DNA from: an uncultured Sphingorhabdus sp.
GTDB lineage: Bacteria > Pseudomonadota > Alphaproteobacteria > Sphingomonadales > Sphingomonadaceae
Direction of reading: 5' to 3'
Length of the DNA: 64,000 bases
NCBI GenBank assembly: GCA_947492905.1
Contig: CANLOL010000001.1
Coordinates: 846,578-910,577 of the forward strand
In this document: positions 1 through 64,000 of the stretch, piece after piece
Layout: every line of letters starts with the position of its first letter
Numbering within the stretch: position 1 is the stretch's first letter
Translations under genes and position numbers: made by a program
Notes under the pieces: generated by a model
Told to the model about the DNA's origin: nothing
What the model saw: the letters and a program-made list of their open reading frames with translations, nothing else
Databases searched by the model: none

Positions 1-923
1 GGATATTCGGTTGCAAAACTAACCACCCATGCACCACCTGCTGACTTTCCAGTTAAAATTCTTCCAGAGGCCCCTTCATCATACCCTAAATGGGCTTCAA
101 TTTCTGGAACAAGTTTCAAACGAAAATTTGACGCATAAGCAGCATAAAGTGATCCGTCAGAATCAACAATAGAATTACTCTTCATATATTCAAGCAATCG
201 CGTGTCACTATCTCCTGATTCAAAACCTACAAATGCTATATTGGGTATGGCTGCTTTTTTTGATTTAAAGAAAGCTATTAGAGAACGAACATATGGATAA
301 ATGTCAGATCCATCTTTTGCATATATGATATGATCTGGACTGCGGTCTGGATAGGCTCTGTAGATGTATATATCTCTATCGAAATTATCTGAAGAAAACT
401 TATTTATATTATCTTGGTCAATACCATCTGATAAATTGCTATATATGCTTTGATATTGATCGAGCTCATTGAAAATAAATTTGTCCCCTATAAATGATTT
501 CTGTCCTAATAAGCTAATTTCGAAAAAGCTATCAATAGGCAGCCTAAATTGTGCAAAATGGAAACTCCCAATATCTGGTCTTTTGATAATGCGTAAAGGG
601 GACTGTATATCACAACAAATAAAAGAGACAGAAGATGGGTTCAGAGCGTATACCTTTAAAATAGGTGGCTCATATTGAACGTTAAATTCACCTGAATAAT
701 CATCCATTTGCACTAGCTTTTTAAGATAGGGTTCCCAATCACTATCATCTTTCGGTATCAATTCGCATATGCCAATGGTTTTGGTATCACATGGCTTTTC
801 TGGTGCAATATGTGACAATATATGAGAGAGGCTATCGTCACTCTGCTGAGCATTAACATTATAACCAACTAATAGCGATGCAGCCATTGCCATAATTATA
901 ATGCCGAATGACTTATAATGCAT
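1..923 (-). CDS. secreted esterase-like protein (alpha/beta hydrolase), C-terminus beyond window
   Basis: The reading frame opens at an ATG at 923, behind a GGGGGT Shine-Dalgarno-like run, and stays open to base 1, so about 307 codons are visible and the end is missing. Residues 1-25 form an export signal ending VNAQQ. The far visible part has the layout of the putative-esterase family (enterochelin esterase/EstD type): an IAFVGFESGDS strand, then RLLEYM, then a nucleophile elbow GKSAGG (GxSxG). The Asp and His of the triad would lie outside the window. The first 130 residues look like an extra N-terminal domain that I do not recognise. The gene starts 7 nt after the ubiB stop, so it may be read from the ubiE-ubiB message. 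The substrate is unknown. The esterase call rests on one motif and its surroundings. Confidence 0.6.
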   Translation of the reverse strand, partial: MHYKSFGIIIMAMAASLLVGYNVNAQQSDDSLSHILSHIAPEKPCDTKTIGICELIPKDDSDWEPYLKKLVQMDDYSGEFNVQYEPPILKVYALNPSSVSFICCDIQSPLRIIKRPDIGSFHFAQFRLPIDSFFEISLLGQKSFIGDKFIFNELDQYQSIYSNLSDGIDQDNINKFSSDNFDRDIYIYRAYPDRSPDHIIYAKDGSDIYPYVRSLIAFFKSKKAAIPNIAFVGFESGDSDTRLLEYMKSNSIVDSDGSLYAAYASNFRLKLVPEIEAHLGYDEGASGRILTGKSAGGAWVVSFATEY

Positions 924-930
924 ATTGATT

Positions 931-2481
931 TTACCCCCAAAACCACATGGCGGATGCACCAGCGGCGGCGGATAGTGCGCCAAAGATAAAGCTGCGCCAA
1001 AAACCACCGCCTGAACTGGCATTCTTATCCCACATCAATTTAACTTCGGGCAGGGGCGGGGCTTCGGGTGCGCCCCCTTTGCGCGGAATTTGCTCATCCA
1101 AACGCCTAACAATATCGGGCAGCATTGCTAATGTTTTGACATTGTCTCTGATACCATCGGCCAGCGCCGCCTCTGGGCCAAGCTCGCCGCGGATCCAATC
1201 TTTCACATAAGGGCCGCTTATATCCCACATGTTGATACCCGGATGCAGCTGCGTTGCAATCCCCTCTACCATCACCATTGTTTTTTGCAGCAATAGAAGA
1301 TGCGGCTGGGTCTGCATGTCAAAATCGCGCGTTATCGCAAACAGGCTATCGAGCATTTGCCCAACCGATAATTCGCTCACTGGTTTGCCGCGCGTTGGTT
1401 CACCCACAGCGCGCAATGCGGTCGCAAATTCATCGACATTATGATAGCTGGGCACATATTGCGCTTCGAAATGAATTTCGGCGACGCGCTTATAATTACC
1501 CGTTGTCAAACCATAGAGAATCTCAGCAAGCCAATAGCGCGCCTTTTTATTGATCCGCCCCATGATACCAAAATCAATCGCCGTGATGCTGCCGTCACTA
1601 TTTACGAACAAATTGCCTTGGTGCATATCGGCGTGAAAATAGCCTTCGGATATGGCTTGGCGCAAAAATGTAAGCACCAATGTTTTGGCCAATTCTTCTA
1701 GGTCATGGCCAGCGGCTTTTAAGGCATCAGTATTGGATATTTTGATACCATCAACCCATTCCAGCGTCATGACTCGGCCCGATGTTCTGTCCCAATCAAT
1801 CGCGGGGATATGATAATTTCCAACCGCTTCCATCGCATCATGCAGCTCTGATGCATTGGCGGCCTCGCGGCGCAGATCAAGCTCGCGCAACGTCCAGCGT
1901 TTGAGGTTCGCAATCACCATAGCAGGGCGCAAGCGTGTGGCTTCACCGCCAAATGCTTCGAGATGCGCTGCTGCCCATTCATAAGTTTCAATGTCTTGGG
2001 CAAATTGTTCGCGGATACCGGGGCGCAATACTTTAACGGCGACATCTTTGCCATCGCTAGTAACGGCGCGGTGCACCTGAGCAATTGATGCAGCACCAAC
2101 GGGTACAGGGTCTATAGATGCGAATAATTCATCGGCGCTTTTGTTCAGGCTGGTGTTAATTTCATGATATATATCGTCAAAATCGGCTGGCGGCAGATCA
2201 TCTTGCAGCATTAGCAAATTTTGCACTGGCCCTTCGCCAACAATATCGGGGCGGGTCGCTAGCGTCTGCCCTAATTTAATAGCAGCAGGGCCAATCGCAC
2301 GAAAAGCAGCAGCATAATCAGGTTCTTTGGGTTGGAATGTGCCAATGCGTGCGATGCGGAACAGGCGTTTTACAGGGCGCGGTGTATTACGATCAGCTTC
2401 TAGCGCGCGCAATGCTCCATGCTTGGCTAATACTCTGCCCCATTTCAGCAGCCTTATTATATGGGTGGTTGGCCTGGTCAA
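931..2481 (-). CDS. ubiB: UbiB, ABC1/ADCK-type atypical kinase of ubiquinone biosynthesis
   Basis: UbiB is a membrane-tethered protein-kinase-like ATPase needed for aerobic ubiquinone synthesis; its exact substrate is debated. The protein shows the family hallmarks: the KLGQ (KxGQ) motif near residues 69-72, the alanine-rich nucleotide loop VGAASIAQVHRA, VAVKVLRPGI with the invariant Lys, HADMHQGNLF and DFGIMG. A tryptophan-rich hydrophobic tail ends the protein, as expected for its membrane anchor. I place the start at the TTG at 2481, one base after the ubiE stop, because family N-termini begin near TRPTTHIIRLLKWG. A longer in-frame ATG at 2559 would overlap ubiE by 77 bases. The tight junction implies translational coupling with ubiE. 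The protein is about 516 aa, a normal length. Confidence 0.93.
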   Translation of the reverse strand: MTRPTTHIIRLLKWGRVLAKHGALRALEADRNTPRPVKRLFRIARIGTFQPKEPDYAAAFRAIGPAAIKLGQTLATRPDIVGEGPVQNLLMLQDDLPPADFDDIYHEINTSLNKSADELFASIDPVPVGAASIAQVHRAVTSDGKDVAVKVLRPGIREQFAQDIETYEWAAAHLEAFGGEATRLRPAMVIANLKRWTLRELDLRREAANASELHDAMEAVGNYHIPAIDWDRTSGRVMTLEWVDGIKISNTDALKAAGHDLEELAKTLVLTFLRQAISEGYFHADMHQGNLFVNSDGSITAIDFGIMGRINKKARYWLAEILYGLTTGNYKRVAEIHFEAQYVPSYHNVDEFATALRAVGEPTRGKPVSELSVGQMLDSLFAITRDFDMQTQPHLLLLQKTMVMVEGIATQLHPGINMWDISGPYVKDWIRGELGPEAALADGIRDNVKTLAMLPDIVRRLDEQIPRKGGAPEAPPLPEVKLMWDKNASSGGGFWRSFIFGALSAAAGASAMWFWG

Positions 2482-2482
2482 T

Positions 2483-3217
2483 TTATACTTTCCATCCGCT
2501 ATGTATTGCAACCAATCCGCCCATAATGGGTTCGACTTTGGTTTGGGTGAACCCTGCATTTTTAATCATTGATTCAAAGGTTTCCATATTAGGAAAGCGG
2601 TCGATAGATTCGGCTAAGTAGCGATAGCTATCTTCATCATTGGAGACCATTTTGCCGATTTGCGGTAATATTTTGTGCGAATATTGTTCATAGACTTTGT
2701 CGAATACGGGCCACTCAGTTTGCGAAAATTCCATACAGAAAAAGCGCCCACCATAGCGCAGCACTCGGTGCGCTTCGGCTAGGGCTTTGTCGATATAGGT
2801 GACATTTCTAATGCCAAAGACAATCGTATAAGCATCAAAATGTTGGTCTGGAAAATTAAGCTCTTCGGCGTTTTGTTCGCTCCATACCAATCCATCATAG
2901 CCTTTTTTAACGGCGCGCTGCATGCCAACCTCTAACATATCGGGGTTGATATCGGATACAGTGATATTGGCTCCCGATGGCAACATCCGAAAAGCAATAT
3001 CGCCCGTGCCGCCCGCGACATCCAAAATATCTTCGCCAGATTTAGGCTTTACGCGGCGAACAAATTGATTTTTCCATAGCCTGTGCGTGCCGCCTGTCAT
3101 GGCATCATTCATTATGTCGTAATTTTCGGCAACATTAGAGAATAATTCCCCAACCTTGCCACTTTTTTCGGCAGCATCAATATCTTTATAACCAAAGGAA
3201 ACTTTTTCTTCGCTCAT
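2483..3217 (-). CDS. ubiE: UbiE, demethylmenaquinone / 2-polyprenyl-6-methoxy-benzoquinol C-methyltransferase
   Basis: A class I SAM-dependent methyltransferase of 244 aa that adds the C-methyl group in ubiquinone synthesis. Motif I is ILDVAGGTGDIAFR, motif II-like SDINPDMLEVG follows, then FDAYTIVFGIRNV and EAHRVLRYGGRFFCMEFS, all typical of the UbiE/COQ5 family. The C-terminal GLVAIHSGWK is also the family ending. The gene leads a minus-strand unit with ubiB one base downstream and the esterase-like gene after that. It is divergent from mutM across a 140-base gap that should hold promoters for both. Sphingomonads use ubiquinone, so the ubiquinone role is the likely one. Confidence 0.95.
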   Translation of the reverse strand: MSEEKVSFGYKDIDAAEKSGKVGELFSNVAENYDIMNDAMTGGTHRLWKNQFVRRVKPKSGEDILDVAGGTGDIAFRMLPSGANITVSDINPDMLEVGMQRAVKKGYDGLVWSEQNAEELNFPDQHFDAYTIVFGIRNVTYIDKALAEAHRVLRYGGRFFCMEFSQTEWPVFDKVYEQYSHKILPQIGKMVSNDEDSYRYLAESIDRFPNMETFESMIKNAGFTQTKVEPIMGGLVAIHSGWKV

Positions 3218-3357
3218 CGCACTATCGCCTTAAATGTTTCTTTTAAGGGCTTTAGCGAGTGAGAGGGATATCGGCAAATTAAACTTTACCTACTTTTATA
3301 TTAAACTTGCTGCATAACTATTATCGCATATTAAGAGAGGCGATTGGATTATAAGAA

Positions 3358-4170
3358 ATGCCTGAATTACCAGAAGTTGAAACCACCGTTGCAGGATTGC
3401 GCCAAGTGTTAGATGGTGAACAAATTGTCCGTGCTGAAACGCGGCGCGATAATTTGCGATGGCCTTTTCCCGCAGATCTTCGGCAACGCCTAACGGGGGC
3501 AAAGATTACAGGTCTATCACGCCGCGCCAAATATGGTTTAGTCCATACCGACCGCGATGATATAATGATTTTTCATCTGGGTATGTCTGGGCGATGGCGC
3601 ATTGATCCGGAAACTATAGAAAAACATGATCATTTCATATTAGAGACGAAGAGCGGGCGTGTTGCTGCGCTCAATGATCCGCGCCGCTTTGGTTCTGTAG
3701 ACATTGTCAGCAATGCACAGCTCAATGATTATAAAGCCTTTGTGACCATGGGCCCTGAACCGTTAAGCGATGATTTTACGGCGCTAATTTTGAAATCAAA
3801 ACTCTCTGGTAAATCTTCTATAATAAAAACCGCATTGTTGGATCAGCGGGTTGTGGCGGGGCTTGGCAATATTTATGTGTGCGAGGCTCTTTATATGTCT
3901 GGAATATTGCCCAGCAGCAAAGCTGGGTCTATTTCAAAGCTAAGGTTAGAGAAATTGGTCTTGGCGATTAAATCTGTGCTAGCCTCGGCAATTGAGGCGG
4001 GTGGTTCTACTTTGCGCGATTTTGCAGCCCCTGACGGTGAATTGGGTTATTTTTCCAATCAATGGCTTGTTTACGGGCGCGAGAATGAATCCTGTTCAAA
4101 AGGCCATGATATAATGCGCAAGGTTGATGGCGGACGTTCAACATTTTACTGCCCTAAATGCCAAAGATGA
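3358..4170 (+). CDS. mutM: MutM (Fpg), formamidopyrimidine-DNA glycosylase
   Basis: A base-excision repair glycosylase/AP lyase that removes 8-oxoguanine. The N-terminus MPELPEVE gives the catalytic Pro2 and Glu3, which fixes the start. The protein is 270 aa, the usual length, with the helix-two-turn-helix region around LLDQRVVAGLGNIYVCE. The C-terminal zinc finger is odd: the first half reads CSKGH (Cys246, Gly249, His250) where most family members have CxxC, while the second half, YCPKCQ (Cys265, Cys268), is normal. His250 may replace the second Cys as zinc ligand. The mutM-rpsT-dnaA order is common in sphingomonads. Confidence 0.95.
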   Translation: MPELPEVETTVAGLRQVLDGEQIVRAETRRDNLRWPFPADLRQRLTGAKITGLSRRAKYGLVHTDRDDIMIFHLGMSGRWRIDPETIEKHDHFILETKSGRVAALNDPRRFGSVDIVSNAQLNDYKAFVTMGPEPLSDDFTALILKSKLSGKSSIIKTALLDQRVVAGLGNIYVCEALYMSGILPSSKAGSISKLRLEKLVLAIKSVLASAIEAGGSTLRDFAAPDGELGYFSNQWLVYGRENESCSKGHDIMRKVDGGRSTFYCPKCQR

Positions 4171-4338
4171 ACCTAAAGGGGCTATGAAAATAGGCAATGA
4201 AGGGCAGATATGCTGTTTTTCATTGAAAGAAGACGTTTTTCATTGACGTTGATAAGGGGAAAGGCTAGTGGCGAGCGCTTCAAAGGAAGAGTCTGTGCGA
4301 CTCAACCTGCTTTATCTTAATGAATTAGAGGTTTTTTT

Positions 4339-4599
4339 ATGGCTAATACGCCACAAGCTAAAAAACGTATCCGTCGCAACGGACGCCGTACCGAAGTTAA
4401 CCGTAGCCGTTTGAGCCGCATCCGTACTTTCATCAAAGCTGTTGAAGGTGCTATTGAAGCAGGCGATAAAAAAGTTGCTGGTGAAGCTCTTAGCGCAATG
4501 CAACCCGAATTAGACCGTGGTGTTGCTAAAGGTGTATTGAACCGCAATATGGCATCTCGTAAATTGAGCCGCCTTAACAAAAAAGTGGCTGCGCTTTAA
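4339..4599 (+). CDS. rpsT: 30S ribosomal protein S20
   Basis: An 86-aa, very basic protein starting [17 protein letters not shown], a standard bS20 N-terminus, and ending [10 protein letters not shown]20 binds 16S rRNA in the body of the small subunit. AGAGG lies 8 bases before the ATG as Shine-Dalgarno. The gene stands alone between mutM and dnaA and is followed by a terminator-like hairpin at about 4685-4716, so it is probably its own transcription unit. Confidence 0.96.
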
Positions 4600-4684
4600 T
4601 TTATTGGCCTCTTAATTTTGAGCCTTTTAATTTTAGGCCCTTAATTTTCAGAGCATCTGATTCGTTTCACACATTATAAAGATT

Positions 4685-4716
4685 TGACCCGTCCAACTTG
4701 TTTGTGGCGGGTTTTT
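4685..4716 (+). terminator. probable rho-independent terminator after rpsT
   Basis: ACCCG at 4687-4691 pairs with CGGGT at 4708-4712, with partial extra pairing inside (CCAAC with GTGG), followed by a T run at 4712-4716. It lies 86 bases after the rpsT stop. Confidence 0.6.
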
Positions 4717-5231
4717 CAATGTTTTCCATAGCTTAACTTTCATTATCATCTCAGCGGCATTATTTGCTGAAAATAAGCCGTGAAGATATTTTAATTTTGC
4801 TGCTAATTTTCCTATCGCAATGCTGCAAATCTAGAGTCTAGCTTTTCTGGCGATTCGGAAAAGTTTTCTTGAAGCGTTTAAGAATTTTTATATGTTTAAC
4901 AATGGTTTAATCATATTTTACGCAAAACCTAGCTTTGAGTTGAGTCAATATGAATATTTTGATTATTTAAAAATTATCTTCTTGTGAGAATCTGTGAATC
5001 GCGCTTAATAGATGTTAATAATATGAGGCAGCATAAAGCTGTACCAATACATTATCTTTGGGGTGACTTACGAAACGGCATTTGCTGATTTCATGGGCGA
5101 CTTTCTGTTGCTTGTGAAAATTTAATGCATGTTCCTAATCATCTTATGATGATTGGATTATATCTGCTCTATGATGGAGAGGCAGATGTTATTCCGCATG
5201 ATAGTGTTGAGTAAAATTTGAGAGGGTGGCA
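4717..5231. other. gene-free AT-rich stretch upstream of dnaA
   Basis: About 500 bases without a convincing reading frame. The middle part (about 4880-5030) is very AT-rich. I found no exact TTATCCACA DnaA box on either strand. One TTAA-N7-TTAA motif is present (listed separately). The stretch should contain the dnaA promoter, and it is a possible but unproven replication origin. Confidence 0.4.
4896..4910. promoter_or_regulatory. CtrA-like site TTAA-N7-TTAA
   Basis: TTAA at 4896-4899 and TTAA at 4907-4910 are separated by exactly seven bases. This matches the Caulobacter CtrA consensus and lies 322 bases before the dnaA start. The motif is short and the region AT-rich, so a chance match is quite possible. 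Confidence 0.3.
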
Positions 5232-6701
5232 ATGACAGACAGAATGAATATGGACCATGAAAAGGCTATGGCTGATGATAAAAATCATCTTCTAAATAGT
5301 GATGAGGGTCCTAATCATTCTTCGGATAGGAATTTGGCGCAAACAACATCACGTCTAGAGGATGATTGGCAATTTATTACATCAGGTTTGCGCCGTGATT
5401 TTGGTGCGCATGTCTATGGTCAATGGATTCGCTCGCTTGAGCTTGGCGATTTTTGCCCTTTGACAGGCACACTCGAATTAATGTCTCCTTCTGATTTTTC
5501 GGCCAATTGGGTTTCCGATCATTATGCAGAGCGCATTACTCTGGCTTGGAAGTCGGCCAATCAGCATGTTAAAAATATTAAATTGCGCGCAAAACCAGGC
5601 GGCCCACGTTCAGAAAAATTAATGTCTGATCGCGAAGCCAATGTTAAAAAACTCGCTAGCGAGGCAAAGCGCCCTGCAAAAGCGCATTTAGACCCTAGCA
5701 TGACATTTGAAAATTTTGTCGAGGGGCAAACCAACAGATTGGCATTGAGCGCCGCGAAACGCGTTGCAGCAACCGCAAAGCCATTGTTCAATCCGCTCTA
5801 TCTGCAAGCAGCAACTGGCCAAGGCAAAACGCATTTGATGCATGCTATCGGTCATGAATATGCCAAGGTTAATCCTGATGCCCACATATTATATATGTCG
5901 GCTGAAAAATTCATGATGGAATTTGTTTCGGCGATGCGCCGCAAAGAAGTGATGGATTTCAAGGCGCGTTTGCGCGTTGCCGATATTTTATTGATTGATG
6001 ATATTCAATTCATTGTTGGTAAGACATCAACCCAAGAAGAATTTTTACATACTATTGATGCCGTAATGGGCGCGGGCAAAAGACTGGTTGTCGCTGCTGA
6101 TCGCGCCCCACAAGCTTTAGATGGTGTCGATCAAAGAATATTATCGCGTCTTTCTATGGGATTGGTAGCTGATATTCAGCCCGCAGATTTGGAATTGCGC
6201 CGCTCTATTCTCGAGCAGCGTCTTGCCCGTATGCCCGATTCAGGTGTTGGCGAAGATGTGGTTGAATTTTTAGCGCGTACAATCAGCCGTAATGTTCGTG
6301 AATTAGAAGGCGGCCTTAATAAATTGCTCGCTTATGCTCAATTGACGGGACGTCCCGTGACTAAGCAATTGGCCGAAGAGCAATTAAAAGATATATTAAG
6401 CGCATGCCGCCGCCGTATTACAATTGATGAAATTCAGCGCGCTGTTTGCGAATATTTCCGAATTGATCGCAGTGAAATGTCTTCTAAACGCCGTGCTCGT
6501 GCTGTGGTGCGCCCGCGTCAGGTTGCTATGTATATCGCAAAAGTGATGACACCGCGCTCTTATCCAGAGATTGGCCGTAAATTTGGCGGACGCGATCATA
6601 GCACCGTAATCCATGCTGTTCGTTTGGTAGAAGATTTGCGCCAAAGTGATAGCGATATGGATAATGATGTGCGTGCTTTATTGCGTCAATTAGAGGCTTA
6701 A
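5232..6701 (+). CDS. dnaA: DnaA, chromosomal replication initiator
   Basis: The AAA+ initiator that binds DnaA boxes and melts the origin. Domain I (WQFITSGLRRDFGAHVYGQWIRSL) comes near residues 45-70, then a linker. The ATPase core follows with Walker A ATGQGKTHLMHA, Walker B ILLIDDIQFI and sensor regions. Domain IV carries the DNA-binding signature GGRDHSTVIHAVR. The QAATGQGKTH form of Walker A is the sphingomonad variant. I chose the ATG at 5232 because AGAGGG ends five bases before it; a GTG at 5226 would overlap that Shine-Dalgarno. The protein is about 489 aa. The next gene is convergent, with a two-way terminator between them. Confidence 0.97.
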   Translation: MTDRMNMDHEKAMADDKNHLLNSDEGPNHSSDRNLAQTTSRLEDDWQFITSGLRRDFGAHVYGQWIRSLELGDFCPLTGTLELMSPSDFSANWVSDHYAERITLAWKSANQHVKNIKLRAKPGGPRSEKLMSDREANVKKLASEAKRPAKAHLDPSMTFENFVEGQTNRLALSAAKRVAATAKPLFNPLYLQAATGQGKTHLMHAIGHEYAKVNPDAHILYMSAEKFMMEFVSAMRRKEVMDFKARLRVADILLIDDIQFIVGKTSTQEEFLHTIDAVMGAGKRLVVAADRAPQALDGVDQRILSRLSMGLVADIQPADLELRRSILEQRLARMPDSGVGEDVVEFLARTISRNVRELEGGLNKLLAYAQLTGRPVTKQLAEEQLKDILSACRRRITIDEIQRAVCEYFRIDRSEMSSKRRARAVVRPRQVAMYIAKVMTPRSYPEIGRKFGGRDHSTVIHAVRLVEDLRQSDSDMDNDVRALLRQLEA

Positions 6702-6751
6702 GCTCAAACATTAAAATACGAAATTTCATTCAAAGTGAGCAAAATTTGGAT

Positions 6752-6785
6752 ATAAAAAAAGGCGCTGATTAAAGCGCCTTTTTTA
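6752..6785. terminator. bidirectional rho-independent terminator between dnaA and the DUF4136 gene
   Basis: GGCGCT at 6761-6766 pairs with AGCGCC at 6773-6778. A run of A before and a run of T after make a hairpin with a U tract in both directions, serving the two convergent genes. Confidence 0.88.
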
Positions 6786-6805
6786 TGAAATATTGGGAAT
6801 GATTA

Positions 6806-7564
6806 TCATTCTTTCACTTTAACTTTTTTCACTTTTTTCTTGTTACTCTCTGGAGCGATAGAAATGCGTAATGTTTCACCATTACCGCCTGGGAAATCGG
6901 TGAACATGGCTTCAACCAAATTTGGAACCAAATATGTTAAATTGTTTGAACGCGATTCTGCGTTAGCCTTGCCTTCAAAAAGACGCTCGCCCGTTGCTTT
7001 ATTATCGATTCTTAAATCAATATTGCTTTTATAGACGGTGAAGCTGCGAACGCTGTCAAATCCGCCGAATCCATGACCACCAAATAGATAAGGATCGTGG
7101 AAACCAAAGATAAAGCTGCTTCTGAAACCTCTTCTACCAAAACCACGGCGTCCAAATCCACGTCTACCAAAACCTCTTTTGCCAAAACGACTGCGGCCAA
7201 ATCTGTTAAACCCAAAACCGCCATGGAAAGAATTAAATCCTGTTGAACGCACTACCGTTCTTTCTTCACCATCGTCAATTCCATAATCTAAGTTCACAAC
7301 CAAATCAGCTTCGCTGGCATTTGCAGCTGGGATATAGCCAATTTCCTGCATTTGTTCTGCCACTAAACCGGCATAATTTGCAAATTCAAGGCCGCCTTCA
7401 AGGTCGGGATTATTGGTGGCTACAGAGAATGTCTGTCCTTGCGGTGCTGGCAGCTGTTGAAAGCGCGAGACGTCCGCTTGAAATGGTGTCGCACAAGCCC
7501 CTAATGAGAGCATCATGATGGGGGCAAAGGATAATGCTAAACGATTGGTGATTTTCTTAGACAT
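6806..7564 (-). CDS. DUF4136-type lipoprotein with a Gly/Arg/Phe repeat insert
   Basis: A 252-aa predicted lipoprotein. Residues 1-24 are a signal with lipobox LGAC (Cys24). The body matches DUF4136: ADVSRFQQL near the start, ADLVVNLDYGI in the middle, then DLRIDNKATGERLFEGKA and a LVPNLVEAMFTDFPG ending. Between residues 110 and 170 sits an insert rich in Gly, Phe and Arg with tandem RGFGR units (about 121-148), and the C-terminus ends in a lysine/valine tail, NKKKVKKVKVKE. DUF4136 proteins are envelope proteins of unknown function. The gene is convergent with dnaA and read alone. The insert is basic, so contact with an acidic partner such as LPS or nucleic acid is conceivable, but that is speculation. 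Confidence 0.8.
   Translation of the reverse strand: MSKKITNRLALSFAPIMMLSLGACATPFQADVSRFQQLPAPQGQTFSVATNNPDLEGGLEFANYAGLVAEQMQEIGYIPAANASEADLVVNLDYGIDDGEERTVVRSTGFNSFHGGFGFNRFGRSRFGKRGFGRRGFGRRGFGRRGFRSSFIFGFHDPYLFGGHGFGGFDSVRSFTVYKSNIDLRIDNKATGERLFEGKANAESRSNNLTYLVPNLVEAMFTDFPGGNGETLRISIAPESNKKKVKKVKVKE
7121..7204 (-). repeat. tandem RGFGR-coding repeat inside the DUF4136 lipoprotein
   Basis: Residues 121-148 of the lipoprotein contain FGKRGFGRR, GFGRRGFGRR and GFGRRGFRSS in close succession, a five-residue (15-base) unit with slight drift. The repeat is protein-level; codons vary between copies. Confidence 0.75.
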
Positions 7565-7688
7565 GTCATAACTCCGTAATTGAACGCTTACTATAGGATA
7601 AGGTAGATTTTCAAAGCTGAACCTTATTTGAACATAGCAGAAAATCAGGGTTTTTGTTAAATCTAAAGAGAAAAATCATAGTAAATGA

Positions 7689-8684
7689 TCAATTTCGTAA
7701 TAATCCCAATGCCTTATAGGTTGATTCTACCGTTTTTTGTGCTTCTTCTTGGGCTTTTTTGGCCCCTTTTTCCAAAATAGCGTCTAGCATTTTATCGTCA
7801 GATTTCAGCGCAATGAAACGTTCCCGAATCGGACTTAAGGTAGAAATCATGGCATCTATAAGCGCTGGTTTAAAGTCTCCAAACCCTTTGCCTGCATGCT
7901 CTGCCAATATAGCATCAGTGCTTTTATCGGTGATAGCAGCATATATATTGACCAAATTACGGGCCTCAGCACGCCCTTCTAACCCTTCTATTTCAGATGG
8001 TAATACCTCTGCATCGGTGCGCGCTTTTTTGATCTTTTTGCTAATCATATCATCATCATCAGACAGGTTAATTCGGCTTAGATCTGATGGATCAGATTTT
8101 GACATTTTGGCACTGCCATCGCGCAATGACATAACGCGCGCTGCTGGGCCATTGATATAGGCTTCGGGTAAGGTGAATATATCTTGGCCGCTATCCCCGT
8201 TAAATTTGCTGGCTATATCGCGGGCCAGCTCAAGATGTTGTTTTTGATCATCACCCACGGGGACATGGGTCGCTTGATAAATCAAGACATCAGCAGCTTG
8301 TAAAACTGGATAGCTATATAGCCCCATGCTCGCCCGTTGTTTGTGCTTGCCCGATTTTTCCTTAAATTGAGTCATGCGATCCAACCAACCCAATGGCGTG
8401 CTGCAAAATAACATCCAAGCCAATTCAGCATGGCCGCTAACGCGTGCTTGATTGAATAATGTGGATTTATCAGGATCAACACCAGATGCGATTAACGCTG
8501 CTGCCATCTCGCGGGTATTGGCCGATAAAGCCGCAGGTTCATTGGGCACGGTAATGGCATGCAAATCGGCAAGAAAGAAAAAACATTCTGCTTCTTCCTG
8601 CATTTTGACCCAATTTTTAATCGCACCCAGATAATTGCCCAAATGCAAATTTCCAGTTGGCTGAATGCCTGATACGACGCGCAT
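7689..8684 (-). CDS. trpS: tryptophanyl-tRNA synthetase
   Basis: A class I aminoacyl-tRNA synthetase of 331 aa that charges tRNA-Trp. The HIGH-type motif appears as PTGNLHLGNYLGA near residue 10, the KMSKSDPSDLSR loop near residue 193, and DVLIYQATHVPVGDDQKQHLE is the tryptophan-pocket region of this family. It lies 32 bases after murJ on the same strand, so it is probably cotranscribed with secB and murJ. Confidence 0.97.
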   Translation of the reverse strand: MRVVSGIQPTGNLHLGNYLGAIKNWVKMQEEAECFFFLADLHAITVPNEPAALSANTREMAAALIASGVDPDKSTLFNQARVSGHAELAWMLFCSTPLGWLDRMTQFKEKSGKHKQRASMGLYSYPVLQAADVLIYQATHVPVGDDQKQHLELARDIASKFNGDSGQDIFTLPEAYINGPAARVMSLRDGSAKMSKSDPSDLSRINLSDDDDMISKKIKKARTDAEVLPSEIEGLEGRAEARNLVNIYAAITDKSTDAILAEHAGKGFGDFKPALIDAMISTLSPIRERFIALKSDDKMLDAILEKGAKKAQEEAQKTVESTYKALGLLRN

Positions 8685-8716
8685 AATTTTTCCTTATTTA
8701 TGTGAGCGGCTGAACC

Positions 8717-10291
8717 TCATGCTCGGCCTCTTAATATATTAACTTTGGTGCGATCAATAGCGCCTGTAAACCATGCCATGATAAAATAAACAATGGCCCC
8801 AGCGCCTACCAATAAAGTGATGGATGTGAAACGCTCTAAAATAGTGCCTCTGTAATAATCTGTGCCATAGCCCTCTAATAAATAGAGAATAGCGCCCATT
8901 GCGATCGCAGAAATGAAGATACGGATAATCCGCCCAAATAGATCATTTTCAATATAAAAATGACCTCTCTTTTTGAGAATGAAATAGAGTAATATTGTGT
9001 TGCACCATGCGGAAATCGCACCAGCTAATGCTAATCCAGCGACTCCATAATCATAAATAACAATGAATATGATATTGAGGGTGATGTTGATCAATAAGGA
9101 TATGGCCGCTGTATAAACTGGGGTTTTTGTATCTTTGCGCGCGAAAAATCCGGGCGTTAATATTTTTACCAATACATAAGCGGGTAAGCCAAGCACGAGC
9201 ATCATGACGACCGAGGCAGTCTGGCTCGCATCATCAGCAGTAAAGCGGCCATGGTTATAAATAGCCGTAATCAGAGGCTCTGCTGCAAAAAATAATCCAA
9301 CGGCTGCTGGTATGGTGAGCAAGAGGCCCAATTCAATAGCATTGCTCTGAACACGCTGTGCGCCCGCTATATCATCTTTGGCGATAAATCTGGATAAAGA
9401 GGGTAATATCGCAATGCCCAACGCAATGCCAATCATGCCAAGCGGTAATTGATTTAATCGATCTGCTGCTGCTAAATAAACAAATGACCCTGTTTCCAAT
9501 TGCCCTAGAAAAAATAAATCGAGAAAGCGGCTGATTTGATAGACGCCCGCACCGAATATGGCCGGAATGATTAATACGCCCAATTCTTTAACATCTGGCG
9601 TGAATTTTGGACGGTTGATTGTGACTTTGAACCCCGCTTTTCTGGTCCAATAATAGAGCCAGAGCAATTGCAACAGCCCCGCAATGGTTACGGCATAAGC
9701 CAAAGCATAGGCAATATCGGCGCTGCCATTTTCGCCATATGCCCATAATGAATAGAGCAAGGCGCTAATCATACAGATATTCAGCAACACAGGAGCAAAA
9801 GCAGCGGCCGTAAAGCGGCTGACGGAATTGAGAATTGCTGCGAATAATGTGGTGAGGCTGATGAGCGCAAGATAGGGAAATGTTATGCGGGCCAAGGCAA
9901 TGGATGTTGCATTGATACGTTCACCTTTGCCAAAATCATCAAATAACCATAATACACCTGGCATCGCGATCATAATGATGGCGGAAAAAAATATCAAAAT
10001 TGGGACAAATATTGATAATATCTCAATGGAGAAAAGCTCGGCCTTTCGCCGCCCTTCGTTATCATCACTGCCGCTTATCTTGCGGTTGAATAAGGGAACG
10101 AAAGCAGCGGAAAATGCGCCTTCTGCGAATAATCTTCGAAATATATTGGGGAGCATGAAGGCAATTTGCCATGCATCACCAATGGCGCTAGCGCCCAATA
10201 AACGCACCACCAAAATGTCCCGCACAAAACCAAATAGGCGGCTGACCAAAGTCATACCGCCTATGATTCCTGTGGATTTTAGCAGATTCAT
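8717..10291 (-). CDS. murJ: MurJ, lipid II flippase
   Basis: An inner-membrane protein of 524 aa with about 14 hydrophobic segments. The N-terminus STGIIGGMTLVSRLFGFVRD is the MviN/MurJ signature, and the positively charged cavity residues around RRLFAEGAFSAAFVPLFN are present. MurJ flips lipid-linked peptidoglycan precursor to the periplasm. It sits 29 bases downstream of secB and 32 bases upstream of trpS on the minus strand, an order found in sphingomonads. Confidence 0.95.
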   Translation of the reverse strand: MNLLKSTGIIGGMTLVSRLFGFVRDILVVRLLGASAIGDAWQIAFMLPNIFRRLFAEGAFSAAFVPLFNRKISGSDDNEGRRKAELFSIEILSIFVPILIFFSAIIMIAMPGVLWLFDDFGKGERINATSIALARITFPYLALISLTTLFAAILNSVSRFTAAAFAPVLLNICMISALLYSLWAYGENGSADIAYALAYAVTIAGLLQLLWLYYWTRKAGFKVTINRPKFTPDVKELGVLIIPAIFGAGVYQISRFLDLFFLGQLETGSFVYLAAADRLNQLPLGMIGIALGIAILPSLSRFIAKDDIAGAQRVQSNAIELGLLLTIPAAVGLFFAAEPLITAIYNHGRFTADDASQTASVVMMLVLGLPAYVLVKILTPGFFARKDTKTPVYTAAISLLINITLNIIFIVIYDYGVAGLALAGAISAWCNTILLYFILKKRGHFYIENDLFGRIIRIFISAIAMGAILYLLEGYGTDYYRGTILERFTSITLLVGAGAIVYFIMAWFTGAIDRTKVNILRGRA

Positions 10292-10320
10292 ATGCGTTCC
10301 ATCTGCACTATATCGCTAAT

Positions 10321-10863
10321 TTAAGCTTCGCCAGCAGGCTGTTCATTGGCCAATTCTTCGGCCTGTGCCCGTTGCTGCATATACAGCATGTTAAAATCGA
10401 TTGGATCAAGAGTGAGCGGCGGGAAGCCTGCATCGCGCGTTGCATCGGCAATTACGCGGCGTGCAAATGGGAAAATTAAGCGCGGTGCTTCGCCAAATAG
10501 AAATTCATGGGCTTGTTGCTCAGGAACATTTCTGATTCCAAACAAACCAGCATAAGAAAGCTCAACAGCATAAAGAACGCCTTGCTCAGATGTTGCTTTA
10601 GTGGTCAAAATCATTTCCACTTCATTCACTTCTTCGCTGACTTTATGGACTTGGATATTCACTTGAACATCAACCTGTGGTTGGTCTTCCCAATTTAAGC
10701 TAGAAGGAGAATTTGGATTTTCTACTGATAAATCTTTAACATATTGAAACAATAATCCAACATGCGGTTGATTATCTTCGCCATTCGCGCTCAATCGTTC
10801 TGATTTTACAGCGCCATCATCTTCTTTTACAGCGCTATCATCTTCGGCTTTTTTCTTTGCCAT
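10321..10863 (-). CDS. secB: SecB, protein-export chaperone
   Basis: A homotetrameric chaperone that keeps preproteins unfolded and delivers them to SecA. The 180-aa protein has QVDVQVNIQVHKV, YAVELSYAGLFGIRNVP and the conserved end region LIFPFARRVIADATRDAGFPP with LDPIDF. The first 30 residues form an acidic/lysine-rich extension, and the C-terminus is Glu/Ala rich. It is the first gene of a minus-strand set (secB, murJ, trpS), divergent from timA across 369 bases. Confidence 0.95.
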   Translation of the reverse strand: MAKKKAEDDSAVKEDDGAVKSERLSANGEDNQPHVGLLFQYVKDLSVENPNSPSSLNWEDQPQVDVQVNIQVHKVSEEVNEVEMILTTKATSEQGVLYAVELSYAGLFGIRNVPEQQAHEFLFGEAPRLIFPFARRVIADATRDAGFPPLTLDPIDFNMLYMQQRAQAEELANEQPAGEA

Positions 10864-11232
10864 ATTATATCTTCTTTTCCGTTCTAAAATAGAGTGACAT
10901 AGGGTTGAATTTGCTTAGCATATAAATGCCATGCGTTTGAAAACCGCCTAGCAGGGCTTTGGGTTAAGAGCAACAATTTGCTGTTTATCAGATAATATCA
11001 AGATTAGATGTTTGTATTTATCAGCAATAGTAACTATATGCATCATATACGGGCCAAATATACAGGCCAAAATTTATTGGCTTCAAGCATGATGTTTATC
11101 GTCATAGATTTTGCAAGATTTTATCCCGTTAAACCTATATTCAACTATTAAAGTGATATAGGTCACCAAGAGAGACGGTGAACCATATTTTATTGGCCAA
11201 TATCCCAAAAGGGATGGCAACACGGAGGTTGT
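10864..11232. other. gene-free divergent promoter region between secB and timA
   Basis: A 369-base AT-rich gap with no convincing reading frame. It must hold promoters for both divergent units; a good plus-strand promoter is seen at 11111-11140. I see no clear operator or riboswitch. Confidence 0.6.
11111..11140 (+). promoter_or_regulatory. probable sigma-70-type promoter for timA-mltA
   Basis: TTGCAA at 11111-11116 and CTATAT at 11135-11140 are separated by 18 bases, a good match to alphaproteobacterial housekeeping promoters, about 93 bases before the start of timA. Confidence 0.5.
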
Positions 11233-11904
11233 GTGACTTTTGATATTGTTTTGTTAGCTATGGTAGCTGCATTTCTGGGCTTACGCCTCTATTCGGTTCT
11301 TGGTAAAAGAACAGGGCATGAGCAAAAACCAATTGCTGGTCCTCAAGATGAAGCATCTGCCAATGAAAATGCTAATAGTGATGTTGCTGACATCATGCAG
11401 CGTGCGGCTGCGAAAATAGAAGCACAAGCTTTAGAAACTGAAATGGTTGACCCTGCTGCTGAAAATTCTTTACGCGCAATTATGGCGGCCGACAGAGGCT
11501 TTAATCTACCCCAATTTAGCGCCGGCGCAAAAGCAGCCTATGAGCTAACCCTTGCATCATTTTGGAGCGGGAATCGTGAAGAGCTGCAAAAATTATGCGA
11601 TGCTGATGTTTATGCCGATTTCGAAGCTGTGATAACAGCACGGGAACAAGCTGGGCAGATTGTAGAAAATAAACTTGTTCGCATTGAAAAAGTGCGCATT
11701 GTAGAGGCCGAATTTGATAGACCAATTGCACGGGTCACTGTTCGTTTCGATGCTGATATTGCGGCTCTTACGCGCGACAAAGATGGTAATGTAATCGGCG
11801 GCTCACTCTCTGATGCTATTGAAACGCATGATATTTGGACATTTGAACGCGATGTTAAAAACAGCGATAGAAATTGGACATTGACTGCGACAGATGCTGC
11901 CTAA
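11233..11904 (+). CDS. Tim44/TimA family membrane-associated protein
   Basis: A 223-aa protein with an N-terminal hydrophobic anchor (IVLLAMVAAFLGLRLYSVLG), a short acidic linker and a Tim44-like domain in the second half (YELTLASFWSGNREELQKLCD, then VRIVEAEFDRPIARVTVRFDADI). Tim44-domain proteins of alphaproteobacteria (TimA) are thought to sit on the inner membrane and have been compared with the mitochondrial import motor subunit; the bacterial role is not settled. The start is a GTG at 11233 with GGAGG five bases upstream. The stop overlaps the mltA start (TAATG), so the two are translationally coupled. Confidence 0.85.
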   Translation: MTFDIVLLAMVAAFLGLRLYSVLGKRTGHEQKPIAGPQDEASANENANSDVADIMQRAAAKIEAQALETEMVDPAAENSLRAIMAADRGFNLPQFSAGAKAAYELTLASFWSGNREELQKLCDADVYADFEAVITAREQAGQIVENKLVRIEKVRIVEAEFDRPIARVTVRFDADIAALTRDKDGNVIGGSLSDAIETHDIWTFERDVKNSDRNWTLTATDAA

Positions 11905-13187
11905 TGCAGATTAAACCTCTTGTTTCAATAGGTGGATTAAGCCTGTTACTTGCGTCTTGCTCGACTATCATTCCTCCTGGGACGAATGTTCCTGTTTCTG
12001 TGCCTGCGGCCGAAACAGCGGCTAAACCCATTGGGTCTGTGGCCCGCGAACCACTGCCAGCTCCAGAGCAACCCGGAGATGGTACAACCTCTGCAAGCTT
12101 AGGGGTGCAATTGGGTCCAAATGCTGGAGAACTTGGTATCAATGACCAAGATGCTAGCGACGCATTGGCTGCTTTTATTACATCATGCCGATCGGTTATT
12201 TGGCGCAAGGACGTTAGCGGCCTAACCGAAGGTGCGGATTGGCGCGAGCCTTGTGATGCGGCCAAAACATGGAATGATGATGCGGTATCTTTCTTTGCAA
12301 CGCAATTGGTGGCGGTGCAAGTGGGCGATGGTCGTTCCTTTGCAACAGGATATTTTGAACCTGAAATAGAAGGCTCAAGAGAGAAAATTACGGGATTTGA
12401 TGTTCCTGTATATGCAAAGCCTGATGATTTGCTAACCATCCCATCAGAAGATTTATCGCAAGAAGATTTGGCGCGTTTCAATGTAGAATCGGTGAGCGCT
12501 AAAACAGTGAGAGGCAAGCGTTTTGGTGAAGATGGCTATACGCTGTACGAAGACCGCGCAGAGATTGAAAATGGTTCGCTCGAAGGGCGCGGCCTTGAAA
12601 TAGCTTGGGCGAAAGACCCGATAGATTTCTTTTTTTTACAAATCCAAGGTTCAGGACGCTTGCGAGCACCCGATGGCACTATCATGCGGATTGGCTATGC
12701 GAGCCAAAATGGCCATGATTATACGGGCATTGGGCGTTTGATGAATGAGCGTGGTTTGCTTGCTCCGGGCGAAGCTTCACTGCAAGGTATAACGGCATGG
12801 CTTAGGCGTAATCCCGAAGAGGGACGCAAAATTATGCAAGAAAATAAAAGCTATGTTTTCTTTCAAGAATTGACGGGCGCTGGCCCGCTTGGCGCTCTGG
12901 GCCTTCCGGTTGTGGCAGAGAGTAGCGTAGCCGCTGATCCGAAATTTACACCGCTGGGTGCGCCTGTTTGGATATCGATGGACCGTTCAGAGCCCAATGG
13001 TATGTGGATAGCGCAAGATACTGGCGGTGCTATTAAAGGGGCCAATCGTTTCGATACTTTTTGGGGTGCTGGTGAGCGCGCAAAAGCGATTTCAGGCGGT
13101 ATGGCGGCGCGCGGTAGCGCATTATTATTCTTACCCAAAGCCTCTGTTGAGCGCCTAGGTCTTAATTCTGAGTCACTTGACCAATGA
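11904..13187 (+). CDS. mltA: MltA, membrane-bound lytic murein transglycosylase A
   Basis: A lytic transglycosylase that cleaves peptidoglycan glycan strands. The protein (427 aa from the ATG at 11904) begins with a lipoprotein signal and lipobox LLASC near residue 19. The MltA domain includes FATGYFEPEIEGS, EIAWAKDPIDFFFLQIQGSG and GYASQNGHDYTGIGR. The 3D domain at the end, MWIAQDTGGAIKGANRFDTF, holds the catalytic Asp. The ATG shares its A with the timA stop codon. A TTG at 11874 in the same frame would give an implausible N-terminus. An Smr-domain gene follows 30 bases later. Confidence 0.94.
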   Translation: MQIKPLVSIGGLSLLLASCSTIIPPGTNVPVSVPAAETAAKPIGSVAREPLPAPEQPGDGTTSASLGVQLGPNAGELGINDQDASDALAAFITSCRSVIWRKDVSGLTEGADWREPCDAAKTWNDDAVSFFATQLVAVQVGDGRSFATGYFEPEIEGSREKITGFDVPVYAKPDDLLTIPSEDLSQEDLARFNVESVSAKTVRGKRFGEDGYTLYEDRAEIENGSLEGRGLEIAWAKDPIDFFFLQIQGSGRLRAPDGTIMRIGYASQNGHDYTGIGRLMNERGLLAPGEASLQGITAWLRRNPEEGRKIMQENKSYVFFQELTGAGPLGALGLPVVAESSVAADPKFTPLGAPVWISMDRSEPNGMWIAQDTGGAIKGANRFDTFWGAGERAKAISGGMAARGSALLFLPKASVERLGLNSESLDQ

Positions 13188-13217
13188 TGCTTGGCCTGTG
13201 TTTTTAATATTTGATGC

Positions 13218-13853
13218 ATGATGGCGCGCGATCTTAGAGATGATGAAAAAGAGCTATGGCGCAGAGTTGTCGAGAGTATTACGCCTATTGCAAGCAACAG
13301 GATAAAACATAAGGCATCGCAGGGTGAATTTACCGCTGCTCCTGCTAAGCGCATTGCCAAGCCGATAAATAATCAAGCTAGCCTAAATAAAGCCAATCCA
13401 ACGCGCGCAGATTTAGCCGCCGCGCTGAGCAAGCCAATTAATGCTAATACTCCTGTTAAACGTGCAAATCGTCTAATCAATCAAGATGCGCTGAGAAACT
13501 CTCAAAGATCTGCGCATAATGGTTTGGATGGTCATTGGGAAAAACGCTTTACCAAAGGTGTGGTCATTCCAGATATCAGTATTGATTTGCATGGGGCTGG
13601 ATTACAAAGCGCCTATGATCGGTTGGATGGCGCATTGGAACAGGCAAGGGCGCAAAAGCTGCGCGTAATATTGCTGGTTACGGGCCGTCAACGTCAATAT
13701 GACCGTGCTAGCGGAGAGGGGCGTGGCGGTATAAGGGCCGTGATGAGCGATTGGCTCTCTGCATCGCGGCACAGCGAATATATTGCGAGCGTGCGCAATG
13801 CTCATCCGCGCCATGGCGGAGCAGGGGCATTATATATAATATTGCGCAAATAG
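13218..13853 (+). CDS. Smr-domain (MutS2-like) protein
   Basis: A 211-aa protein. The N-terminal 100 residues are basic and low-complexity, with repeated KPINN/KANP-like stretches. The C-terminal 95 residues are an Smr domain: PDISIDLHGAGLQSAYDRLD (the DLHG motif), LLVTGRQRQ and a HGGAGALYIILRK ending. Smr domains are nicking nucleases or RNA-binding modules. Small stand-alone Smr proteins next to mltA and timA are common in alphaproteobacteria, but their function is not established. The TGRQRQYDRASG segment replaces the more usual TGKG(R/K) loop. Confidence 0.85.
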   Translation: MMARDLRDDEKELWRRVVESITPIASNRIKHKASQGEFTAAPAKRIAKPINNQASLNKANPTRADLAAALSKPINANTPVKRANRLINQDALRNSQRSAHNGLDGHWEKRFTKGVVIPDISIDLHGAGLQSAYDRLDGALEQARAQKLRVILLVTGRQRQYDRASGEGRGGIRAVMSDWLSASRHSEYIASVRNAHPRHGGAGALYIILRK

Positions 13854-13858
13854 GGTGA

Positions 13859-14977
13859 TTAGCGTGATAGGGCAGCTGTTGCTATTTTAGAATAAATTAC
13901 TGCTAGCATATCCAAATCTTCGACTTCGGCAGCCTCGTCCAATTTATGCATAGTCGCATTACGCAAGCCAAATTCCACAACAGGGCAGATAGCCGATAAA
14001 AATCGTGCATCGCTAGTGCCGCCGCTGGTTGATAATTCTGTGTCTATACCCACCGTATCTTTTATGGCTTTGCTAATTATATCAGAAAATTCACCGGGGG
14101 GCGTTAGAAAAGGTTCTCCAGAAATGCGCGCTTCTACTGAGCCTCCATATTTTTGGGCTATGGCGCTGATTTGGTCCACCAACTCTTGTCCGCTATGGCA
14201 ATCATTAAATCGGATTGAGAGCCTTGCCTGTGCCTTTGCTGGAATGACATTATGCGCAGGATTGCCAACGGTCAGATCGGTAAATTCAATATTGCTGGGT
14301 TGAAACCAATCGGTTCCCTCATCCAATACAACAGCATCAACTTCGTTCATGATCGCGGTTAATTTGGTAATTGGATTATCGGCCAAATGCGGATAGGCCA
14401 CATGGCCCTGCATACCATCAACTGTAATCCACATATTGACGCTTCCGCGGCGGCCTATTTTAATCATATCGCCTAATTTATTTACAGATGTTGGTTCCCC
14501 TACCAAACATAGATCGGGGACTATATTCTGCTCTTTCATATAACGCATGATGGATTTGGTGCCATAGGTTGCTGGCCCTTCCTCATCACCCGTAATAATC
14601 ATGCTGATAATCCCCTTATCTGATGGGATATCCTCTAATGCTGCAATGAAAGAGGCTATGCTGCCCTTCATATCTACTGCACCGCGTCCATAGAGCAGAC
14701 CATCGCGTATTTCGGGAACAAAAGGATCGCCGGTCCAACCATCGCCGGGCGGCACGACATCAACATGCCCTGCATAGGCAAAGTGCGGGCCGCTTGATCC
14801 GCGAATGGCAAATAAATTCTCAACGGGGCCATCGGGGGCTTCCCCCTCGATAAAACGATGCACATTAAATCCTAATGGCTTTAGGATCGTTTCTAAGCTG
14901 TCAAAAACTTGGCCTGTTGCAGGGGTGACACTTGGGCATATTATAAGCTTTTTAGCAATATCGCAGGCAAGGCTCAT
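13859..14977 (-). CDS. dapE: succinyl-diaminopimelate desuccinylase
   Basis: A zinc-dependent M20-family amidohydrolase of 372 aa that releases L,L-diaminopimelate for lysine and peptidoglycan synthesis. Metal and catalytic motifs are present: FAYAGHVDVVPPGDGW, LYGRGAVDMKGS, ITGDEEGPA, CLVGEPTS and STSGGTSDARF. The start at 14977 overlaps the stop of the upstream gene by four bases (ATGA), so the two are coupled. It is convergent with the Smr gene, five bases away. Confidence 0.95.
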   Translation of the reverse strand: MSLACDIAKKLIICPSVTPATGQVFDSLETILKPLGFNVHRFIEGEAPDGPVENLFAIRGSSGPHFAYAGHVDVVPPGDGWTGDPFVPEIRDGLLYGRGAVDMKGSIASFIAALEDIPSDKGIISMIITGDEEGPATYGTKSIMRYMKEQNIVPDLCLVGEPTSVNKLGDMIKIGRRGSVNMWITVDGMQGHVAYPHLADNPITKLTAIMNEVDAVVLDEGTDWFQPSNIEFTDLTVGNPAHNVIPAKAQARLSIRFNDCHSGQELVDQISAIAQKYGGSVEARISGEPFLTPPGEFSDIISKAIKDTVGIDTELSTSGGTSDARFLSAICPVVEFGLRNATMHKLDEAAEVEDLDMLAVIYSKIATAALSR

Positions 14978-15645
14978 TCGGCTTCCAAAGACTCTATCTT
15001 AGCATCCAAATCTATCATCCGTGTGGACAATACTTCATTGCCTTTATTATAGAGTTCAGGCGTGTCTGGGCCAGCACCTATCTCCTTAAGCTTGGCATCG
15101 CGCTCATATAATAATTCTTCTATCTCATCGCTATAAAGTTGGACCATTGCGGTAATCAGCTTATTGACCAGCTTATCCTCTCTTGTGTCATCGACATTAT
15201 AAAGAGGCATATGATTGGTCATTGTCTTGGCAGGATACATCCATTCATCCGTAACCCAGCGGTTGGTCGTAAACCATTCGCGCGGTATTCCATTTTTATC
15301 AATGGATAGGGCCACCAAATGCGACACACGGGCTTTTTTCTTATTTCTATAATGAACAGGCTTAGCAATGGTGCGTGATGCTTTTTTAATCTGTGTTTTA
15401 TCAAGGAACAGATGGAAATGTCCATGTTCATCGGGACTGCGAGACCCCGGTTTGTGAACATGATAATACCAGCGCGCCTGGCAGCTTTTGCTGCGTGCAT
15501 CTAGTTTGGGATAATGTTCCCACCATTTAATATCATCTTCTGGCAACACGCGTTGCATCAGAGGCTTACCTTCTTGGGCCATGGCCACAATCGTTTCAAT
15601 TACAGTTTCAGCTGCAGCCAATTGCACTTTACGTTTATCTGCCAT
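14974..15645 (-). CDS. conserved hypothetical protein coupled to dapE (possibly DUF6969)
   Basis: A 223-aa soluble protein with no signal peptide. Recognisable stretches are WWEHYPKLDARS, ARWYYHVHKPG, DEHGHFHLFLD, HLVALSIDKNGIPREWF and TTNRWVTDEWMYPA. The histidine-rich HGHFHLF segment could bind metal. I recall similar proteins labelled DUF6969, but I cannot confirm that. A coiled-coil-like C-terminus follows (DEIEELLYERDAKLKE). The stop overlaps the dapE start, so they share a message; no functional link to lysine synthesis is visible in the sequence. Confidence 0.75.
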   Translation of the reverse strand: MADKRKVQLAAAETVIETIVAMAQEGKPLMQRVLPEDDIKWWEHYPKLDARSKSCQARWYYHVHKPGSRSPDEHGHFHLFLDKTQIKKASRTIAKPVHYRNKKKARVSHLVALSIDKNGIPREWFTTNRWVTDEWMYPAKTMTNHMPLYNVDDTREDKLVNKLITAMVQLYSDEIEELLYERDAKLKEIGAGPDTPELYNKGNEVLSTRMIDLDAKIESLEAE

Positions 15646-15755
15646 ATTGAAAACACTCCGAATTATTAGGCCATTATGATATGTGAATAATATAGGGATT
15701 ATTTCATAATTTATAAGCGAAATTTTCGATTAGCTTAATTTATTTATCGCCCATA

Positions 15756-15791
15756 AAAAAAGACGACGCCGTGAAGCGCCGCCTTCTTTTA
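15756..15791 (-). terminator. rho-independent terminator after the Ala/Cys lipoprotein gene
   Basis: A GC-rich imperfect hairpin (GACGACGCCG paired with GCGCCGCCTTC, small GTGAA loop) lies just after the stop at 15807. On the minus strand it is followed by a T run (the A run at 15757-15763). Confidence 0.75.
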
Positions 15792-15806
15792 AATTTAAGC
15801 TAAGCT

Positions 15807-16157
15807 TTAGTTAGCTGCACATGCTGCTGCACAAGCTGCGCCGCATACTGCGTCTTTAGCTGCACAAGCTGCATCGCTAGCTGCACAAGCTGCGCCACAT
15901 GCTGCACATGCCGCGCCGCAAGCTGCACAAGCTGCTGCACATGCTGCGCCACAAGCTGCTGCACATGCTGCACAACCAGCTGCACACGCTGCACAACCAG
16001 CTGCACATGCTGCACAACCAGCAGCACAAGCTGCGTCACATGCTGCACATTCAACAGCACAAGCTGCGTCAGTTGCAGTTTCAGATGAACATGCGCTTGT
16101 TGCGATTGCAAGACCGCCAGCTACTGCTAGCATAGATGCAAGTTTAGTTTTTCTCAT
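15807..16157 (-). CDS. alanine/cysteine-repeat lipoprotein with 3-4-spaced cysteines
   Basis: A 116-aa protein of no family I recognise. The start is the ATG at 16157 with AGGA upstream; an in-frame start at 16238 would put a charged stretch before the signal. Residues 1-23 are an export signal with a probable lipobox ATSAC (Cys23). The mature part is almost only Ala and Cys with some Gly, Asp, Lys and Ser. I count 21 more cysteines, nearly all spaced three, four or seven residues apart (CAAGCAACAAG pattern). In a helix that would put the cysteines along one face, like heptad a/d positions. Lipid-anchored metal binding or a disulfide-linked wall protein are possible roles, but neither is shown. 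The gene has its own terminator and a long upstream gap, and is probably monocistronic. Confidence 0.72.
   Translation of the reverse strand: MRKTKLASMLAVAGGLAIATSACSSETATDAACAVECAACDAACAAGCAACAAGCAACAAGCAACAAACGAACAAACAACGAACAACGAACAASDAACAAKDAVCGAACAAACAAN
15965..16027 (-). repeat. three 21-bp tandem repeats coding for CAAGCAA
   Basis: Three copies at 15965-15985, 15986-16006 and 16007-16027 differ at only a few bases, and each codes for one seven-residue CAAGCAA unit. The near identity suggests recent copy-number change. Shorter, more diverged units flank them from about 15820 to 16070. Confidence 0.85.
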
Positions 16158-16533
16158 TTTTGGTCCTTTCCTTCCTACTCGATCACCACTCATTGTTAAC
16201 AATCGATCAGGGTTTTTTCCTGTACAATCTAAAATCATGGCCGTCGATCGAGTTAAACGCGACCGACGAAACTTTCGGCTACAACACCTTTACGGCTTAG
16301 TATAGATAAAATTTGTTGGAAATTAAGGTTAAATCACTTAAGTTATTCAAAAATAATCATTTTTTATATTGAATAAAATGTAAATTATTTTGCAATTGTG
16401 ATAAAATTTCGAAAAAATAACAATTTTTGAATGAATCGGACGAAGAATGTTCATGATTCATTAAAAGATAAAGCTATGATTCTGATAATTATATTTCAAA
16501 TCCACGCTATATATTTGCAATAGTGATAAGATG
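16158..16533. other. gene-free AT-rich gap upstream of the Ala/Cys lipoprotein gene
   Basis: 376 bases with no supported gene. The side nearest the lipoprotein gene has a short palindrome CGAAA-C-TTTCG (16267-16277) and a possible minus-strand -10 box CTATAC near 16300. The latter would give a leader of roughly 140 bases. The remainder (16320-16520) is very AT-rich with nothing I recognise. Confidence 0.4.
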
Positions 16534-17187
16534 TTAACGCTTAAAACGGTCCAGTATCCATTTCTCAGCCAATGCATCTTCATACCAATTTTCAATCCAG
16601 CTATGCTCTAATATCGCATCGCAATAGGCTTGGGCAAATCCGGGTAAAACAAAGCCATACGTCTTAAAACGGCTGACGATTGGCGCATACATAATATCAG
16701 CCGCACTAAATGTGCCAAACAAATAAGGGCCATTGCCGCCAAAACGCGATCTTGCCTCTGCCCATAAAGCAACTATCCTGATAGCATCTTGCTTCGCCGC
16801 TTCGCTCGGCTCAAAATCATTATAATGTTGTTTGATATTCATGGGGCATTCTGAACGCAGGGCTTGAAAGCTTGAATGCATCTCTGCTGATAGGCTGCGT
16901 GCCATAGCATTGGCGGATGGATCTTTTGGCCAAAATCTATCATTGCCAACTTTTTCAGCTAACCAGTCGATAATGGCAAGCGAGTCCCAAACGACTATAT
17001 CTTTGTCCCATAATATTGGAACTTTGCCGTTTGATGGGATTAAATCCTTTTGCGCTTTGCGCTTTTCCCAACCATTACCATAGAGCGATACAGTCTCTTC
17101 TTCAAAGCCTATGCCCGACTGTTTACAAGCGAGCCAACCGCGCAATGACCAGCTAGAGTAATTTTTATTTCCAATGATTAATTTCAT
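16534..17187 (-). CDS. glutathione S-transferase family protein
   Basis: A 217-aa two-domain GST. The thioredoxin-like N-terminal domain starts MKLIIGNKNYSSWSLRGWLA (the SSWS segment supplies the usual catalytic Ser). It continues with NGKVPIL and the DSLAIIDWLAE glutathione-binding motif. The helical C-terminal domain includes FGTFSAADIMYAPIVSRF. The sequence resembles the YfcF/maleylacetoacetate-isomerase-like branch. I chose the ATG at 17187 (GGGA upstream) over an in-frame TTG at 17199. Substrate unknown. It lies 33 bases after yihA on the same strand. Confidence 0.88.
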   Translation of the reverse strand: MKLIIGNKNYSSWSLRGWLACKQSGIGFEEETVSLYGNGWEKRKAQKDLIPSNGKVPILWDKDIVVWDSLAIIDWLAEKVGNDRFWPKDPSANAMARSLSAEMHSSFQALRSECPMNIKQHYNDFEPSEAAKQDAIRIVALWAEARSRFGGNGPYLFGTFSAADIMYAPIVSRFKTYGFVLPGFAQAYCDAILEHSWIENWYEDALAEKWILDRFKR

Positions 17188-17220
17188 AATATGTCCCAAA
17201 TTATATGAAGATTATAAAAT

Positions 17221-17865
17221 TTAATAGCCTAATGCAGCGTCCAATATAGTTTCGCGTAATTCCGCAATTCCCATCTTTTTTTCCGCAGAAGTTACCGATA
17301 TTTCTGGAAAAGCAGCAGGATGTTTCGCCAAAGCTGCTAGTGTCTGCGCTTTGACACGCTCTAATTCGCTATTTTTAATCTTATCGGCTTTGGTGAGGAT
17401 GATGCGATAGCTTACTGCGGCTTCATCGAGCATTTTCATAATATCATGATCAACATCTTTTACGCCGCGCCGGCTATCAATAAGGACAAATGTGCGCTTT
17501 AAGACCTGACGTCCGCGCAGATAATCATTGATAAGATGCCGCCATTTTTTGACCGTTTGAATAGGCGCTTTCGCATAACCATAGCCGGGCATATCGACGA
17601 TACGAAAAAGCAATGGATCTCCAACGTCGAAGAAATTTAATTCTTGGGTGCGCCCCGGTGTATTGGATGCTCGGGCCAGACCATTGCGTTTGGTGACAGC
17701 ATTAATCAATGACGATTTGCCCACATTAGAACGGCCAGCAAATGCGACTTCTATCACTTCTGGATCAGGCAGAAATTCTAATTTCGGGGCCGATCGCAAA
17801 AATGCAATGGGCCCAGAGAATATCCGATTGGCGCGTTCTGCGCTGCTCTCTTCTGCCTCTTTCAT
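17221..17865 (-). CDS. yihA: YihA/EngB, ribosome-biogenesis GTPase
   Basis: An essential small GTPase acting in large-subunit assembly. The G1 motif is GRSNVGKSSLINA, followed by TPGRTQELNFF (G2), DMPGYGYA (G3) and LTKADKI (G4). The start at the ATG at 17865 gives a 214-aa protein, the normal size; the open frame extends further upstream only because it runs through yidC. The start lies 7 bases after the yidC stop, in the common rpmH-rnpA-yidD-yidC-yihA arrangement. Confidence 0.94.
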   Translation of the reverse strand: MKEAEESSAERANRIFSGPIAFLRSAPKLEFLPDPEVIEVAFAGRSNVGKSSLINAVTKRNGLARASNTPGRTQELNFFDVGDPLLFRIVDMPGYGYAKAPIQTVKKWRHLINDYLRGRQVLKRTFVLIDSRRGVKDVDHDIMKMLDEAAVSYRIILTKADKIKNSELERVKAQTLAALAKHPAAFPEISVTSAEKKMGIAELRETILDAALGY

Positions 17866-17872
17866 GACGAAT

Positions 17873-19741
17873 TTAAGACCCTGATGCTTTTTTGGCAGCT
17901 TTCTCGGCCGCTTTTTCAGCAGCTTCTTTGGCCATTTGTTCTTTGATTTGCGGATAGCGCGAATAGAGCCATTTTTGCTGTGCAATGGTAAGTAGGTTTG
18001 AAACCACCCAATAAAGCTGCAATCCTGCGGCAAAAGGTGCCATCACAAACATTAAGAACCACGGCATAAGGCCAAATATCTGCTTTTGAATTTCATCGGT
18101 TGGCGGCGGATTAAGACGCATCATGCCCCACATCGATACACCCAATAAGATTGGCAAAATACCAATGGCGATAAAAGATGGCGGCGTGAAGGGTAGCAAA
18201 CCAAACAAATTGATTGGCGTTAATGGATCGGGAACCGAGAGATCTTTAATCCATAGAATGAATGGCTGGTGGCGCATTTCAATCGATAGCAAGAGCAATT
18301 TATAGAGCGCAAAGAAAATTGGTATTTGGATTAATATAGGCAAACAACCCGCCAAAGGATTGGCTTTTTCCTCTTTATAGAGGTTCATAATAGCTTGCTG
18401 CTGCTTTTGTTTATCGTCCTTAAATTTTTCCTGAATTTTCTTCATCTTAGGCTGCAATGTGCGCATAACGGCCATGGATTTAAACTGTTTTTGTGCGATG
18501 GGGAACATCAGGCCACGCACCACAACAGTTAGGCCAATGATGGCAAAGCCAAAATTACCAAACCATCCGAAAAAAGTGTTTAATATGAGAAAGAAGAATT
18601 TCTCAATCACACGGAACCAGCCCCAATCAATGGCGAGGTCTAATTTAGGCACGCCATATTCATCGGTATATTTATCCAAAATCACAACTTCTTTTGCACC
18701 AGCAAATAGGCGGCTATCATGCGATATGCTCGCACCCGCTGCGACTTTATCTTGGGTTTCGCGTACCATGATGGTTTGATAATTGCCATCGGGCGCGGTG
18801 AATTTGGCTTTGATAGAGGCGGATTGATCGGGGATAAGAGCGCCGAGCCAATATTTGTCGGTAAAGCCTAACCAGCCGCCCTTTGAAGCAAAATCAACGC
18901 CATTGGGCGCTTCATCGACATCATCATATTCCCAATCATAATCGGCAACATCGTTAAACACACCCATTGGGCCAACATGGACATTCCAAAACCCTTGATC
19001 TTCGGGCACGGTTGCACGGTTTAATAATCCAAAGGGCGCAATTTCAACATCCTGAGCCGCTTTATTTTGCGCTACAGTGTTTTGAGGCGCTGTATCACCA
19101 TCATTTTCCGCATTTTCTTCTGTTGCGTTTTGGATAGTTGTTTGACCGCCATTATTTGTGAATTTTTGCGTGACATTGATCATATAATTTTCATCAATAG
19201 AAAATAATATCTCAAATTTCTGACCTTGGGGATTGGTCCATTCCAATGTGACAGGGCTGCCTGGCGATAATGTGGTCGCAGAAGGCGTCCAGACCGTTTT
19301 CGTATCGGGCAATTGCGCGCCTTTACCAACCCAACCAAAGCTCGCATAATAAGCATCTTTGGTGCCTACTGGCGCGAATAGACGTACTTTGGGCGAATCT
19401 TCGGCCAATTCTGTACGGTGGGCAAGCAACAATATATCATCTATTTTTGCACCCTCAAGATTGATAGAGCCTGATAATTTAGGCGTTTCAATTTTAACGC
19501 GCGCATTGGTTTTTAGCGCTTGGGCTACTGTTAATATTTTCTTGGGCGCTGCATTGGCATTCAGGCCGCTAATATCAGATGAACTGCCCGTGCTGGCACC
19601 AGATTTATCAGCCTTTTGCGCTGCTATTTGCTCGGCCGTAGGCTCAGGCTGTGGAAAGAAATAATCTGCTACATAGGGCCATCCAAATAATACTAAACCC
19701 GTTAGCAGGACGGCCAATATCAAATTCCGGCGATCTTCCAC
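17873..19741 (-). CDS. yidC: YidC, membrane protein insertase
   Basis: An Oxa1-family insertase of 622 aa. An N-terminal signal anchor (RRNLILAVLLTGLVLFGWPYV) is followed by a large periplasmic domain (about residues 50-360). The conserved five-helix core follows, containing GLTVVVRGLMFPIAQKQFKSM, NPLAGCLPILIQIPIFFALY and the last transmembrane segments. The C-terminus is a lysine/alanine-rich tail that may contact the ribosome. The periplasmic domain has an unusual low-complexity linker (residues 45-65 and a short Glu/Asn-rich stretch). Encoded between yidD and yihA. Confidence 0.97.
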   Translation of the reverse strand: MEDRRNLILAVLLTGLVLFGWPYVADYFFPQPEPTAEQIAAQKADKSGASTGSSSDISGLNANAAPKKILTVAQALKTNARVKIETPKLSGSINLEGAKIDDILLLAHRTELAEDSPKVRLFAPVGTKDAYYASFGWVGKGAQLPDTKTVWTPSATTLSPGSPVTLEWTNPQGQKFEILFSIDENYMINVTQKFTNNGGQTTIQNATEENAENDGDTAPQNTVAQNKAAQDVEIAPFGLLNRATVPEDQGFWNVHVGPMGVFNDVADYDWEYDDVDEAPNGVDFASKGGWLGFTDKYWLGALIPDQSASIKAKFTAPDGNYQTIMVRETQDKVAAGASISHDSRLFAGAKEVVILDKYTDEYGVPKLDLAIDWGWFRVIEKFFFLILNTFFGWFGNFGFAIIGLTVVVRGLMFPIAQKQFKSMAVMRTLQPKMKKIQEKFKDDKQKQQQAIMNLYKEEKANPLAGCLPILIQIPIFFALYKLLLLSIEMRHQPFILWIKDLSVPDPLTPINLFGLLPFTPPSFIAIGILPILLGVSMWGMMRLNPPPTDEIQKQIFGLMPWFLMFVMAPFAAGLQLYWVVSNLLTIAQQKWLYSRYPQIKEQMAKEAAEKAAEKAAKKASGS

Positions 19742-19752
19742 GTTAAAATTCC

Positions 19753-19989
19753 CTATTTTTCTTTGTCGTTACTGTTGCATGGAACAGGATCATATCCACA
19801 TCCACCCCATGGGTGACAGCGCAATAGCCGTTTAATGCCAAGCCATCCACCTTTAATTGCGCCAAATTTTTGAACAGCCTCTATCATATAGCTGGAGCAG
19901 CTTGGGCTATAACGGCAAGACGGCGGTAAAATCCGCGATGGGCCCCATTGCCATAATTTTGCAATCAAGATTATGGCCTGTCCTATCAT
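19753..19989 (-). CDS. yidD: YidD, membrane protein insertion efficiency factor
   Basis: A 78-aa protein with the family motifs [19 protein letters not shown] and [23 protein letters not shown]. YidD assists insertion of YidC substrates at the inner membrane. Its ATG overlaps the rnpA stop by four bases (ATGA), and yidC starts 11 bases downstream, so the set is translated together. Confidence 0.95.
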
Positions 19990-20393
19990 CTGTTTTTTTC
20001 TTGAGTATCGCTTTGGGATATGTCTTGAGAGTCGGCCCTAGGCTTAGCTTTTCCGACTTTGCTCAGTGCCAATATCATATCTTCGCGCATCAATGCATAT
20101 TCGCGGTCTATTCCGCCAATCCTGCCGATTAATATATGATCAGCGCCTGCTTTCCCGCCATTGGCCAAAAATTCTCGCGCCAATGAACGCAAACGTCTTT
20201 TCAGGGCATTGCGTACAACCGCATTGCCGATTTTTTTGGTCACTGTGATGCCCAAACGCAGCGAATCGTCTCCATCTTTGCGATCATGGACCAATAAAAC
20301 AAAACCTTTGGTAGCGAATCGGCGACCTTTATTGGCGGCCAGAAAATCTGACCGGTTTTGAATCATATTATAAGGTTTGAATTTTACACTCAT
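19986..20393 (-). CDS. rnpA: RnpA, protein component of RNase P
   Basis: The small basic protein that, with the RNase P RNA, matures tRNA 5' ends. The motif [23 protein letters not shown] is the RNR signature, preceded by [22 protein letters not shown] chose the ATG at 20393 (135 aa). An in-frame TTG at 20402 and an ATG at 20366 are possible; none has a strong Shine-Dalgarno. rpmH is 69 bases upstream. Confidence 0.94.
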
Positions 20394-20462
20394 AGCGCAC
20401 AATCATTAGGCGCTATAGCGGCCATTACATTATCATTATGGCCAATGCTAACAATGATATGT

Positions 20463-20597
20463 TTAAGCTGAAAGGCTTTTACGACCACGTCCACGGCGCG
20501 CATTCAGGATTTTACGGCCATTGGCATCTGCCATACGATGACGGAATCCGTGGCGACGCTTGCGTACAAGGTTGCTTGGCTGAAAGGTCCGTTTCAT
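20463..20597 (-). CDS. rpmH: 50S ribosomal protein L34
   Basis: A 44-aa protein: [18 protein letters not shown], then a standard bL34 ending with [16 protein letters not shown] lies eight bases before the ATG. L34 heads the conserved rpmH-rnpA-yidD-yidC-yihA unit. It is short enough to be missed by length-filtered gene calling. Confidence 0.97.
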
Positions 20598-20677
20598 GGC
20601 TGTAATCCTCAAAAAAATATATATCGTAAAAATAAAAACTGCCCGCTAATAGATAACGCGCAGTCACTGTTGCGGCT

Positions 20678-20706
20678 CAAATATGACGGAAGCGGCGATA
20701 AGTCAA
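20678..20706 (-). promoter_or_regulatory. probable promoter of the rpmH-rnpA unit
   Basis: On the minus strand, TTGACT (20706-20701) and TATTTG (20683-20678) are separated by 17 bases, about 80 bases before the rpmH start. The -35 matches the consensus well; the -10 is weaker. Confidence 0.45.
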
Positions 20707-20784
20707 GTATAGAAAGGGCGTCATACGCTATAATTTTAGCAGTTTTGCAAAATCACATGCGATTAAAACGCCCTAAATTATTTA

Positions 20785-21435
20785 TCATCCAGCAGATTTA
20801 AGGGCTGCTAATGCTTCGCTTGGTTCTAAACGCAGACGGTAATCGCGGTTCACATCAGCCAAGATTATTTCACCGCCTTTAGCAACCACAAATGTCGCAG
20901 GAATAGGCAATGTCCAACCGCTATTATCGTTTAAGGCGGCCAGATCCATGCCAAAGCCATTATATACGGCTTGTAATTTTTCGGGCAATTCAAACATCAA
21001 TCCAATTTCTTTGGCAAAGCTGTTGCCACTATCGGTCAGCACAGGAAAAGAGAGTTGGTTCTTCTCAATTGTACTGAGTGAATTATCGGGTTTTTCTGGT
21101 GTGACGGCGGCTAATGTTGCGCCTAATGATGTTATGTCGCTGAGCAAATCTTGATAAGCTTTTAGTTCCAAATTGCAATAAGGACACCAACCACCGCGAT
21201 AAAAAGTGATGATAGCAGGGCTATGCGCATATAATGCACCAGAAGAGGTGCTATTACCCATAGCATCGGTTAATTTCACATCAGGCATCATATCGCCAGC
21301 TTTTAGGGCATTATCACCAACGCCTTGCGCATCCAATTCTGCGGCAGCTTCCATCATGATATTCAATGCCTCTGGCGGTATGCGCTTGATACCTTGGGCC
21401 GATGTTTCAGCAAGAATTTCTTTTAATGACGCCAT
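20785..21435 (-). CDS. peroxiredoxin-like (AhpC/TSA) family protein
   Basis: A 216-aa thioredoxin-fold protein. The active-site segment is ITFYRGGWCPYCNLELKAY, where the peroxiredoxin Cys is followed by a second Cys (CPYC), so it could act as peroxidase or as thiol reductase. It belongs with the PRX-like1 group rather than classic AhpC. A cis-Pro region is present near IPATFVV. No signal peptide, so cytoplasmic. The gene stands between rpmH and the PGPGW gene and is probably its own unit. Confidence 0.85.
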   Translation of the reverse strand: MASLKEILAETSAQGIKRIPPEALNIMMEAAAELDAQGVGDNALKAGDMMPDVKLTDAMGNSTSSGALYAHSPAIITFYRGGWCPYCNLELKAYQDLLSDITSLGATLAAVTPEKPDNSLSTIEKNQLSFPVLTDSGNSFAKEIGLMFELPEKLQAVYNGFGMDLAALNDNSGWTLPIPATFVVAKGGEIILADVNRDYRLRLEPSEALAALKSAG

Positions 21436-21510
21436 AATATGCTCCTATGTTGGGGGATAAGATGCCATTAAAATGTGTATGGTTTAATCAATTTACAAGA
21501 GCGATAGCAA

Positions 21511-21924
21511 TTAACGCCCGAATAAACGCTTCACTTGTTCTTTGAAAGGCGGGAGCGGCGGCATTTCCTTTTGCCCTTTGCGGCGCAAAGCCCAATCTGT
21601 CCAGCGGCCATATTCAGGAAATTTGCGTTTAAATTTTATGTAGAGCCCTTTTGCCCAGCGTGAATTTTTCAGAACAAGAGCCAGACCAATTGGGAATATG
21701 ATGATAAAACCTGGCCCTGGAATTGCGCCGACTATGGGGGATATGATTATGCAAAACCAGCCAAGCCACAGCATAGCAATGCGGCGAGTTTGCTTGTTAA
21801 TGATACGTTTGGATAATGGTTTATCATCTATATTGAGCGCAGGCGAAGCCTTATCATGCGCATTTTTATCTGGCATGTTAGGTTTGGCTTTATCGCCCTC
21901 AGTCTGATGATTATTGTGTCCCAC
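21511..21924 (-). CDS. PGPGW-type small membrane protein
   Basis: A 137-aa protein: a polar N-terminus of about 45 residues, then two hydrophobic segments (IAMLWLGWFCIIISPIVGAI and GFIIIFPIGLALVL) joined by IPGPG, the hallmark of the PGPGW (YdhI-like) transmembrane family. A basic tail follows (FPEYGRWTDWALRRKGQ). Function unknown. The start is uncertain: GTG at 21924 or ATG at 21876, neither with a clear Shine-Dalgarno. Confidence 0.7.
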   Translation of the reverse strand: MGHNNHQTEGDKAKPNMPDKNAHDKASPALNIDDKPLSKRIINKQTRRIAMLWLGWFCIIISPIVGAIPGPGFIIIFPIGLALVLKNSRWAKGLYIKFKRKFPEYGRWTDWALRRKGQKEMPPLPPFKEQVKRLFGR

Positions 21925-21999
21925 ACATTATATTTGGTGCATCGACACTCTATACGCAAGATGCTCTATTATTTATTTAGGATTAAGGCCCTAAATATT

Positions 22000-22824
22000 T
22001 TATCCAACAGGAACATATTTCGCGATGTCAGATTTGGTAAGATTGATAAAACTATCATGCGGCGCGCTATTGGTCATCCAATAGAAATCTTGCGCTTGCT
22101 TATTGCTCATGCCTGCTATGCTGCGATAATAGTCAATATAGCTTTTGTGCACAGGATGATCGGCGTCATAATCATGCGGCTCTAGTCCGTCTTCATCTAT
22201 CCAGCTGTGTACAGCAAAATTAGCACTTGGATGAGCGGTGCGTTTTTTGCCGGCTAAAAATAGCTCTACACCGCCAGAGCGCACGGATCCATTTTGCGGG
22301 ATGTGGGTTGCTATACCCAGTGCATTAATCTTGGCTGCGAGGGCTAGATTAACCTCATCATCAACCGTACCAGCAACATCGACCATATCGATTTGCTTAA
22401 CCGAAGGATAAGCGGCGATCATTTGGTTAAAACGATCCATGCTATAGCTATCGGTTGTCCCAACCATTTCGGCGCGATCCGATGAAATAACGCGGAAACT
22501 ACCATAGGTCGCTATAGCTTTGTTAGGAACAGCGGTAAAATTTTGATCGGGAATATAGCGCGTTACTGTGTCCGTATAGATATAGGATTCTTCATAGGTC
22601 GTAATTGTTTCCGTCGTGCCATTGTCGGAAATTATCACTTCGCGAAATGTAACGCTATCATTGGTTAGACCAGCACTATTATCAACTTCTAAGCTAATAT
22701 TTTGCGCATAGGCAGTGGATATTAGGTTAGGCGAAAACAATAATATCGCCATCATTAAGCCATAAAAATACTGGCTATGCGATGCTTTATTGGTTTCGCT
22801 ATCAAGGAATAGATTCTTTATCAT
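22000..22824 (-). CDS. exported ClpP/crotonase-fold-like protein (COG3904-like)
   Basis: A 274-aa protein with a long N-terminal signal ending TAYAQ (residue about 41). After a beta-rich stretch rich in Thr (residues 45-100), the second half looks like the periplasmic ClpP-like proteins of COG3904: a strand around IDMVDVAGTVDDEVNLALAA, then GIATHIPQNGSVRSGGVELF and GKKRTAHPSANFAVHSW. The Ser in RSGG and His in AVHSW occupy the positions expected for a Ser-His pair, and the C-terminal DFYWMTNSAPHDSFINLTKSDI is also typical. The substrate is unknown, and the family call is from layout only. No partner gene is adjacent. Confidence 0.55.
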   Translation of the reverse strand: MIKNLFLDSETNKASHSQYFYGLMMAILLFSPNLISTAYAQNISLEVDNSAGLTNDSVTFREVIISDNGTTETITTYEESYIYTDTVTRYIPDQNFTAVPNKAIATYGSFRVISSDRAEMVGTTDSYSMDRFNQMIAAYPSVKQIDMVDVAGTVDDEVNLALAAKINALGIATHIPQNGSVRSGGVELFLAGKKRTAHPSANFAVHSWIDEDGLEPHDYDADHPVHKSYIDYYRSIAGMSNKQAQDFYWMTNSAPHDSFINLTKSDIAKYVPVG

Positions 22825-22918
22825 GAGGATGGGTATAAAAAACCATCCCTGCTATTTGTTTCACAACAATAGTGAAGAAAAAATTTACCCTATAAAAATA
22901 AACTTCCTATGCAAGCCT

Positions 22919-23227
22919 CTAAATTTTAGTTTTAAATTCACCAGAGTAAAAATCGAAACAATATAATGGAGGGGTATTTTCAAATAATACATCTGTTGTA
23001 TGCATTATTGAAACACATTCATATTTTTCAGTATAAACAACTAAGCCTACTACATTTTCTTCTTTAATTATTTTAAAGTAATTTGGCCTGTCAAGTCTAA
23101 GCATTTCCTTTGCTTTTAAGAATTTTGAGTCATCATTTCCATAAAAATGAATTAAATTATTTTTTTCGATTTTATCGTTACAAGCAGATAAAATTGATAA
23201 TGTTAGTATTAGCACAAGTTTTTTCAT
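22919..23227 (-). CDS. small lipoprotein of unknown function
   Basis: A 102-aa protein with a clear lipoprotein signal (KKLVLILTLSILSAC, lipobox LSAC, Cys16). The rest is Lys- and Glu-rich with two further cysteines (YECVSIM and YCFDF). I recognise no family. Codon use is very AT-rich compared with the neighbours, which may mark a recently gained or fast-evolving gene. It precedes a gene-free gap and may be monocistronic. Confidence 0.6.
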   Translation of the reverse strand: MKKLVLILTLSILSACNDKIEKNNLIHFYGNDDSKFLKAKEMLRLDRPNYFKIIKEENVVGLVVYTEKYECVSIMHTTDVLFENTPPLYCFDFYSGEFKTKI

Positions 23228-23513
23228 AATTAATTACCTAGCATCGCATAATAAAGTTCATGTAATCAATATAATCTGTTCCCTAAACCCTGTTTGTCAA
23301 TATGGCCTAATTCCCACTGGTGAATATAGAGTGATTTACAAGTAATAGATCATTATTATCCACAACTGTTATAATTATTATATTTATAATTGTGTCTTTC
23401 AATATTAATATTTATACGATTGTTATTATACAATAAATAAAATGTAATTTGCTGCTGGACTCATCACAATAAATTCCATAACAAGAACAAATAGTGAATA
23501 TAGGAGCAAGACT
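23228..23513. other. gene-free very AT-rich gap with one DnaA box
   Basis: 286 bases between the divergent small lipoprotein gene and comM. One exact TTATCCACA lies at 23356-23364, followed by about 80 bases of nearly pure A/T. There is only one exact box, so an origin role is not supported. The comM Shine-Dalgarno is at 23502-23507. Confidence 0.4.
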
Positions 23514-25022
23514 ATCGTCGCACTCGTATCAACAGTGGCCTATTTGGGTTTGGAGGCCCGCAGCATAGAAGTGCAATGCCAAATTGCGCCGGGAATGCCA
23601 GCCTTTGTAATAGTGGGTTTGCCCGATAAAGCCGTTGCAGAGAGCCGCGAGCGTGTGCGCGCAGCTCTATCTGCTATTGGATTATCGCTGCCGCCAAAAC
23701 GTATCACTGTTAATTTATCGCCTGCTGATTTGCCCAAAGAAGGATCGCATTATGATCTGCCCATAGCAATGGCTCTATTGGGCGCTATGGGTTTAATCGA
23801 TGCAGAAATATTGGCGCAATATTTTGCGGTTGGAGAGCTGAGCTTAGACTCGCGCCTTGCACCATCGCCGGGTGTATTATTGGCCGCGCTTCATGCTTCG
23901 TCGCACGAAATGGGGTTGATATGCCCCGCCAGTCAAGGCAGCGAAGCAGCATGGGCAGGGGAAATTGATGTGCTGGCTTCGCCCGATTTATTATCTTTGC
24001 TCAATCATATGAAAGGGCAAAGCTTACTGAGCGCGCCTGTACCATTGTCTGCGGATGCCCCCAAAATAGAGGCAGATTTGCGTCAAGTAAAAGGGCAAGA
24101 AACGGCCAAACGCGCGCTAGAAATTGCAGCGGCTGGCGGGCATAATTTGCTGATGTCAGGCCCACCTGGTGCGGGTAAATCTCTGATGGCGTCTTGTTTG
24201 CCCGGCATATTACCGCCGCTATCACCAGCAGAAGCGCTAGAAGTATCTATGGTGGCATCGGTCGCAGGGACATTAGAGGGCGGAAAATTAGTGCGATCAC
24301 GCCCCTTTCGCGCACCGCACCATAGCGCATCAATGCCAGCTTTGGTTGGCGGCGGATTAAAAGTGCGTCCCGGCGAAGTAAGCTTAGCACATTTGGGAGT
24401 GTTGTTTCTGGATGAGCTGCCCGAATTTCAGCGCGCAACTCTGGATAGTTTGCGCCAACCATTGGAAACTGGAACAGTCAGCATCGCGCGGGCGAATACC
24501 CATGTGACTTTTCCTGCATCAGTACAATTAATTGCGGCGATGAACCCATGCCGCTGTGGCCATTTGGCGGACGCTGCATTGGCCTGTTCAAGAGCACCGC
24601 GCTGTGCTGCTGATTATCAAGGCAAAATATCCGGCCCATTGCTCGATAGGATCGATCTACATGTCGAGGTAGAAGCAGTGAGCGCTGCTGATATGATATT
24701 GCCGCCACCTGCTGAGGGATCAGAGCAAGTGGCAGAGAGAGTTGCCGCAGCACGGCAAAGACAAAGCGCGCGTTATGAAAATAGTGAAGCGCGGACGAAT
24801 GCTGATATTAATGGCGATGATTTGCAAAATTTTGCCCATCCTGATGAAGCGGGACAGACATTATTAACCCAAGCAGCAGATGCGATGCGATTATCGGCGC
24901 GTGGCTATACACGGGTGCTAAGGGTTGCGCGGACAATAGCAGATTTAGCAGGCGATAGAGATATATCGCGCATTCATATTGCCGAGGCATTATCGTATCG
25001 GCGGACATCTCCGATAAATTAA
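23514..25022 (+). CDS. comM: ComM/YifB family AAA+ helicase (Mg-chelatase subunit ChlI-like), apparent ATC start
   Basis: A hexameric branch-migration helicase that aids integration of incoming DNA in naturally competent bacteria. Motifs: the N-terminal LonC-like domain with GLPDKAVAESRERVRAAL, Walker A GPPGAGKS, Walker B LFLDELPEF, and the zinc/finger region MNPCRCGHLADAALAC. The family N-terminus is normally MVALVSTVAYLGLEARSIEV. Here the same residues are encoded from an ATC at 23514 (ATC GTC GCA CTC GTA TCA ACA GTG GCC), with AGGAGC seven bases before it. The first normal start codon, GTG at 23535, has no Shine-Dalgarno and loses the conserved beginning. I therefore prefer ATC, giving 502 aa. 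No competence genes lie nearby. Confidence 0.88.
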   Translation: MVALVSTVAYLGLEARSIEVQCQIAPGMPAFVIVGLPDKAVAESRERVRAALSAIGLSLPPKRITVNLSPADLPKEGSHYDLPIAMALLGAMGLIDAEILAQYFAVGELSLDSRLAPSPGVLLAALHASSHEMGLICPASQGSEAAWAGEIDVLASPDLLSLLNHMKGQSLLSAPVPLSADAPKIEADLRQVKGQETAKRALEIAAAGGHNLLMSGPPGAGKSLMASCLPGILPPLSPAEALEVSMVASVAGTLEGGKLVRSRPFRAPHHSASMPALVGGGLKVRPGEVSLAHLGVLFLDELPEFQRATLDSLRQPLETGTVSIARANTHVTFPASVQLIAAMNPCRCGHLADAALACSRAPRCAADYQGKISGPLLDRIDLHVEVEAVSAADMILPPPAEGSEQVAERVAAARQRQSARYENSEARTNADINGDDLQNFAHPDEAGQTLLTQAADAMRLSARGYTRVLRVARTIADLAGDRDISRIHIAEALSYRRTSPIN

Positions 25023-25127
25023 TTTTGTAAAATCATGTTAGAAAATGAACTTTTTTCTTACTAACTGCAACTAATTAGCCAATTGGAGCGAATGTTTCAT
25101 TATAGAATATATTTTATGGGATTCATT

Positions 25128-25985
25128 ATGAAGGCGAGTATTGCCCTTTTCACAGCTTTATTGGTTACGCCAATACCAAGTCATGCATCAGAGAATAGAG
25201 AAAATGCGTCTTTGGAACGCAGCAAAGCGCCCGTTGAAGTGCTTTTTTATAATGTCGCTGATCCCGCTATAGCGTTTGACCATAGTGCTTTTGACCAATT
25301 ATTGCAAAATCATGTGAAGCCTATTTCGGGCAGCAGTGCTGTGGATTATGAAGGTTTCAAAAGAGACAGGACTATATTACGAAACTATTTGCAATCGCTT
25401 TCCACTGTATCGCAAGAGATGTTTGATAGTTGGTCAAATGAATATCAATTGGCCTTTCTTATCAATGCTTATAATGCAGGAACGATTGAGCTGATTTTAA
25501 CGCGCTATCCTAACCTAAAGTCTATTCGTCAAATTTCATCGCCATGGGGTAAGAAATTTGTCAGTCTTTTTGGTAAAAAATTCTCATTGGATAATATCGA
25601 ACATGATATGATCCGTGGCAGTGGTCGTTATAATGAACCGCGCATCCATTTTGCCGTTAATTGCGCAAGTATTGGGTGTCCGCCGCTTTTAAATGCAGCC
25701 TATAAAGGCGAAACTTTGGATGCTCAATTAGAGGCCTCTACCAAATTATTTTTATCTGATAAAAGCCGTAATTTTTATGATGGTAAGCGGTTAAATGTTT
25801 CCAAAATATTCAGCTGGTATCGTAAAGATTTTGAACAAGGCTGGGGCGGCGCGAATAGTTTAGCCGAATTTCTATCGCTTTATCGGGAGTCGCTCTCGTT
25901 AAATGATGACCAAGTGCGGGCGTTAGTAAGTGGCGATATTAAAATTAAATCGACATCCTATGATTGGGATCTCAATAGCATATAA
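25128..25985 (+). CDS. secreted DUF547 protein
   Basis: From the ATG at 25128 the protein (285 aa) begins with a Sec signal (KASIALFTALLVTPIPSHASE). The DUF547 domain has FDQLLQNHVKP, VDYEGFKRDR, NEYQLAFLINAYNAGTIELIL, IEHDMIRG and IHFAVNCASIGCPPLL with its Cys pair. The in-frame ATGs at 25092 and 25116 are possible starts; GGAG before 25092 is too close. The function of DUF547 is unknown. A DUF3047 gene follows 24 bases later, suggesting an operon of exported proteins. Confidence 0.85.
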   Translation: MKASIALFTALLVTPIPSHASENRENASLERSKAPVEVLFYNVADPAIAFDHSAFDQLLQNHVKPISGSSAVDYEGFKRDRTILRNYLQSLSTVSQEMFDSWSNEYQLAFLINAYNAGTIELILTRYPNLKSIRQISSPWGKKFVSLFGKKFSLDNIEHDMIRGSGRYNEPRIHFAVNCASIGCPPLLNAAYKGETLDAQLEASTKLFLSDKSRNFYDGKRLNVSKIFSWYRKDFEQGWGGANSLAEFLSLYRESLSLNDDQVRALVSGDIKIKSTSYDWDLNSI

Positions 25986-26009
25986 TCTGATTATTCTGGG
26001 GAAGTTACA

Positions 26010-26756
26010 ATGCATATATCCGTAAAACCAATAGCGATAATGGCTCTGGGCGGCGTGATGTTGAGCGGCGCTGCTGTTTATGGTCAATCTGCTGTTGTGA
26101 AGATTAGCAATTTTGCAAACGGGACTAGCGGTTGGAGCGTACAGCGCATTGATAAAAAAGTGAAAGCCACTGTATTTTCTGCCAAAAAAATAGACGGTGT
26201 TTCTGCTGTTCAAGCTTATTCTAATAACAGCATGGCTTTGTTGGTAAAGAAAACGACAGTTAATTTGGCGAAAACGCCTGTTCTATGTTGGCGCTGGCGG
26301 GTTAGTCGCACTATGTCCGCTGCTGATATCACCAAAAAGTCAGGCGATGACCAAGCCGCCCGTATCTATATTGGTTTAGATTTACCGCGCAGTGCAATTT
26401 CCTTTGGCACACGCGTAAAACTTGCTGCGGCGCGCTCTGGTAGCAAAACACGTATACCCGATGGCGTGATTAATTATGTATGGGATAATAAATTACCGGT
26501 CGGAACGGCCCGTCCCAATGTTTATACGAAACAGGCCAAGATTATCGTGATGCAAAGCGGAAATGGTGCTGCTAATAAATGGGTGAATGAGCGCCGTAAT
26601 TTAGCACAAGATATTAGCCGTCAATTCAAGACAAATGCTGCTAAGGTGGAATCTATTGCTATATCAAGCGATACGGATAATGCGGGCGGAAGCGTTACCG
26701 CAGCATTCGCAGATATTCATTTTACTACGGCAAATGGTAAGTGCCAATTTAGCTAA
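26010..26756 (+). CDS. secreted DUF3047 protein
   Basis: A 248-aa protein with an N-terminal signal (IAIMALGGVMLSGAAVYG). The DUF3047 features are all visible: PVLCWRWRVSRTM, DQAARIYIGLDLP, INYVWDNKLPVGT, VMQSGNGAANKWVNERRNL and a closing ISSDTDNAGGSVTAAFADI. The fold is expected to be a carbohydrate-binding-like sandwich, but the function is unknown. It is cotranscribed with the DUF547 gene and convergent with the bactofilin gene 41 bases away. Confidence 0.85.
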   Translation: MHISVKPIAIMALGGVMLSGAAVYGQSAVVKISNFANGTSGWSVQRIDKKVKATVFSAKKIDGVSAVQAYSNNSMALLVKKTTVNLAKTPVLCWRWRVSRTMSAADITKKSGDDQAARIYIGLDLPRSAISFGTRVKLAAARSGSKTRIPDGVINYVWDNKLPVGTARPNVYTKQAKIIVMQSGNGAANKWVNERRNLAQDISRQFKTNAAKVESIAISSDTDNAGGSVTAAFADIHFTTANGKCQFS

Positions 26757-26797
26757 ATCAGTATATTATTGATTGAGACTAAAAACCAGAATTGGGT

Positions 26798-27265
26798 TTA
26801 ACTATCTTCGTTTGATAATATGAGAGGCTCTTCGTTCGGCTCGCTATCACGATTGATGGTGGCCTTGGCTAAGTTGGGCGTATCTCCACCAGAGATATGT
26901 TTGAATTTACCCTCAACTTTGCTGCCCTGTTCAATCGTCAATGTCTCATATTGAATATCGCCACTGATGTGAGCGCTTGCTTCTATGATAAGATCGCGTG
27001 CTTCGATTGAACCATCGACTGTTCCAGCCAATCGAGCTTGTTCAGCGATAATTTTACCAGCAATTTTACTATCACTGCCCTGTACCAATGCACCGCATGC
27101 AATATCGCCTTGCACAGAGCCATCAATATGAATGTCCACTTTCGCAGCTAGATTACCAATAATTTCAACATCCGACGCAATGATCGAGAATGTGTGATTA
27201 GAACCACTCACCTTATTATTGCTTTTTGGTGCTGATGTTGGTGTCTGCTTTGGTTTTGAGAACAT
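26798..27265 (-). CDS. bactofilin (polymer-forming cytoskeletal protein)
   Basis: A 155-aa protein whose core (residues 24-130) is the bactofilin beta-helix: SIIASDVEIIGNLAAKVDIH, GSVQGDIACGALV, KIAGKIIAEQARLAGTVDGS, ISGDIQYETLTIEQGSKVEG. It is flanked by a Pro/Ser-rich N-terminus and an acidic tail. Bactofilins form membrane-associated filaments that place peptidoglycan enzymes. The start overlaps the end of the M23 peptidase gene by 50 bases, so the pair is translated together. Bactofilin/M23 pairs are found in Caulobacter (BacA-LmdC) and Helicobacter (CcmA-Csd). Confidence 0.9.
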   Translation of the reverse strand: MFSKPKQTPTSAPKSNNKVSGSNHTFSIIASDVEIIGNLAAKVDIHIDGSVQGDIACGALVQGSDSKIAGKIIAEQARLAGTVDGSIEARDLIIEASAHISGDIQYETLTIEQGSKVEGKFKHISGGDTPNLAKATINRDSEPNEEPLILSNEDS

Positions 27266-28349
27266 TAGGGTTAGCTTTCAGAAATTTGTGGGGGTTAATT
27301 GCACGACCATGATGGCGAACTTCGAAATGTAGATGTGTACCTGTTGAACGCCCAGTACTACCCATCCGGCCAATTTGAATACCACGCTCTACTTTTTGAC
27401 CAACATTGACATTAAGGCGACTCAAATGAGCATAGCGAGTCATTAAGCCATTACCATGGGTAATTTCAATAGTTTTACCATAACCGCCCATCCAACCGGC
27501 TTTTGTGATGGTGCCATCTGCTGCTGCTAAAATAGGTGTGCCATAGGCTGCTTTAAAATCTAAGCCGCTGTGCATGGCGCCTCTGCCGTTAATCGGATCA
27601 CGGCGATATCCAAAAGAGCTAGACAATTTATATGTTTCAGCTGGCATCGCTGATGGAATAGAAGCAAGGCCAGCTTCTAAAGCTTTCATATATTCTAGAG
27701 CTTCGGCCATTTTGGTAAAGCGTGGGTCTTCAGCTCTGCCATCGTCAAAAAACGGGATATAAGGACCGCCTCGCGCTTCTGTTTGGGCAAATTGTTTCGG
27801 ATTCAAACCAAATTTGCGGATTTCTGCTTCGGCGCGCTTGGCTCTAATCTCTGCAATATTAGTAATTTTCTGTGCAAATGCTAATTGGCGCGCTTCGACT
27901 TTGGCCAAAGATGCGGCTTCTTCTGCTAATGCACCGACTTTATCAACCAATTCGCTTTTTTCAGTTGTTTCATCTTCGGTGGTAATATCAGCTTCGTTGA
28001 AAAAAGGTGCTACGGTCGCTTCTATCAAATCTTGGCGTTTGCTGAGATCTTCGGCAACTTCATCAATATCATCTTTATAGGCTGCGACCCGTTCTGCTTT
28101 GCTTTGAATACGCTCTTCTTTTTTGACGAGCGCCATGCGTTCAAGAGATACGCTATATTGATTGGCGGCCATGAACAGAGTAGCGATAACCCATGTGCAT
28201 AGGATGAGCGCTATTATAGTTGCGACTATACGTTGCAACCTAGCAGATATTTTTAAAAACTTGATTTCCCCATTAGACCGCATGAAAAACTCACGATCAA
28301 TAAACAAATCAGCAATTCGGTTTTTGAAACCGATAAATTTGCTACTCAT
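27216..28349 (-). CDS. M23 peptidoglycan DD-endopeptidase paired with bactofilin
   Basis: A 377-aa membrane protein. A cytoplasmic N-terminus (about 40 residues) is followed by a transmembrane helix (IVATIIALILCTWVIATLF), a long coiled coil (residues 75-190) and a LytM domain with all metal ligands: GAMHSGLDFKAAYG (His, Asp) and GTHLHFEVRHHG (HxH). The ATG at 28349 has GGGTGA upstream; a GTG at 28361 is less likely. It probably cuts peptidoglycan cross-links at sites set by the overlapping bactofilin. The LmdC protein of Caulobacter has the same layout. Confidence 0.92.
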   Translation of the reverse strand: MSSKFIGFKNRIADLFIDREFFMRSNGEIKFLKISARLQRIVATIIALILCTWVIATLFMAANQYSVSLERMALVKKEERIQSKAERVAAYKDDIDEVAEDLSKRQDLIEATVAPFFNEADITTEDETTEKSELVDKVGALAEEAASLAKVEARQLAFAQKITNIAEIRAKRAEAEIRKFGLNPKQFAQTEARGGPYIPFFDDGRAEDPRFTKMAEALEYMKALEAGLASIPSAMPAETYKLSSSFGYRRDPINGRGAMHSGLDFKAAYGTPILAAADGTITKAGWMGGYGKTIEITHGNGLMTRYAHLSRLNVNVGQKVERGIQIGRMGSTGRSTGTHLHFEVRHHGRAINPHKFLKANPNVLKTKADTNISTKKQ

Positions 28350-28693
28350 GTTACTATTCACCCAAATATTTAATTTGGTACTTTTGTACCTTCATTAAAG
28401 AGTGATTTGGCTATCAGAAGCATTATGATCGGGCGAATCCGTTAACGATGAGTCGAGATGAATCGACATTTTGACGCGATGAATTGAGTTGTTAACCACA
28501 AATATCTGAAAATAATGTCAGAATTTACCCAATATTACACGAATCATTATAACCATATAAAACGATTCTTTTGTCTGGTTTTGAATATATAATATGGAAT
28601 TTAGAGGACTGTTCATGGATTTTTCTGCGATAAAATACGCAAATTTAACAGATAGAATTTGATGTATTTTCTTATCACCATTACAGCTTTTAT
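28350..28693. other. gene-free divergent region between the M23 gene and proA
   Basis: 344 bases, AT-rich. It contains several short GATGA/TCGA-like direct repeats around 28447-28490, flanked by GTTAAC words (about 28441 and 28492), and nothing else I recognise. A 15-codon frame at 28615-28662 is probably chance. Confidence 0.35.
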
Positions 28694-29941
28694 ATGACTC
28701 AGAATATAATCGAAAACCTTGCTACTAATGCCCGTAAAGCCGTTAAGAAATTAGCGCTTGCCTCTACTGACCAGAAAAATGAAATATTGCATACTATCGC
28801 GGCATCGGTTCGCAACAACAGCGATGCTATTTTAGCGGCCAATGCTTTGGACATGGAGGCTGCCCAAAAAAGAGGGTTAGAAGCAGCTTTATTAGACCGT
28901 CTATTATTGAATGAAGATCGCATGGAATCCATTGCATCTGCTATAGAAAATGTAGCTTCATTGCCCGATCCAGTCGGCGATATTATAGATCAAACTCAGC
29001 CTGAAAACGGCCTTCAGCTAACGCGTGTTCGCATAGCTATTGGGGTGCTTGGGATTATTTATGAGAGCCGCCCTAATGTAACCGCCGATGCTGCTGCGCT
29101 TGCAATTAAATCTGGTAATGCTGCTATATTGCGCGGTGGCAGCGAAGCCGTGAATAGCAATCATGCGATATATAAAGCCTTTCATCAGGCTCTATCCAGT
29201 TCTGATATACCAGCAGATATTGTGCAAATTATCGGCGATCAAGACCGCAAGCATGTGGGCGATATGCTGCGCGCACAAGGATTGATTGATATGATTATTC
29301 CGCGCGGTGGGAAATCTCTGGTCAAAAGAGTCCAAGATGAAGCGCGCGTTCCAGTGTTGGCGCATCTAGATGGTATTTGCCATATCTATGTTCATGCTAG
29401 CGCCGATCCAGATATGGCGCGCGAAATTGTATTGAATGCAAAAATGCGGCGCACGGGGATTTGCGGTGCTATGGAAACATTATTAATCGATCAAAACTAT
29501 CCCAAGCCTGCGCAATTGATAGATGCTCTAATTTCAGAAGGGTGCGAGCTGCGCTGCGATGATATGATAATGGAATTGGACAGTAGGACTGTTTCTGCCG
29601 ATGCAGCGGATTGGGATACCGAATATTTGGATGCCATTGTTTCCGCCCGCATCGTGAGCGATTTAGATCATGCGCTAGAGCATATAGAAAATCATAGCAG
29701 CGGGCATACAGATGCGATTATTGCAGAAGATAAAACCGCCGCAGAGATATTTTTGCGCAGCGTAGATAGCGCCATTGTTATGCACAATAGTTCCACCCAA
29801 TTTGCCGATGGCGGCGAATTTGGCTTGGGTGCTGAAATAGGCATAGCCACAGGACGTTTGCACGCGCGTGGACCTGTGGCTTTGGAAGGGTTAACTACCT
29901 ATAAATGGATAGCACGGGGTAATGGTCATGTGCGTCCTTAA
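28694..29941 (+). CDS. proA: glutamate-5-semialdehyde dehydrogenase
   Basis: Catalyses the NADPH-dependent reduction of gamma-glutamyl phosphate in proline synthesis. The 415-aa protein has RVRIAIGVLGIIYESRPNVTADAAALAIKSGNA (quoted in part: GVLGIIYESRPNV), RGGKSLVKRVQDEA, the catalytic Cys region TGICGAMETLLID and the C-terminal GEFGLGAEIGIATGRLHARGP. It leads a plus-strand series proA, nadD, rsfS, rlmH, EnvC-like, ctpA, an order common in alphaproteobacteria. proB is not in this window. Confidence 0.96.
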   Translation: MTQNIIENLATNARKAVKKLALASTDQKNEILHTIAASVRNNSDAILAANALDMEAAQKRGLEAALLDRLLLNEDRMESIASAIENVASLPDPVGDIIDQTQPENGLQLTRVRIAIGVLGIIYESRPNVTADAAALAIKSGNAAILRGGSEAVNSNHAIYKAFHQALSSSDIPADIVQIIGDQDRKHVGDMLRAQGLIDMIIPRGGKSLVKRVQDEARVPVLAHLDGICHIYVHASADPDMAREIVLNAKMRRTGICGAMETLLIDQNYPKPAQLIDALISEGCELRCDDMIMELDSRTVSADAADWDTEYLDAIVSARIVSDLDHALEHIENHSSGHTDAIIAEDKTAAEIFLRSVDSAIVMHNSSTQFADGGEFGLGAEIGIATGRLHARGPVALEGLTTYKWIARGNGHVRP

Positions 29942-29952
29942 TAGGCTATTCA

Positions 29953-30594
29953 ATGCGTAATCTTATAGGCTTATTGGGGGGGTCATTCAATCCCGCTCAT
30001 GGGGGGCATCGCTCTATCAGCCTATTTGCTATGGATGCATTGCAGCTAGATGAAATATGGTGGCTAGTTTCACCCGGTAATCCATTAAAGAGCGATAAAG
30101 GCATGGCCCGATTATCGCATCGCATCGCATCAGCAAAAGTGCAGTCGCGCCGCAGCAAAATAAAGGTTAGCGCTATAGAAAAACAATTGGGAACGCGCTA
30201 TACCATTGATACGCTGAAACGATTAAAGCGCAAATATCCTAAGCATGAATTTATATGGTTGATGGGAGCTGATAATTTGGCGCAATTTCATCGCTGGCAC
30301 AAATGGAGAGAGATTGCCCAAACCCTGCCAATCGCAGTGATTGAGAGGCCCGGTTATAATGATCGAGCGCGTTTTAGCCCTGCCATGGCCTGTTTTCGAA
30401 AATTTGTGAAAAAAATAGAATATTATAAGATAGGAAATGGCTGTAATAATCATGTTACTCCGGCATTGCTATTTTTGCGCTTTCGTCCCGATAGCCGTTC
30501 GGCTACTAAGGAGCGAAGGGCGAATCCTAATTGGTTTGATTCCTATCATAATCAAACCGTAAAAGATGACCTCACCTATGCTTTATATGTTTAA
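29953..30594 (+). CDS. nadD: nicotinate-nucleotide adenylyltransferase
   Basis: Makes deamido-NAD from nicotinate mononucleotide and ATP. The 213-aa protein has the nucleotidyltransferase signature GLLGGSFNPAHGGHRSIS, WWLVSPGNPLK, GTRYTIDTLKRLKRKYP, FIWLMGADNLAQFHRWHKW and a C-terminal variation of the ISSTxIR motif (RSATKERR), followed by an unusual tail, NPNWFDSYHNQTVKDDLTYAL. Twelve bases separate it from proA and ten from rsfS. Confidence 0.92.
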   Translation: MRNLIGLLGGSFNPAHGGHRSISLFAMDALQLDEIWWLVSPGNPLKSDKGMARLSHRIASAKVQSRRSKIKVSAIEKQLGTRYTIDTLKRLKRKYPKHEFIWLMGADNLAQFHRWHKWREIAQTLPIAVIERPGYNDRARFSPAMACFRKFVKKIEYYKIGNGCNNHVTPALLFLRFRPDSRSATKERRANPNWFDSYHNQTVKDDLTYALYV

Positions 30595-30603
30595 GGAAAA
30601 ATT

Positions 30604-31026
30604 TTGACTCAATTGAACACTACCGACACCGCTGAAAATGATGCGCAAGGTTCGGTAAAATTATCAGCCACGCAATTGCATGATCTTGTTATGAAATCGA
30701 TTGATGATGATAAAGGGCAAGACATTGTTTCTATCCCTTTAGCAGGGAAAAGCAGCTTAGCCGATTATATGGTTGTCGCATCGGGTACATCGACGCGGCA
30801 GGTTGCGGCTATGGCGCAAAAATTATCCGAACGCATTAAAAAGCAAGGCGGTTCTTGTCGCATAGAGGGTATGACCAATGCCGATTGGGTGCTCATTGAT
30901 GCTGGTGATGTTATCATTCATCTATTCCGTCCCGAAGTGCGTAGCTTTTATAATCTGGAACGCATGTGGGCATTTGATGAAGATGGATTGCTAGAAGATA
31001 GCTCTCAAGATGAGGAAAGCGCGTAA
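30604..31026 (+). CDS. rsfS: ribosome silencing factor RsfS (Iojap family)
   Basis: A 140-aa protein that binds L14 and blocks subunit joining under poor nutrient conditions. Motifs: DIVSIPLAGKSSLADYMVVASGTSTRQV, quoted in part as SLADYMVVASGTSTRQV, then EGMTNADWVLIDAGDVIIHLF and RSFYNLERMW. The start is a TTG at 30604 with AAGGA upstream. The first 20 residues and the acidic C-terminus are extensions. It is part of the nadD-rsfS-rlmH series. Confidence 0.95.
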   Translation: MTQLNTTDTAENDAQGSVKLSATQLHDLVMKSIDDDKGQDIVSIPLAGKSSLADYMVVASGTSTRQVAAMAQKLSERIKKQGGSCRIEGMTNADWVLIDAGDVIIHLFRPEVRSFYNLERMWAFDEDGLLEDSSQDEESA

Positions 31027-31122
31027 ATATTTGCATCTTGCAGATGGGTTAAATGTTAACGCTATGGCGTGAATGGCGTCTTGTGACTATAAGGCGAGCA
31101 GTTTAGAATATTTGAGATTGAT

Positions 31123-31545
31123 ATGCTGCTTCATATTATTGCGCGAGGAAAAATAGGCAATTCGCCCGAAGCGCAATTGGTTGACCGCTATATGAAGCGG
31201 ATACAATGGCCTCATAAAATCACACAATTACCAGATGTCGGCGGCAAAATACCGCCTGCCGCTGCGCAAATGAAATTGATTTTGCTCGATGAAAAGGGTA
31301 AATCACCTTCTTCTATGGAATTGGCAAAAACAATCGAAGGCTGGCGCGATAATGGCGCAAATGAGCTGCGTTTCATGATTGGCGCGGCTGATGGCTTTGA
31401 TGATGAGGACCGCGCACAAGCAGATATGCTGCTAAGCTTTGGCGCGATGACATGGCCGCATCTTTTGGCACGGGCTATGCTGGCGGAACAATTGTTTCGT
31501 GCTATATCTATATTATCCAACCATCCTTACCATAGAGAGGGCTAA
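31123..31545 (+). CDS. rlmH: 23S rRNA (pseudouridine1915-N3)-methyltransferase RlmH
   Basis: A SPOUT-class methyltransferase of 140 aa acting on the assembled ribosome (helix 69). Visible: LLHIIARGKIGNSPE, KLILLDEKGKSPSSMELAK, the trefoil-knot segment FMIGAADGFDDED, and LSFGAMTWPHLLARAMLAEQLFRA with a final NHPYHREG. Its stop overlaps the start of the next gene by one base (TAATG). Confidence 0.95.
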   Translation: MLLHIIARGKIGNSPEAQLVDRYMKRIQWPHKITQLPDVGGKIPPAAAQMKLILLDEKGKSPSSMELAKTIEGWRDNGANELRFMIGAADGFDDEDRAQADMLLSFGAMTWPHLLARAMLAEQLFRAISILSNHPYHREG

Positions 31546-32756
31546 TGCGCATTATCATCCTCTCTATTTGCCTGATAATGGGTGTTTCTGTGACAGCGTC
31601 ATTGCTCAGTCAGAATGTTGAGCGGCAGTCTGTATCCGCGCAAGTGGCACAAGAGCAGCGCAAGTTACGCGCTGCAAAAGAGCGAAATAGAATATCTTTG
31701 GAAAGAAGCAATGCGCTCCGCAATAGAGCAATAGAATCGGATAGCGAGAGAAATCGTTTCAATCTCGAAAAACAAGCCATTAATGCGGATATAGATGCGG
31801 CGCGGGCCAATTTGGATGCTGCAAGGGCACGTATCGCGATTATATCCCAGCGCCAAAGCATCCAACAAAGAGAGTTAGCGCAGCAAACATCGCCGATCTT
31901 ACGCCTGATGGGTGCTTTGGAAAATATGACACGCCGTCCAGCATCGCTGATGATTATGCAACCACAAAGTCTCGATGATTATGTGCATTTGCGAGCTGTC
32001 ATGGCCTCTGTTCAGCCAAAGATTGAGCAGCAAACCGCTGGATTGCGGGCGCAAATAGATTTGCAGCAAAGTTTGCGCAATCAACAAAAATTAGCATTAG
32101 AGTCTTTGGAAGATGCGCAAAGCGATTTGGCCGAACAGCAAGCATCGCTCGCACAATTAGAGGGCGGAAGCCGCAATGCATCGGGCGCGTTAAATGCTGA
32201 TGCTGCTTTGGAGTTTGAACGGGCAATAGCCGCCGGAGAGAGGGCGCGCGATATTGTAGAAAATATCGAAAATATTCAACAAGATGATGAAGCATTAGCG
32301 GCTTTATCTGTGCTCGATGGCCCTAAATTGCGCAGCGATGATGCAGTCAATGATTTAGGCAATGATGGCGCAATTAAGAGGCAAAATGAAAATCCAGCTT
32401 ATATATTACCCACACGCGCTCAAATACGATCGGGCTTTAGCGAGTTAAGCGTCAATGGTTATCGCGAACGCGGCATACGCATGATGGTTCCTGCTTCTTC
32501 TGCTATCAAGGCACCGGCTAGCGGCACTATAAAATATGCTGGCGTTTATCGTGATTTTGGCCGCATAGTCATAATTGAACATGGCGGTGGATGGTCCACA
32601 TTAATTACCAATATGGCGGCTGTTTATGTGAATGAAGGGCAAGCCATTAATCAGGGTGATGATATAGGAACGGCCAAGTCTAAGGATAATGAGATTTTAA
32701 TAGAGCTGCGCCGTAATGGACGGCCGATGGATATAATGGCTCTAGTATCGGGATAA
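31545..32756 (+). CDS. EnvC-like murein hydrolase activator (degenerate LytM)
   Basis: A 403-aa exported protein. A signal peptide is followed by a coiled coil (about residues 25-250) and a C-terminal LytM domain. The domain fold is clear (VPASSAIKAPASGTIKYAGVY, IVIIEHGGGWSTLITNM, VNEGQAINQGDDIG), but the zinc ligands are missing: the HxGxD position reads YRERGIRM, and the final HxH reads EILIELRRNG. Such inactive LytM proteins (EnvC, DipM-like) switch on amidases at the division site rather than cutting. Coupled to rlmH by TAATG. Confidence 0.87.
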   Translation: MRIIILSICLIMGVSVTASLLSQNVERQSVSAQVAQEQRKLRAAKERNRISLERSNALRNRAIESDSERNRFNLEKQAINADIDAARANLDAARARIAIISQRQSIQQRELAQQTSPILRLMGALENMTRRPASLMIMQPQSLDDYVHLRAVMASVQPKIEQQTAGLRAQIDLQQSLRNQQKLALESLEDAQSDLAEQQASLAQLEGGSRNASGALNADAALEFERAIAAGERARDIVENIENIQQDDEALAALSVLDGPKLRSDDAVNDLGNDGAIKRQNENPAYILPTRAQIRSGFSELSVNGYRERGIRMMVPASSAIKAPASGTIKYAGVYRDFGRIVIIEHGGGWSTLITNMAAVYVNEGQAINQGDDIGTAKSKDNEILIELRRNGRPMDIMALVSG

Positions 32757-32932
32757 TTTCCCATTTTAATTTTGGAAATGACAGCATAAATTTTACGCAA
32801 TGATGCTTGTCTATCGCTTCGTTTCACCTATGTTCATATTATCGATATTATCATCTATGGTTAAGATGCTTTCACCATCATAGCTAACAATATATAGACT
32901 ATGATACGACTCATCTGAGTGAGAAAAGGTGA

Positions 32933-32959
32933 AAATATCTATCGAAAGTGAAGATATTT
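32933..32959. repeat. 8-bp inverted repeat upstream of ctpA
   Basis: AAATATCT at 32933-32940 and AGATATTT at 32952-32959 are separated by 11 bases, 33 bases before the ctpA start. It would be a weak leader hairpin or an operator; no family is suggested. Confidence 0.35.
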
Positions 32960-32991
32960 GTGTGCGCGTAAATTAATGATCGGAAAATGAG

Positions 32992-34350
32992 ATGAAGAAA
33001 CTGAAAATATTACCGAAAATTGCATTATGGGGTTCATTAGCCCTATTGCCAGTTGGATCGGTTGCTTATGTTAATGCACAGCAATCTGCCGACCGAGATC
33101 AATTTCGTAATATGGAAGAATTTCTCTCAGTTTATCAAAAAATCCGTTCAAGCTATGTTGATGAGGTGGATGATCAAAAATTAATCGAAGGTGCTATCCA
33201 AGGGATGCTCTCTAGCCTCGACCCGCACAGCAGCTTTTTGGATAAAAGCGATTTCCAAAGCCTTCAAACCCAAATTGATGGTGAATATGGTGGCCTCGGA
33301 TTATCAGTAACATTAGAAGATGGCGCGGTAAAAGTTATCGCTCCCACCAAAGACACACCTGCCGATAAAGCGGGTATGAAAAGCGGCGATTACATTACCC
33401 ATTTGGATGGAAAATTAATTGTTGGCGGTACATTGGATGAGGCCGTCGAACAAATGCGCGGCAAGCCCAATACTTCTATCAAATTAACCGTGGTGCGTCC
33501 GGGCCGCGATGCGCCATTTGATGTCACAATCACGCGCGCCATTATTGATTTGAAGCCTGTGAATTGGGAAGTCAAAGATGATATCGGCATCATCAATATT
33601 ACAGCTTTTTCTGACAGAACAGGCGCTGATGTGGTGGATGCGCTGAAGAGCGTAAAACGATCTTTGGGCAAAAAACCATTGGGCTATATCGTTGATTTAC
33701 GCTCTAATCCTGGCGGTCTTTTGAACGAAGCCGTTGAAGTTACCGATGCCTTTTTAGAGCGCGGTGAAATCGTATCAGAGCGCGGGCGCACGCGCCGCAG
33801 CATTGAACGTTGGAATGCTACTCCAGGTGATTTCGCCGATGGTTTGCCAGTTATTATTTTGGTGGACGCGGGCAGTGCTTCTGCATCTGAAATTGTAGCA
33901 GGAGCTTTGCAAGACCATCACCGTGCATTGGTCATGGGGGAACGCAGCTTTGGTAAAGGCAGCGTGCAAAATGTATTGCCACTTACCCGTGAGACAGGTC
34001 TACGTTTAACCGTAGCCCGTTATCACTTGCCATCAGGGCGTTCGGTACAAGAAGGCGGCATTACGCCCGATATTAAAGTGCCGCAAATCTCTGATCCTGA
34101 TTATGCAAAGCGCGTAACTATTCGCGAATCTGATCTGCGCCGTCATTTGGTGAATGATCTAAAACAAGATGATGAATCTTTGGAAAAAGATAAAAACCCT
34201 GACCCTAGATTCTCGCAAAGCGTTGAGGAGCTAAAAGCACAAGGTATTGAAGATTTTCAATTACATTATGCTATGGACACGCTACGCCGTCTTGGTAAAG
34301 GTACAATTGGTCTAGCGCGCAACAAAGGCGCGACTATTAGCCAAAAATAA
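32992..34350 (+). CDS. ctpA: C-terminal processing protease CtpA (S41)
   Basis: A periplasmic serine protease of 452 aa. The signal peptide ends around YVNAQQ. The PDZ domain (residues 95-180) starts GEYGGLGLSVTLEDGAV. The catalytic domain has DLRSNPGGLLNEAV, Ser in DAGSASASEIVAGALQD and the Lys in GERSFGKGSVQNVLPL, the Ser-Lys dyad. The protein is the standard family length with a charged C-terminal tail. It ends the proA-to-ctpA series, although a 235-base gap suggests its own promoter. CtpA proteases commonly trim peptidoglycan hydrolases, consistent with the upstream EnvC-like gene. Confidence 0.95.
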   Translation: MKKLKILPKIALWGSLALLPVGSVAYVNAQQSADRDQFRNMEEFLSVYQKIRSSYVDEVDDQKLIEGAIQGMLSSLDPHSSFLDKSDFQSLQTQIDGEYGGLGLSVTLEDGAVKVIAPTKDTPADKAGMKSGDYITHLDGKLIVGGTLDEAVEQMRGKPNTSIKLTVVRPGRDAPFDVTITRAIIDLKPVNWEVKDDIGIINITAFSDRTGADVVDALKSVKRSLGKKPLGYIVDLRSNPGGLLNEAVEVTDAFLERGEIVSERGRTRRSIERWNATPGDFADGLPVIILVDAGSASASEIVAGALQDHHRALVMGERSFGKGSVQNVLPLTRETGLRLTVARYHLPSGRSVQEGGITPDIKVPQISDPDYAKRVTIRESDLRRHLVNDLKQDDESLEKDKNPDPRFSQSVEELKAQGIEDFQLHYAMDTLRRLGKGTIGLARNKGATISQK

Positions 34351-34406
34351 CGCGCTAAACAGCTCTTAAATCATAGGAGTATAGCCAAGTATAAAAGGAA
34401 TATGTT

Positions 34407-34856
34407 ATGAGAATGGCGATATATATTGCGATTGCCATTCCAGCCTTTTTACTGGGCGGTGCTTATATTTTACAATATGGCTTTGGCCTTTATCCTTGTG
34501 AGATGTGTTGGTGGCAACGCTATCCCCATTTTGCCGCGCTCTTATTTGGCCTCTTGGCTTATTTCACACCGAAATATGCAAAGCTAATGATTGCATTGTC
34601 GGCATTTTCCATTGCACTTAGCGGATTAATAGGCGGTTTTCATGCTGGCGTGGAATATGGCTGGTGGGAAGGCATAACGGGATGCGCTGTGACCGCCAGT
34701 TCAGATGTTGATATATTGGAATCGATAATGAATGCTCCTTTGGTGCGCTGCGATGTTGCGCCATGGGAATTATTTGGCATCTCATTGGCAGGATATAATT
34801 TCATTTTTTCTCTTTTGGCTGCTATATTGATAATGAAGACAATATTGAAACGCTAA
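34407..34856 (+). CDS. dsbB: DsbB, disulfide bond formation protein B
   Basis: A 149-aa inner-membrane protein with four hydrophobic segments. The first Cys pair is PCEMCWWQRYPHF (CxxC) and the second is Cys in ITGCAVTASS and Cys in LVRCDVAPW, as expected for the DsbB electron path from DsbA to ubiquinone. A Shine-Dalgarno AAGGA is present. It is followed 17 bases later by coq7, a ubiquinone gene, a pairing that may be meaningful since DsbB reduces ubiquinone. Confidence 0.93.
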   Translation: MRMAIYIAIAIPAFLLGGAYILQYGFGLYPCEMCWWQRYPHFAALLFGLLAYFTPKYAKLMIALSAFSIALSGLIGGFHAGVEYGWWEGITGCAVTASSDVDILESIMNAPLVRCDVAPWELFGISLAGYNFIFSLLAAILIMKTILKR

Positions 34857-34873
34857 AATATCGAGGATGATAT

Positions 34874-35425
34874 ATGCCGCAAGACCCCAACACATTGGAT
34901 CAAAACCCTCAGCAAAAAGAATCAACTGATTCCATGATTAGGGTGAATCAAGCTGGCGAATATGGGGCAAAACAAATTTATGCTGGGCAGCTCGCAATTA
35001 TGGGCAACCGCACGCCAGCTGCGCGCAGCATTTCGCATATGGCCGAACAAGAAGAACGGCACCTGCAATTTTTTAATGAAATGATCGCTAAGCGTGGGGT
35101 GCGTCCGACCTTATTACAGCCATTCTGGGAAAAAGCGGGCTTTGCACTGGGGGCAGTTACGGCGGCTATTGGCCCAGAAGCGGCTATGGCCTGCACAGTG
35201 GCAGTGGAAACAGAAATTGATAATCATTACCGTGAACAATTAGAAGAATTGGGCGAGAGCGATATCGAATTATCTGAGAAAATCGAAGAATTTCGCCAAG
35301 AAGAATTAGAACATAAAGAAACAGCATTAGAATCGGGTGCCGAACAAGCACCAGCTTACCCGCTGATGAGCATGGCTATCCGCATGGGATGTAAAGTGGC
35401 GATAGGCCTTTCCAAAAGAATTTAA
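34874..35425 (+). CDS. coq7: Coq7, demethoxyubiquinone hydroxylase
   Basis: A di-iron monooxygenase of 183 aa for the last hydroxylation of ubiquinone synthesis. Iron ligands lie in VNQAGEYGAKQIYAGQLA, the EQEERHLQFF (ExxH) helix, VAVETEIDNHY and the second ELEHKETALE (ExxH). The family's C-terminal AIRMGCKVAIGLSKRI is present. It sits downstream of dsbB on the plus strand. Confidence 0.95.
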   Translation: MPQDPNTLDQNPQQKESTDSMIRVNQAGEYGAKQIYAGQLAIMGNRTPAARSISHMAEQEERHLQFFNEMIAKRGVRPTLLQPFWEKAGFALGAVTAAIGPEAAMACTVAVETEIDNHYREQLEELGESDIELSEKIEEFRQEELEHKETALESGAEQAPAYPLMSMAIRMGCKVAIGLSKRI

Positions 35426-35457
35426 GAAGGTTTTATTGTGTAGACAGGATGTGAAGT

Positions 35458-36066
35458 TTGAGAAGCAAATCAGAATTATTTGATAGTATAAAAATCATCT
35501 TTTTAATCTGTGCAATCATGGCGGGTGTCCATTTTCTCAATATTTTAACGGGCGGTTATCTGCGCAACTTTGGCCTCGAACCCAGAGAATTAAGCAGTAT
35601 ATATACGATATTATTATCGCCTTGGCTGCATGGTGATATGACCCACTTGCTGAGTAATTTATCGATTTTGGTAGTCTTGGCATTTTTATGTTTGCTGCAA
35701 GGCGTGCGCTATTTCGTGAGAGCAAGTGCGATAATCATCATCGTTTCGGGGCTATTGGTTTGGTTGTTTGGCCGCAATGCTATTCATATTGGCGCGAGCG
35801 GATGGATATTTGGATTATGGAGTTTAACAATCGCGCTGGCATGGTTTGATCGCAGTTTTTTGAACATTATGGTCGGAATAGGCGTGCTTATATTTTACGG
35901 TAGCATGATTGTTGGATTAGTACCTTCCTCTGCTCCTATTTCATTTGAAGGGCATATTTTTGGAGCATTATCGGGAGTATTAAGTGCTGCAATATTGTCG
36001 AAAGAGCGGAAATTAAAGCCTCTGAATGCGTCAAACAATGAATTAAAATTCTGGTCAAAAGATTAA
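35458..36066 (+). CDS. rhomboid family intramembrane serine protease
   Basis: A 202-aa polytopic membrane protein with about six hydrophobic segments. Rhomboid motifs are visible: WLHGDMTHLLSN (the HxxxN loop), the catalytic Ser in HIGASGWIFGLW (GASG) and the His in FEGHIFGALSG. The start is a TTG at 35458, with AGGA eight bases before it. Substrate unknown. The gene follows coq7 by 32 bases. Confidence 0.87.
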   Translation: MRSKSELFDSIKIIFLICAIMAGVHFLNILTGGYLRNFGLEPRELSSIYTILLSPWLHGDMTHLLSNLSILVVLAFLCLLQGVRYFVRASAIIIIVSGLLVWLFGRNAIHIGASGWIFGLWSLTIALAWFDRSFLNIMVGIGVLIFYGSMIVGLVPSSAPISFEGHIFGALSGVLSAAILSKERKLKPLNASNNELKFWSKD

Positions 36067-36167
36067 TATATTTATATTTGACAATAAATTGCCTAAGATA
36101 GCGACAGACTGGTCAGCAATGGTTCAGCATAGCCATGGTAGTTGCCATAAAAATTTGGAGAAAATCT

Positions 36168-36806
36168 GTGAAATTAGGATCATTTTTAGCATTAAATATA
36201 GCGTCTATCGCATTGGTCATGCCTGCTTTTGCTCAGCAAGAAGCGCGGCAGCCAGATGCTGAGCAAGAGATTGCATTTCCTGATGATGTAAAGGTGAACT
36301 TTGTGCCTGTTTATGGCAATGATCCATGTCCTGAGAGTACCGAAGATGAGATTGTGGTATGCCCAGAATTTGATGAAGGGGAGCGTTACCGTATTCCAAA
36401 AAATTTGCGCAATGATCCCAATGATCCCGCCAATCAATCTTGGACAGAACGTGCCGTTTCTATTCGCACATTAGGCGCGAGCGGGACCAATAGTTGTTCG
36501 CCATCTGGTTCTGGTGGTTTTACAGGCTGCACCCAATCTTTGATTGATGCAGCTTATGCCGAGCGCCGTAATGCACCAAATGTAGAGGCTGGACGCTTAA
36601 TTGCAGAAGAGCGCCAAAAGCGCTTAGAGCTTATTGATGCCGAAGCCGAAGATGTAGAGCGCCGCATAGTTGAAATTGAAAAAGCACGCGCAGAGAGAGA
36701 AGCGGCTGAGATAGCTGCCGCTCAAGCTGCTGCAGAGGCTACGCTTGATCCTCAACTCACAGCAGAACCTGAGGAAGACCTGCCAGAAATTGTGCAGGAT
36801 CAATAA
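36168..36806 (+). CDS. secreted hypothetical protein with a CPE-repeat-like acidic domain
   Basis: A 212-aa protein, start at the GTG at 36168 (GGAG seven bases upstream; an ATG at 36135 is weaker). A signal peptide ends PAFAQQ. The middle part carries DPCPESTEDEIVVCPEFDEGERYRIPKN (in part DEIVVCPEFDEGERYRIP), a motif I associate with conserved sphingomonad envelope proteins, plus two further cysteines. The C-terminal third is a Glu/Ala/Arg-rich helix, probably a coiled coil. Function unknown. Convergent with the DUF885 gene 16 bases away. Confidence 0.7.
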   Translation: MKLGSFLALNIASIALVMPAFAQQEARQPDAEQEIAFPDDVKVNFVPVYGNDPCPESTEDEIVVCPEFDEGERYRIPKNLRNDPNDPANQSWTERAVSIRTLGASGTNSCSPSGSGGFTGCTQSLIDAAYAERRNAPNVEAGRLIAEERQKRLELIDAEAEDVERRIVEIEKARAEREAAEIAAAQAAAEATLDPQLTAEPEEDLPEIVQDQ

Positions 36807-36822
36807 GCGTAATTCAGTGCAA

Positions 36823-38619
36823 TTATTCGGCTAATTTGCCCTTTAGCCAATCCTTGACTTGATTTTCTAATACTTCGAGCGGCACAGCGCCTTGCCCTAA
36901 TACTATGTCGTGAAATTCGCGAATATCAAATTTATCGCCTAAGCTTTCTTCCGCCATTGTGCGCAATTCACGGATTTTCAGCTCGCCAATTTTATAGGCC
37001 AGTGCCTGACCCGGCCAGCTAATATAACGGTTCACTTCTGCTTCTATATTAGCCTGTGTTAAGGCAGTATTATCGAGCATATAGTCAATGGCTTTTTGTT
37101 TGCTCCACCCTTTTGCGTGGATACCGGTATCAACCACCAGGCGGCATGCACGCCACATTTCATAAGATAAACGCCCCATATTTTTAGCTGGCGTATCATA
37201 GAGACCCATCTCTATACCAAGGCGTTCTGAATAAAGACCCCATCCTTCGACAAATGCGGTAAAAAACGCACCATTTTTGCGAAAATCAGACAATGGTAAT
37301 TCTTGTTGTAATGCAATTTGATGATGATGGCCGGGGACTGCTTCATGCACGCTCAAAGCAGGGACTTCCCATAGTGGGCGCTGATCGAGCTTTGATGTAT
37401 TTACGAAATAAAATCCTGCTAGCCCAATCTCTGGTGACCCTGGATTATAATAAGCGGTGGTTGTTCCTTCTGCAATCTCAGCCGGTATTTCTTTTATACC
37501 ATAAGGTAGCACGGCAAGGCGGCCAAATAGCGATGGCATCTTCCCATCAATATCTTTGGTAACGCGCGCTACATAGCGCATTAATTCCTCTGGTGTCTTA
37601 GCATAATATTTTGGATCGTTGCGCAAATGCTCAATAAATGCTTCGCGCGTTTCATAGCCCGCAGATTTGGACACTTCGACCATTTCTGCTCTGATGCGGG
37701 CGACTTCGGATAGACCCAAATTGTGAATTTCATCAGCGCTCATCGTGGTGGTTGTCATCTGTCTGATACGGAAATCATAATATTCCGCACCCGATGGTTG
37801 CTGCGATACTCCGGGCGCTACGCTGCACGCAGGCTTATATTCATTGAGATACCATTGTTCCTGTATTTTGATGGCAGGGAATATTATGTCATCAATAATT
37901 TTCTGTGCATCATTGGCAAGAGATTGCCATTTTTCGGTATCAATATTATTCGGTTTTGCTTTTGCATAAGGCGCATAAAAACGAGTTTCGCGCGGATCAT
38001 CAGCCAATAGGCCCGATATTGATTTTTCATAACCAACAATGGCATCACAGGGTAGTGTGACTTTGCTTGCAATCGCAACATTGGCAACATCGATAGATTG
38101 TTTATTGATGCGATCATATTGGCGCAAACGATCATTATAGCTTTGATAGTCAGAGGCCGTTCGGAACGGTAAGTTACCCGCCATTCCTGCAAAATTTTGA
38201 TGCCAGCCACTACGGTTGGTAAAGTTGACAGCGCGCTGCGGATATTTTTGACTTTCTATAGTTTCCTCTAATGTGCGCTTTAATATTCCATAATCCGCTT
38301 TTTGTGACGCATTCAAGCTATTTGTTGAGATTGCTTGTAATTTATTTAGAAATGATTGGGCCTTTTTCACGGCTTCATCTTGGGATTTCAATGTGACATC
38401 TGCCAATTTCCCATCGGCTTCTTTAATGCCAAGAGAGCTGGCAAAGGTCGGGGATTGCTCTAGGCTATATTGCCAATATTCATCAATTAATTGTTTTAAT
38501 GTTTCGCTGCTATTTTGGCTCTTACTAATTTCACTGTGCTGGGCCTGAGCGCTAATCATGGTTGTTGTCGCCATTGCTATGGCAAATAATGCTGTTTGCG
38601 TGAGTTTTATATTCTTCAT
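36823..38619 (-). CDS. exported DUF885 metallopeptidase-like protein
   Basis: A 598-aa protein. The signal peptide ends ISAQAQHS. The DUF885 domain includes LSEVARIRAEMVEVSKS, TTAYYNPGSPE, then the metal motif SVHEAVPGHHHQIALQQEL (HExxPGHH), FFTAFVEGWGLYSERLG and a C-terminal YKIGELKIRELR. The layout matches a zinc-dependent exopeptidase of the DUF885 family. Its substrate is unknown. Its start codon shares its A with the stop of the upstream PH-domain gene (TAATG), so the two are coupled. Confidence 0.9.
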   Translation of the reverse strand: MKNIKLTQTALFAIAMATTTMISAQAQHSEISKSQNSSETLKQLIDEYWQYSLEQSPTFASSLGIKEADGKLADVTLKSQDEAVKKAQSFLNKLQAISTNSLNASQKADYGILKRTLEETIESQKYPQRAVNFTNRSGWHQNFAGMAGNLPFRTASDYQSYNDRLRQYDRINKQSIDVANVAIASKVTLPCDAIVGYEKSISGLLADDPRETRFYAPYAKAKPNNIDTEKWQSLANDAQKIIDDIIFPAIKIQEQWYLNEYKPACSVAPGVSQQPSGAEYYDFRIRQMTTTTMSADEIHNLGLSEVARIRAEMVEVSKSAGYETREAFIEHLRNDPKYYAKTPEELMRYVARVTKDIDGKMPSLFGRLAVLPYGIKEIPAEIAEGTTTAYYNPGSPEIGLAGFYFVNTSKLDQRPLWEVPALSVHEAVPGHHHQIALQQELPLSDFRKNGAFFTAFVEGWGLYSERLGIEMGLYDTPAKNMGRLSYEMWRACRLVVDTGIHAKGWSKQKAIDYMLDNTALTQANIEAEVNRYISWPGQALAYKIGELKIRELRTMAEESLGDKFDIREFHDIVLGQGAVPLEVLENQVKDWLKGKLAE

Positions 38620-40253
38620 TACTTCACCCCTTTTGGTTCTTTAATCAGGTCAGAGAAATCAATATTCTTGGCCGCTTCGATACAATTTCGGCGAATATCA
38701 CGTGCGGTATCAATAGGGACATTATGAATAGTCAAAACAGTTAATCCGCTGCCGCCTGCTATGCCAAATTTAACATCGGCGACATTCAAATATTGCGACA
38801 AAGGGCCTTGGGCAAGATCAACTGTCTGTACTTTGACCATCGGCAATATCGTCATTTTTTGATTCCAAAAGCCAGATTTCACATAAATTTGTTTATCATC
38901 CATAGCATGAAAATGATAGCGCCATGCAATAAATCCAAATAATATTGGGAAGACCGCGACTAACCAAACCCAGCTCAATATGGTCAAGCTAGTAGATATA
39001 TTATCCTCATCGAGTGTCTTTGGCAGGATTAGCGATAAGGAGAAAATGAGCGCTATTATAAAGGCGCTAAAAAAGAGTGATCCCGCCATAAAAGAGAAAT
39101 GAGAATGGCGAAAATCTGTCTCTTCTGCGGGGGCATGAATAGAGGCGCGATGCGCAATGGGCCAATATTCTTCTGATTTGGCTAGCGGTGCCATCATATG
39201 GCTGCTTTCTTTGCCTGTGTCGCTACCAAGGCTAGTGAATTTTATCGCATGCCATCCAAAGCGCTTGCGAATAAGACCTGTTTGCACAATTGCGGCTTGT
39301 ACGCGGTGCAGTGGCATTACTACATCGGTTAGGGTAAGAAGTCCGCGTTGGCGCCTAATGCCGCGCTCTGTAGCGGTAAGAGTGAAGCCATATTCGCGCA
39401 AAAATGTCTGCACTTGTCCGCTTAATAAGCCAATCACTATCAAACCAAAGATAAGGCCGATGACGGCAGCTATTTGGGAATAGAATGTAATTCCTTTTAT
39501 TTGGGCGCTTGTTTCATCGAAAGAGTCAACGACATAACCGATTATATCGCCTAAATCTCCTGGCAAAAGAAAGTCTAATTGCTGCACAGCCCCTGCAATG
39601 ATGGCAAATAATATAAGCGAGAAATTGAATATACCCAATGTGAAGATGCGTTTTATATCCATTGAGAAAATGACATCATCTTGAACGGCTGCGGCGCTAT
39701 CTTGGGATGGAGGATCAACGGTATCAGCGACTATTGGCACGGCACCAGATTTGCGGGTCCGTATTAATTGACGCAGATTTTCTGCTTCATCTACCGCAAC
39801 AAATTCTAAGGCCCCTTCATCACCTTCGCTGCCGCCTGTTTCAAATTTCACCGCGCTAATGCCCAATAATCGCGGGATTAGACTTTGCTCTAAGCTTACA
39901 TCTTGGATGCGCTCATAAGGGATTGAACGCGCGTTACGGCTTAATATGCCGCTTTCAATGCGAATTTCTTCTGCCCCGATTTGATAGGAAAAACGCTTCC
40001 ATGCCCAATAGGTAAACCCTAATGTTATGAGAGCAATAATAGCAAAACCGATTAATATGAACATGAATCCAATTTTATCGCTCAGTGCATAAGTGATCGC
40101 CAATATGGGGAATATGAGGCGGCGTAAAGTGGTTATAGTATTAACCACTAGAGATAGGGGTGATAGATGAAAGCGATCATTATCAATAATATGTGCGCTA
40201 TTTTCTGATGTGGCCTCAATAGGTTTATCAGGGGTATCTATGCTATTTACCAT
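38619..40253 (-). CDS. tandem PH-domain (bPH2/DUF304) membrane protein, YdbT-like
   Basis: A 544-aa protein, start at the ATG at 40253, one base after the stop of the smaller PH gene. An in-frame start at 40337 would overlap that gene by 84 bases and is unlikely. Several hydrophobic pairs alternate with three bPH2 domains, for example ARSIPYERIQDVSLEQSL and TDVVMPLHRVQAAIVQTG and ILPMVKVQTVDLAQGPL. The three domains and two large membrane units match YdbT of Bacillus. In Bacillus, YdbS and YdbT are linked with resistance to yeast toxin/class IIa-like antimicrobials. The role here is unknown. Confidence 0.85.
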   Translation of the reverse strand: MVNSIDTPDKPIEATSENSAHIIDNDRFHLSPLSLVVNTITTLRRLIFPILAITYALSDKIGFMFILIGFAIIALITLGFTYWAWKRFSYQIGAEEIRIESGILSRNARSIPYERIQDVSLEQSLIPRLLGISAVKFETGGSEGDEGALEFVAVDEAENLRQLIRTRKSGAVPIVADTVDPPSQDSAAAVQDDVIFSMDIKRIFTLGIFNFSLILFAIIAGAVQQLDFLLPGDLGDIIGYVVDSFDETSAQIKGITFYSQIAAVIGLIFGLIVIGLLSGQVQTFLREYGFTLTATERGIRRQRGLLTLTDVVMPLHRVQAAIVQTGLIRKRFGWHAIKFTSLGSDTGKESSHMMAPLAKSEEYWPIAHRASIHAPAEETDFRHSHFSFMAGSLFFSAFIIALIFSLSLILPKTLDEDNISTSLTILSWVWLVAVFPILFGFIAWRYHFHAMDDKQIYVKSGFWNQKMTILPMVKVQTVDLAQGPLSQYLNVADVKFGIAGGSGLTVLTIHNVPIDTARDIRRNCIEAAKNIDFSDLIKEPKGVK

Positions 40254-40254
40254 G

Positions 40255-40794
40255 CTACAGCATATCCGCTTTGATATATTCACGGATAGTATCGCGCATC
40301 TCTTCGGCAATTTCGCGCCGTAAACCAGGCAGCACAACGGTGCTATTATGCGTGCCGGCAGTATGTAGCACTAATGAGGAGAGTCCAAATAATCGCTCAA
40401 TCGGCCCTTGGGCAACGTCAATATGTTGAACGCGATTAAAGGGAACGATGGTATCGGTATAAAATAAATAGCCGCGCACAATTTGAATTTGACCATCACT
40501 CATATCATAACCCCAGCGATTATAGCGGCGACGCGGTAATAAGAATATCATCAATAGGAATATTAGCGAAATAGGGGCAGCAACAACAAATGGTTCGATC
40601 AGATCTTCATTGGCCATGGCTGCATCGGCAATGAAAATTGGGATAGCTAAAAAAAGCGCCCATATAAATGCGCTCAGACGCAATACCAAAATATAACCAG
40701 GGTCCAATTGCGTCATAGCGTTCCGAATGTCTGCATTCGTATCGGTATCTTGGGACGGTTCATTATGCATTTGCTGCGGGCTATCATCATTCAT
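40255..40794 (-). CDS. single PH-domain (bPH2/DUF304) membrane protein, YdbS-like
   Basis: About 179 aa from the ATG at 40794 (GGG upstream); earlier in-frame ATGs at 40821, 40812 and 40830 are possible. Two hydrophobic segments (LVLRLSAFIWALFLAIPIFI and PISLIFLLMIFLLP) are followed by the bPH2 domain: YDMSDGQIQIVRGYLFYTD, IVPFNRVQHIDVAQGPIE and GLSSLVLHTAGTHNSTV. This pairs with the larger YdbT-like gene, one base apart. Confidence 0.83.
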   Translation of the reverse strand: MNDDSPQQMHNEPSQDTDTNADIRNAMTQLDPGYILVLRLSAFIWALFLAIPIFIADAAMANEDLIEPFVVAAPISLIFLLMIFLLPRRRYNRWGYDMSDGQIQIVRGYLFYTDTIVPFNRVQHIDVAQGPIERLFGLSSLVLHTAGTHNSTVVLPGLRREIAEEMRDTIREYIKADML

Positions 40795-40877
40795 AAACCC
40801 GACTATGAACATGCAAAGCATGCAAGACAAGAGCTATAAAATTAACCGCTTATATCATTCGATTAATATCATTATAT

Positions 40878-41876
40878 TTAGGCTATAGCAGCCTGTGTCT
40901 CGCTGCGCAGCGTTGCGATAATATCGGCAACACTTTCTTCTGCTTTCACCATACCAACCGATTGACCCGCCATAATCGATCCATTTTCGACATCACCATC
41001 AATAACGGCTTTGCGCAAAGCCCCTGCCCAAAAATGTTCAATTTCCAATTGGGCCTCATTCATATCAACCTTGCCTTCATCCAATAGATTGGCAACTTCG
41101 CGCTGTTTAGCGGTGAATTCTTCTGTACCTTTATTTTTAAGAGCGCGCACTGGTATAACGGGAAGCCTTGGGTCAATTTGAACGCTAGCCACAGCATCGC
41201 GAGCATTTCCGCGAATGAAGGCTTTTTTGAAATCAGGATGGGCGATGGATTCATGGGCGCATACAAAGCGCGTTCCAAGCTGCACCCCTGCTGCGCCCAT
41301 TTCCAAATAGGCCGCTATGGCGCTGCCTTTGGCAATGCCGCCTGCAACAAATACTGGGATTTTATCGGCAATTTCAGGTAGGATTTCTTGGGCTAACACG
41401 CTGGTTGAAACAGGGCCAATATGCCCGCCCGCTTCCATGCCCTCTATTACCAGAGCATCAACGCCGCTACGGATAAATTTTTTCGCCAAAGCCAGAGCAG
41501 GGGCAAAAGCAATTACCTTAGCGCCCATTTCTTTAATTGCTTCTAGGCTGCCTTTGGGCGGCAATCCGCCCGCTAACACAACATGCGATACTTTATGCTT
41601 TGCGCAGACAGCAATCAGATCAAATAAATCGGGGTGCATGGTGATTAAATTCACGCCAAAAGGCTTGTCCGTAAGCTTTTTGGTTTCTGTGATTTCCGTG
41701 TCCAAAAGCTCGGTTGTCATAGCACCGCAGGCAATAACACCAAAGCCGCCAGCGTTGCTGATCGCCGATACTAAATTGCGCTCAGATACCCAGCTCATCG
41801 CCCCGCACATTATCGCGCTTTCGCATCCTAAAAAATCAGCACCACGCTTCATTAATGTATCAATATTGGATGTCAT
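40878..41876 (-). CDS. nitronate monooxygenase-like FMN oxidoreductase
   Basis: A 332-aa TIM-barrel flavoprotein. Visible: CESAIMCGAMSWVSERNLVSA, SNAGGFGVIACGAM, the FMN phosphate motifs VIEGMEAGGHIGP and FVAGGIAKGSAIAAYLEMGA, and GVQLGTRFVCAHES. The family covers nitronate monooxygenase and enoyl-ACP reductase II; the EAGGHIG form favours the former group. The start at 41876 overlaps the upstream gene stop by four bases (ATGA). Its physiological substrate is unclear. Confidence 0.85.
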   Translation of the reverse strand: MTSNIDTLMKRGADFLGCESAIMCGAMSWVSERNLVSAISNAGGFGVIACGAMTTELLDTEITETKKLTDKPFGVNLITMHPDLFDLIAVCAKHKVSHVVLAGGLPPKGSLEAIKEMGAKVIAFAPALALAKKFIRSGVDALVIEGMEAGGHIGPVSTSVLAQEILPEIADKIPVFVAGGIAKGSAIAAYLEMGAAGVQLGTRFVCAHESIAHPDFKKAFIRGNARDAVASVQIDPRLPVIPVRALKNKGTEEFTAKQREVANLLDEGKVDMNEAQLEIEHFWAGALRKAVIDGDVENGSIMAGQSVGMVKAEESVADIIATLRSETQAAIA

Positions 41877-42313
41877 AAACAAGTGCCCCATATTACTTTA
41901 TCATATCGAGATATTACATCATTTATACTAGCCTGTAATTCTCTTTGATCTGCTAGTGCAATATCTTTACCGATTAGCAGTGCATCACCTTTACATAATT
42001 GTTCTTTGCTCAATTCTGTCCCACCTTGCCTTTTTTTAAATGCAATTAATCTTGCTTCATTCCAATCTGGATCATTTAAAATAAATCCATCCAATATTGC
42101 TTGGGTCTCTTCTAATTTTTTTTGGTTTTCTGCGCTTTGTTCAGGCAAGCATTTGCGCCCAACCTCAACACCATAGGATAATAATGCCGTTACGCATAAA
42201 GGGCCAACATTAGAAGCAAAGCCTGATTTTGTTTCTGTGTCTTGAATGGCGAGGGCTGTTACTGAGAAGGCTGAACAAACTACTATAGATATTATTTTAT
42301 GAGGTAGTTTCAT
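41873..42313 (-). CDS. small secreted hypothetical protein
   Basis: A 146-aa protein with a signal peptide (MKLPHKIISIVVCSAFSVTA, cleavage near ALAIQ) and GGGAGAG-like Shine-Dalgarno upstream of the ATG at 42313. Cysteines are at GPLCVTALL, GRKCLPEQ, KEQLCKGD and WGTCL, which could form two disulfides. No family recognised. It is translationally coupled to the monooxygenase-like gene, which may be a chance operon. Confidence 0.7.
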   Translation of the reverse strand: MKLPHKIISIVVCSAFSVTALAIQDTETKSGFASNVGPLCVTALLSYGVEVGRKCLPEQSAENQKKLEETQAILDGFILNDPDWNEARLIAFKKRQGGTELSKEQLCKGDALLIGKDIALADQRELQASINDVISRYDKVIWGTCL

Positions 42314-42384
42314 ATAATTCTCTCCCTAATAGATAGCTGCTGATGGTAAATTTATCTAACAGTAAAAAAATGCACTTGCTATAT

Positions 42385-43656
42385 TTACTTGGCATCAAGC
42401 CCATAAGCGGTATGCAAAATTCTTACCGCTAATTCGGTCTCATCTTCATCGATAAGAACGCTGACCTTAATCTCACTGGTGGTAATTGCTAATATGTTGA
42501 TTTTACGATCTGCAAGAGCGCTAAACATATCGGATGCAACGCCAGCATGGCTTTTCATACCAACACCAACTACGGAAATTTTGGATACTTTGGTGTCTGA
42601 AATTAATCTGTTAAAGCCGATTTTTTCTTGGGCATTTTCTAATATCTCGGTGCAGCGCGCTAGATCAGATTGCGGGCAGGTGAAGGTCACATCTGTCTCG
42701 CCGCGATCACGGCCAACATTTTGAATAATCATATCCACATTGATAGCCGCTTCTGATAGAGGCGTGAAAATATTTGACACAGCGCCCGGTTCATCGGGCA
42801 CGCGCGTCAATGTTACTTTGGCTTCATTTTTGTCATGGGCAATGCCCGTAATTAATTGCCGTTCCACTTTGCTATTCTCCAATTCCAAAGCTTCTAATTC
42901 TGCTTCGCTAATAATCATTGTTCCGGGGATGCTGTCTGCTGATGGCGCATTTTCATCGGTGAAGGATGATAATACTTGGATGCGCACATCCTCTTTCATG
43001 GCCAATCCAACGGACCGTGTTTGCAACACTTTGGCTCCAACACTGGCGAGCTCTAGCATCTCTTCATAGGTTACGTTGGTCAATTTTTGGGCGCGTGCCA
43101 CGATGCGTGGATCGGTAGTATATACACCATCAACATCGGTATAAATATCACAGCGATCAGCATTAATGGCGGCAGCTACGGCTACCGCTGATGTGTCCGA
43201 ACCACCGCGTCCTAATGTGCTGATACGTCCCTCATCGCTTACCCCTTGAAAGCCAGGAATTACAGCAACGCTGCCAGATTCCATAGAGGCCAATAGAGTG
43301 TCTTTTTCTATGCTTTCTATGCGGGCTTTGGCATGGGTGCCAATAGTATGAATAGGCAATTGCCAGCCAAACCAACTGCGCGCTGGCGTTCCCATGGCTT
43401 GTAAAGTCATTGCTAATAACCCGCTGGTGACTTGCTCGCCGCTGGCAACAACAGCATCATATTCGGCTGGATCATAAAGCGGATTGGCTTCGCGGCAAAA
43501 ATTAATCAACCGATCGGTCTCGCCCGCCATGGCCGATACTACAACGGCAACATGATCGCCATTGGCGCATTGTTGCTGTACAATTTGCGCAACCCGCCTA
43601 ATTCTCTCAGTTCCGGCCATTGAAGTGCCGCCAAATTTCATCACGATACGCGCCAT
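42385..43656 (-). CDS. lysC: aspartate kinase
   Basis: Phosphorylates aspartate at the head of the lysine, methionine and threonine pathway. Start at the ATG at 43656, giving MARIVMKFGGTSMAG, with AAGGA upstream; the open frame continues to 43740 without family similarity. About 423 aa. The kinase domain has VVASGEQVTSGLLAMTLQ, GRGGSDTSAVAVAAAI and DRCDIYTDVDGVYTTDPRI. Two C-terminal ACT domains (VPDEPGAVSNIFTPLSEA and VGVGMKSHAGVASDMFSALA) are the allosteric sites for feedback inhibition. Confidence 0.96.
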   Translation of the reverse strand: MARIVMKFGGTSMAGTERIRRVAQIVQQQCANGDHVAVVVSAMAGETDRLINFCREANPLYDPAEYDAVVASGEQVTSGLLAMTLQAMGTPARSWFGWQLPIHTIGTHAKARIESIEKDTLLASMESGSVAVIPGFQGVSDEGRISTLGRGGSDTSAVAVAAAINADRCDIYTDVDGVYTTDPRIVARAQKLTNVTYEEMLELASVGAKVLQTRSVGLAMKEDVRIQVLSSFTDENAPSADSIPGTMIISEAELEALELENSKVERQLITGIAHDKNEAKVTLTRVPDEPGAVSNIFTPLSEAAINVDMIIQNVGRDRGETDVTFTCPQSDLARCTEILENAQEKIGFNRLISDTKVSKISVVGVGMKSHAGVASDMFSALADRKINILAITTSEIKVSVLIDEDETELAVRILHTAYGLDAK

Positions 43657-43687
43657 GATGGTCTGTTCCTTCATATATTTATGGTTA

Positions 43688-43757
43688 TGCGATATGATTT
43701 CATTATCGCAAAAAACCTTTATACTATTCCCGCAATTCAACGCATTGGGGTTGAATT
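43688..43757. promoter_or_regulatory. two inverted repeats in the lysC-ubiG divergent gap
   Basis: Dyad 1: TGCGATA (43688-43694) with TATCGCA (43704-43710), nine-base spacer. Dyad 2: AATTCAAC (43734-43741) with GTTGAATT (43750-43757), eight-base spacer. Both arms match perfectly. They sit in a 128-base gap between divergent genes, so may be operators or a leader hairpin; neither is a known family motif that I can name. Confidence 0.45.
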
Positions 43758-43784
43758 AAAGTCGCCTACTGATAGGGATGCTCT

Positions 43785-44552
43785 ATGGTAAAGGCAAGCA
43801 AATCGGACGATATATTGCAAGATAATAGCGTATCAAATGATACTATTAATCAAGATGAAGCCGCTCACTTTGGCGCGCTGGCTTCAGAATGGTGGGACGC
43901 TGATGGCTCATCGGCTATGCTGCACGCTCTAAACCCTGTGCGATTGAGTTATATTCGGCGTGCATTGGATGAACATTTTGGTTTAGATTATCGCGATCGA
44001 AACGCGCTTGCGGGCAAATCAATATTGGATGTTGGCTGCGGTGCAGGATTATTGTGCGAACCATTGGCGCGTCTTGGCGCTCATGTCACAGGGGTTGATG
44101 CAGCGCCTGAAAATATAGAAGCAGCACTGATGCATGCCGATGCTATGGGGCTTGATATTGACTATAGAGCCGGGGAATTGGCGCAGCAAAATTTGGGTAA
44201 ATTTGATATTGTCACTTCTATGGAAGTGATTGAGCATGTGAATGACCCGATGGATTTCATTCTAACATTGAAACAGCATCTGCATGATGATGCTATTTTA
44301 CTATTATCAACGCCAAATCGCACCACCCAATCCAAACTATTATTGGTTGAGGCCGCGGAACGATTGGGCAAAGTACCGCGCGGCACGCATGACCATGATA
44401 AATTCATTACGCCCGATGAGCTCTCGCAAATGCTTGCCGATGCAGGATTGAGCGTCACGGACATGAGCGGACTTGCTTATTCCTTGCTCGATGGATTGCA
44501 TCTCAGCGATGATATGCAGTTAAATTATATATTGAGCGCTAAAAAAGCTTAA
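43785..44552 (+). CDS. ubiG: UbiG, ubiquinone O-methyltransferase
   Basis: A SAM-dependent O-methyltransferase of 255 aa acting at two steps of ubiquinone synthesis. The family N-terminus is DEAAHFGALASEWWDADGSS; motif I is ILDVGCGAGLLCEPLARLGA, followed by VTGVDAAPENIEAA, FDIVTSMEVIEHVNDP and LLLSTPNRT. AGGGATG serves as Shine-Dalgarno. Divergent from lysC. Convergent with fzlA, 34 bases away. Confidence 0.96.
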   Translation: MVKASKSDDILQDNSVSNDTINQDEAAHFGALASEWWDADGSSAMLHALNPVRLSYIRRALDEHFGLDYRDRNALAGKSILDVGCGAGLLCEPLARLGAHVTGVDAAPENIEAALMHADAMGLDIDYRAGELAQQNLGKFDIVTSMEVIEHVNDPMDFILTLKQHLHDDAILLLSTPNRTTQSKLLLVEAAERLGKVPRGTHDHDKFITPDELSQMLADAGLSVTDMSGLAYSLLDGLHLSDDMQLNYILSAKKA

Positions 44553-44586
44553 GGTTCTTGCCTCAAATTAACGCAGCTCTAGATTG

Positions 44587-45261
44587 TTAAAAATCAACCT
44601 GTTCATAATGGGGCGGCGGCGCGATTATCGTCATGCGCTCCGACAATAATGGTCTGAACGCAGGGCGCGATTTGAACATGCTATACCATGCTTTGGTCTG
44701 TTCATGGCCATTCCAATCAATGCCGCCCAAATAATCTGCGACCGATATTTGTGCTGCAGCGGCTAAATCGGCAAGGCTCATGGTAGAACCAGCCATCCAC
44801 GCACGATGATCGATTAGATAATCAATATAATCCAAATGGCCATTGGCGAGACGCATAGCTTCGCGCAACACACGGGCATCGGGTGGCTGACGATGGGCAA
44901 TGCGCTTTTGCATTTTTTCATAGAGCAATGGCCCCGTAACATCGCCGTAAAATTGCTGATCAAACCACGCAACAAGACGTCTGATTTCTGCTCTATATTT
45001 GGCAGAGCCATTAATCATGCTATTTTTTTCAACGGTTTCATCGATATATTCGCAAATGGCGGCGCTGTCCGCTAATACCAATTTGGGTTCATCATGAACG
45101 GCAACAGGCGTGCGGCCCGCAGGGTTCATATGCAAATATTCATCGCGTAATTCCCAAGGGTCCTCTCGTACTAGGCTATAGGCAACGCCTTTTTCACCCA
45201 TAAGCAATCTAACTTTACGGGAAAATGGACAGAGCGGGAATTGATAAATTTGCCACATCAT
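44587..45261 (-). CDS. fzlA: FzlA, FtsZ-binding GST-like division protein
   Basis: A 224-aa GST-fold protein. The N-terminal IYQFPLCPFSRKVRLLMGEKG is a GST domain in which the usual catalytic residue is absent. The distinguishing feature is the end: FKSRPAFRPLLSERM followed by APPPHYEQVDF, close to the PHYADLDF tail of Caulobacter FzlA, which binds FtsZ. FzlA bends FtsZ filaments and helps activate the divisome. Start at the ATG at 45261 or 45258. Confidence 0.85.
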   Translation of the reverse strand: MMWQIYQFPLCPFSRKVRLLMGEKGVAYSLVREDPWELRDEYLHMNPAGRTPVAVHDEPKLVLADSAAICEYIDETVEKNSMINGSAKYRAEIRRLVAWFDQQFYGDVTGPLLYEKMQKRIAHRQPPDARVLREAMRLANGHLDYIDYLIDHRAWMAGSTMSLADLAAAAQISVADYLGGIDWNGHEQTKAWYSMFKSRPAFRPLLSERMTIIAPPPHYEQVDF

Positions 45262-45310
45262 TCCTTCATAATCACCTCTGGCTTAAATGCAAAGCACCAT
45301 AGGTGGTAAA

Positions 45311-45517
45311 ATGAAATTTAATGTGGATAAAATAAGGGATGATATAATCAACCGAAACACGGGACTATATCACCCCATCCCAGATGCGACCCGGGAGCGC
45401 CCATACAAAGGGCATGATGTCCTGATAACACGCAAATCAACAGAGCATCACTATGATATTCGCCATAGTCGTGAAAAAGGTTACGCAATAAAAAACATTA
45501 ATTCCTTTTTCTTGTAA
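45311..45517 (+). CDS. small hypothetical protein, doubtful
   Basis: A possible 68-aa protein from the ATG at 45311 with AGGTGG upstream; an earlier in-frame ATG is at 45287. It is hydrophilic, with many Arg, Lys and His (for example THHYDIRHSREKGYAI with the first T uncertain in position), and no signal or family. Composition is plausible for a real small protein, but there is no other support. Confidence 0.3.
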   Translation: MKFNVDKIRDDIINRNTGLYHPIPDATRERPYKGHDVLITRKSTEHHYDIRHSREKGYAIKNINSFFL

Positions 45518-45574
45518 TTATCAGAAACACAACAGAAAATTTCTGATATTATTACAATTTATATGACATAATAT

Positions 45575-45745
45575 ATAAAACGGGTTGTCAGCGGCATGCT
45601 CGACTGCCCCATATAGTCGAGCTTTAGCTTAAGAAGAGACTGACAACCCTGTAGAGCATACCCAAGAGGAGGGAGATGGAATGCACTGACTATTCTTCCT
45701 TCGTTAATTTGTAATTAGCACAAGGAGGATGTGCCCTAGCTGAAT
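45575..45745 (-). ncRNA. candidate trans-acting small RNA with two CU-rich anti-Shine-Dalgarno loops
   Basis: Read on the minus strand, three hairpins follow one another. The first (45734-45718) has stem GCACA/TGTGC and loop TCCTCCT. The second (45684-45656) has stem GCATTCC/GGGTATGC with one mismatch and a loop containing CTCCCTCCTCTT. The third (45649-45582) has a 10-bp outer stem GGGTTGTCAG/CTGACAACCC and an 8-bp inner stem GCTCGACT/AGTCGAGC, and is followed by GTTTTATATAT. That order (two exposed CCUCC loops, then a terminator-like hairpin) is the layout of alphaproteobacterial small RNAs that bind ribosome-binding sites. The T run is short and I could not fix the promoter, so ends are approximate. 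It lies between a doubtful plus-strand ORF and the VOC gene. Confidence 0.5.
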
Positions 45746-45801
45746 AGCAATGACAGCTTAGTGACAGCATCGTAAATGAATGTAAAATACACTATATGGT
45801 T

Positions 45802-46143
45802 TTATTCAGCGCTATTTTCATAGATGGCGATCCGGTTGCCCGATGGGTCTAAACATTCAAAACGCCGACCGCCAGGATACTCAAAAATTTCAGCAACAAT
45901 AGGCGCACCGCTCTTTTGTATCGCTGCGAGACTCTCCTCAAGATTATCGCTCTCAAAAATGGGCATTGGCACAGCCGGTTCATCGCCCGCTGCAATGGCA
46001 ACAAATGTCGGGCCTCTCTCATCGCAGCTATAGCCATCACCATAATCGGTGAAACCTAATCCCAATGCCTCGCTATAAAATGCCTTACTAGCAGGCAGAT
46101 CATGCGCTTTCATTTCGATATAATTGGGAGTTATTTTGGCCAT
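45802..46143 (-). CDS. VOC-family (glyoxalase-like) protein
   Basis: A 113-aa single-domain protein of the vicinal-oxygen-chelate fold: IEMKAHDLPASKAFYSEALG at the start and FECLDPSGNRIAIYE at the end, with GRRFECLDP contributing the last metal Glu. The metal ligand set cannot be fully confirmed. Function unknown; most such proteins are metal-dependent lyases, dioxygenases or binding proteins. It follows gltB by 24 bases and may be on its message, or read with the downstream small RNA region. Confidence 0.82.
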   Translation of the reverse strand: MAKITPNYIEMKAHDLPASKAFYSEALGLGFTDYGDGYSCDERGPTFVAIAAGDEPAVPMPIFESDNLEESLAAIQKSGAPIVAEIFEYPGGRRFECLDPSGNRIAIYENSAE

Positions 46144-46167
46144 TATAGTCTCCTTATGGCCAAAATA

Positions 46168-49100
46168 TCATTCTGCTGCTTCAATGGCAATATTTTCGGA
46201 AATAGGATGGGCCAAACGGCTCAGCATTTCTTTGGGACAAACCTGCCAAAATTTACCGCGCATATGCTCCCAATCTTCAATGATAGATTTTGACCAGACG
46301 CTGTCAGTGGCTGCTGCATGCGCTTTGATGGCGTCTAATGCAACATTCTCCCAATGCTCGCTTTCAAAGCGCTGCCATATAATCGATTCAGGGTTGGCCA
46401 TTTTATCGAAATTTTCTTCCATATCCAAAATGAAGGCCATTCCGCCCGTCATACCTGCACCAAAATTGCTGCCGACGCTGCCCAATATGATGGCGTTACC
46501 GCCTGTCATATATTCACAGCCATTGGCCCCGCATCCTTCGACGACAACGGTTGCGCCGCTGTTGCGCACTGCGAAACGCTCACCTGCTTGTCCCGCTGCA
46601 TAGAGCTGTCCCGAAGTCGCGCCATAGAGAACGGTGTTGCCGATGATGGTGTTTTTGTGCGATTCCAATGGAGAGCTTACCGTAGGACGGACCACTATCT
46701 TGCCGCCTGAGAGACCTTTGCCTACATAGTCATTCGCATCGCCAAAAATTTCTAGCGTAATGCCTTGGCACAGATAAGCACCCAAAGATTGGCCAGCACT
46801 GCCGCGCAGCCGCACATGGACATGATCTTCGCTGAGCGATTTCATGCCATAGAGACGTGTGACCTCTGCTGAGAAACGCGTGCCAACGGCGCGGTGCGTG
46901 TTGCGCACAGTATAGGTTAATTGCATTTTCTCCCTCCGCTCAAACACAGGTTTGGCGTCATGGATCATTTGCGCATCTAGGCTATCGGGCACTTCATTAC
47001 GATGCCCTTCAATGTTGAAACGGCGCTCATGGTCATCAGCATCCACCTTGGCGAGAATAGGGTTGAGATCAAGATCATCAAGATGCTCTGCCCCGCGACT
47101 AACTTGTTTCAGAAGATGGGTTTGGCCAATGACTTCATCGAGCGAACGATAGCCAAGACGCGCCAAAATCTCGCGCACTTCCTCGGCGATAAAGGTCATC
47201 AAATTGATAACTTTTTCAGGCGTACCAGTGAATTTCTCGCGCAATTTTTCATCCTGCACACAAACGCCGACCGGACATGTATTGCTGTGGCACTGACGCA
47301 CCATGATACAGCCCATCGCCACTAATGATAATGTGCCAATGCCAAATTCTTCTGCACCTAATATAGCTGCGATGACAATATCGCGGCCCGTTTTCAAACC
47401 GCCATCGGTGCGTAATTTTACGCGGTGGCGTAATTTGTTCAGCGTCAAGACTTGGTTCGCTTCGCTAAGGCCCATTTCCCATGGCGTTCCTGCATATTTA
47501 ATACTGGTTTGCGGGGATGCGCCTGTGCCGCCTGTATTGCCCGATATTAGGATTACATCGGCATGTGCTTTGGCAACGCCTGCGGCAATCGTGCCTATGC
47601 CTGATGCACTGACGAGCTTTACGCATACGCGCGCTTTTGGATTGATTTGTTTCAAATCATAAATAAGCTGCGCCAGATCTTCGATAGAATAAATATCATG
47701 ATGCGGCGGCGGGGAGATTAATGTGACACCCGGTGTTGAGTGGCGTAATTTTGCAATAAATTCGGTAACTTTAAATCCTGGCAATTGCCCGCCTTCGCCG
47801 GGTTTTGCGCCTTGTGCGACTTTAATTTCAATCTCATCGCAAGAACCTAAATATTCAGCGGTCACACCAAATCGGCCCGATGCGACTTGTTTGATAACGC
47901 TGTTGGCATTGTCGCCATTTTCATAAGGCGTGTAACGCTCAACGGATTCACCGCCTTCGCCCGATACAGCTTTGGCGCCGATACGGTTCATAGCAATGGC
48001 AAGCGTTTCATGCGCTTCGGGGGATAATGCGCCCAAAGACATGCCCGGCGTAATAAAGCGTTTGCGAATTTCAGTAATCGCTTCAACTTCGTCCAAATCT
48101 ATGGATGTATCGGTATAGTTAAATTCCATCAGATCACGCAGATATACTGGCGGCATTTCGCTAACGCCTTGGGCGAATTGCAAATAAGTGGAATAGCTAT
48201 CATTGGTAACGGCGCTCTGCAATAAATGCATTAATCCAGCACTATAGGCATGGGTTTCGCCGCCATCACGCTGTTTATAGAAACCACCAATAGGCAGACG
48301 TGTAATCGCTGCGTCATAGGCATTTTCATGCCGTTGTTTGGCGTTAAGATAGAGCGATGGGAAACCTTCACCAGAAATTTTATTGGGCATTCCAGGAAAG
48401 AAATCATTGACGATAGAGCGTGATAGACCAACGGCCTCAAAATTATAACCACCGCGATAGCTAGAGATGACAGCAATGCCCATTTTGGACATAATCTTTA
48501 ACAATCCTTCGTCAATCGCTTTGCGGTGATTAACGATAGCCTGCGATAGAGGCATATCACCTAATAGGCCGCGAGAATGCCGATCATTGATCGTTTCCTC
48601 GGCAACATAAGCATTAACCGTAGTAGCGCCAACGCCGATGAGCACAGCATAATAATGCGTATCCAAACATTCGGCAGTGCGCACATTGACGCTGCAATAA
48701 GAACGCAGGCCATTGCGAACCAAATGGGTATGCACGGCTGCTGTGGCCAATATCATGGCCAGAGCCATACGCTCATCATTTATATTCTCATCAGTGAGGA
48801 AGATTTCTGTTTTACCTGCGCGAACCGCCGCTTCGGCCTCCTTACGGATACGGGCAATGGTTTCGCGCATAGATTTGACGCCGCCATCGGCTTCAAATGT
48901 ACAATCTATTTCTGCTGCTATGCTTGAAAATAATGTCCGTAATTGTTGCCAGCGATGGTTGGATAATACCGGACTATCCAGCACCAATACATTATCATTC
49001 TGGCTATTATCATCCAAAATATTGGCAAGATTTGAAAAGCGCGTTTTCAGGCTCATCACATGACGTTCGCGCAAGCTATCAATCGGCGGGTTGGTCACTT

Positions 49101-50700
49101 GACTGAAATTTTGACGGAAGAATTGGCTGATTAAGCGGCTTTTGTCGCTTATAACGGCCATAGGCGTATCATCGCCCATTGATCCGATAGCCTCTTTGCC
49201 ATCTTCAATCATTGGCGCCAATATGACTTCAATATCTTCTATGGACATGCCTGCGGCTACTTGACGCTTAGTCAATTCAGCCTTGTTCCATTGCATAGAG
49301 GGTTCATCAGATGGATCTGGCAAATCATTTTCATTCAAAAAGCCAGAGGCCATTTTGCCATAATCTTGTTCGCTAGCGACTTTATCTTTTAATTCTCTGT
49401 CGCCATAAGTTTTGCCTTCTTGCAAATCGACAGCAATCATTTGACCGGGTCCAAGTCGTCCTTTTTCAATGATGTCGCTTTCAGTGACAATCACCATGCC
49501 CGTTTCGCTGCCGATGATAAGCAGATTATCGTTTGTGATATTATAACGCAGAGGACGCAGCGCATTGCGGTCTACACCAGCAAGCGCCCAGCGCCCGTCG
49601 GTCATTGCAAGAGCGGCTGGACCATCCCAAGGTTCCATAACGCTGGCCAAATAACGATACATATCTTTATGATCTTTTGGCAGATGTTCATTGGCTTGCC
49701 ATGCTTCTGGTATCAGCATTAATTTAGAAGTCGGCGCATCACGGCCAGCGCGGACCATAGTTTCAAACACAGCATCTAGAGCGGCCGTATCAGATGAACC
49801 TGCTGGAATAACCGGTTTAATTTCATCGGATTGATCACCAAAAGCGAGGCTAGCCATTTTGATTTCATGGCTTTTCATCCAATTTTTATTACCCCTGATG
49901 GTGTTAATTTCACCATTATGGGCAATAGCGCGAAACGGTTGCGCCAGCCACCACTGCGGGAATGTATTGGTGGAATAACGTTGGTGGAATATGGCAATGC
50001 GGCTTTCAAATAATTCATCGCATAAATCAGGATAAAATACCGATAGGCTCTCGGCCAAGAAAAGTCCTTTATAGACGATATTGCGGCATGAGAGCGAACA
50101 GATATAAAAATCATGAATCTGTGCGGCTATTACTTTGCGTTCGATTTTGCGGCGCACCAGATAGAGGTTTTTCTCAAATTCTTCTTTGCTAGCTTCATCA
50201 TCCATAGGACCAGCAATCATAATTTGCTCAATCTCTGGACGGGTTTGTTTTGCTTTTTCACCAATTACGGACACATTGACGGGAACTTGGCGCCAACCAT
50301 AGATAGTATAGCCTGCGTCAATGATCTCGCTCTCGACAATGGTACGGCAATTCTCTTGTGCCGATAAATCGGTGCGCGGCAGAAATATCATCCCAACCGC
50401 CAATTGATTGTCCAATGGTTTATGGCCGCTACGTGCTATAGCATCATCAAAAAAGCGCACGGGCAGATCAACCAACAATCCAGCGCCATCACCGGTTTTA
50501 CCATCGGCATCAACGGCCCCTCTGTGCCATACAGCTTTTAGGGCTTCGATAGCGCTGCTGACAACGCGGCGTGATGCTTTGCCATCTGTTGCTGCGATCA
50601 GCCCGACACCGCAGGCATCTTTCTCGCTCGTTGGTTCATACATGCCTTCTGTTTCTAGGCGTTTATGGTCTGGGGTTGGATAATGTGTCATGTTGGTCAT
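46168..50700 (-). CDS. gltB: glutamate synthase (NADPH) large subunit
   Basis: A 1510-aa protein making glutamate from glutamine and 2-oxoglutarate, the GOGAT half of ammonium assimilation. A short propeptide precedes the Ntn catalytic Cys30 (SEKDACGVGLIA). The amidotransferase domain fills the first 430 residues. The central domain, the FMN barrel (GEGGQLPGFKVTEFIAK, GGTGASPQTSIKYAGTPWE) and the 3Fe-4S cysteines in GCIMVRQCHSNTCPVGVC follow. A GXGXG beta-helix (GSAGQSLGAYLCQG, ATSGQLYAAGQAGERFAVRN) ends the protein. It is the last gene of a minus-strand set, gltD, two DUF2059-like genes, gltB. Confidence 0.97.
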   Translation of the reverse strand: MTNMTHYPTPDHKRLETEGMYEPTSEKDACGVGLIAATDGKASRRVVSSAIEALKAVWHRGAVDADGKTGDGAGLLVDLPVRFFDDAIARSGHKPLDNQLAVGMIFLPRTDLSAQENCRTIVESEIIDAGYTIYGWRQVPVNVSVIGEKAKQTRPEIEQIMIAGPMDDEASKEEFEKNLYLVRRKIERKVIAAQIHDFYICSLSCRNIVYKGLFLAESLSVFYPDLCDELFESRIAIFHQRYSTNTFPQWWLAQPFRAIAHNGEINTIRGNKNWMKSHEIKMASLAFGDQSDEIKPVIPAGSSDTAALDAVFETMVRAGRDAPTSKLMLIPEAWQANEHLPKDHKDMYRYLASVMEPWDGPAALAMTDGRWALAGVDRNALRPLRYNITNDNLLIIGSETGMVIVTESDIIEKGRLGPGQMIAVDLQEGKTYGDRELKDKVASEQDYGKMASGFLNENDLPDPSDEPSMQWNKAELTKRQVAAGMSIEDIEVILAPMIEDGKEAIGSMGDDTPMAVISDKSRLISQFFRQNFSQVTNPPIDSLRERHVMSLKTRFSNLANILDDNSQNDNVLVLDSPVLSNHRWQQLRTLFSSIAAEIDCTFEADGGVKSMRETIARIRKEAEAAVRAGKTEIFLTDENINDERMALAMILATAAVHTHLVRNGLRSYCSVNVRTAECLDTHYYAVLIGVGATTVNAYVAEETINDRHSRGLLGDMPLSQAIVNHRKAIDEGLLKIMSKMGIAVISSYRGGYNFEAVGLSRSIVNDFFPGMPNKISGEGFPSLYLNAKQRHENAYDAAITRLPIGGFYKQRDGGETHAYSAGLMHLLQSAVTNDSYSTYLQFAQGVSEMPPVYLRDLMEFNYTDTSIDLDEVEAITEIRKRFITPGMSLGALSPEAHETLAIAMNRIGAKAVSGEGGESVERYTPYENGDNANSVIKQVASGRFGVTAEYLGSCDEIEIKVAQGAKPGEGGQLPGFKVTEFIAKLRHSTPGVTLISPPPHHDIYSIEDLAQLIYDLKQINPKARVCVKLVSASGIGTIAAGVAKAHADVILISGNTGGTGASPQTSIKYAGTPWEMGLSEANQVLTLNKLRHRVKLRTDGGLKTGRDIVIAAILGAEEFGIGTLSLVAMGCIMVRQCHSNTCPVGVCVQDEKLREKFTGTPEKVINLMTFIAEEVREILARLGYRSLDEVIGQTHLLKQVSRGAEHLDDLDLNPILAKVDADDHERRFNIEGHRNEVPDSLDAQMIHDAKPVFERREKMQLTYTVRNTHRAVGTRFSAEVTRLYGMKSLSEDHVHVRLRGSAGQSLGAYLCQGITLEIFGDANDYVGKGLSGGKIVVRPTVSSPLESHKNTIIGNTVLYGATSGQLYAAGQAGERFAVRNSGATVVVEGCGANGCEYMTGGNAIILGSVGSNFGAGMTGGMAFILDMEENFDKMANPESIIWQRFESEHWENVALDAIKAHAAATDSVWSKSIIEDWEHMRGKFWQVCPKEMLSRLAHPISENIAIEAAE

Positions 50701-50754
50701 TTCATATATGGGAGTAGTTTGATTTTTATAACTTTGAAGAGAGACGATATCGCA

Positions 50755-51933
50755 TCATTCTTCGTCACGGCTCCAGCCATCAGCGATATATTGCTCACGG
50801 CTTTTTAGGACAGCAGCGTCAAATGCTTCGTCATATTGGTTATAGGCTTGCTCGCTGAGCTCGGCTAATTCATTATAAGTATCTTCTAGCTGAGCAACAT
50901 TATTGCGGGTGCCTTCATCCCAATTATCTTTATCGAACCACGGCTCATTGCCTAAATCATTGGCGAATGCATCATTGACGTCAGCCTCTTCGGCGGCATC
51001 TTCTGTAGCATCGCAAACCGCATCATCTTCGGAGCAATTTTCTTCGGTTTCTTCTTCAATTTTTGGTTCGGTTTTAAAGGCTTCTTCAATACGTTTGCCA
51101 GCAGCTTCGATAGCATCAGAATTTTCGGTGATTGCGGGAAATTCTTTTAATGCGGTTTGGATCATATCAATACTGGCAGTGCTCAACATGAAATCGCGCG
51201 CAAATAATTCACCCGTAGGCGTTGCAAAAAAGGTTTCCATTTCTCTCAATTGCTGCAGATTATATTTACGCGCATAATCTCTCGCCATTGCGCCTGCTAA
51301 TGCGGGTTCTAATGGCTCAGAAGTAAGCCCTGTGATTTCCGCATAAGCATCCATAACGGTGGTCATTTTTTCACGAAATTCAGGATCTAATTCGGCCATT
51401 AAATCACCGAGTGTTTTATTAGCAGCTTCTTCATCATCACTAAGCGGATTAAGTTCATCGGGCAGGCCAAATAAATCCATAGCTTCAGTAATTGTTAGCT
51501 CTAATGTACGATCGACAATAGGGATCATCATATTGTCAAACGCATCGCGCATAACGCGTTCATTGGTCCCCACTGGGTAAAAGCGCGCAACGATTTTATT
51601 GGCGACCTCCAACCGATCGGCATCGGGGGTAGGCAATTCTATCAATGGTTTTTTAAGAGCGAATGTTTTCAGAAACTCATTGGGGTCAGATAATCTTTCT
51701 AACCGCTCAATTTCTTCAAGTTCTGCCTGTAATTCTGCATCAATCTCATCGTCAATATTTTGCTCATCGCTATTTGATTCAGGAGTAGATATTTGCTCAA
51801 CAACCTCGGCTTCAGAATCATCTGCTGCAGTCTCTGTGGCTTCTGCGGTTGTTTCTTGTGCATTAACAGATAGAGGAGATAGTATAAGAGCCGCCGCAAC
51901 TGCGGTGGTTTGGATTAGTTTCGTTTTCAACAT
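50755..51933 (-). CDS. secreted DUF2059-like protein, longer copy
   Basis: A 392-aa protein from the ATG at 51933 (GGGAG upstream), with signal peptide KLIQTTAVAAALILSPLSVNA. A stretch rich in Glu, Asp, Ala and Thr (residues 25-85) follows. The DUF2059-like part has VANKIVARFYPVGTNERVM, DAFDNMMIPIVDRTL and NLQQLREMETFFATPTGELF. A second acidic stretch with Cys-Asp-Ala repeats (about 290-335), then a C-terminal coiled part. DUF2059 function is unknown. Its signal and leader are almost identical to those of the next gene upstream; the pair sits between gltD and gltB and starts one base after its neighbour's stop. Confidence 0.72.
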   Translation of the reverse strand: MLKTKLIQTTAVAAALILSPLSVNAQETTAEATETAADDSEAEVVEQISTPESNSDEQNIDDEIDAELQAELEEIERLERLSDPNEFLKTFALKKPLIELPTPDADRLEVANKIVARFYPVGTNERVMRDAFDNMMIPIVDRTLELTITEAMDLFGLPDELNPLSDDEEAANKTLGDLMAELDPEFREKMTTVMDAYAEITGLTSEPLEPALAGAMARDYARKYNLQQLREMETFFATPTGELFARDFMLSTASIDMIQTALKEFPAITENSDAIEAAGKRIEEAFKTEPKIEEETEENCSEDDAVCDATEDAAEEADVNDAFANDLGNEPWFDKDNWDEGTRNNVAQLEDTYNELAELSEQAYNQYDEAFDAAVLKSREQYIADGWSRDEE

Positions 51934-51948
51934 TTTATTCTCCCTCTT
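51852..51948 (-). repeat. copy A of a 97-bp duplicated leader/signal-peptide segment
   Basis: This 97-bp segment covers the Shine-Dalgarno, start codon and signal peptide of the longer DUF2059-like gene. Copy B lies 763 bp away at 52615-52711. By direct comparison I count five differences and no gaps. Confidence 0.85.
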
Positions 51949-52696
51949 CAAACTTTGCAAAATGTTCCTCATATCCTTTGGTAGCAGCGGCTTCTATTTC
52001 GGCATCTTGTTCGGGCGTACTTTCATTGGACCATTGTGCCTCTATGGCATTGAGTTGCGGCATTAGTTTTTGAAATTTTTTAAAAGTTGGATTCAAAGAA
52101 GTTTTGATGAGATAAGCATTATCTGCGCTGCTTAATGTTGGAACAATATTGCGAACAGTATCTTTTTGAATACGATCAATATCAGACGTGTTAATGTCTC
52201 TGTCTTCATTAACAACATCTTCAACGGCACTTAAATTTGTGTTGGTTTGGGCCGCTGTTCTTATTCGCCGAAATGTGGGTGATTTAAAAATTTTATCCAA
52301 TTCTTGAATCTCACGTAATGAGAAGTTTTTAATCAATAAGACCGCTTGACGATCGAACAATGTTGGCATGCCTGCTTCAGTCTGGCGTATAACAATCGGC
52401 ATCATTGCATCAACGCCAGCATTGATAAGGCCAGGATATTCATTTTCTAATATAGCAATATCAGGGTCTGATTTTATAATCTGATGTATTTGGTTACGCA
52501 TAGTTTTGATAAGTGCGGGTGTCATTTTGGGTCCGCCTTGACGCAAATCTGCTAAGGCATAGGCTGCTTCATAATGGGCCTTTTCTATTGAAGTTTGTTC
52601 AACCAGCTTTTCATTTTCTTGTGCATTAACAGATAGAGGAGATAGAATAAGGGCCGCCGCAATTGCGGTGGTTTGGATTAGTTTCGTTTTCAACAT
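51935..52696 (-). CDS. secreted DUF2059-like protein, shorter copy
   Basis: A 253-aa protein with the same signal peptide (KLIQTTAIAAALILSPLSVNA) as the gene downstream, then QENEKLVEQTS. The body has the DUF2059-like elements MRNQIHQIIKSDPDI, DAMMPIVIRQTE and NFSLREIQELDKIFKSPTFR, but aligns only in these regions with the longer copy. Start at the ATG at 52696 with GGGG upstream. Its stop is one base before the start of the longer copy. Function unknown. Confidence 0.72.
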   Translation of the reverse strand: MLKTKLIQTTAIAAALILSPLSVNAQENEKLVEQTSIEKAHYEAAYALADLRQGGPKMTPALIKTMRNQIHQIIKSDPDIAILENEYPGLINAGVDAMMPIVIRQTEAGMPTLFDRQAVLLIKNFSLREIQELDKIFKSPTFRRIRTAAQTNTNLSAVEDVVNEDRDINTSDIDRIQKDTVRNIVPTLSSADNAYLIKTSLNPTFKKFQKLMPQLNAIEAQWSNESTPEQDAEIEAAATKGYEEHFAKFEEGE

Positions 52697-52711
52697 TTTA
52701 TTCCCCTTCTT
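52615..52711 (-). repeat. copy B of the 97-bp duplicated leader/signal-peptide segment
   Basis: Partner of 51852-51948; identity is high over the start region and signal peptide and then fades inside the mature coding part. Confidence 0.85.
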
Positions 52712-52742
52712 CTAATGTGCGACAAGTTTTGCATAGTTTATA

Positions 52743-54203
52743 TTAAGCAGCATTCTTTGCATTAGTAGCTTTGTGATGCAAATAATTGTGCATATGCTCG
52801 GTCACATCACGGCCATCACGAATAGCCCACACGACCAAGGATGCGCCGCGAACAATATCACCCACGGCAAAAACGCCATCTAAATTAGTCATCATATTTT
52901 GATGGTCAACACGCACTGTACCCCACCTAGTGACACCCAATTCTGGAGCATCAAATAATGTTGGCAATTCCTCTGGTTCAAATCCTAATGCCATAATCAC
53001 CATATCTGCATTAAGAGAAAAATCGCCTGATGGATCTGGTTCTGGCGCTCTACGGCCAGAGGCATCTGCTGCGCCTAATACCATTTTAGCAACATTTACG
53101 GTCTGCACATTGACATCACCATCAAAAGATTTCGGGCCAGATAACCAGATAAATTCTACGCCTTCATCTTCGGCATTGGCAACTTCGCGTTGTGATCCTG
53201 GCATATTGTCGCGGTCACGGCGATAGAGGCATTTTACGGATTTTGCGCCTTGGCGAATGGCGGTTCTGACACAATCCATTGCCGTGTCACCGCCGCCGAT
53301 GACGACAACATCTTTTCCTTTGGCATCGAGTTTACCATTGTCAAAGTCTGGCACAGTATCGCCAAAGCTTTTGCGGTTGGATGCTGTTAAATAATCCAAT
53401 GCTTTTTCAACACCGCCCAAACCAACGCCCGGCATTTTTACTTCGCGGCCTTTATAGACGCCTGTTGCGATTAATATTGCGTCATGTTTGCTGCGCAATT
53501 CTTCCAGAGTCGCATCTTTGCCGACTTCAAAATTTTGATGAAAAATTATGCCTGCGTCCGATAATCTCTCTATGCGGCGCATCACGACGTCTTTTTCAAG
53601 TTTGAAACCGGGTATGCCATAAGTAAGCAAGCCGCCCGCGCGATCATAACGGTCATAGATATGCACATCATAACCGGCTGTTCGCATATATTCCGCTGCG
53701 GATAGTCCGCCAGGGCCAGCACCAATGATGCCTATGCTTTGTCCGCGCGATGGGCCGACTTCAATGGGTTCAACCCAACCATTTTCCCATGCACTATCGG
53801 TAATATATTTTTCAACACTGCCTATTGTTACGGCACCATGTCCAGAAAATTCAATGACACAATTGCCTTCGCACAGGCGATCTTGCGGGCAAATACGGCC
53901 GCATATTTCGGGCATGGTCGATGTCATGGCGGACATCTCATAAGCTTCGCGCAGGCGTCCTTCTGCGGTCAGTTTAAGCCAGTCTGGAATATGATTATGT
54001 AGCGGGCAATGCACCGAGCAATAGGGCACTCCGCATTGTGAACAACGCGATGATTGGTCTTGTGCGCTGTCCCCATTGTAGCGATCAGATATTTCTTTGA
54101 AATCTTGTGCGCGTAATTCAGCTCCGCGCTTGTCAGGATATTCCTGTCCAAGATCGACAAATTTCAGCATTGGTTTTTTTTCAATTTTTACTTTTTCAGT
54201 CAT
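52743..54203 (-). CDS. gltD: glutamate synthase (NADPH) small subunit
   Basis: A 486-aa flavoprotein that passes electrons from NADPH to the large subunit. Two N-terminal cysteine clusters (CSQCGVPYCSVHCPL and CGRICPQDRLCEGNC) bind 4Fe-4S centres. The FAD Rossmann motif is IGIIGAGPGGLSAAEYM and the NADPH one VVIGGGDTAMDCVRTA; GVFAVGDIVRGASLVVWA is the conserved C-terminal FAD motif. It is the first gene of the set, 46 bases before the shorter DUF2059-like gene. Usually gltB and gltD are adjacent, so the insertion of two genes between them is unusual. Confidence 0.96.
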   Translation of the reverse strand: MTEKVKIEKKPMLKFVDLGQEYPDKRGAELRAQDFKEISDRYNGDSAQDQSSRCSQCGVPYCSVHCPLHNHIPDWLKLTAEGRLREAYEMSAMTSTMPEICGRICPQDRLCEGNCVIEFSGHGAVTIGSVEKYITDSAWENGWVEPIEVGPSRGQSIGIIGAGPGGLSAAEYMRTAGYDVHIYDRYDRAGGLLTYGIPGFKLEKDVVMRRIERLSDAGIIFHQNFEVGKDATLEELRSKHDAILIATGVYKGREVKMPGVGLGGVEKALDYLTASNRKSFGDTVPDFDNGKLDAKGKDVVVIGGGDTAMDCVRTAIRQGAKSVKCLYRRDRDNMPGSQREVANAEDEGVEFIWLSGPKSFDGDVNVQTVNVAKMVLGAADASGRRAPEPDPSGDFSLNADMVIMALGFEPEELPTLFDAPELGVTRWGTVRVDHQNMMTNLDGVFAVGDIVRGASLVVWAIRDGRDVTEHMHNYLHHKATNAKNAA

Positions 54204-54553
54204 TTTTTAATATCTGTCTCTAAATTTTGCCCTTCTGAACGTTGGGGTTTAACGTTGGGGTTGGACATTGAGGTTGGTAAAATAATATCGGAAGTGGGGG
54301 TGATTCCTTTATTTTTGCTTTTATTAGTCGTTATAGCTGGACATGTCACGCAAAAATCAGCTTATAGGTAAGTGAATATGACCTAAATAATGCCATATAA
54401 AGTAATATAGCTATTTTCAAAGCATGTATAAGAAGATTGATAGTCCCATAACGGTACTATCTCATTTGTATCATGTGCCATCATATAATAACATCGCTTG
54501 ACTATTAAATGGTAATGGTTTTGGGATATTCGGAAAATTACAGGGATAATATT
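54204..54553. other. gene-free region between gltD and uppP
   Basis: 350 bases with divergent promoters. Two 12-bp direct repeats AACGTTGGGGTT lie at 54238-54249 and 54251-54262, close to the gltD start (period 13). A dyad GATAGT/ACTATC is at 54439-54461. No gene is supported. Confidence 0.5.
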
Positions 54554-55360
54554 ATGACATTCACTCAAATGCTGATTATTGCCATAGTCCAAGGCGTAAC
54601 AGAATTTTTGCCGATTTCATCATCAGGACATCTCATCCTTATTCCTAAGCTGACCGATTTATCAGACCAAGGCCCAATGATTGATGTCGCTGTGCATGTC
54701 GGTACATTATTGGCCATTATCACTTATTTTTTCAAAGATGCTTGGGGGCTGGTGCGCGGAGGTGCTGCGAGCATCGGCATACAGAGCAATGTCGGAGATG
54801 CGCCAGCGCAAAAGAAATTATTCTGGTGGATTGTCATTGGAACTATTCCTGCTGTCATTGTGGGGTTGATATTGAAACAAGGCGGATATTTAGAGGGCTT
54901 TCGTTCTACCGATTTGGTGGCCGTGAATTTGATCGTCTATGGTATATTGCTCGGACTTGCAGATCATTTCGGTAAACAGGTTAAAAAATATGAAGATCTA
55001 ACGCTGAAGGATGCGATCATTGTTGGTCTTGCACAGGCATTAGCCCTAATCCCCGGAACGAGCCGTAGCGGCGTGACCATGACGGCTGCACGCTTTTTGG
55101 GATATACGCGCGTAGAAGCGGCTCGCTTTTCATTCTTATTGTCCATGCCTGCTGTTGCAGGGGCAGGGGTATTAATCATCCCAGATTTATTAGAAGCGGA
55201 CGGAGCATTATTACAGGATGCCTTAATCGCTGGCGGACTGACATTTATCGCTGCCATATTAACAATGGCCTTTTTGATGCGATTCCTGCGCAAAGCCTCT
55301 ATGCTGATATTTGTAATCTACCGCATTGCGATGGGCATAGCGTTGCTGGCTTTATTCTGA
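54554..55360 (+). CDS. uppP: undecaprenyl-diphosphatase UppP (BacA)
   Basis: An inner-membrane phosphatase that recycles the undecaprenyl carrier of peptidoglycan and confers bacitracin tolerance. The ATG at 54554 (AGGGAT upstream) gives a 268-aa protein starting MTFTQMLIIAIVQGVTEFLP; the open frame extends 15 codons upstream without family similarity. Signatures: VTEFLPISSSGHLIL with the catalytic Glu/Ser, and LIPGTSRSGVTMTAARFLG. Confidence 0.96.
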   Translation: MTFTQMLIIAIVQGVTEFLPISSSGHLILIPKLTDLSDQGPMIDVAVHVGTLLAIITYFFKDAWGLVRGGAASIGIQSNVGDAPAQKKLFWWIVIGTIPAVIVGLILKQGGYLEGFRSTDLVAVNLIVYGILLGLADHFGKQVKKYEDLTLKDAIIVGLAQALALIPGTSRSGVTMTAARFLGYTRVEAARFSFLLSMPAVAGAGVLIIPDLLEADGALLQDALIAGGLTFIAAILTMAFLMRFLRKASMLIFVIYRIAMGIALLALF

Positions 55361-55376
55361 GAATATTAGCTGCTTT

Positions 55377-56312
55377 TCAAGCTCTGGCAGAATCAAAGAA
55401 ACGGCCATTGCGTCGATATTTCACAAGCCATTCTTGCTTAGCAATCTCTAATGGCGTTGCCGCTATACCCAGCGCCTTTAGACCATCTTTATCATCACTG
55501 ACCACATTATCATTGCCTAGCATCTTAAATTGATCGCGGGTGATAGGAGCGCCTGGCGCCCATCCCGTTAATGTCGCCATCGCGGATGCGGCACCATCAG
55601 GCATATCGAAAAATGCTACATCACGGCCAATCGCATCAGCAATCCATTCATTCAGACCGCGCATGGTAATAACTTCTGGGCCGCCAACTTCATATATTTT
55701 ACCGGCATGACCATTGCTGGTGATAATAGCTTCAACTGCTTTCGCTACATCGGGCGCAAAAACAGGCTGAAATTTGGTGTCGCCGCCAATGACAGGTACG
55801 ATGGGCAATTTGCTAATCATTCCTGCAAATTGATTGAGGAAATTATCTTCGCGGCCAAATATGATAGAAGGACGCACTATGGTTGCATTAGGAAAATATT
55901 CTAATAATGCTTGTTCGCCAGCTGCGCGGCTGCGTCCATAGGCTGATTCAGAATTTAAATCAGCACCAATAGCGGAGACATGCAGTAATTTATCTATACC
56001 AAGCTGCGCCGCACTTTGGGCTATATTGCGCGGACCATCAACATGATATCTCTCAAAGTCGCCTTTTAAAATGCCCACAAGATTCACGGCGATATCGCAT
56101 CCTTGCATAGCAGCGGCTACATGTTTGGGGTTGCTAATGTCACAAGCAATGAATTGGGTCTGACCAAGGCCGCCCATAGGTTTTATAAATTGTGCATTTA
56201 GCGGATTACGAACCGCAATACGAACGCGCGCACCAGTTGCTAAAAGAGCTTGCGATACATAGCGGCCTAAAAACCCGCTACCGCCAAAAATAACAATCTG
56301 TTTATCTGTCAT
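55377..56312 (-). CDS. NAD(P)-binding protein of the complex I NDUFA9 subunit family
   Basis: An atypical short-chain dehydrogenase of 311 aa, start at the ATG at 56312 (GGG upstream). The nucleotide motif is IVIFGGSGFLGRYVSQALLA, followed by HVSAIGADLNSESAYGRSRAAGE (SxxxxYxxSK-like) and VRPSIIFGREDNFLNQFA. In alphaproteobacteria these proteins are the bacterial counterparts of the mitochondrial NDUFA9 accessory subunit of complex I; whether this one binds complex I is not known. Convergent with uppP. Confidence 0.85.
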   Translation of the reverse strand: MTDKQIVIFGGSGFLGRYVSQALLATGARVRIAVRNPLNAQFIKPMGGLGQTQFIACDISNPKHVAAAMQGCDIAVNLVGILKGDFERYHVDGPRNIAQSAAQLGIDKLLHVSAIGADLNSESAYGRSRAAGEQALLEYFPNATIVRPSIIFGREDNFLNQFAGMISKLPIVPVIGGDTKFQPVFAPDVAKAVEAIITSNGHAGKIYEVGGPEVITMRGLNEWIADAIGRDVAFFDMPDGAASAMATLTGWAPGAPITRDQFKMLGNDNVVSDDKDGLKALGIAATPLEIAKQEWLVKYRRNGRFFDSARA

Positions 56313-56462
56313 AATACACCCATTTTCCAATATATGGTTATGCTCTATATTTAGCCTCTAATACACTAGGCAATCATGCTTGCAAGTGGCTTTGATATTA
56401 TAACCTTATCATATGAATGCACAATGTCAGAATAAAACCATCAATGACTTTCTATAGTCCAA

Positions 56463-56493
56463 TAAAAAACGGCCACCTGTGAAGATGGCCGTT
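56463..56493 (-). terminator. rho-independent terminator after the TonB-dependent receptor
   Basis: ACGGCCA at 56469-56475 pairs with TGGCCGT at 56486-56492; on the minus strand it is followed by a T run (the A run at 56464-56469). It lies about 32 bases after the receptor stop. Confidence 0.88.
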
Positions 56494-56524
56494 CATTTAT
56501 TCGTTTAAGAACAGTTTCTAGGAT

Positions 56525-59500
56525 TTAGAAACGTACGCGTGCAATCAAGCTATAACGTCTGTCATTACGGAAGAAGTTACGCGGAGCACGTCTGCCATCC
56601 CCTGCAACAGTCTGTTCTGTTTCTGTGATATCATCCAGCAAGTTCACGCCCTGAACACCAACTTTGAAATTCTCATTGATGTTATAGAAGATTGAAGCAT
56701 CCAATTGACCCGTAGCTCTTTGGAAGATTGAGTTGAACGGGAAGATAACATCACGTTGGGTCAACTGGAATGAACTGCGCCAGTTAAACGCTGCACGTGC
56801 CTCGATGCCATATTTCTCATAAAGACCAATAATGTTGAAGTTATGACGAGAAACCTGAGGGAATATTGGACGATCAATTTCAAAACGTGCAATTGCAGGA
56901 ACATCTTCCGGTGGATCGGTGAATAAGAAGCTCTCGTCTTGAGTATTATCTACGCCCTCAGCATCAATGAAAGTATATGTTGCTTGCAGACCTAATCCAC
57001 TCAATGGACCGGGTAGGAAATCATAGAATTGCTGATAAGCAACCTCTACACCTGTAACGCGGCCATTTTCCTCTGTATTTACCTGCGTATTTCTGGATAA
57101 CTGGCTTGGTAATCCAGGCAGAGCGACTTCAACGGGTACACCACCAAAGGCAATGAAATTGTTGATAGATTTATGGAAACCAGAAACCGTCAATGAACCA
57201 CCATTGTTGAAATACCATTCCCAAGAAATATCAAAATTGTCTGATACTTGTGGTAATAAGTTGGCATTACCAGTCGTGTTACCGACAATCCCTGTGAAGA
57301 CATTCTCAATAGGTATGCCATCAGCATCGGTTATGACCTGATCAGGCAATTGGTTCACGAACACACGCTCATTCAACTCTGTAACACTTGGACGTGTCAA
57401 TGTACGTGAATAGGCAACACGGAATAGATGCCCACCGCCTACATCAAGCTTAGCATTGAAGCTAGGTAAAAAGAAATCATAACTGGAGTCAGTTGTGTTT
57501 TCTGCGAAGATACCTCCACCGATTGCTGCTTCAATAGTATCAATATCCAGCGCACAAATGCCTGGTAGTGGATTGCCTGGCGTTGGTGCAGTATCACATT
57601 CACTAGCGCTTGGGAAAACCATGTTAAATGCATTCACTGAAACCGAAGAATCAATGCTTCTGCTAGTGTGTACATAGCGAACACCAACATTGCCTTCTAA
57701 ATTACCACCCAAGAAATTATCTAATCCAAAGTCAAAGCGAACATATGCCGCAAAATTGTTACGATCAATATTGCCAATTTCTGTTGGTAAGAAATTCGTT
57801 CCTGGAATATTACCAGGACGCTGTGATAGTGGGTTTGCTCCGGATGGGCTACCGCCAACTGCATCCAAGATATTTGATAAGACCTGTTGATATCCTTCAA
57901 AATCATCAGCACCTGGGCCAGAGAAGAATGGGATAGGGCCACCAAAGCCAACATCTTGACCACGTTGGAAACGGGTAAAGTTAAATGGCGAAAACAATCC
58001 CGCCAATGCAGCATCTAGGTCAGGGTTTGAGTTTCCTTGCAGCAAGAGAATAGATTCGATTGAATTGAAATCTCCGCCGCTGTTTCCATTAATATCTCTA
58101 GCAGTCCAGACCTCTGAGATGTTGCCCCAGTTAAAGTCTGACTCTCGAATATCTGTACGTTGTTCGTTATAACGCGCACCAGCACGGACTGATTTTAAGA
58201 AACCATCGCCAGAGAAATCATATTCAACATCACCTTTGAAAGCGAAAGATTCGGCATCATTCTGTGTGTTGTGATCCAAGAAAGAGCGTAAGAAGAAATT
58301 GCTTGGGTCTTGGAAAAAACCTTCGGAAGTAGTGACGGGAAGCTCAAAGTTCACAGCTGGAACACCATCTACCGGAGCACCAAATGTGATAGGAGCAAAG
58401 AATGATGATACCAATTGAACATCAACAATTTCAGTTGATGCATCAATATATTGCGCATCAAAGTTGAAACGCAGACTGTCTGTTGGAGCAAATTTCAGAT
58501 TAAATGCATAATCTGTAGTAACATCGCGTTCAAAACGCTCACGGAATGTTGCAATTTGCTGACCACCAGTACCTGGTGTAAACGCAGGGGGTAGCAATGC
58601 AGCAGTCGCATTTGGTCCGCGCCATTGGTTGTCATCAGAAATTGTTCCGCCAGTGAAAATGCCATTTTCATCAAATGTGAAAGTAGAACTGTCAAATGTG
58701 GTGCGATCCAATGTATTGTCGATTACTGTTTCAACAACATTCTCACCCCAGAGTAATTCTGATTCAGAGCGCAAGAATTGAGCCGTAGCAATAAATCGAC
58801 CGTCATTGCTTTCCCATTGAAGGGCACCAGCATAAGATAGACGTTCACGGTCAAATTCTTGTGAACGAATACCGCCGCCGCCAGGCACAAATTGCAATTC
58901 ACCCGCTTCGTTTGTGTTAAGTACAACGCCGTCGGGCAGGTTGTTTGGATCTAAAGCTGTAGCATCCAAGAAGTTGAAGCCAACTGTATTATCAGCACGG
59001 AAGTCGCCAATAGATACACCGTCAGCGCGCGATAGTAAGCGGCTGTATGAGATGTTGCCTAAGATACCAAAACGACCAGCGCCAGTATCCCAATTTTGTG
59101 AATAAAGGCCAGAAACGGTTGGTGTAACTTCTCTTGCAAGATCGCTGTAATTCAGCTCGCCTGATAATGCGATAACGCGATCATTTGAATCAAATGGCAA
59201 ACGTGTGCGAAGATCGACAGTACCTGCAGCACCGCCTTCGATAAGATCGGCCGTTGAGTTTTTGAAAACAACAACGCTACCAAGAAGCTCAGGAGAAACA
59301 TCTTCGAAACCCAATGAACCGCCAGGGCCAGCGCCAAAAACATCACGTCCATTTAATTCAGAACGTACAAATGGCAATCCGCGAATAGCAACGCCAGCAC
59401 CTTCAACAGCAAAGTGATCTGGATCATCAGGACCAGCGAAACGCAAGATTGAAACACCAGGGACACGTTGCAGTGCTTCTGATACAGAACGATCGGGAAG

Positions 59501-59755
59501 TGCGCCAATGTCAGATGCTGTAATAACATCAACAAATGTATCAGCATCGCGTTTAATATCCGCTGCGCTTTCCAGAGATTTACGAATACCTACAACAACA
59601 ATGCCATCATCATCGTCTTCAGTTTCTACTTGTTCTTCTGTTTCTTGTGCATAAGCAGTTGTGCTCATGGCGGCACTCATAGCCAGCGCTGAAGCACCGA
59701 GTAATAATGCGCGACCCACAAAATGCGGATTCGTGGTGTTTTTGTTTAACTTCAT
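56525..59755 (-). CDS. TonB-dependent receptor, sphingomonad carbohydrate-type
   Basis: A 1076-aa outer-membrane receptor. Start at the ATG at 59755 behind AGGAGG, not the longer frame at 59827. A signal peptide ends TTAYAQET. The plug domain has VVGIRKSLESAADIKR, DVITASDIGALPDRSVSEAL and QRVPGVSI; the barrel ends with a final Phe (SLIARVRF), as expected. Receptors of this type next to tryptophan-halogenase-like genes belong to carbohydrate-uptake loci in Caulobacter and Xanthomonas. The LacI-type operator at 59835-59848 lies just upstream, which suggests induction by a sugar. A terminator follows the stop. Confidence 0.93.
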   Translation of the reverse strand: MKLNKNTTNPHFVGRALLLGASALAMSAAMSTTAYAQETEEQVETEDDDDGIVVVGIRKSLESAADIKRDADTFVDVITASDIGALPDRSVSEALQRVPGVSILRFAGPDDPDHFAVEGAGVAIRGLPFVRSELNGRDVFGAGPGGSLGFEDVSPELLGSVVVFKNSTADLIEGGAAGTVDLRTRLPFDSNDRVIALSGELNYSDLAREVTPTVSGLYSQNWDTGAGRFGILGNISYSRLLSRADGVSIGDFRADNTVGFNFLDATALDPNNLPDGVVLNTNEAGELQFVPGGGGIRSQEFDRERLSYAGALQWESNDGRFIATAQFLRSESELLWGENVVETVIDNTLDRTTFDSSTFTFDENGIFTGGTISDDNQWRGPNATAALLPPAFTPGTGGQQIATFRERFERDVTTDYAFNLKFAPTDSLRFNFDAQYIDASTEIVDVQLVSSFFAPITFGAPVDGVPAVNFELPVTTSEGFFQDPSNFFLRSFLDHNTQNDAESFAFKGDVEYDFSGDGFLKSVRAGARYNEQRTDIRESDFNWGNISEVWTARDINGNSGGDFNSIESILLLQGNSNPDLDAALAGLFSPFNFTRFQRGQDVGFGGPIPFFSGPGADDFEGYQQVLSNILDAVGGSPSGANPLSQRPGNIPGTNFLPTEIGNIDRNNFAAYVRFDFGLDNFLGGNLEGNVGVRYVHTSRSIDSSVSVNAFNMVFPSASECDTAPTPGNPLPGICALDIDTIEAAIGGGIFAENTTDSSYDFFLPSFNAKLDVGGGHLFRVAYSRTLTRPSVTELNERVFVNQLPDQVITDADGIPIENVFTGIVGNTTGNANLLPQVSDNFDISWEWYFNNGGSLTVSGFHKSINNFIAFGGVPVEVALPGLPSQLSRNTQVNTEENGRVTGVEVAYQQFYDFLPGPLSGLGLQATYTFIDAEGVDNTQDESFLFTDPPEDVPAIARFEIDRPIFPQVSRHNFNIIGLYEKYGIEARAAFNWRSSFQLTQRDVIFPFNSIFQRATGQLDASIFYNINENFKVGVQGVNLLDDITETEQTVAGDGRRAPRNFFRNDRRYSLIARVRF

Positions 59756-59834
59756 TATATTGCCTCCTAATATAGCCTGCTTATTTAAATTTATAATTCC
59801 ACAGACAGAATCCAAAAAACATTTCAACTTTTGT

Positions 59835-59848
59835 TGACAACGTTATCA
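59835..59848. promoter_or_regulatory. LacI/GalR-type operator upstream of the TonB-dependent receptor
   Basis: TGACAACGTTATCA is a near-perfect palindrome (TGAYAACGTTRTCA) with the central ACGT/AACGTT typical of LacI-family operators. It is close to the core of the NagR/NagQ operators for N-acetylglucosamine genes. It is 80 bases before the receptor start. The controlling regulator is not in this window. Confidence 0.65.
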
Positions 59849-59976
59849 GACTGCCAGATTGTAAACTAGCAGCCTATTTGTCAAGCGGATTTTTTAACAG
59901 ATGATAATTGTCAGCTAACTGTTGCTGAAATGCCATAAAATACGCTTATTGACGGGGATTAAGCTAATAAATTTAC

Positions 59977-61482
59977 TTATAATGTCAAACAATTTTCTTT
60001 TATAAAATCAAAATGCCTTGGCATAGAATCAGCACCGTTACTAATCGCTGAGAATATTTGCTCCATTACGGCATTTACTTTTTGCGGGTCGGCTTGATCC
60101 GTTATGGGATCATAATATTTGGGAGTTATGCCTTGGCCATACATTACGGCTAACCAGCTTGCAGTCCCAAACAGATCATTTCCATTCTCTAAAATACGGC
60201 CATGCCCTGCAAATTGCTCTATTTTCCGGTCTAATGTCTCTGGCCGCTCGATATTTTGGCAGTAGCGCCAAAATTCGCTATCATCGCGTTCCGTGAGATT
60301 GTAATGCAATACCAGAAAATCTCTTACTCTCTCATATTCATAAAGGGTGCGTTCGTTGAAAGAATCTATGTCGGCCTGCACAAAACCTTTATTTGGAAAA
60401 TGCGACATGATACGCGCCAGCCCCGTTTGCACCAAATGGATACTTGTGGATTCGAGCGGTTCCATAAACCCAGCAGCAAGGCCTAAGGCTATGACATTTT
60501 TATTCCAAAATTTCTTGCGGTGCCCTGTTGTGAAGCGCAAATGATTGGGATCGGCAATTGGCTTGCCGTCCAGATTCTCTAACAATATGTCAGTGGCTTT
60601 ATCGCTGTCCATATATTGGCTGCAATAAACATGACCATTGCCGGTGCGATGTTGCAACGGTATGCGCCATTGCCAGCCAGCTTCATGCGCAGTTGCCCGC
60701 GTATAAGGGATAGGCTCTGCTATTTTCTCACAAGGTATAGCAACGGCTCTGTCGCACGGTAGCCATTTGCTCCAATCTTCATATCCGGTTTTCAATGTTT
60801 GTTCGATTAATAAGCCCCTAAAGCCAGAGCAATCAATGAACAAATCCGCATCAAATGTGCGTTTATCATCGGTGGTAACTGATTCAATATATCCAGTTTC
60901 GGGATGTTGGGCTACGCTTTCAATCTTACCTTCTATACGCTCAACGCCGCGCTTTTCCGAATATTGCCGTAAAAATTTAGCATAGAGGCTAGCATCAAAT
61001 TGAAACGCATAATTAATACCCGCTAATGCGGATTTGGGCTGATCGCGCAGAGGGCGCATGAATTTCTTTTTATGGCATGCTTGAACCATGAGCGAATAAT
61101 CAAACAAATCTCGTCCATAGCCCTTGGATCGCTGATTAAGCCAATGTTGGTGAAAGGGCCGAACATCAAAAGTCACACCAAAATCACCAAAAGGGTGGAT
61201 ATAGCTATGGCCAATTTTTTTCCAATTTACGAATTCGATGCCCAATTTGAATGTGGCTTGTGTTTCTTTGACAAATAGATTTTCATCAATACCAAGCATT
61301 TCATTGAATAATAATATAGGCGGTATTGTTGCCTCTCCAACACCGACTGTGCCAATTTGTTCGGACTCGATTAATTTAATATCACAATCCATTCCGCTGA
61401 GCATATGAGACAATGTAGAGGCCGCCATCCAGCCTGCGGTTCCGCCGCCCACAATGACAATCTTTTTAATTTGTTCGCTCAT
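59977..61482 (-). CDS. flavin-dependent tryptophan-halogenase family protein 1
   Basis: A 501-aa FAD-dependent halogenase-like protein. The FAD motif GGGTAG is at residues 12-17; the catalytic Lys of the family (Lys79 in PrnA) lies in QATFKLGIEFVNW; the WxWxIP motif is GWQWRIPLQHRTG (Trp270, Trp272); the catalytic Glu region is EPLESTSIHL (Glu344). All key residues are present, so it could be an active halogenase of indoles or other aromatics. Such genes beside TonB receptors (for example BrvH-like) often have unknown natural substrates. Start at the ATG at 61482, overlapping the stop of halogenase 2 by one base. Confidence 0.88.
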   Translation of the reverse strand: MSEQIKKIVIVGGGTAGWMAASTLSHMLSGMDCDIKLIESEQIGTVGVGEATIPPILLFNEMLGIDENLFVKETQATFKLGIEFVNWKKIGHSYIHPFGDFGVTFDVRPFHQHWLNQRSKGYGRDLFDYSLMVQACHKKKFMRPLRDQPKSALAGINYAFQFDASLYAKFLRQYSEKRGVERIEGKIESVAQHPETGYIESVTTDDKRTFDADLFIDCSGFRGLLIEQTLKTGYEDWSKWLPCDRAVAIPCEKIAEPIPYTRATAHEAGWQWRIPLQHRTGNGHVYCSQYMDSDKATDILLENLDGKPIADPNHLRFTTGHRKKFWNKNVIALGLAAGFMEPLESTSIHLVQTGLARIMSHFPNKGFVQADIDSFNERTLYEYERVRDFLVLHYNLTERDDSEFWRYCQNIERPETLDRKIEQFAGHGRILENGNDLFGTASWLAVMYGQGITPKYYDPITDQADPQKVNAVMEQIFSAISNGADSMPRHFDFIKENCLTL

Positions 61483-63017
61483 TATATATTCTCTCCAGCG
61501 GCAGTATAAACATCTTGGGCTTTGCAAAACCTATCAATAAAAGCTTGCTGCGTTGGCATAGCTTCAACGGCTTTATCTATGGCTGCTCTAATATTGCGTA
61601 GGCTTTGCGTAATATTTTCCTCGCTCAAACTATCGACCATTGGATTATAACCTTTTGGCGTATATCCTTGGCCAATCGCAACTGCCATCCAGCTCGTTAC
61701 ATTGAACAATTCATCATCATATTTGAAAAATCGCCCGCGCGATTCAATTAACGCCATTTTGCGTTTCAAACTATCGGGAATGCTCATCGTGCGAACATAG
61801 TTCCAAAACGCGCTGTCATCGCGCTCGGTCAATGTATAATGCAATATTAAAAAATCGCGAATATGCGCATAGCCAACTTCGAGTAACCTATTATATTCAT
61901 CGCGCTCAACAGGGTTCATACTCTTATCGGGGAATAGGGCAATTAATTTTGAAATGCCCGATTGGATCAGGTGGATGCTGGTTGATTCCAGCGGCTCCAT
62001 AAATCCAGCGGATAATCCGATAGCAACGCAGTTTTTTGACCAGAATTTCTTGCGCCGCCCTGTTTTGAACCGCAGATGTTTCGGACTTGCTAATGGTTTG
62101 CCATCCAGATTGGATAGCAATGTTTTTTCAGCTTCTTCTTTGCTCTGATACTGGCTGCAATAGACATAACCATTACCCGTTCTATGTTGCAATGGGATGC
62201 GCCATTGCCATCCTGCTTCGCGCGCGGTTGAACGCGTATAGGGTATAGGCTCGCCTATTTTCTCACACGGGATGGCAACTGCACTATCAACAGGTAAATA
62301 TTCGCTCCAATCAATATAGCCAGTCTGCAATGCTTCTTCGATTAATAAACCGCGAAACCCAGTGCAATCAATGAATAGATCTGCCTCTAGCACCTGACCA
62401 TCAGCCAATGTTATGCTCTCGATAAAACCATTATCGTTGCGCAGATTAACCTTTTCGACTTTGCCCTCTATCCGCCTTGCGCCATTTCCTTCAGAAAATT
62501 TGCGCAAAAATTTCGCATATAGAATAGCATCAAAATGAAAAGCATAGCCAAGTTTGTTGATAATCGGTCCATGCTCACTTTGTGGGCGGATGAATTTATC
62601 ATTATAGGCCGCTGCTGCATTAATCGAATAATCTTCGATATTGCGATTGTCGCCTTGCTCACGTAACTTGTTCCAATAATGATGAAACTCAATGCCTTCT
62701 AAATCAAAACCGTGTGTGCCAAAGGGGTGAAAATAACGGTCTCCTTTTTTGGCCCAATCTACAAATTCAATACCCAATTTGAATGTGGCTTGAGTTTCGC
62801 GAATGAAATCATCTTCATTGATACCAAGCCTCTCATTAAATGTAGCAATTTGCGGAATAGTCGCCTCGCCAACACCGACCGTTCCAATTTCTTCGGATTC
62901 GACCAATGTCACATTGCCCTGACCTTTCGGCATAAGTTTTGAGAGCGCTGCTGCGCTCATCCATCCCGCTGTACCGCCGCCAACAATGACGATATTTTTT
63001 ACTCGGCCATTGTCCAT
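61482..63017 (-). CDS. flavin-dependent tryptophan-halogenase family protein 2
   Basis: A 511-aa paralogue of the previous gene with the same elements: GGGTAGWM, QATFKLGIEFVDW (catalytic Lys80), GWQWRIPLQHRTGNGYVYCSQ, and EPLESTSIHLIQSG. Long stretches are almost identical between the two, so they arose by duplication, but the C-terminal parts differ. One base separates its start from the stop of the third family gene upstream. The three genes are probably one message. Confidence 0.88.
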   Translation of the reverse strand: MDNGRVKNIVIVGGGTAGWMSAAALSKLMPKGQGNVTLVESEEIGTVGVGEATIPQIATFNERLGINEDDFIRETQATFKLGIEFVDWAKKGDRYFHPFGTHGFDLEGIEFHHYWNKLREQGDNRNIEDYSINAAAAYNDKFIRPQSEHGPIINKLGYAFHFDAILYAKFLRKFSEGNGARRIEGKVEKVNLRNDNGFIESITLADGQVLEADLFIDCTGFRGLLIEEALQTGYIDWSEYLPVDSAVAIPCEKIGEPIPYTRSTAREAGWQWRIPLQHRTGNGYVYCSQYQSKEEAEKTLLSNLDGKPLASPKHLRFKTGRRKKFWSKNCVAIGLSAGFMEPLESTSIHLIQSGISKLIALFPDKSMNPVERDEYNRLLEVGYAHIRDFLILHYTLTERDDSAFWNYVRTMSIPDSLKRKMALIESRGRFFKYDDELFNVTSWMAVAIGQGYTPKGYNPMVDSLSEENITQSLRNIRAAIDKAVEAMPTQQAFIDRFCKAQDVYTAAGENI

Positions 63018-63018
63018 T

Positions 63019-64000
63019 TTAATGCTTCCTTGTTTTTCTATCAGACAATTGTTTCACCACATTGGCAATTGCTGCATGTAATTGTTCGACCCATTGCGCC
63101 AATGCGATGGCATCTATTCTATGGGCCAAACGGTCATAATTTTGCGCTACTATTCCCATCGCGCTTAAAGCCGCTATCCACTCAGCCTTGCTATATATTT
63201 CAAAATCTTCAATGGCTATGCGGCCCCGCGATTCAAATAATTTGATTTTTCGGGTTAGTGCATCGCTGCACCCTTGAACATTTTGCTGCAACAATAGATT
63301 CATATCTTTCATATGAACAGATTGCGCTGCCTCTAATCTATTATATTCTGCAATTTCTATCGCTGCAAATTCTCTGTCAGGCCATAGTTTGAACAATCGC
63401 TCCATAGCCATTTGTATACGGTGTAATCGCATGCCGCTTTGATGATCAAATGCATCAAAACCCCCTATGATTTTTAGATGATTATTCTGCCAAGCCGTCT
63501 CATAATCAATATTTCGCGCGTCAATATAAAGATCAGCGCAGTGGCTTATATCATTGCAAATAATTTCATCTATTCCATGCACACCATGTTTAACAGACAG
63601 AGTATCAGCCATTATATGCTTAGCATTGGCTTTGCTTTTTAATATATTTTTATAGCCTTGCTCGTCCAATATATATCCATAGTCATATGCTGGTGCGCCC
63701 TTGGGCGCTTCTGGAATAAATAGTGATGCCTTATGCATAACAAGCGCTAGATTAAATTCAGATAGTGGTTTTTCTGATCCGCTAAATTTCCATAAATGCT
63801 GAAATTCAGTCCCTTCACGATCAACACCATAATTACCAAAAGGCAGATTAATTGTCGCGCCTTTATCATTTGTAATAGCAGCACACAGGGCAGGGCGTGC
63901 CTTTGCCTTACTACCTAGCTCATGCTCTGCTGTTTCTATTGTGTGATGCAGGTTTTTCGAAGTTGGCCTGGCTAATATATCACCATTATTAGCGATGCTA
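63019..64000 (-). CDS. degenerate halogenase-family paralogue, N-terminus beyond window
   Basis: An open frame of 326 visible codons continues past base 64000. It is clearly a third family member: FGNYGVDREGTEFQHLWK matches FGTHGFDLEGIEFHHYWN of gene 2, and CADLYIDARN matches the ADLFIDCTG region. But the middle is much shorter: there is no WxWxIP segment, and the region of the catalytic Glu reads GFDAFDHQSGMRLHRIQ, with no EPLEST. The catalytic Lys position also seems lost. It ends with a GTxAAI-like helix tail similar in length to its neighbours. It may be a non-catalytic partner or a decaying copy; it is intact as a reading frame. Confidence 0.72.
   Translation of the reverse strand, partial: SIANNGDILARPTSKNLHHTIETAEHELGSKAKARPALCAAITNDKGATINLPFGNYGVDREGTEFQHLWKFSGSEKPLSEFNLALVMHKASLFIPEAPKGAPAYDYGYILDEQGYKNILKSKANAKHIMADTLSVKHGVHGIDEIICNDISHCADLYIDARNIDYETAWQNNHLKIIGGFDAFDHQSGMRLHRIQMAMERLFKLWPDREFAAIEIAEYNRLEAAQSVHMKDMNLLLQQNVQGCSDALTRKIKLFESRGRIAIEDFEIYSKAEWIAALSAMGIVAQNYDRLAHRIDAIALAQWVEQLHAAIANVVKQLSDRKTRKH

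Follow-up and report, generated by a model that had tools for sequence, protein, structure and literature searches.

The window, as the whole 64,000-nucleotide stretch analysed here is called, encodes a Cys-repeat lipoprotein directly followed by a gene for the domain protein DUF6969, and we lean, with modest confidence, towards reading the lipoprotein as an exported, lipid-anchored thiol sponge for Cu(I) or other thiophilic metals with DUF6969 as its dedicated maturation or loading partner; the metal binding, the identity of the metal and the chemistry of DUF6969 are the parts of this reading that we infer. The two-gene system of a Cys-repeat protein and DUF6969 is widespread and so far apparently undescribed. 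In the proposed mechanism the lipoprotein would be made in quantity and held outside the cytoplasm by its lipid anchor, where its tail, probably a helical chain rich in Ala, would present about 21 soft ligands, the reduced thiols of which would chelate or buffer Cu(I) or similar ions in the periplasm. The cytoplasmic DUF6969, with its invariant His set, would probably act on the Cys repeats before export, either by modification or by maintaining them in a reduced or loaded state.

The lipoprotein gene and its expression signals

The lipoprotein gene is located on the minus strand (15807..16157; 116 codons for 116 aa), as delimited from its translation and its orthologues. An in-frame upstream ORF extension (143 aa) was rejected, being without conservation and having a stop in L004. 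Residues 1-23 (MRKTKLASMLAVAGGLAIATSAC; 16089..16157, minus strand) comprise a lipoprotein signal that is kept across the family (conserved N-terminus MKKTnFASMLAVAGGLAiATaAC), ends at A22-C23, a lipobox invariant in 17 family members, and has near-identical counterparts, by alignment, in the YHS-linked paralogues described below. The remainder, residues 24-116, is an Ala/Cys low-complexity tail (15810..16088, minus strand), of which 50 residues are Ala and 21 are Cys. Degenerate tandem repeats of 21/33 bp (15813-16034) encode it.

An earlier note, made from the sequence letters, had described this protein as a lipoprotein whose pattern is not known from any metallothionein, wall-crosslinker or redox family, with a signal carrying Cys23 and 21 tail cysteines almost all spaced by 3, 4 or 7 residues. 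This description was confirmed, and the minus strand was added. All 20 Cys-Cys gaps of the tail are of 3 (six times), 4 (twelve times) or 7 residues (twice), while the maximum over 100,000 tail shuffles was 15/20 such gaps. No family match to the window protein was found in Pfam or NCBIfam up to E=1, no PDB chain matched it by sequence, and PADLOC matched nothing. Plotted on a helical wheel, the cysteines give their strongest signal at 100 degrees (R=0.86), and the AF2 model contains two helices, predicted at low confidence (pLDDT 60, pTM 0.35).

The 21-bp tandem pattern occurs in 10.3 copies with a 77% match. Between orthologues the repeat arrays are rearranged but the total length stays nearly constant (113-117 aa), so the earlier suggestion that copy number can change is weakly supported. 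The window tail is under purifying selection: its pN/pS among four orthologues, read with the caveat of a low-complexity alignment, is 0.12-0.35, and the reading frame is kept. Of its Ala codons, 54/56 are GCA/GCT, compared with 55/71 in groEL/ES and 180/347 in average genes of the genome; this bias in the direction of groEL/ES hints at high expression, and repeat expansion could be its other cause.

An intrinsic terminator (15748..15800, minus strand), consisting of a hairpin and a T-run, is located between the lipoprotein gene and the DUF6969 gene, as the earlier note had stated; its hairpin of -25.8 kcal/mol (z -5.9) had been missed by a simple pattern scan. Among 49 distinct loci, 19 have a terminator-like hairpin behind the Cys gene, versus 0/245 shuffles and 2/245 random places, and the order Cys gene, terminator, DUF6969 would presumably yield much precursor and little partner. 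The long upstream gap that the note had also pointed out is real (16158-16533). It includes a conserved leader of ~140 nt (16158..16300, minus strand) with a promoter-like TATACT at its start, present in four Sphingorhabdus-type orthologues only. The signal-peptide codons display little divergence even at synonymous sites (pS 0.09-0.22 versus 0.48-0.76 in DUF6969) and, together with the conserved leader, make RNA-level regulation possible. As a known RNA the leader was rejected, having no Rfam match within the window; as an RNA structure it displays two compensatory pairs, too few to call, among its four close genomes. No further copies of the leader were found in the own genome.

Variation of the tail at the syntenic locus

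The host is a member of the Sphingomonadales, with Sphingorhabdus as the nearest named relatives by organism. A profile search identified relatives in 19/401 genomes of the order, and a scan of named genomes identified 18 loci of the lipoprotein family. The window protein belongs to a group that we define here as DUF6969-linked Cys-repeat lipoproteins, having the signal, the Ala-rich tail and DUF6969 directly downstream. Lipoproteins with the same signal occupy the syntenic place in Sphingorhabdus and in the Erythrobacteraceae, with tails that contain CC pairs, Cys at every fifth residue, or almost no Cys.

Over 43 distinct members, Cys counts range from 23 down to 0 and the Cys gaps are 4 (123), 5 (119), 1 (93), 3 (40), 7 (30) and 6 residues (26). 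Since the spacings differ between members and some tails contain 0-2 Cys, a fixed helical stripe is without conservation outside a small clade, and was rejected as a conserved principle. The claim of the earlier note that the cysteines run along one helix stripe agrees with the helical wheel and a weak AF2 helix of the window protein, but is not supported as the essence of the family; the homologue check that it had proposed returned differing gaps, while its structure check returned a predicted helix. What the family has in common is a chain of small residues with soft ligands supplied at regular intervals, not the stripe.

Cys drops as Glu/Asp climbs (correlation -0.73 over the 43 members), and Met, another Cu(I) ligand, replaces Cys in the Met/Glu-rich tails of two Erythrobacteraceae members (L073 and L077), both of which argue for a metal sponge. 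Against it count the orthologues that are almost without Cys or Met, namely L127, whose Glu-rich tail has 2 Cys, and the L162 homologue with 1 Cys. Such wide drift, including Ala/Glu tails with few Cys, together with the encoding of the tail by repeat DNA, would be expected if the lipoprotein were a structural or surface-anchored, disulfide-crosslinked spacer whose low-complexity repeat tail drifts freely, its cysteines having no specific role. We consider this quite improbable in view of the Cys content of the window tail (~23%, versus 0.6% in neighbour genes), of a tail pN/pS well under 1, and of the independent Cys-repeat families that adjoin the same partner, DUF6969.

DUF6969 and its neighbours

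The candidate dedicated partner, DUF6969 (PF22308; 223 aa; 14974..15645, minus strand), is encoded directly downstream of the lipoprotein gene. It is the next gene downstream, on the same strand, in 18/18 named lipoprotein loci, and this adjacency supports the sponge because it persists despite different flanks (dapE side in Sphingorhabdus, TspO side in Erythrobacter). In the f1-family clade, 48/48 DUF6969 genes are preceded by a homologous gene for an exported low-complexity protein. DUF6969 itself is rare, being found in 38/301 genomes of the order and 19/399 of the phylum. By an automatic rule, 52 of 86 distinct DUF6969 have an exported Cys-repeat neighbour; the same rule applied as a control to other genes of the loci gave 14/100, or about 6/100 without the Cys-repeat genes themselves. 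Fifteen of the 86 were labelled by eye, most of them having a Cys-repeat neighbour or a low-Cys homologue (L155 being ambiguous), and the neighbour ORFs of L065, L131 and L177 were assigned by eye instead of by the rule. The other 19/86, with neither an exported Cys-repeat nor a homologous neighbour, count against the proposed function.

Outside the f1-family clade, elsewhere in the Pseudomonadota, the neighbours of DUF6969 include exported Cys-repeat proteins whose signals and motifs (CNPCAA, CGAKC, PCAAKK) are unrelated, which again argues for a sponge with a dedicated partner. In L102, L103, L145, L147 and L148, CNPCAA-type repeats beside DUF6969 are fused to cytochrome P460 or to a SoxA/TsdA-like cytochrome c. 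In L105 and L141, DUF6969 without a Cys-repeat neighbour adjoins an exported FGE-sulfatase-domain protein (by Pfam match in L141, by eye in L105). On a Burkholderia glumae plasmid (L159, p79s4p) and in L200, DUF6969 and a Cys-repeat peptide are clustered with MTA-phosphorylase-type and arsenosugar-type genes, the latter encoding glycosyltransferases or a radical SAM/DUF3641 protein. Other DUF6969/Cys-peptide pairs are flanked by Sulf_transp, rhodanese and an ArsR-type regulator whose closest resemblance is to BigR.

Clusters of the last two kinds suggest sulfur or arsenic, and to that extent weigh against a copper-type sponge. The pairs beside Sulf_transp, rhodanese and the BigR-like regulator, and the fusions of Cys repeats to SoxA/TsdA-type cytochrome c, would suit a system that handles sulfane sulfur or redox stress, as a persulfide store or thiol reservoir, rather than metal ions. 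This alternative is unlikely: the sulfur contexts occur in distant lineages, rhodanese and SoxA could serve metal stress too, and the contexts in the own genome and at sigma-F promoters are of the bufferin/metal type.

No signal peptide was seen by eye in DUF6969, which is predicted to be cytoplasmic. Its near-universal residues (window numbering) are H44, P46, H62, H64, E73, H74, G75, H76, F77, H78, H109, N128, R182 and D183, of which P46, H62, H76, H78, H109, R182 and D183 are at 100% to rounding. The model of the protein is confident (pLDDT 90, pTM 0.89), but a fold search against the PDB gave no match (best E 2.0, TM about 0.1-0.2), and neither did a viral fold set or a sequence search of the PDB; DUF6969 is also named in no paper of the open-access library searched. 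Judging from secondary structure and conservation, its His-bearing strands may form a metal site. We tentatively suggest, while holding it to be rather doubtful, that DUF6969 represents a new class of metalloenzyme, with a fold without solved relatives, which modifies or loads the soft-ligand repeats of exported proteins and forms with these proteins, across the Pseudomonadota, a counterpart to the MNIO bufferins in metal defence.

In a rival reading the lipoprotein is a RiPP metallophore, DUF6969 being a new metal-dependent enzyme that acts on the exported repeat as MNIO does on bufferins, turning the side chains of Cys (or Met) into modified residues that bind metal. The precursor-(terminator)-partner gene order is that of RiPP operons, DUF6969 is the sole thing common to the unrelated Cys-repeat substrates, and its invariant H62, H76, H78, H109, R182 and D183 and confident model without a PDB fold match also speak for this reading. 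In addition, three relatives with Cys at every fifth residue weakly match CefA (NF038108), a Cys-every-fifth RiPP, at 24-27 bits (cut-off 30). The DUF6969 searches, however, returned no enzyme homologue or catalytic fold, the repeats vary in number and spacing, with Cys absent from some tails, and MNIO, radical SAM and RRE genes are absent beside the window gene; such a modification is possible, though we would not expect it. Membership of CefA itself was rejected, as the window protein gave no match and the relatives, at 24.5-26.5 bits against 30, are sub-threshold, and CefA matches and DUF6969 never occurred in the same genome of the 399-genome sample.

Metal-stress context and comparison with known systems

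The earlier reading overlooked the DUF6969 partner, the YHS-linked paralogues and the metal-stress promoter context. Two paralogues lie side by side in the own genome (L012 9059-10670; C1:2161058-2162669), adjoining ilvC, in an operon composed of a YHS lipoprotein, a YHS protein with a Cys-repeat N-terminus, and a Cys-repeat protein; the second of these is a YHS_seleno protein that shares the signal of the window protein. A copper response was described for the YHS domain of a mycobacterial cyclase (PMC4626032). In the genus, YHS and DUF6969 are found together (8/9; Fisher p 6e-6, uncorrected for kinship), which is a further reason for proposing the sponge. The own MNIO gene (C1:1254926) has its own BufA1 and is located about 390 kb from the window gene. 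BufA1-MNIO-BufC-DoxX has a YHS_seleno gene immediately before it in G022 and G042. In G785 a single cluster joins BufA1-MNIO-BufC-DoxX to a Cys-repeat peptide followed by DUF6969, an association that also favours the sponge.

The own YHS/Cys-repeat operon is preceded by GTAACC-N15-CGAA, and the own bufferin operon, which includes SigF and NrsF, by GTAACC-N16-CGAA. The latter is the motif of the Caulobacter sigma-F regulon, which responds to Cr and Cd (PMC3511200) and is induced by Cu, the sigF mutant being Cu-sensitive (PMC8224329). An exact motif is present within 260 bp upstream of 12/64 Cys-repeat genes near DUF6969 (one mismatch in 0/64), compared with 1.4% of random stretches of the same loci, some of those being identical sites. 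Its presence before both own operons and these 12 genes supports the sponge; its absence upstream of the window gene, where the best match has two mismatches, as in 20% of random stretches, and which has its own, different conserved leader, counts against it. The single exact GTAACC-N16-CGAA match in the window is at 45459-45484 (minus strand), with 0.12 expected by chance. The thiophilic-metal role that the earlier note had proposed fits this genomic context.

By the tests made, the window protein would work like bufferins or Csp proteins, yet belongs to neither. Bufferins (Buf1/DUF2282, Buf2, Buf_EGKCG/oxazolin, CxxxxC) are MNIO-modified exported RiPPs (PMC12452194). Shared with them are the exported precursor with an N-terminal Sec signal (by motif a lipoprotein signal in the window protein) and a Cys-rich mature part, the dedicated cytoplasmic partner, the sigma-F/NrsF context and metal stress, and one cluster (L200) contains both systems. 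In contrast, the window gene has no adjoining MNIO (PF05114) or DUF2063, its partner is DUF6969, its product has a lipid anchor, and no Pfam/NCBIfam match to the precursor families DUF2282, BufA2 or EGKCG was found up to E=1. With Csp1/Csp3 it shares many Cys on helices and export (Csp1), and a Csp-type protein, NGO1701, binds 15 Cu(I) per monomer (PMC12510493); the window protein, however, matches no PDB chain by sequence, appears, as a low-complexity Ala/Cys repeat, not to adopt the Csp fold, and has relatives with non-helical spacings. The YHS domain-containing (seleno)protein family NF041384 is connected to it through the own-genome YHS protein, with its same signal, Cys-repeat N-terminus and adjoining Cys-repeat gene, but a YHS domain is absent from the window protein itself. 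Bacterial metallothioneins resemble it in their many Cys and low aromatic content; the window protein differs in being exported and lipidated, with Ala-filled 3/4 spacing and no MT motif or family match.

That bacteria can survive copper by means of exported Cys-repeat peptides and their dedicated maturases has been recognised only recently. To this route DUF6969 may add a new partner class, as a second, apparently unreported partner tied to many unrelated Cys-repeat proteins. The analysis yields testable loci, residues and one promoter class, and the change of ligand from Cys to Met/Glu within a single locus provides a natural series on what such sponges need.
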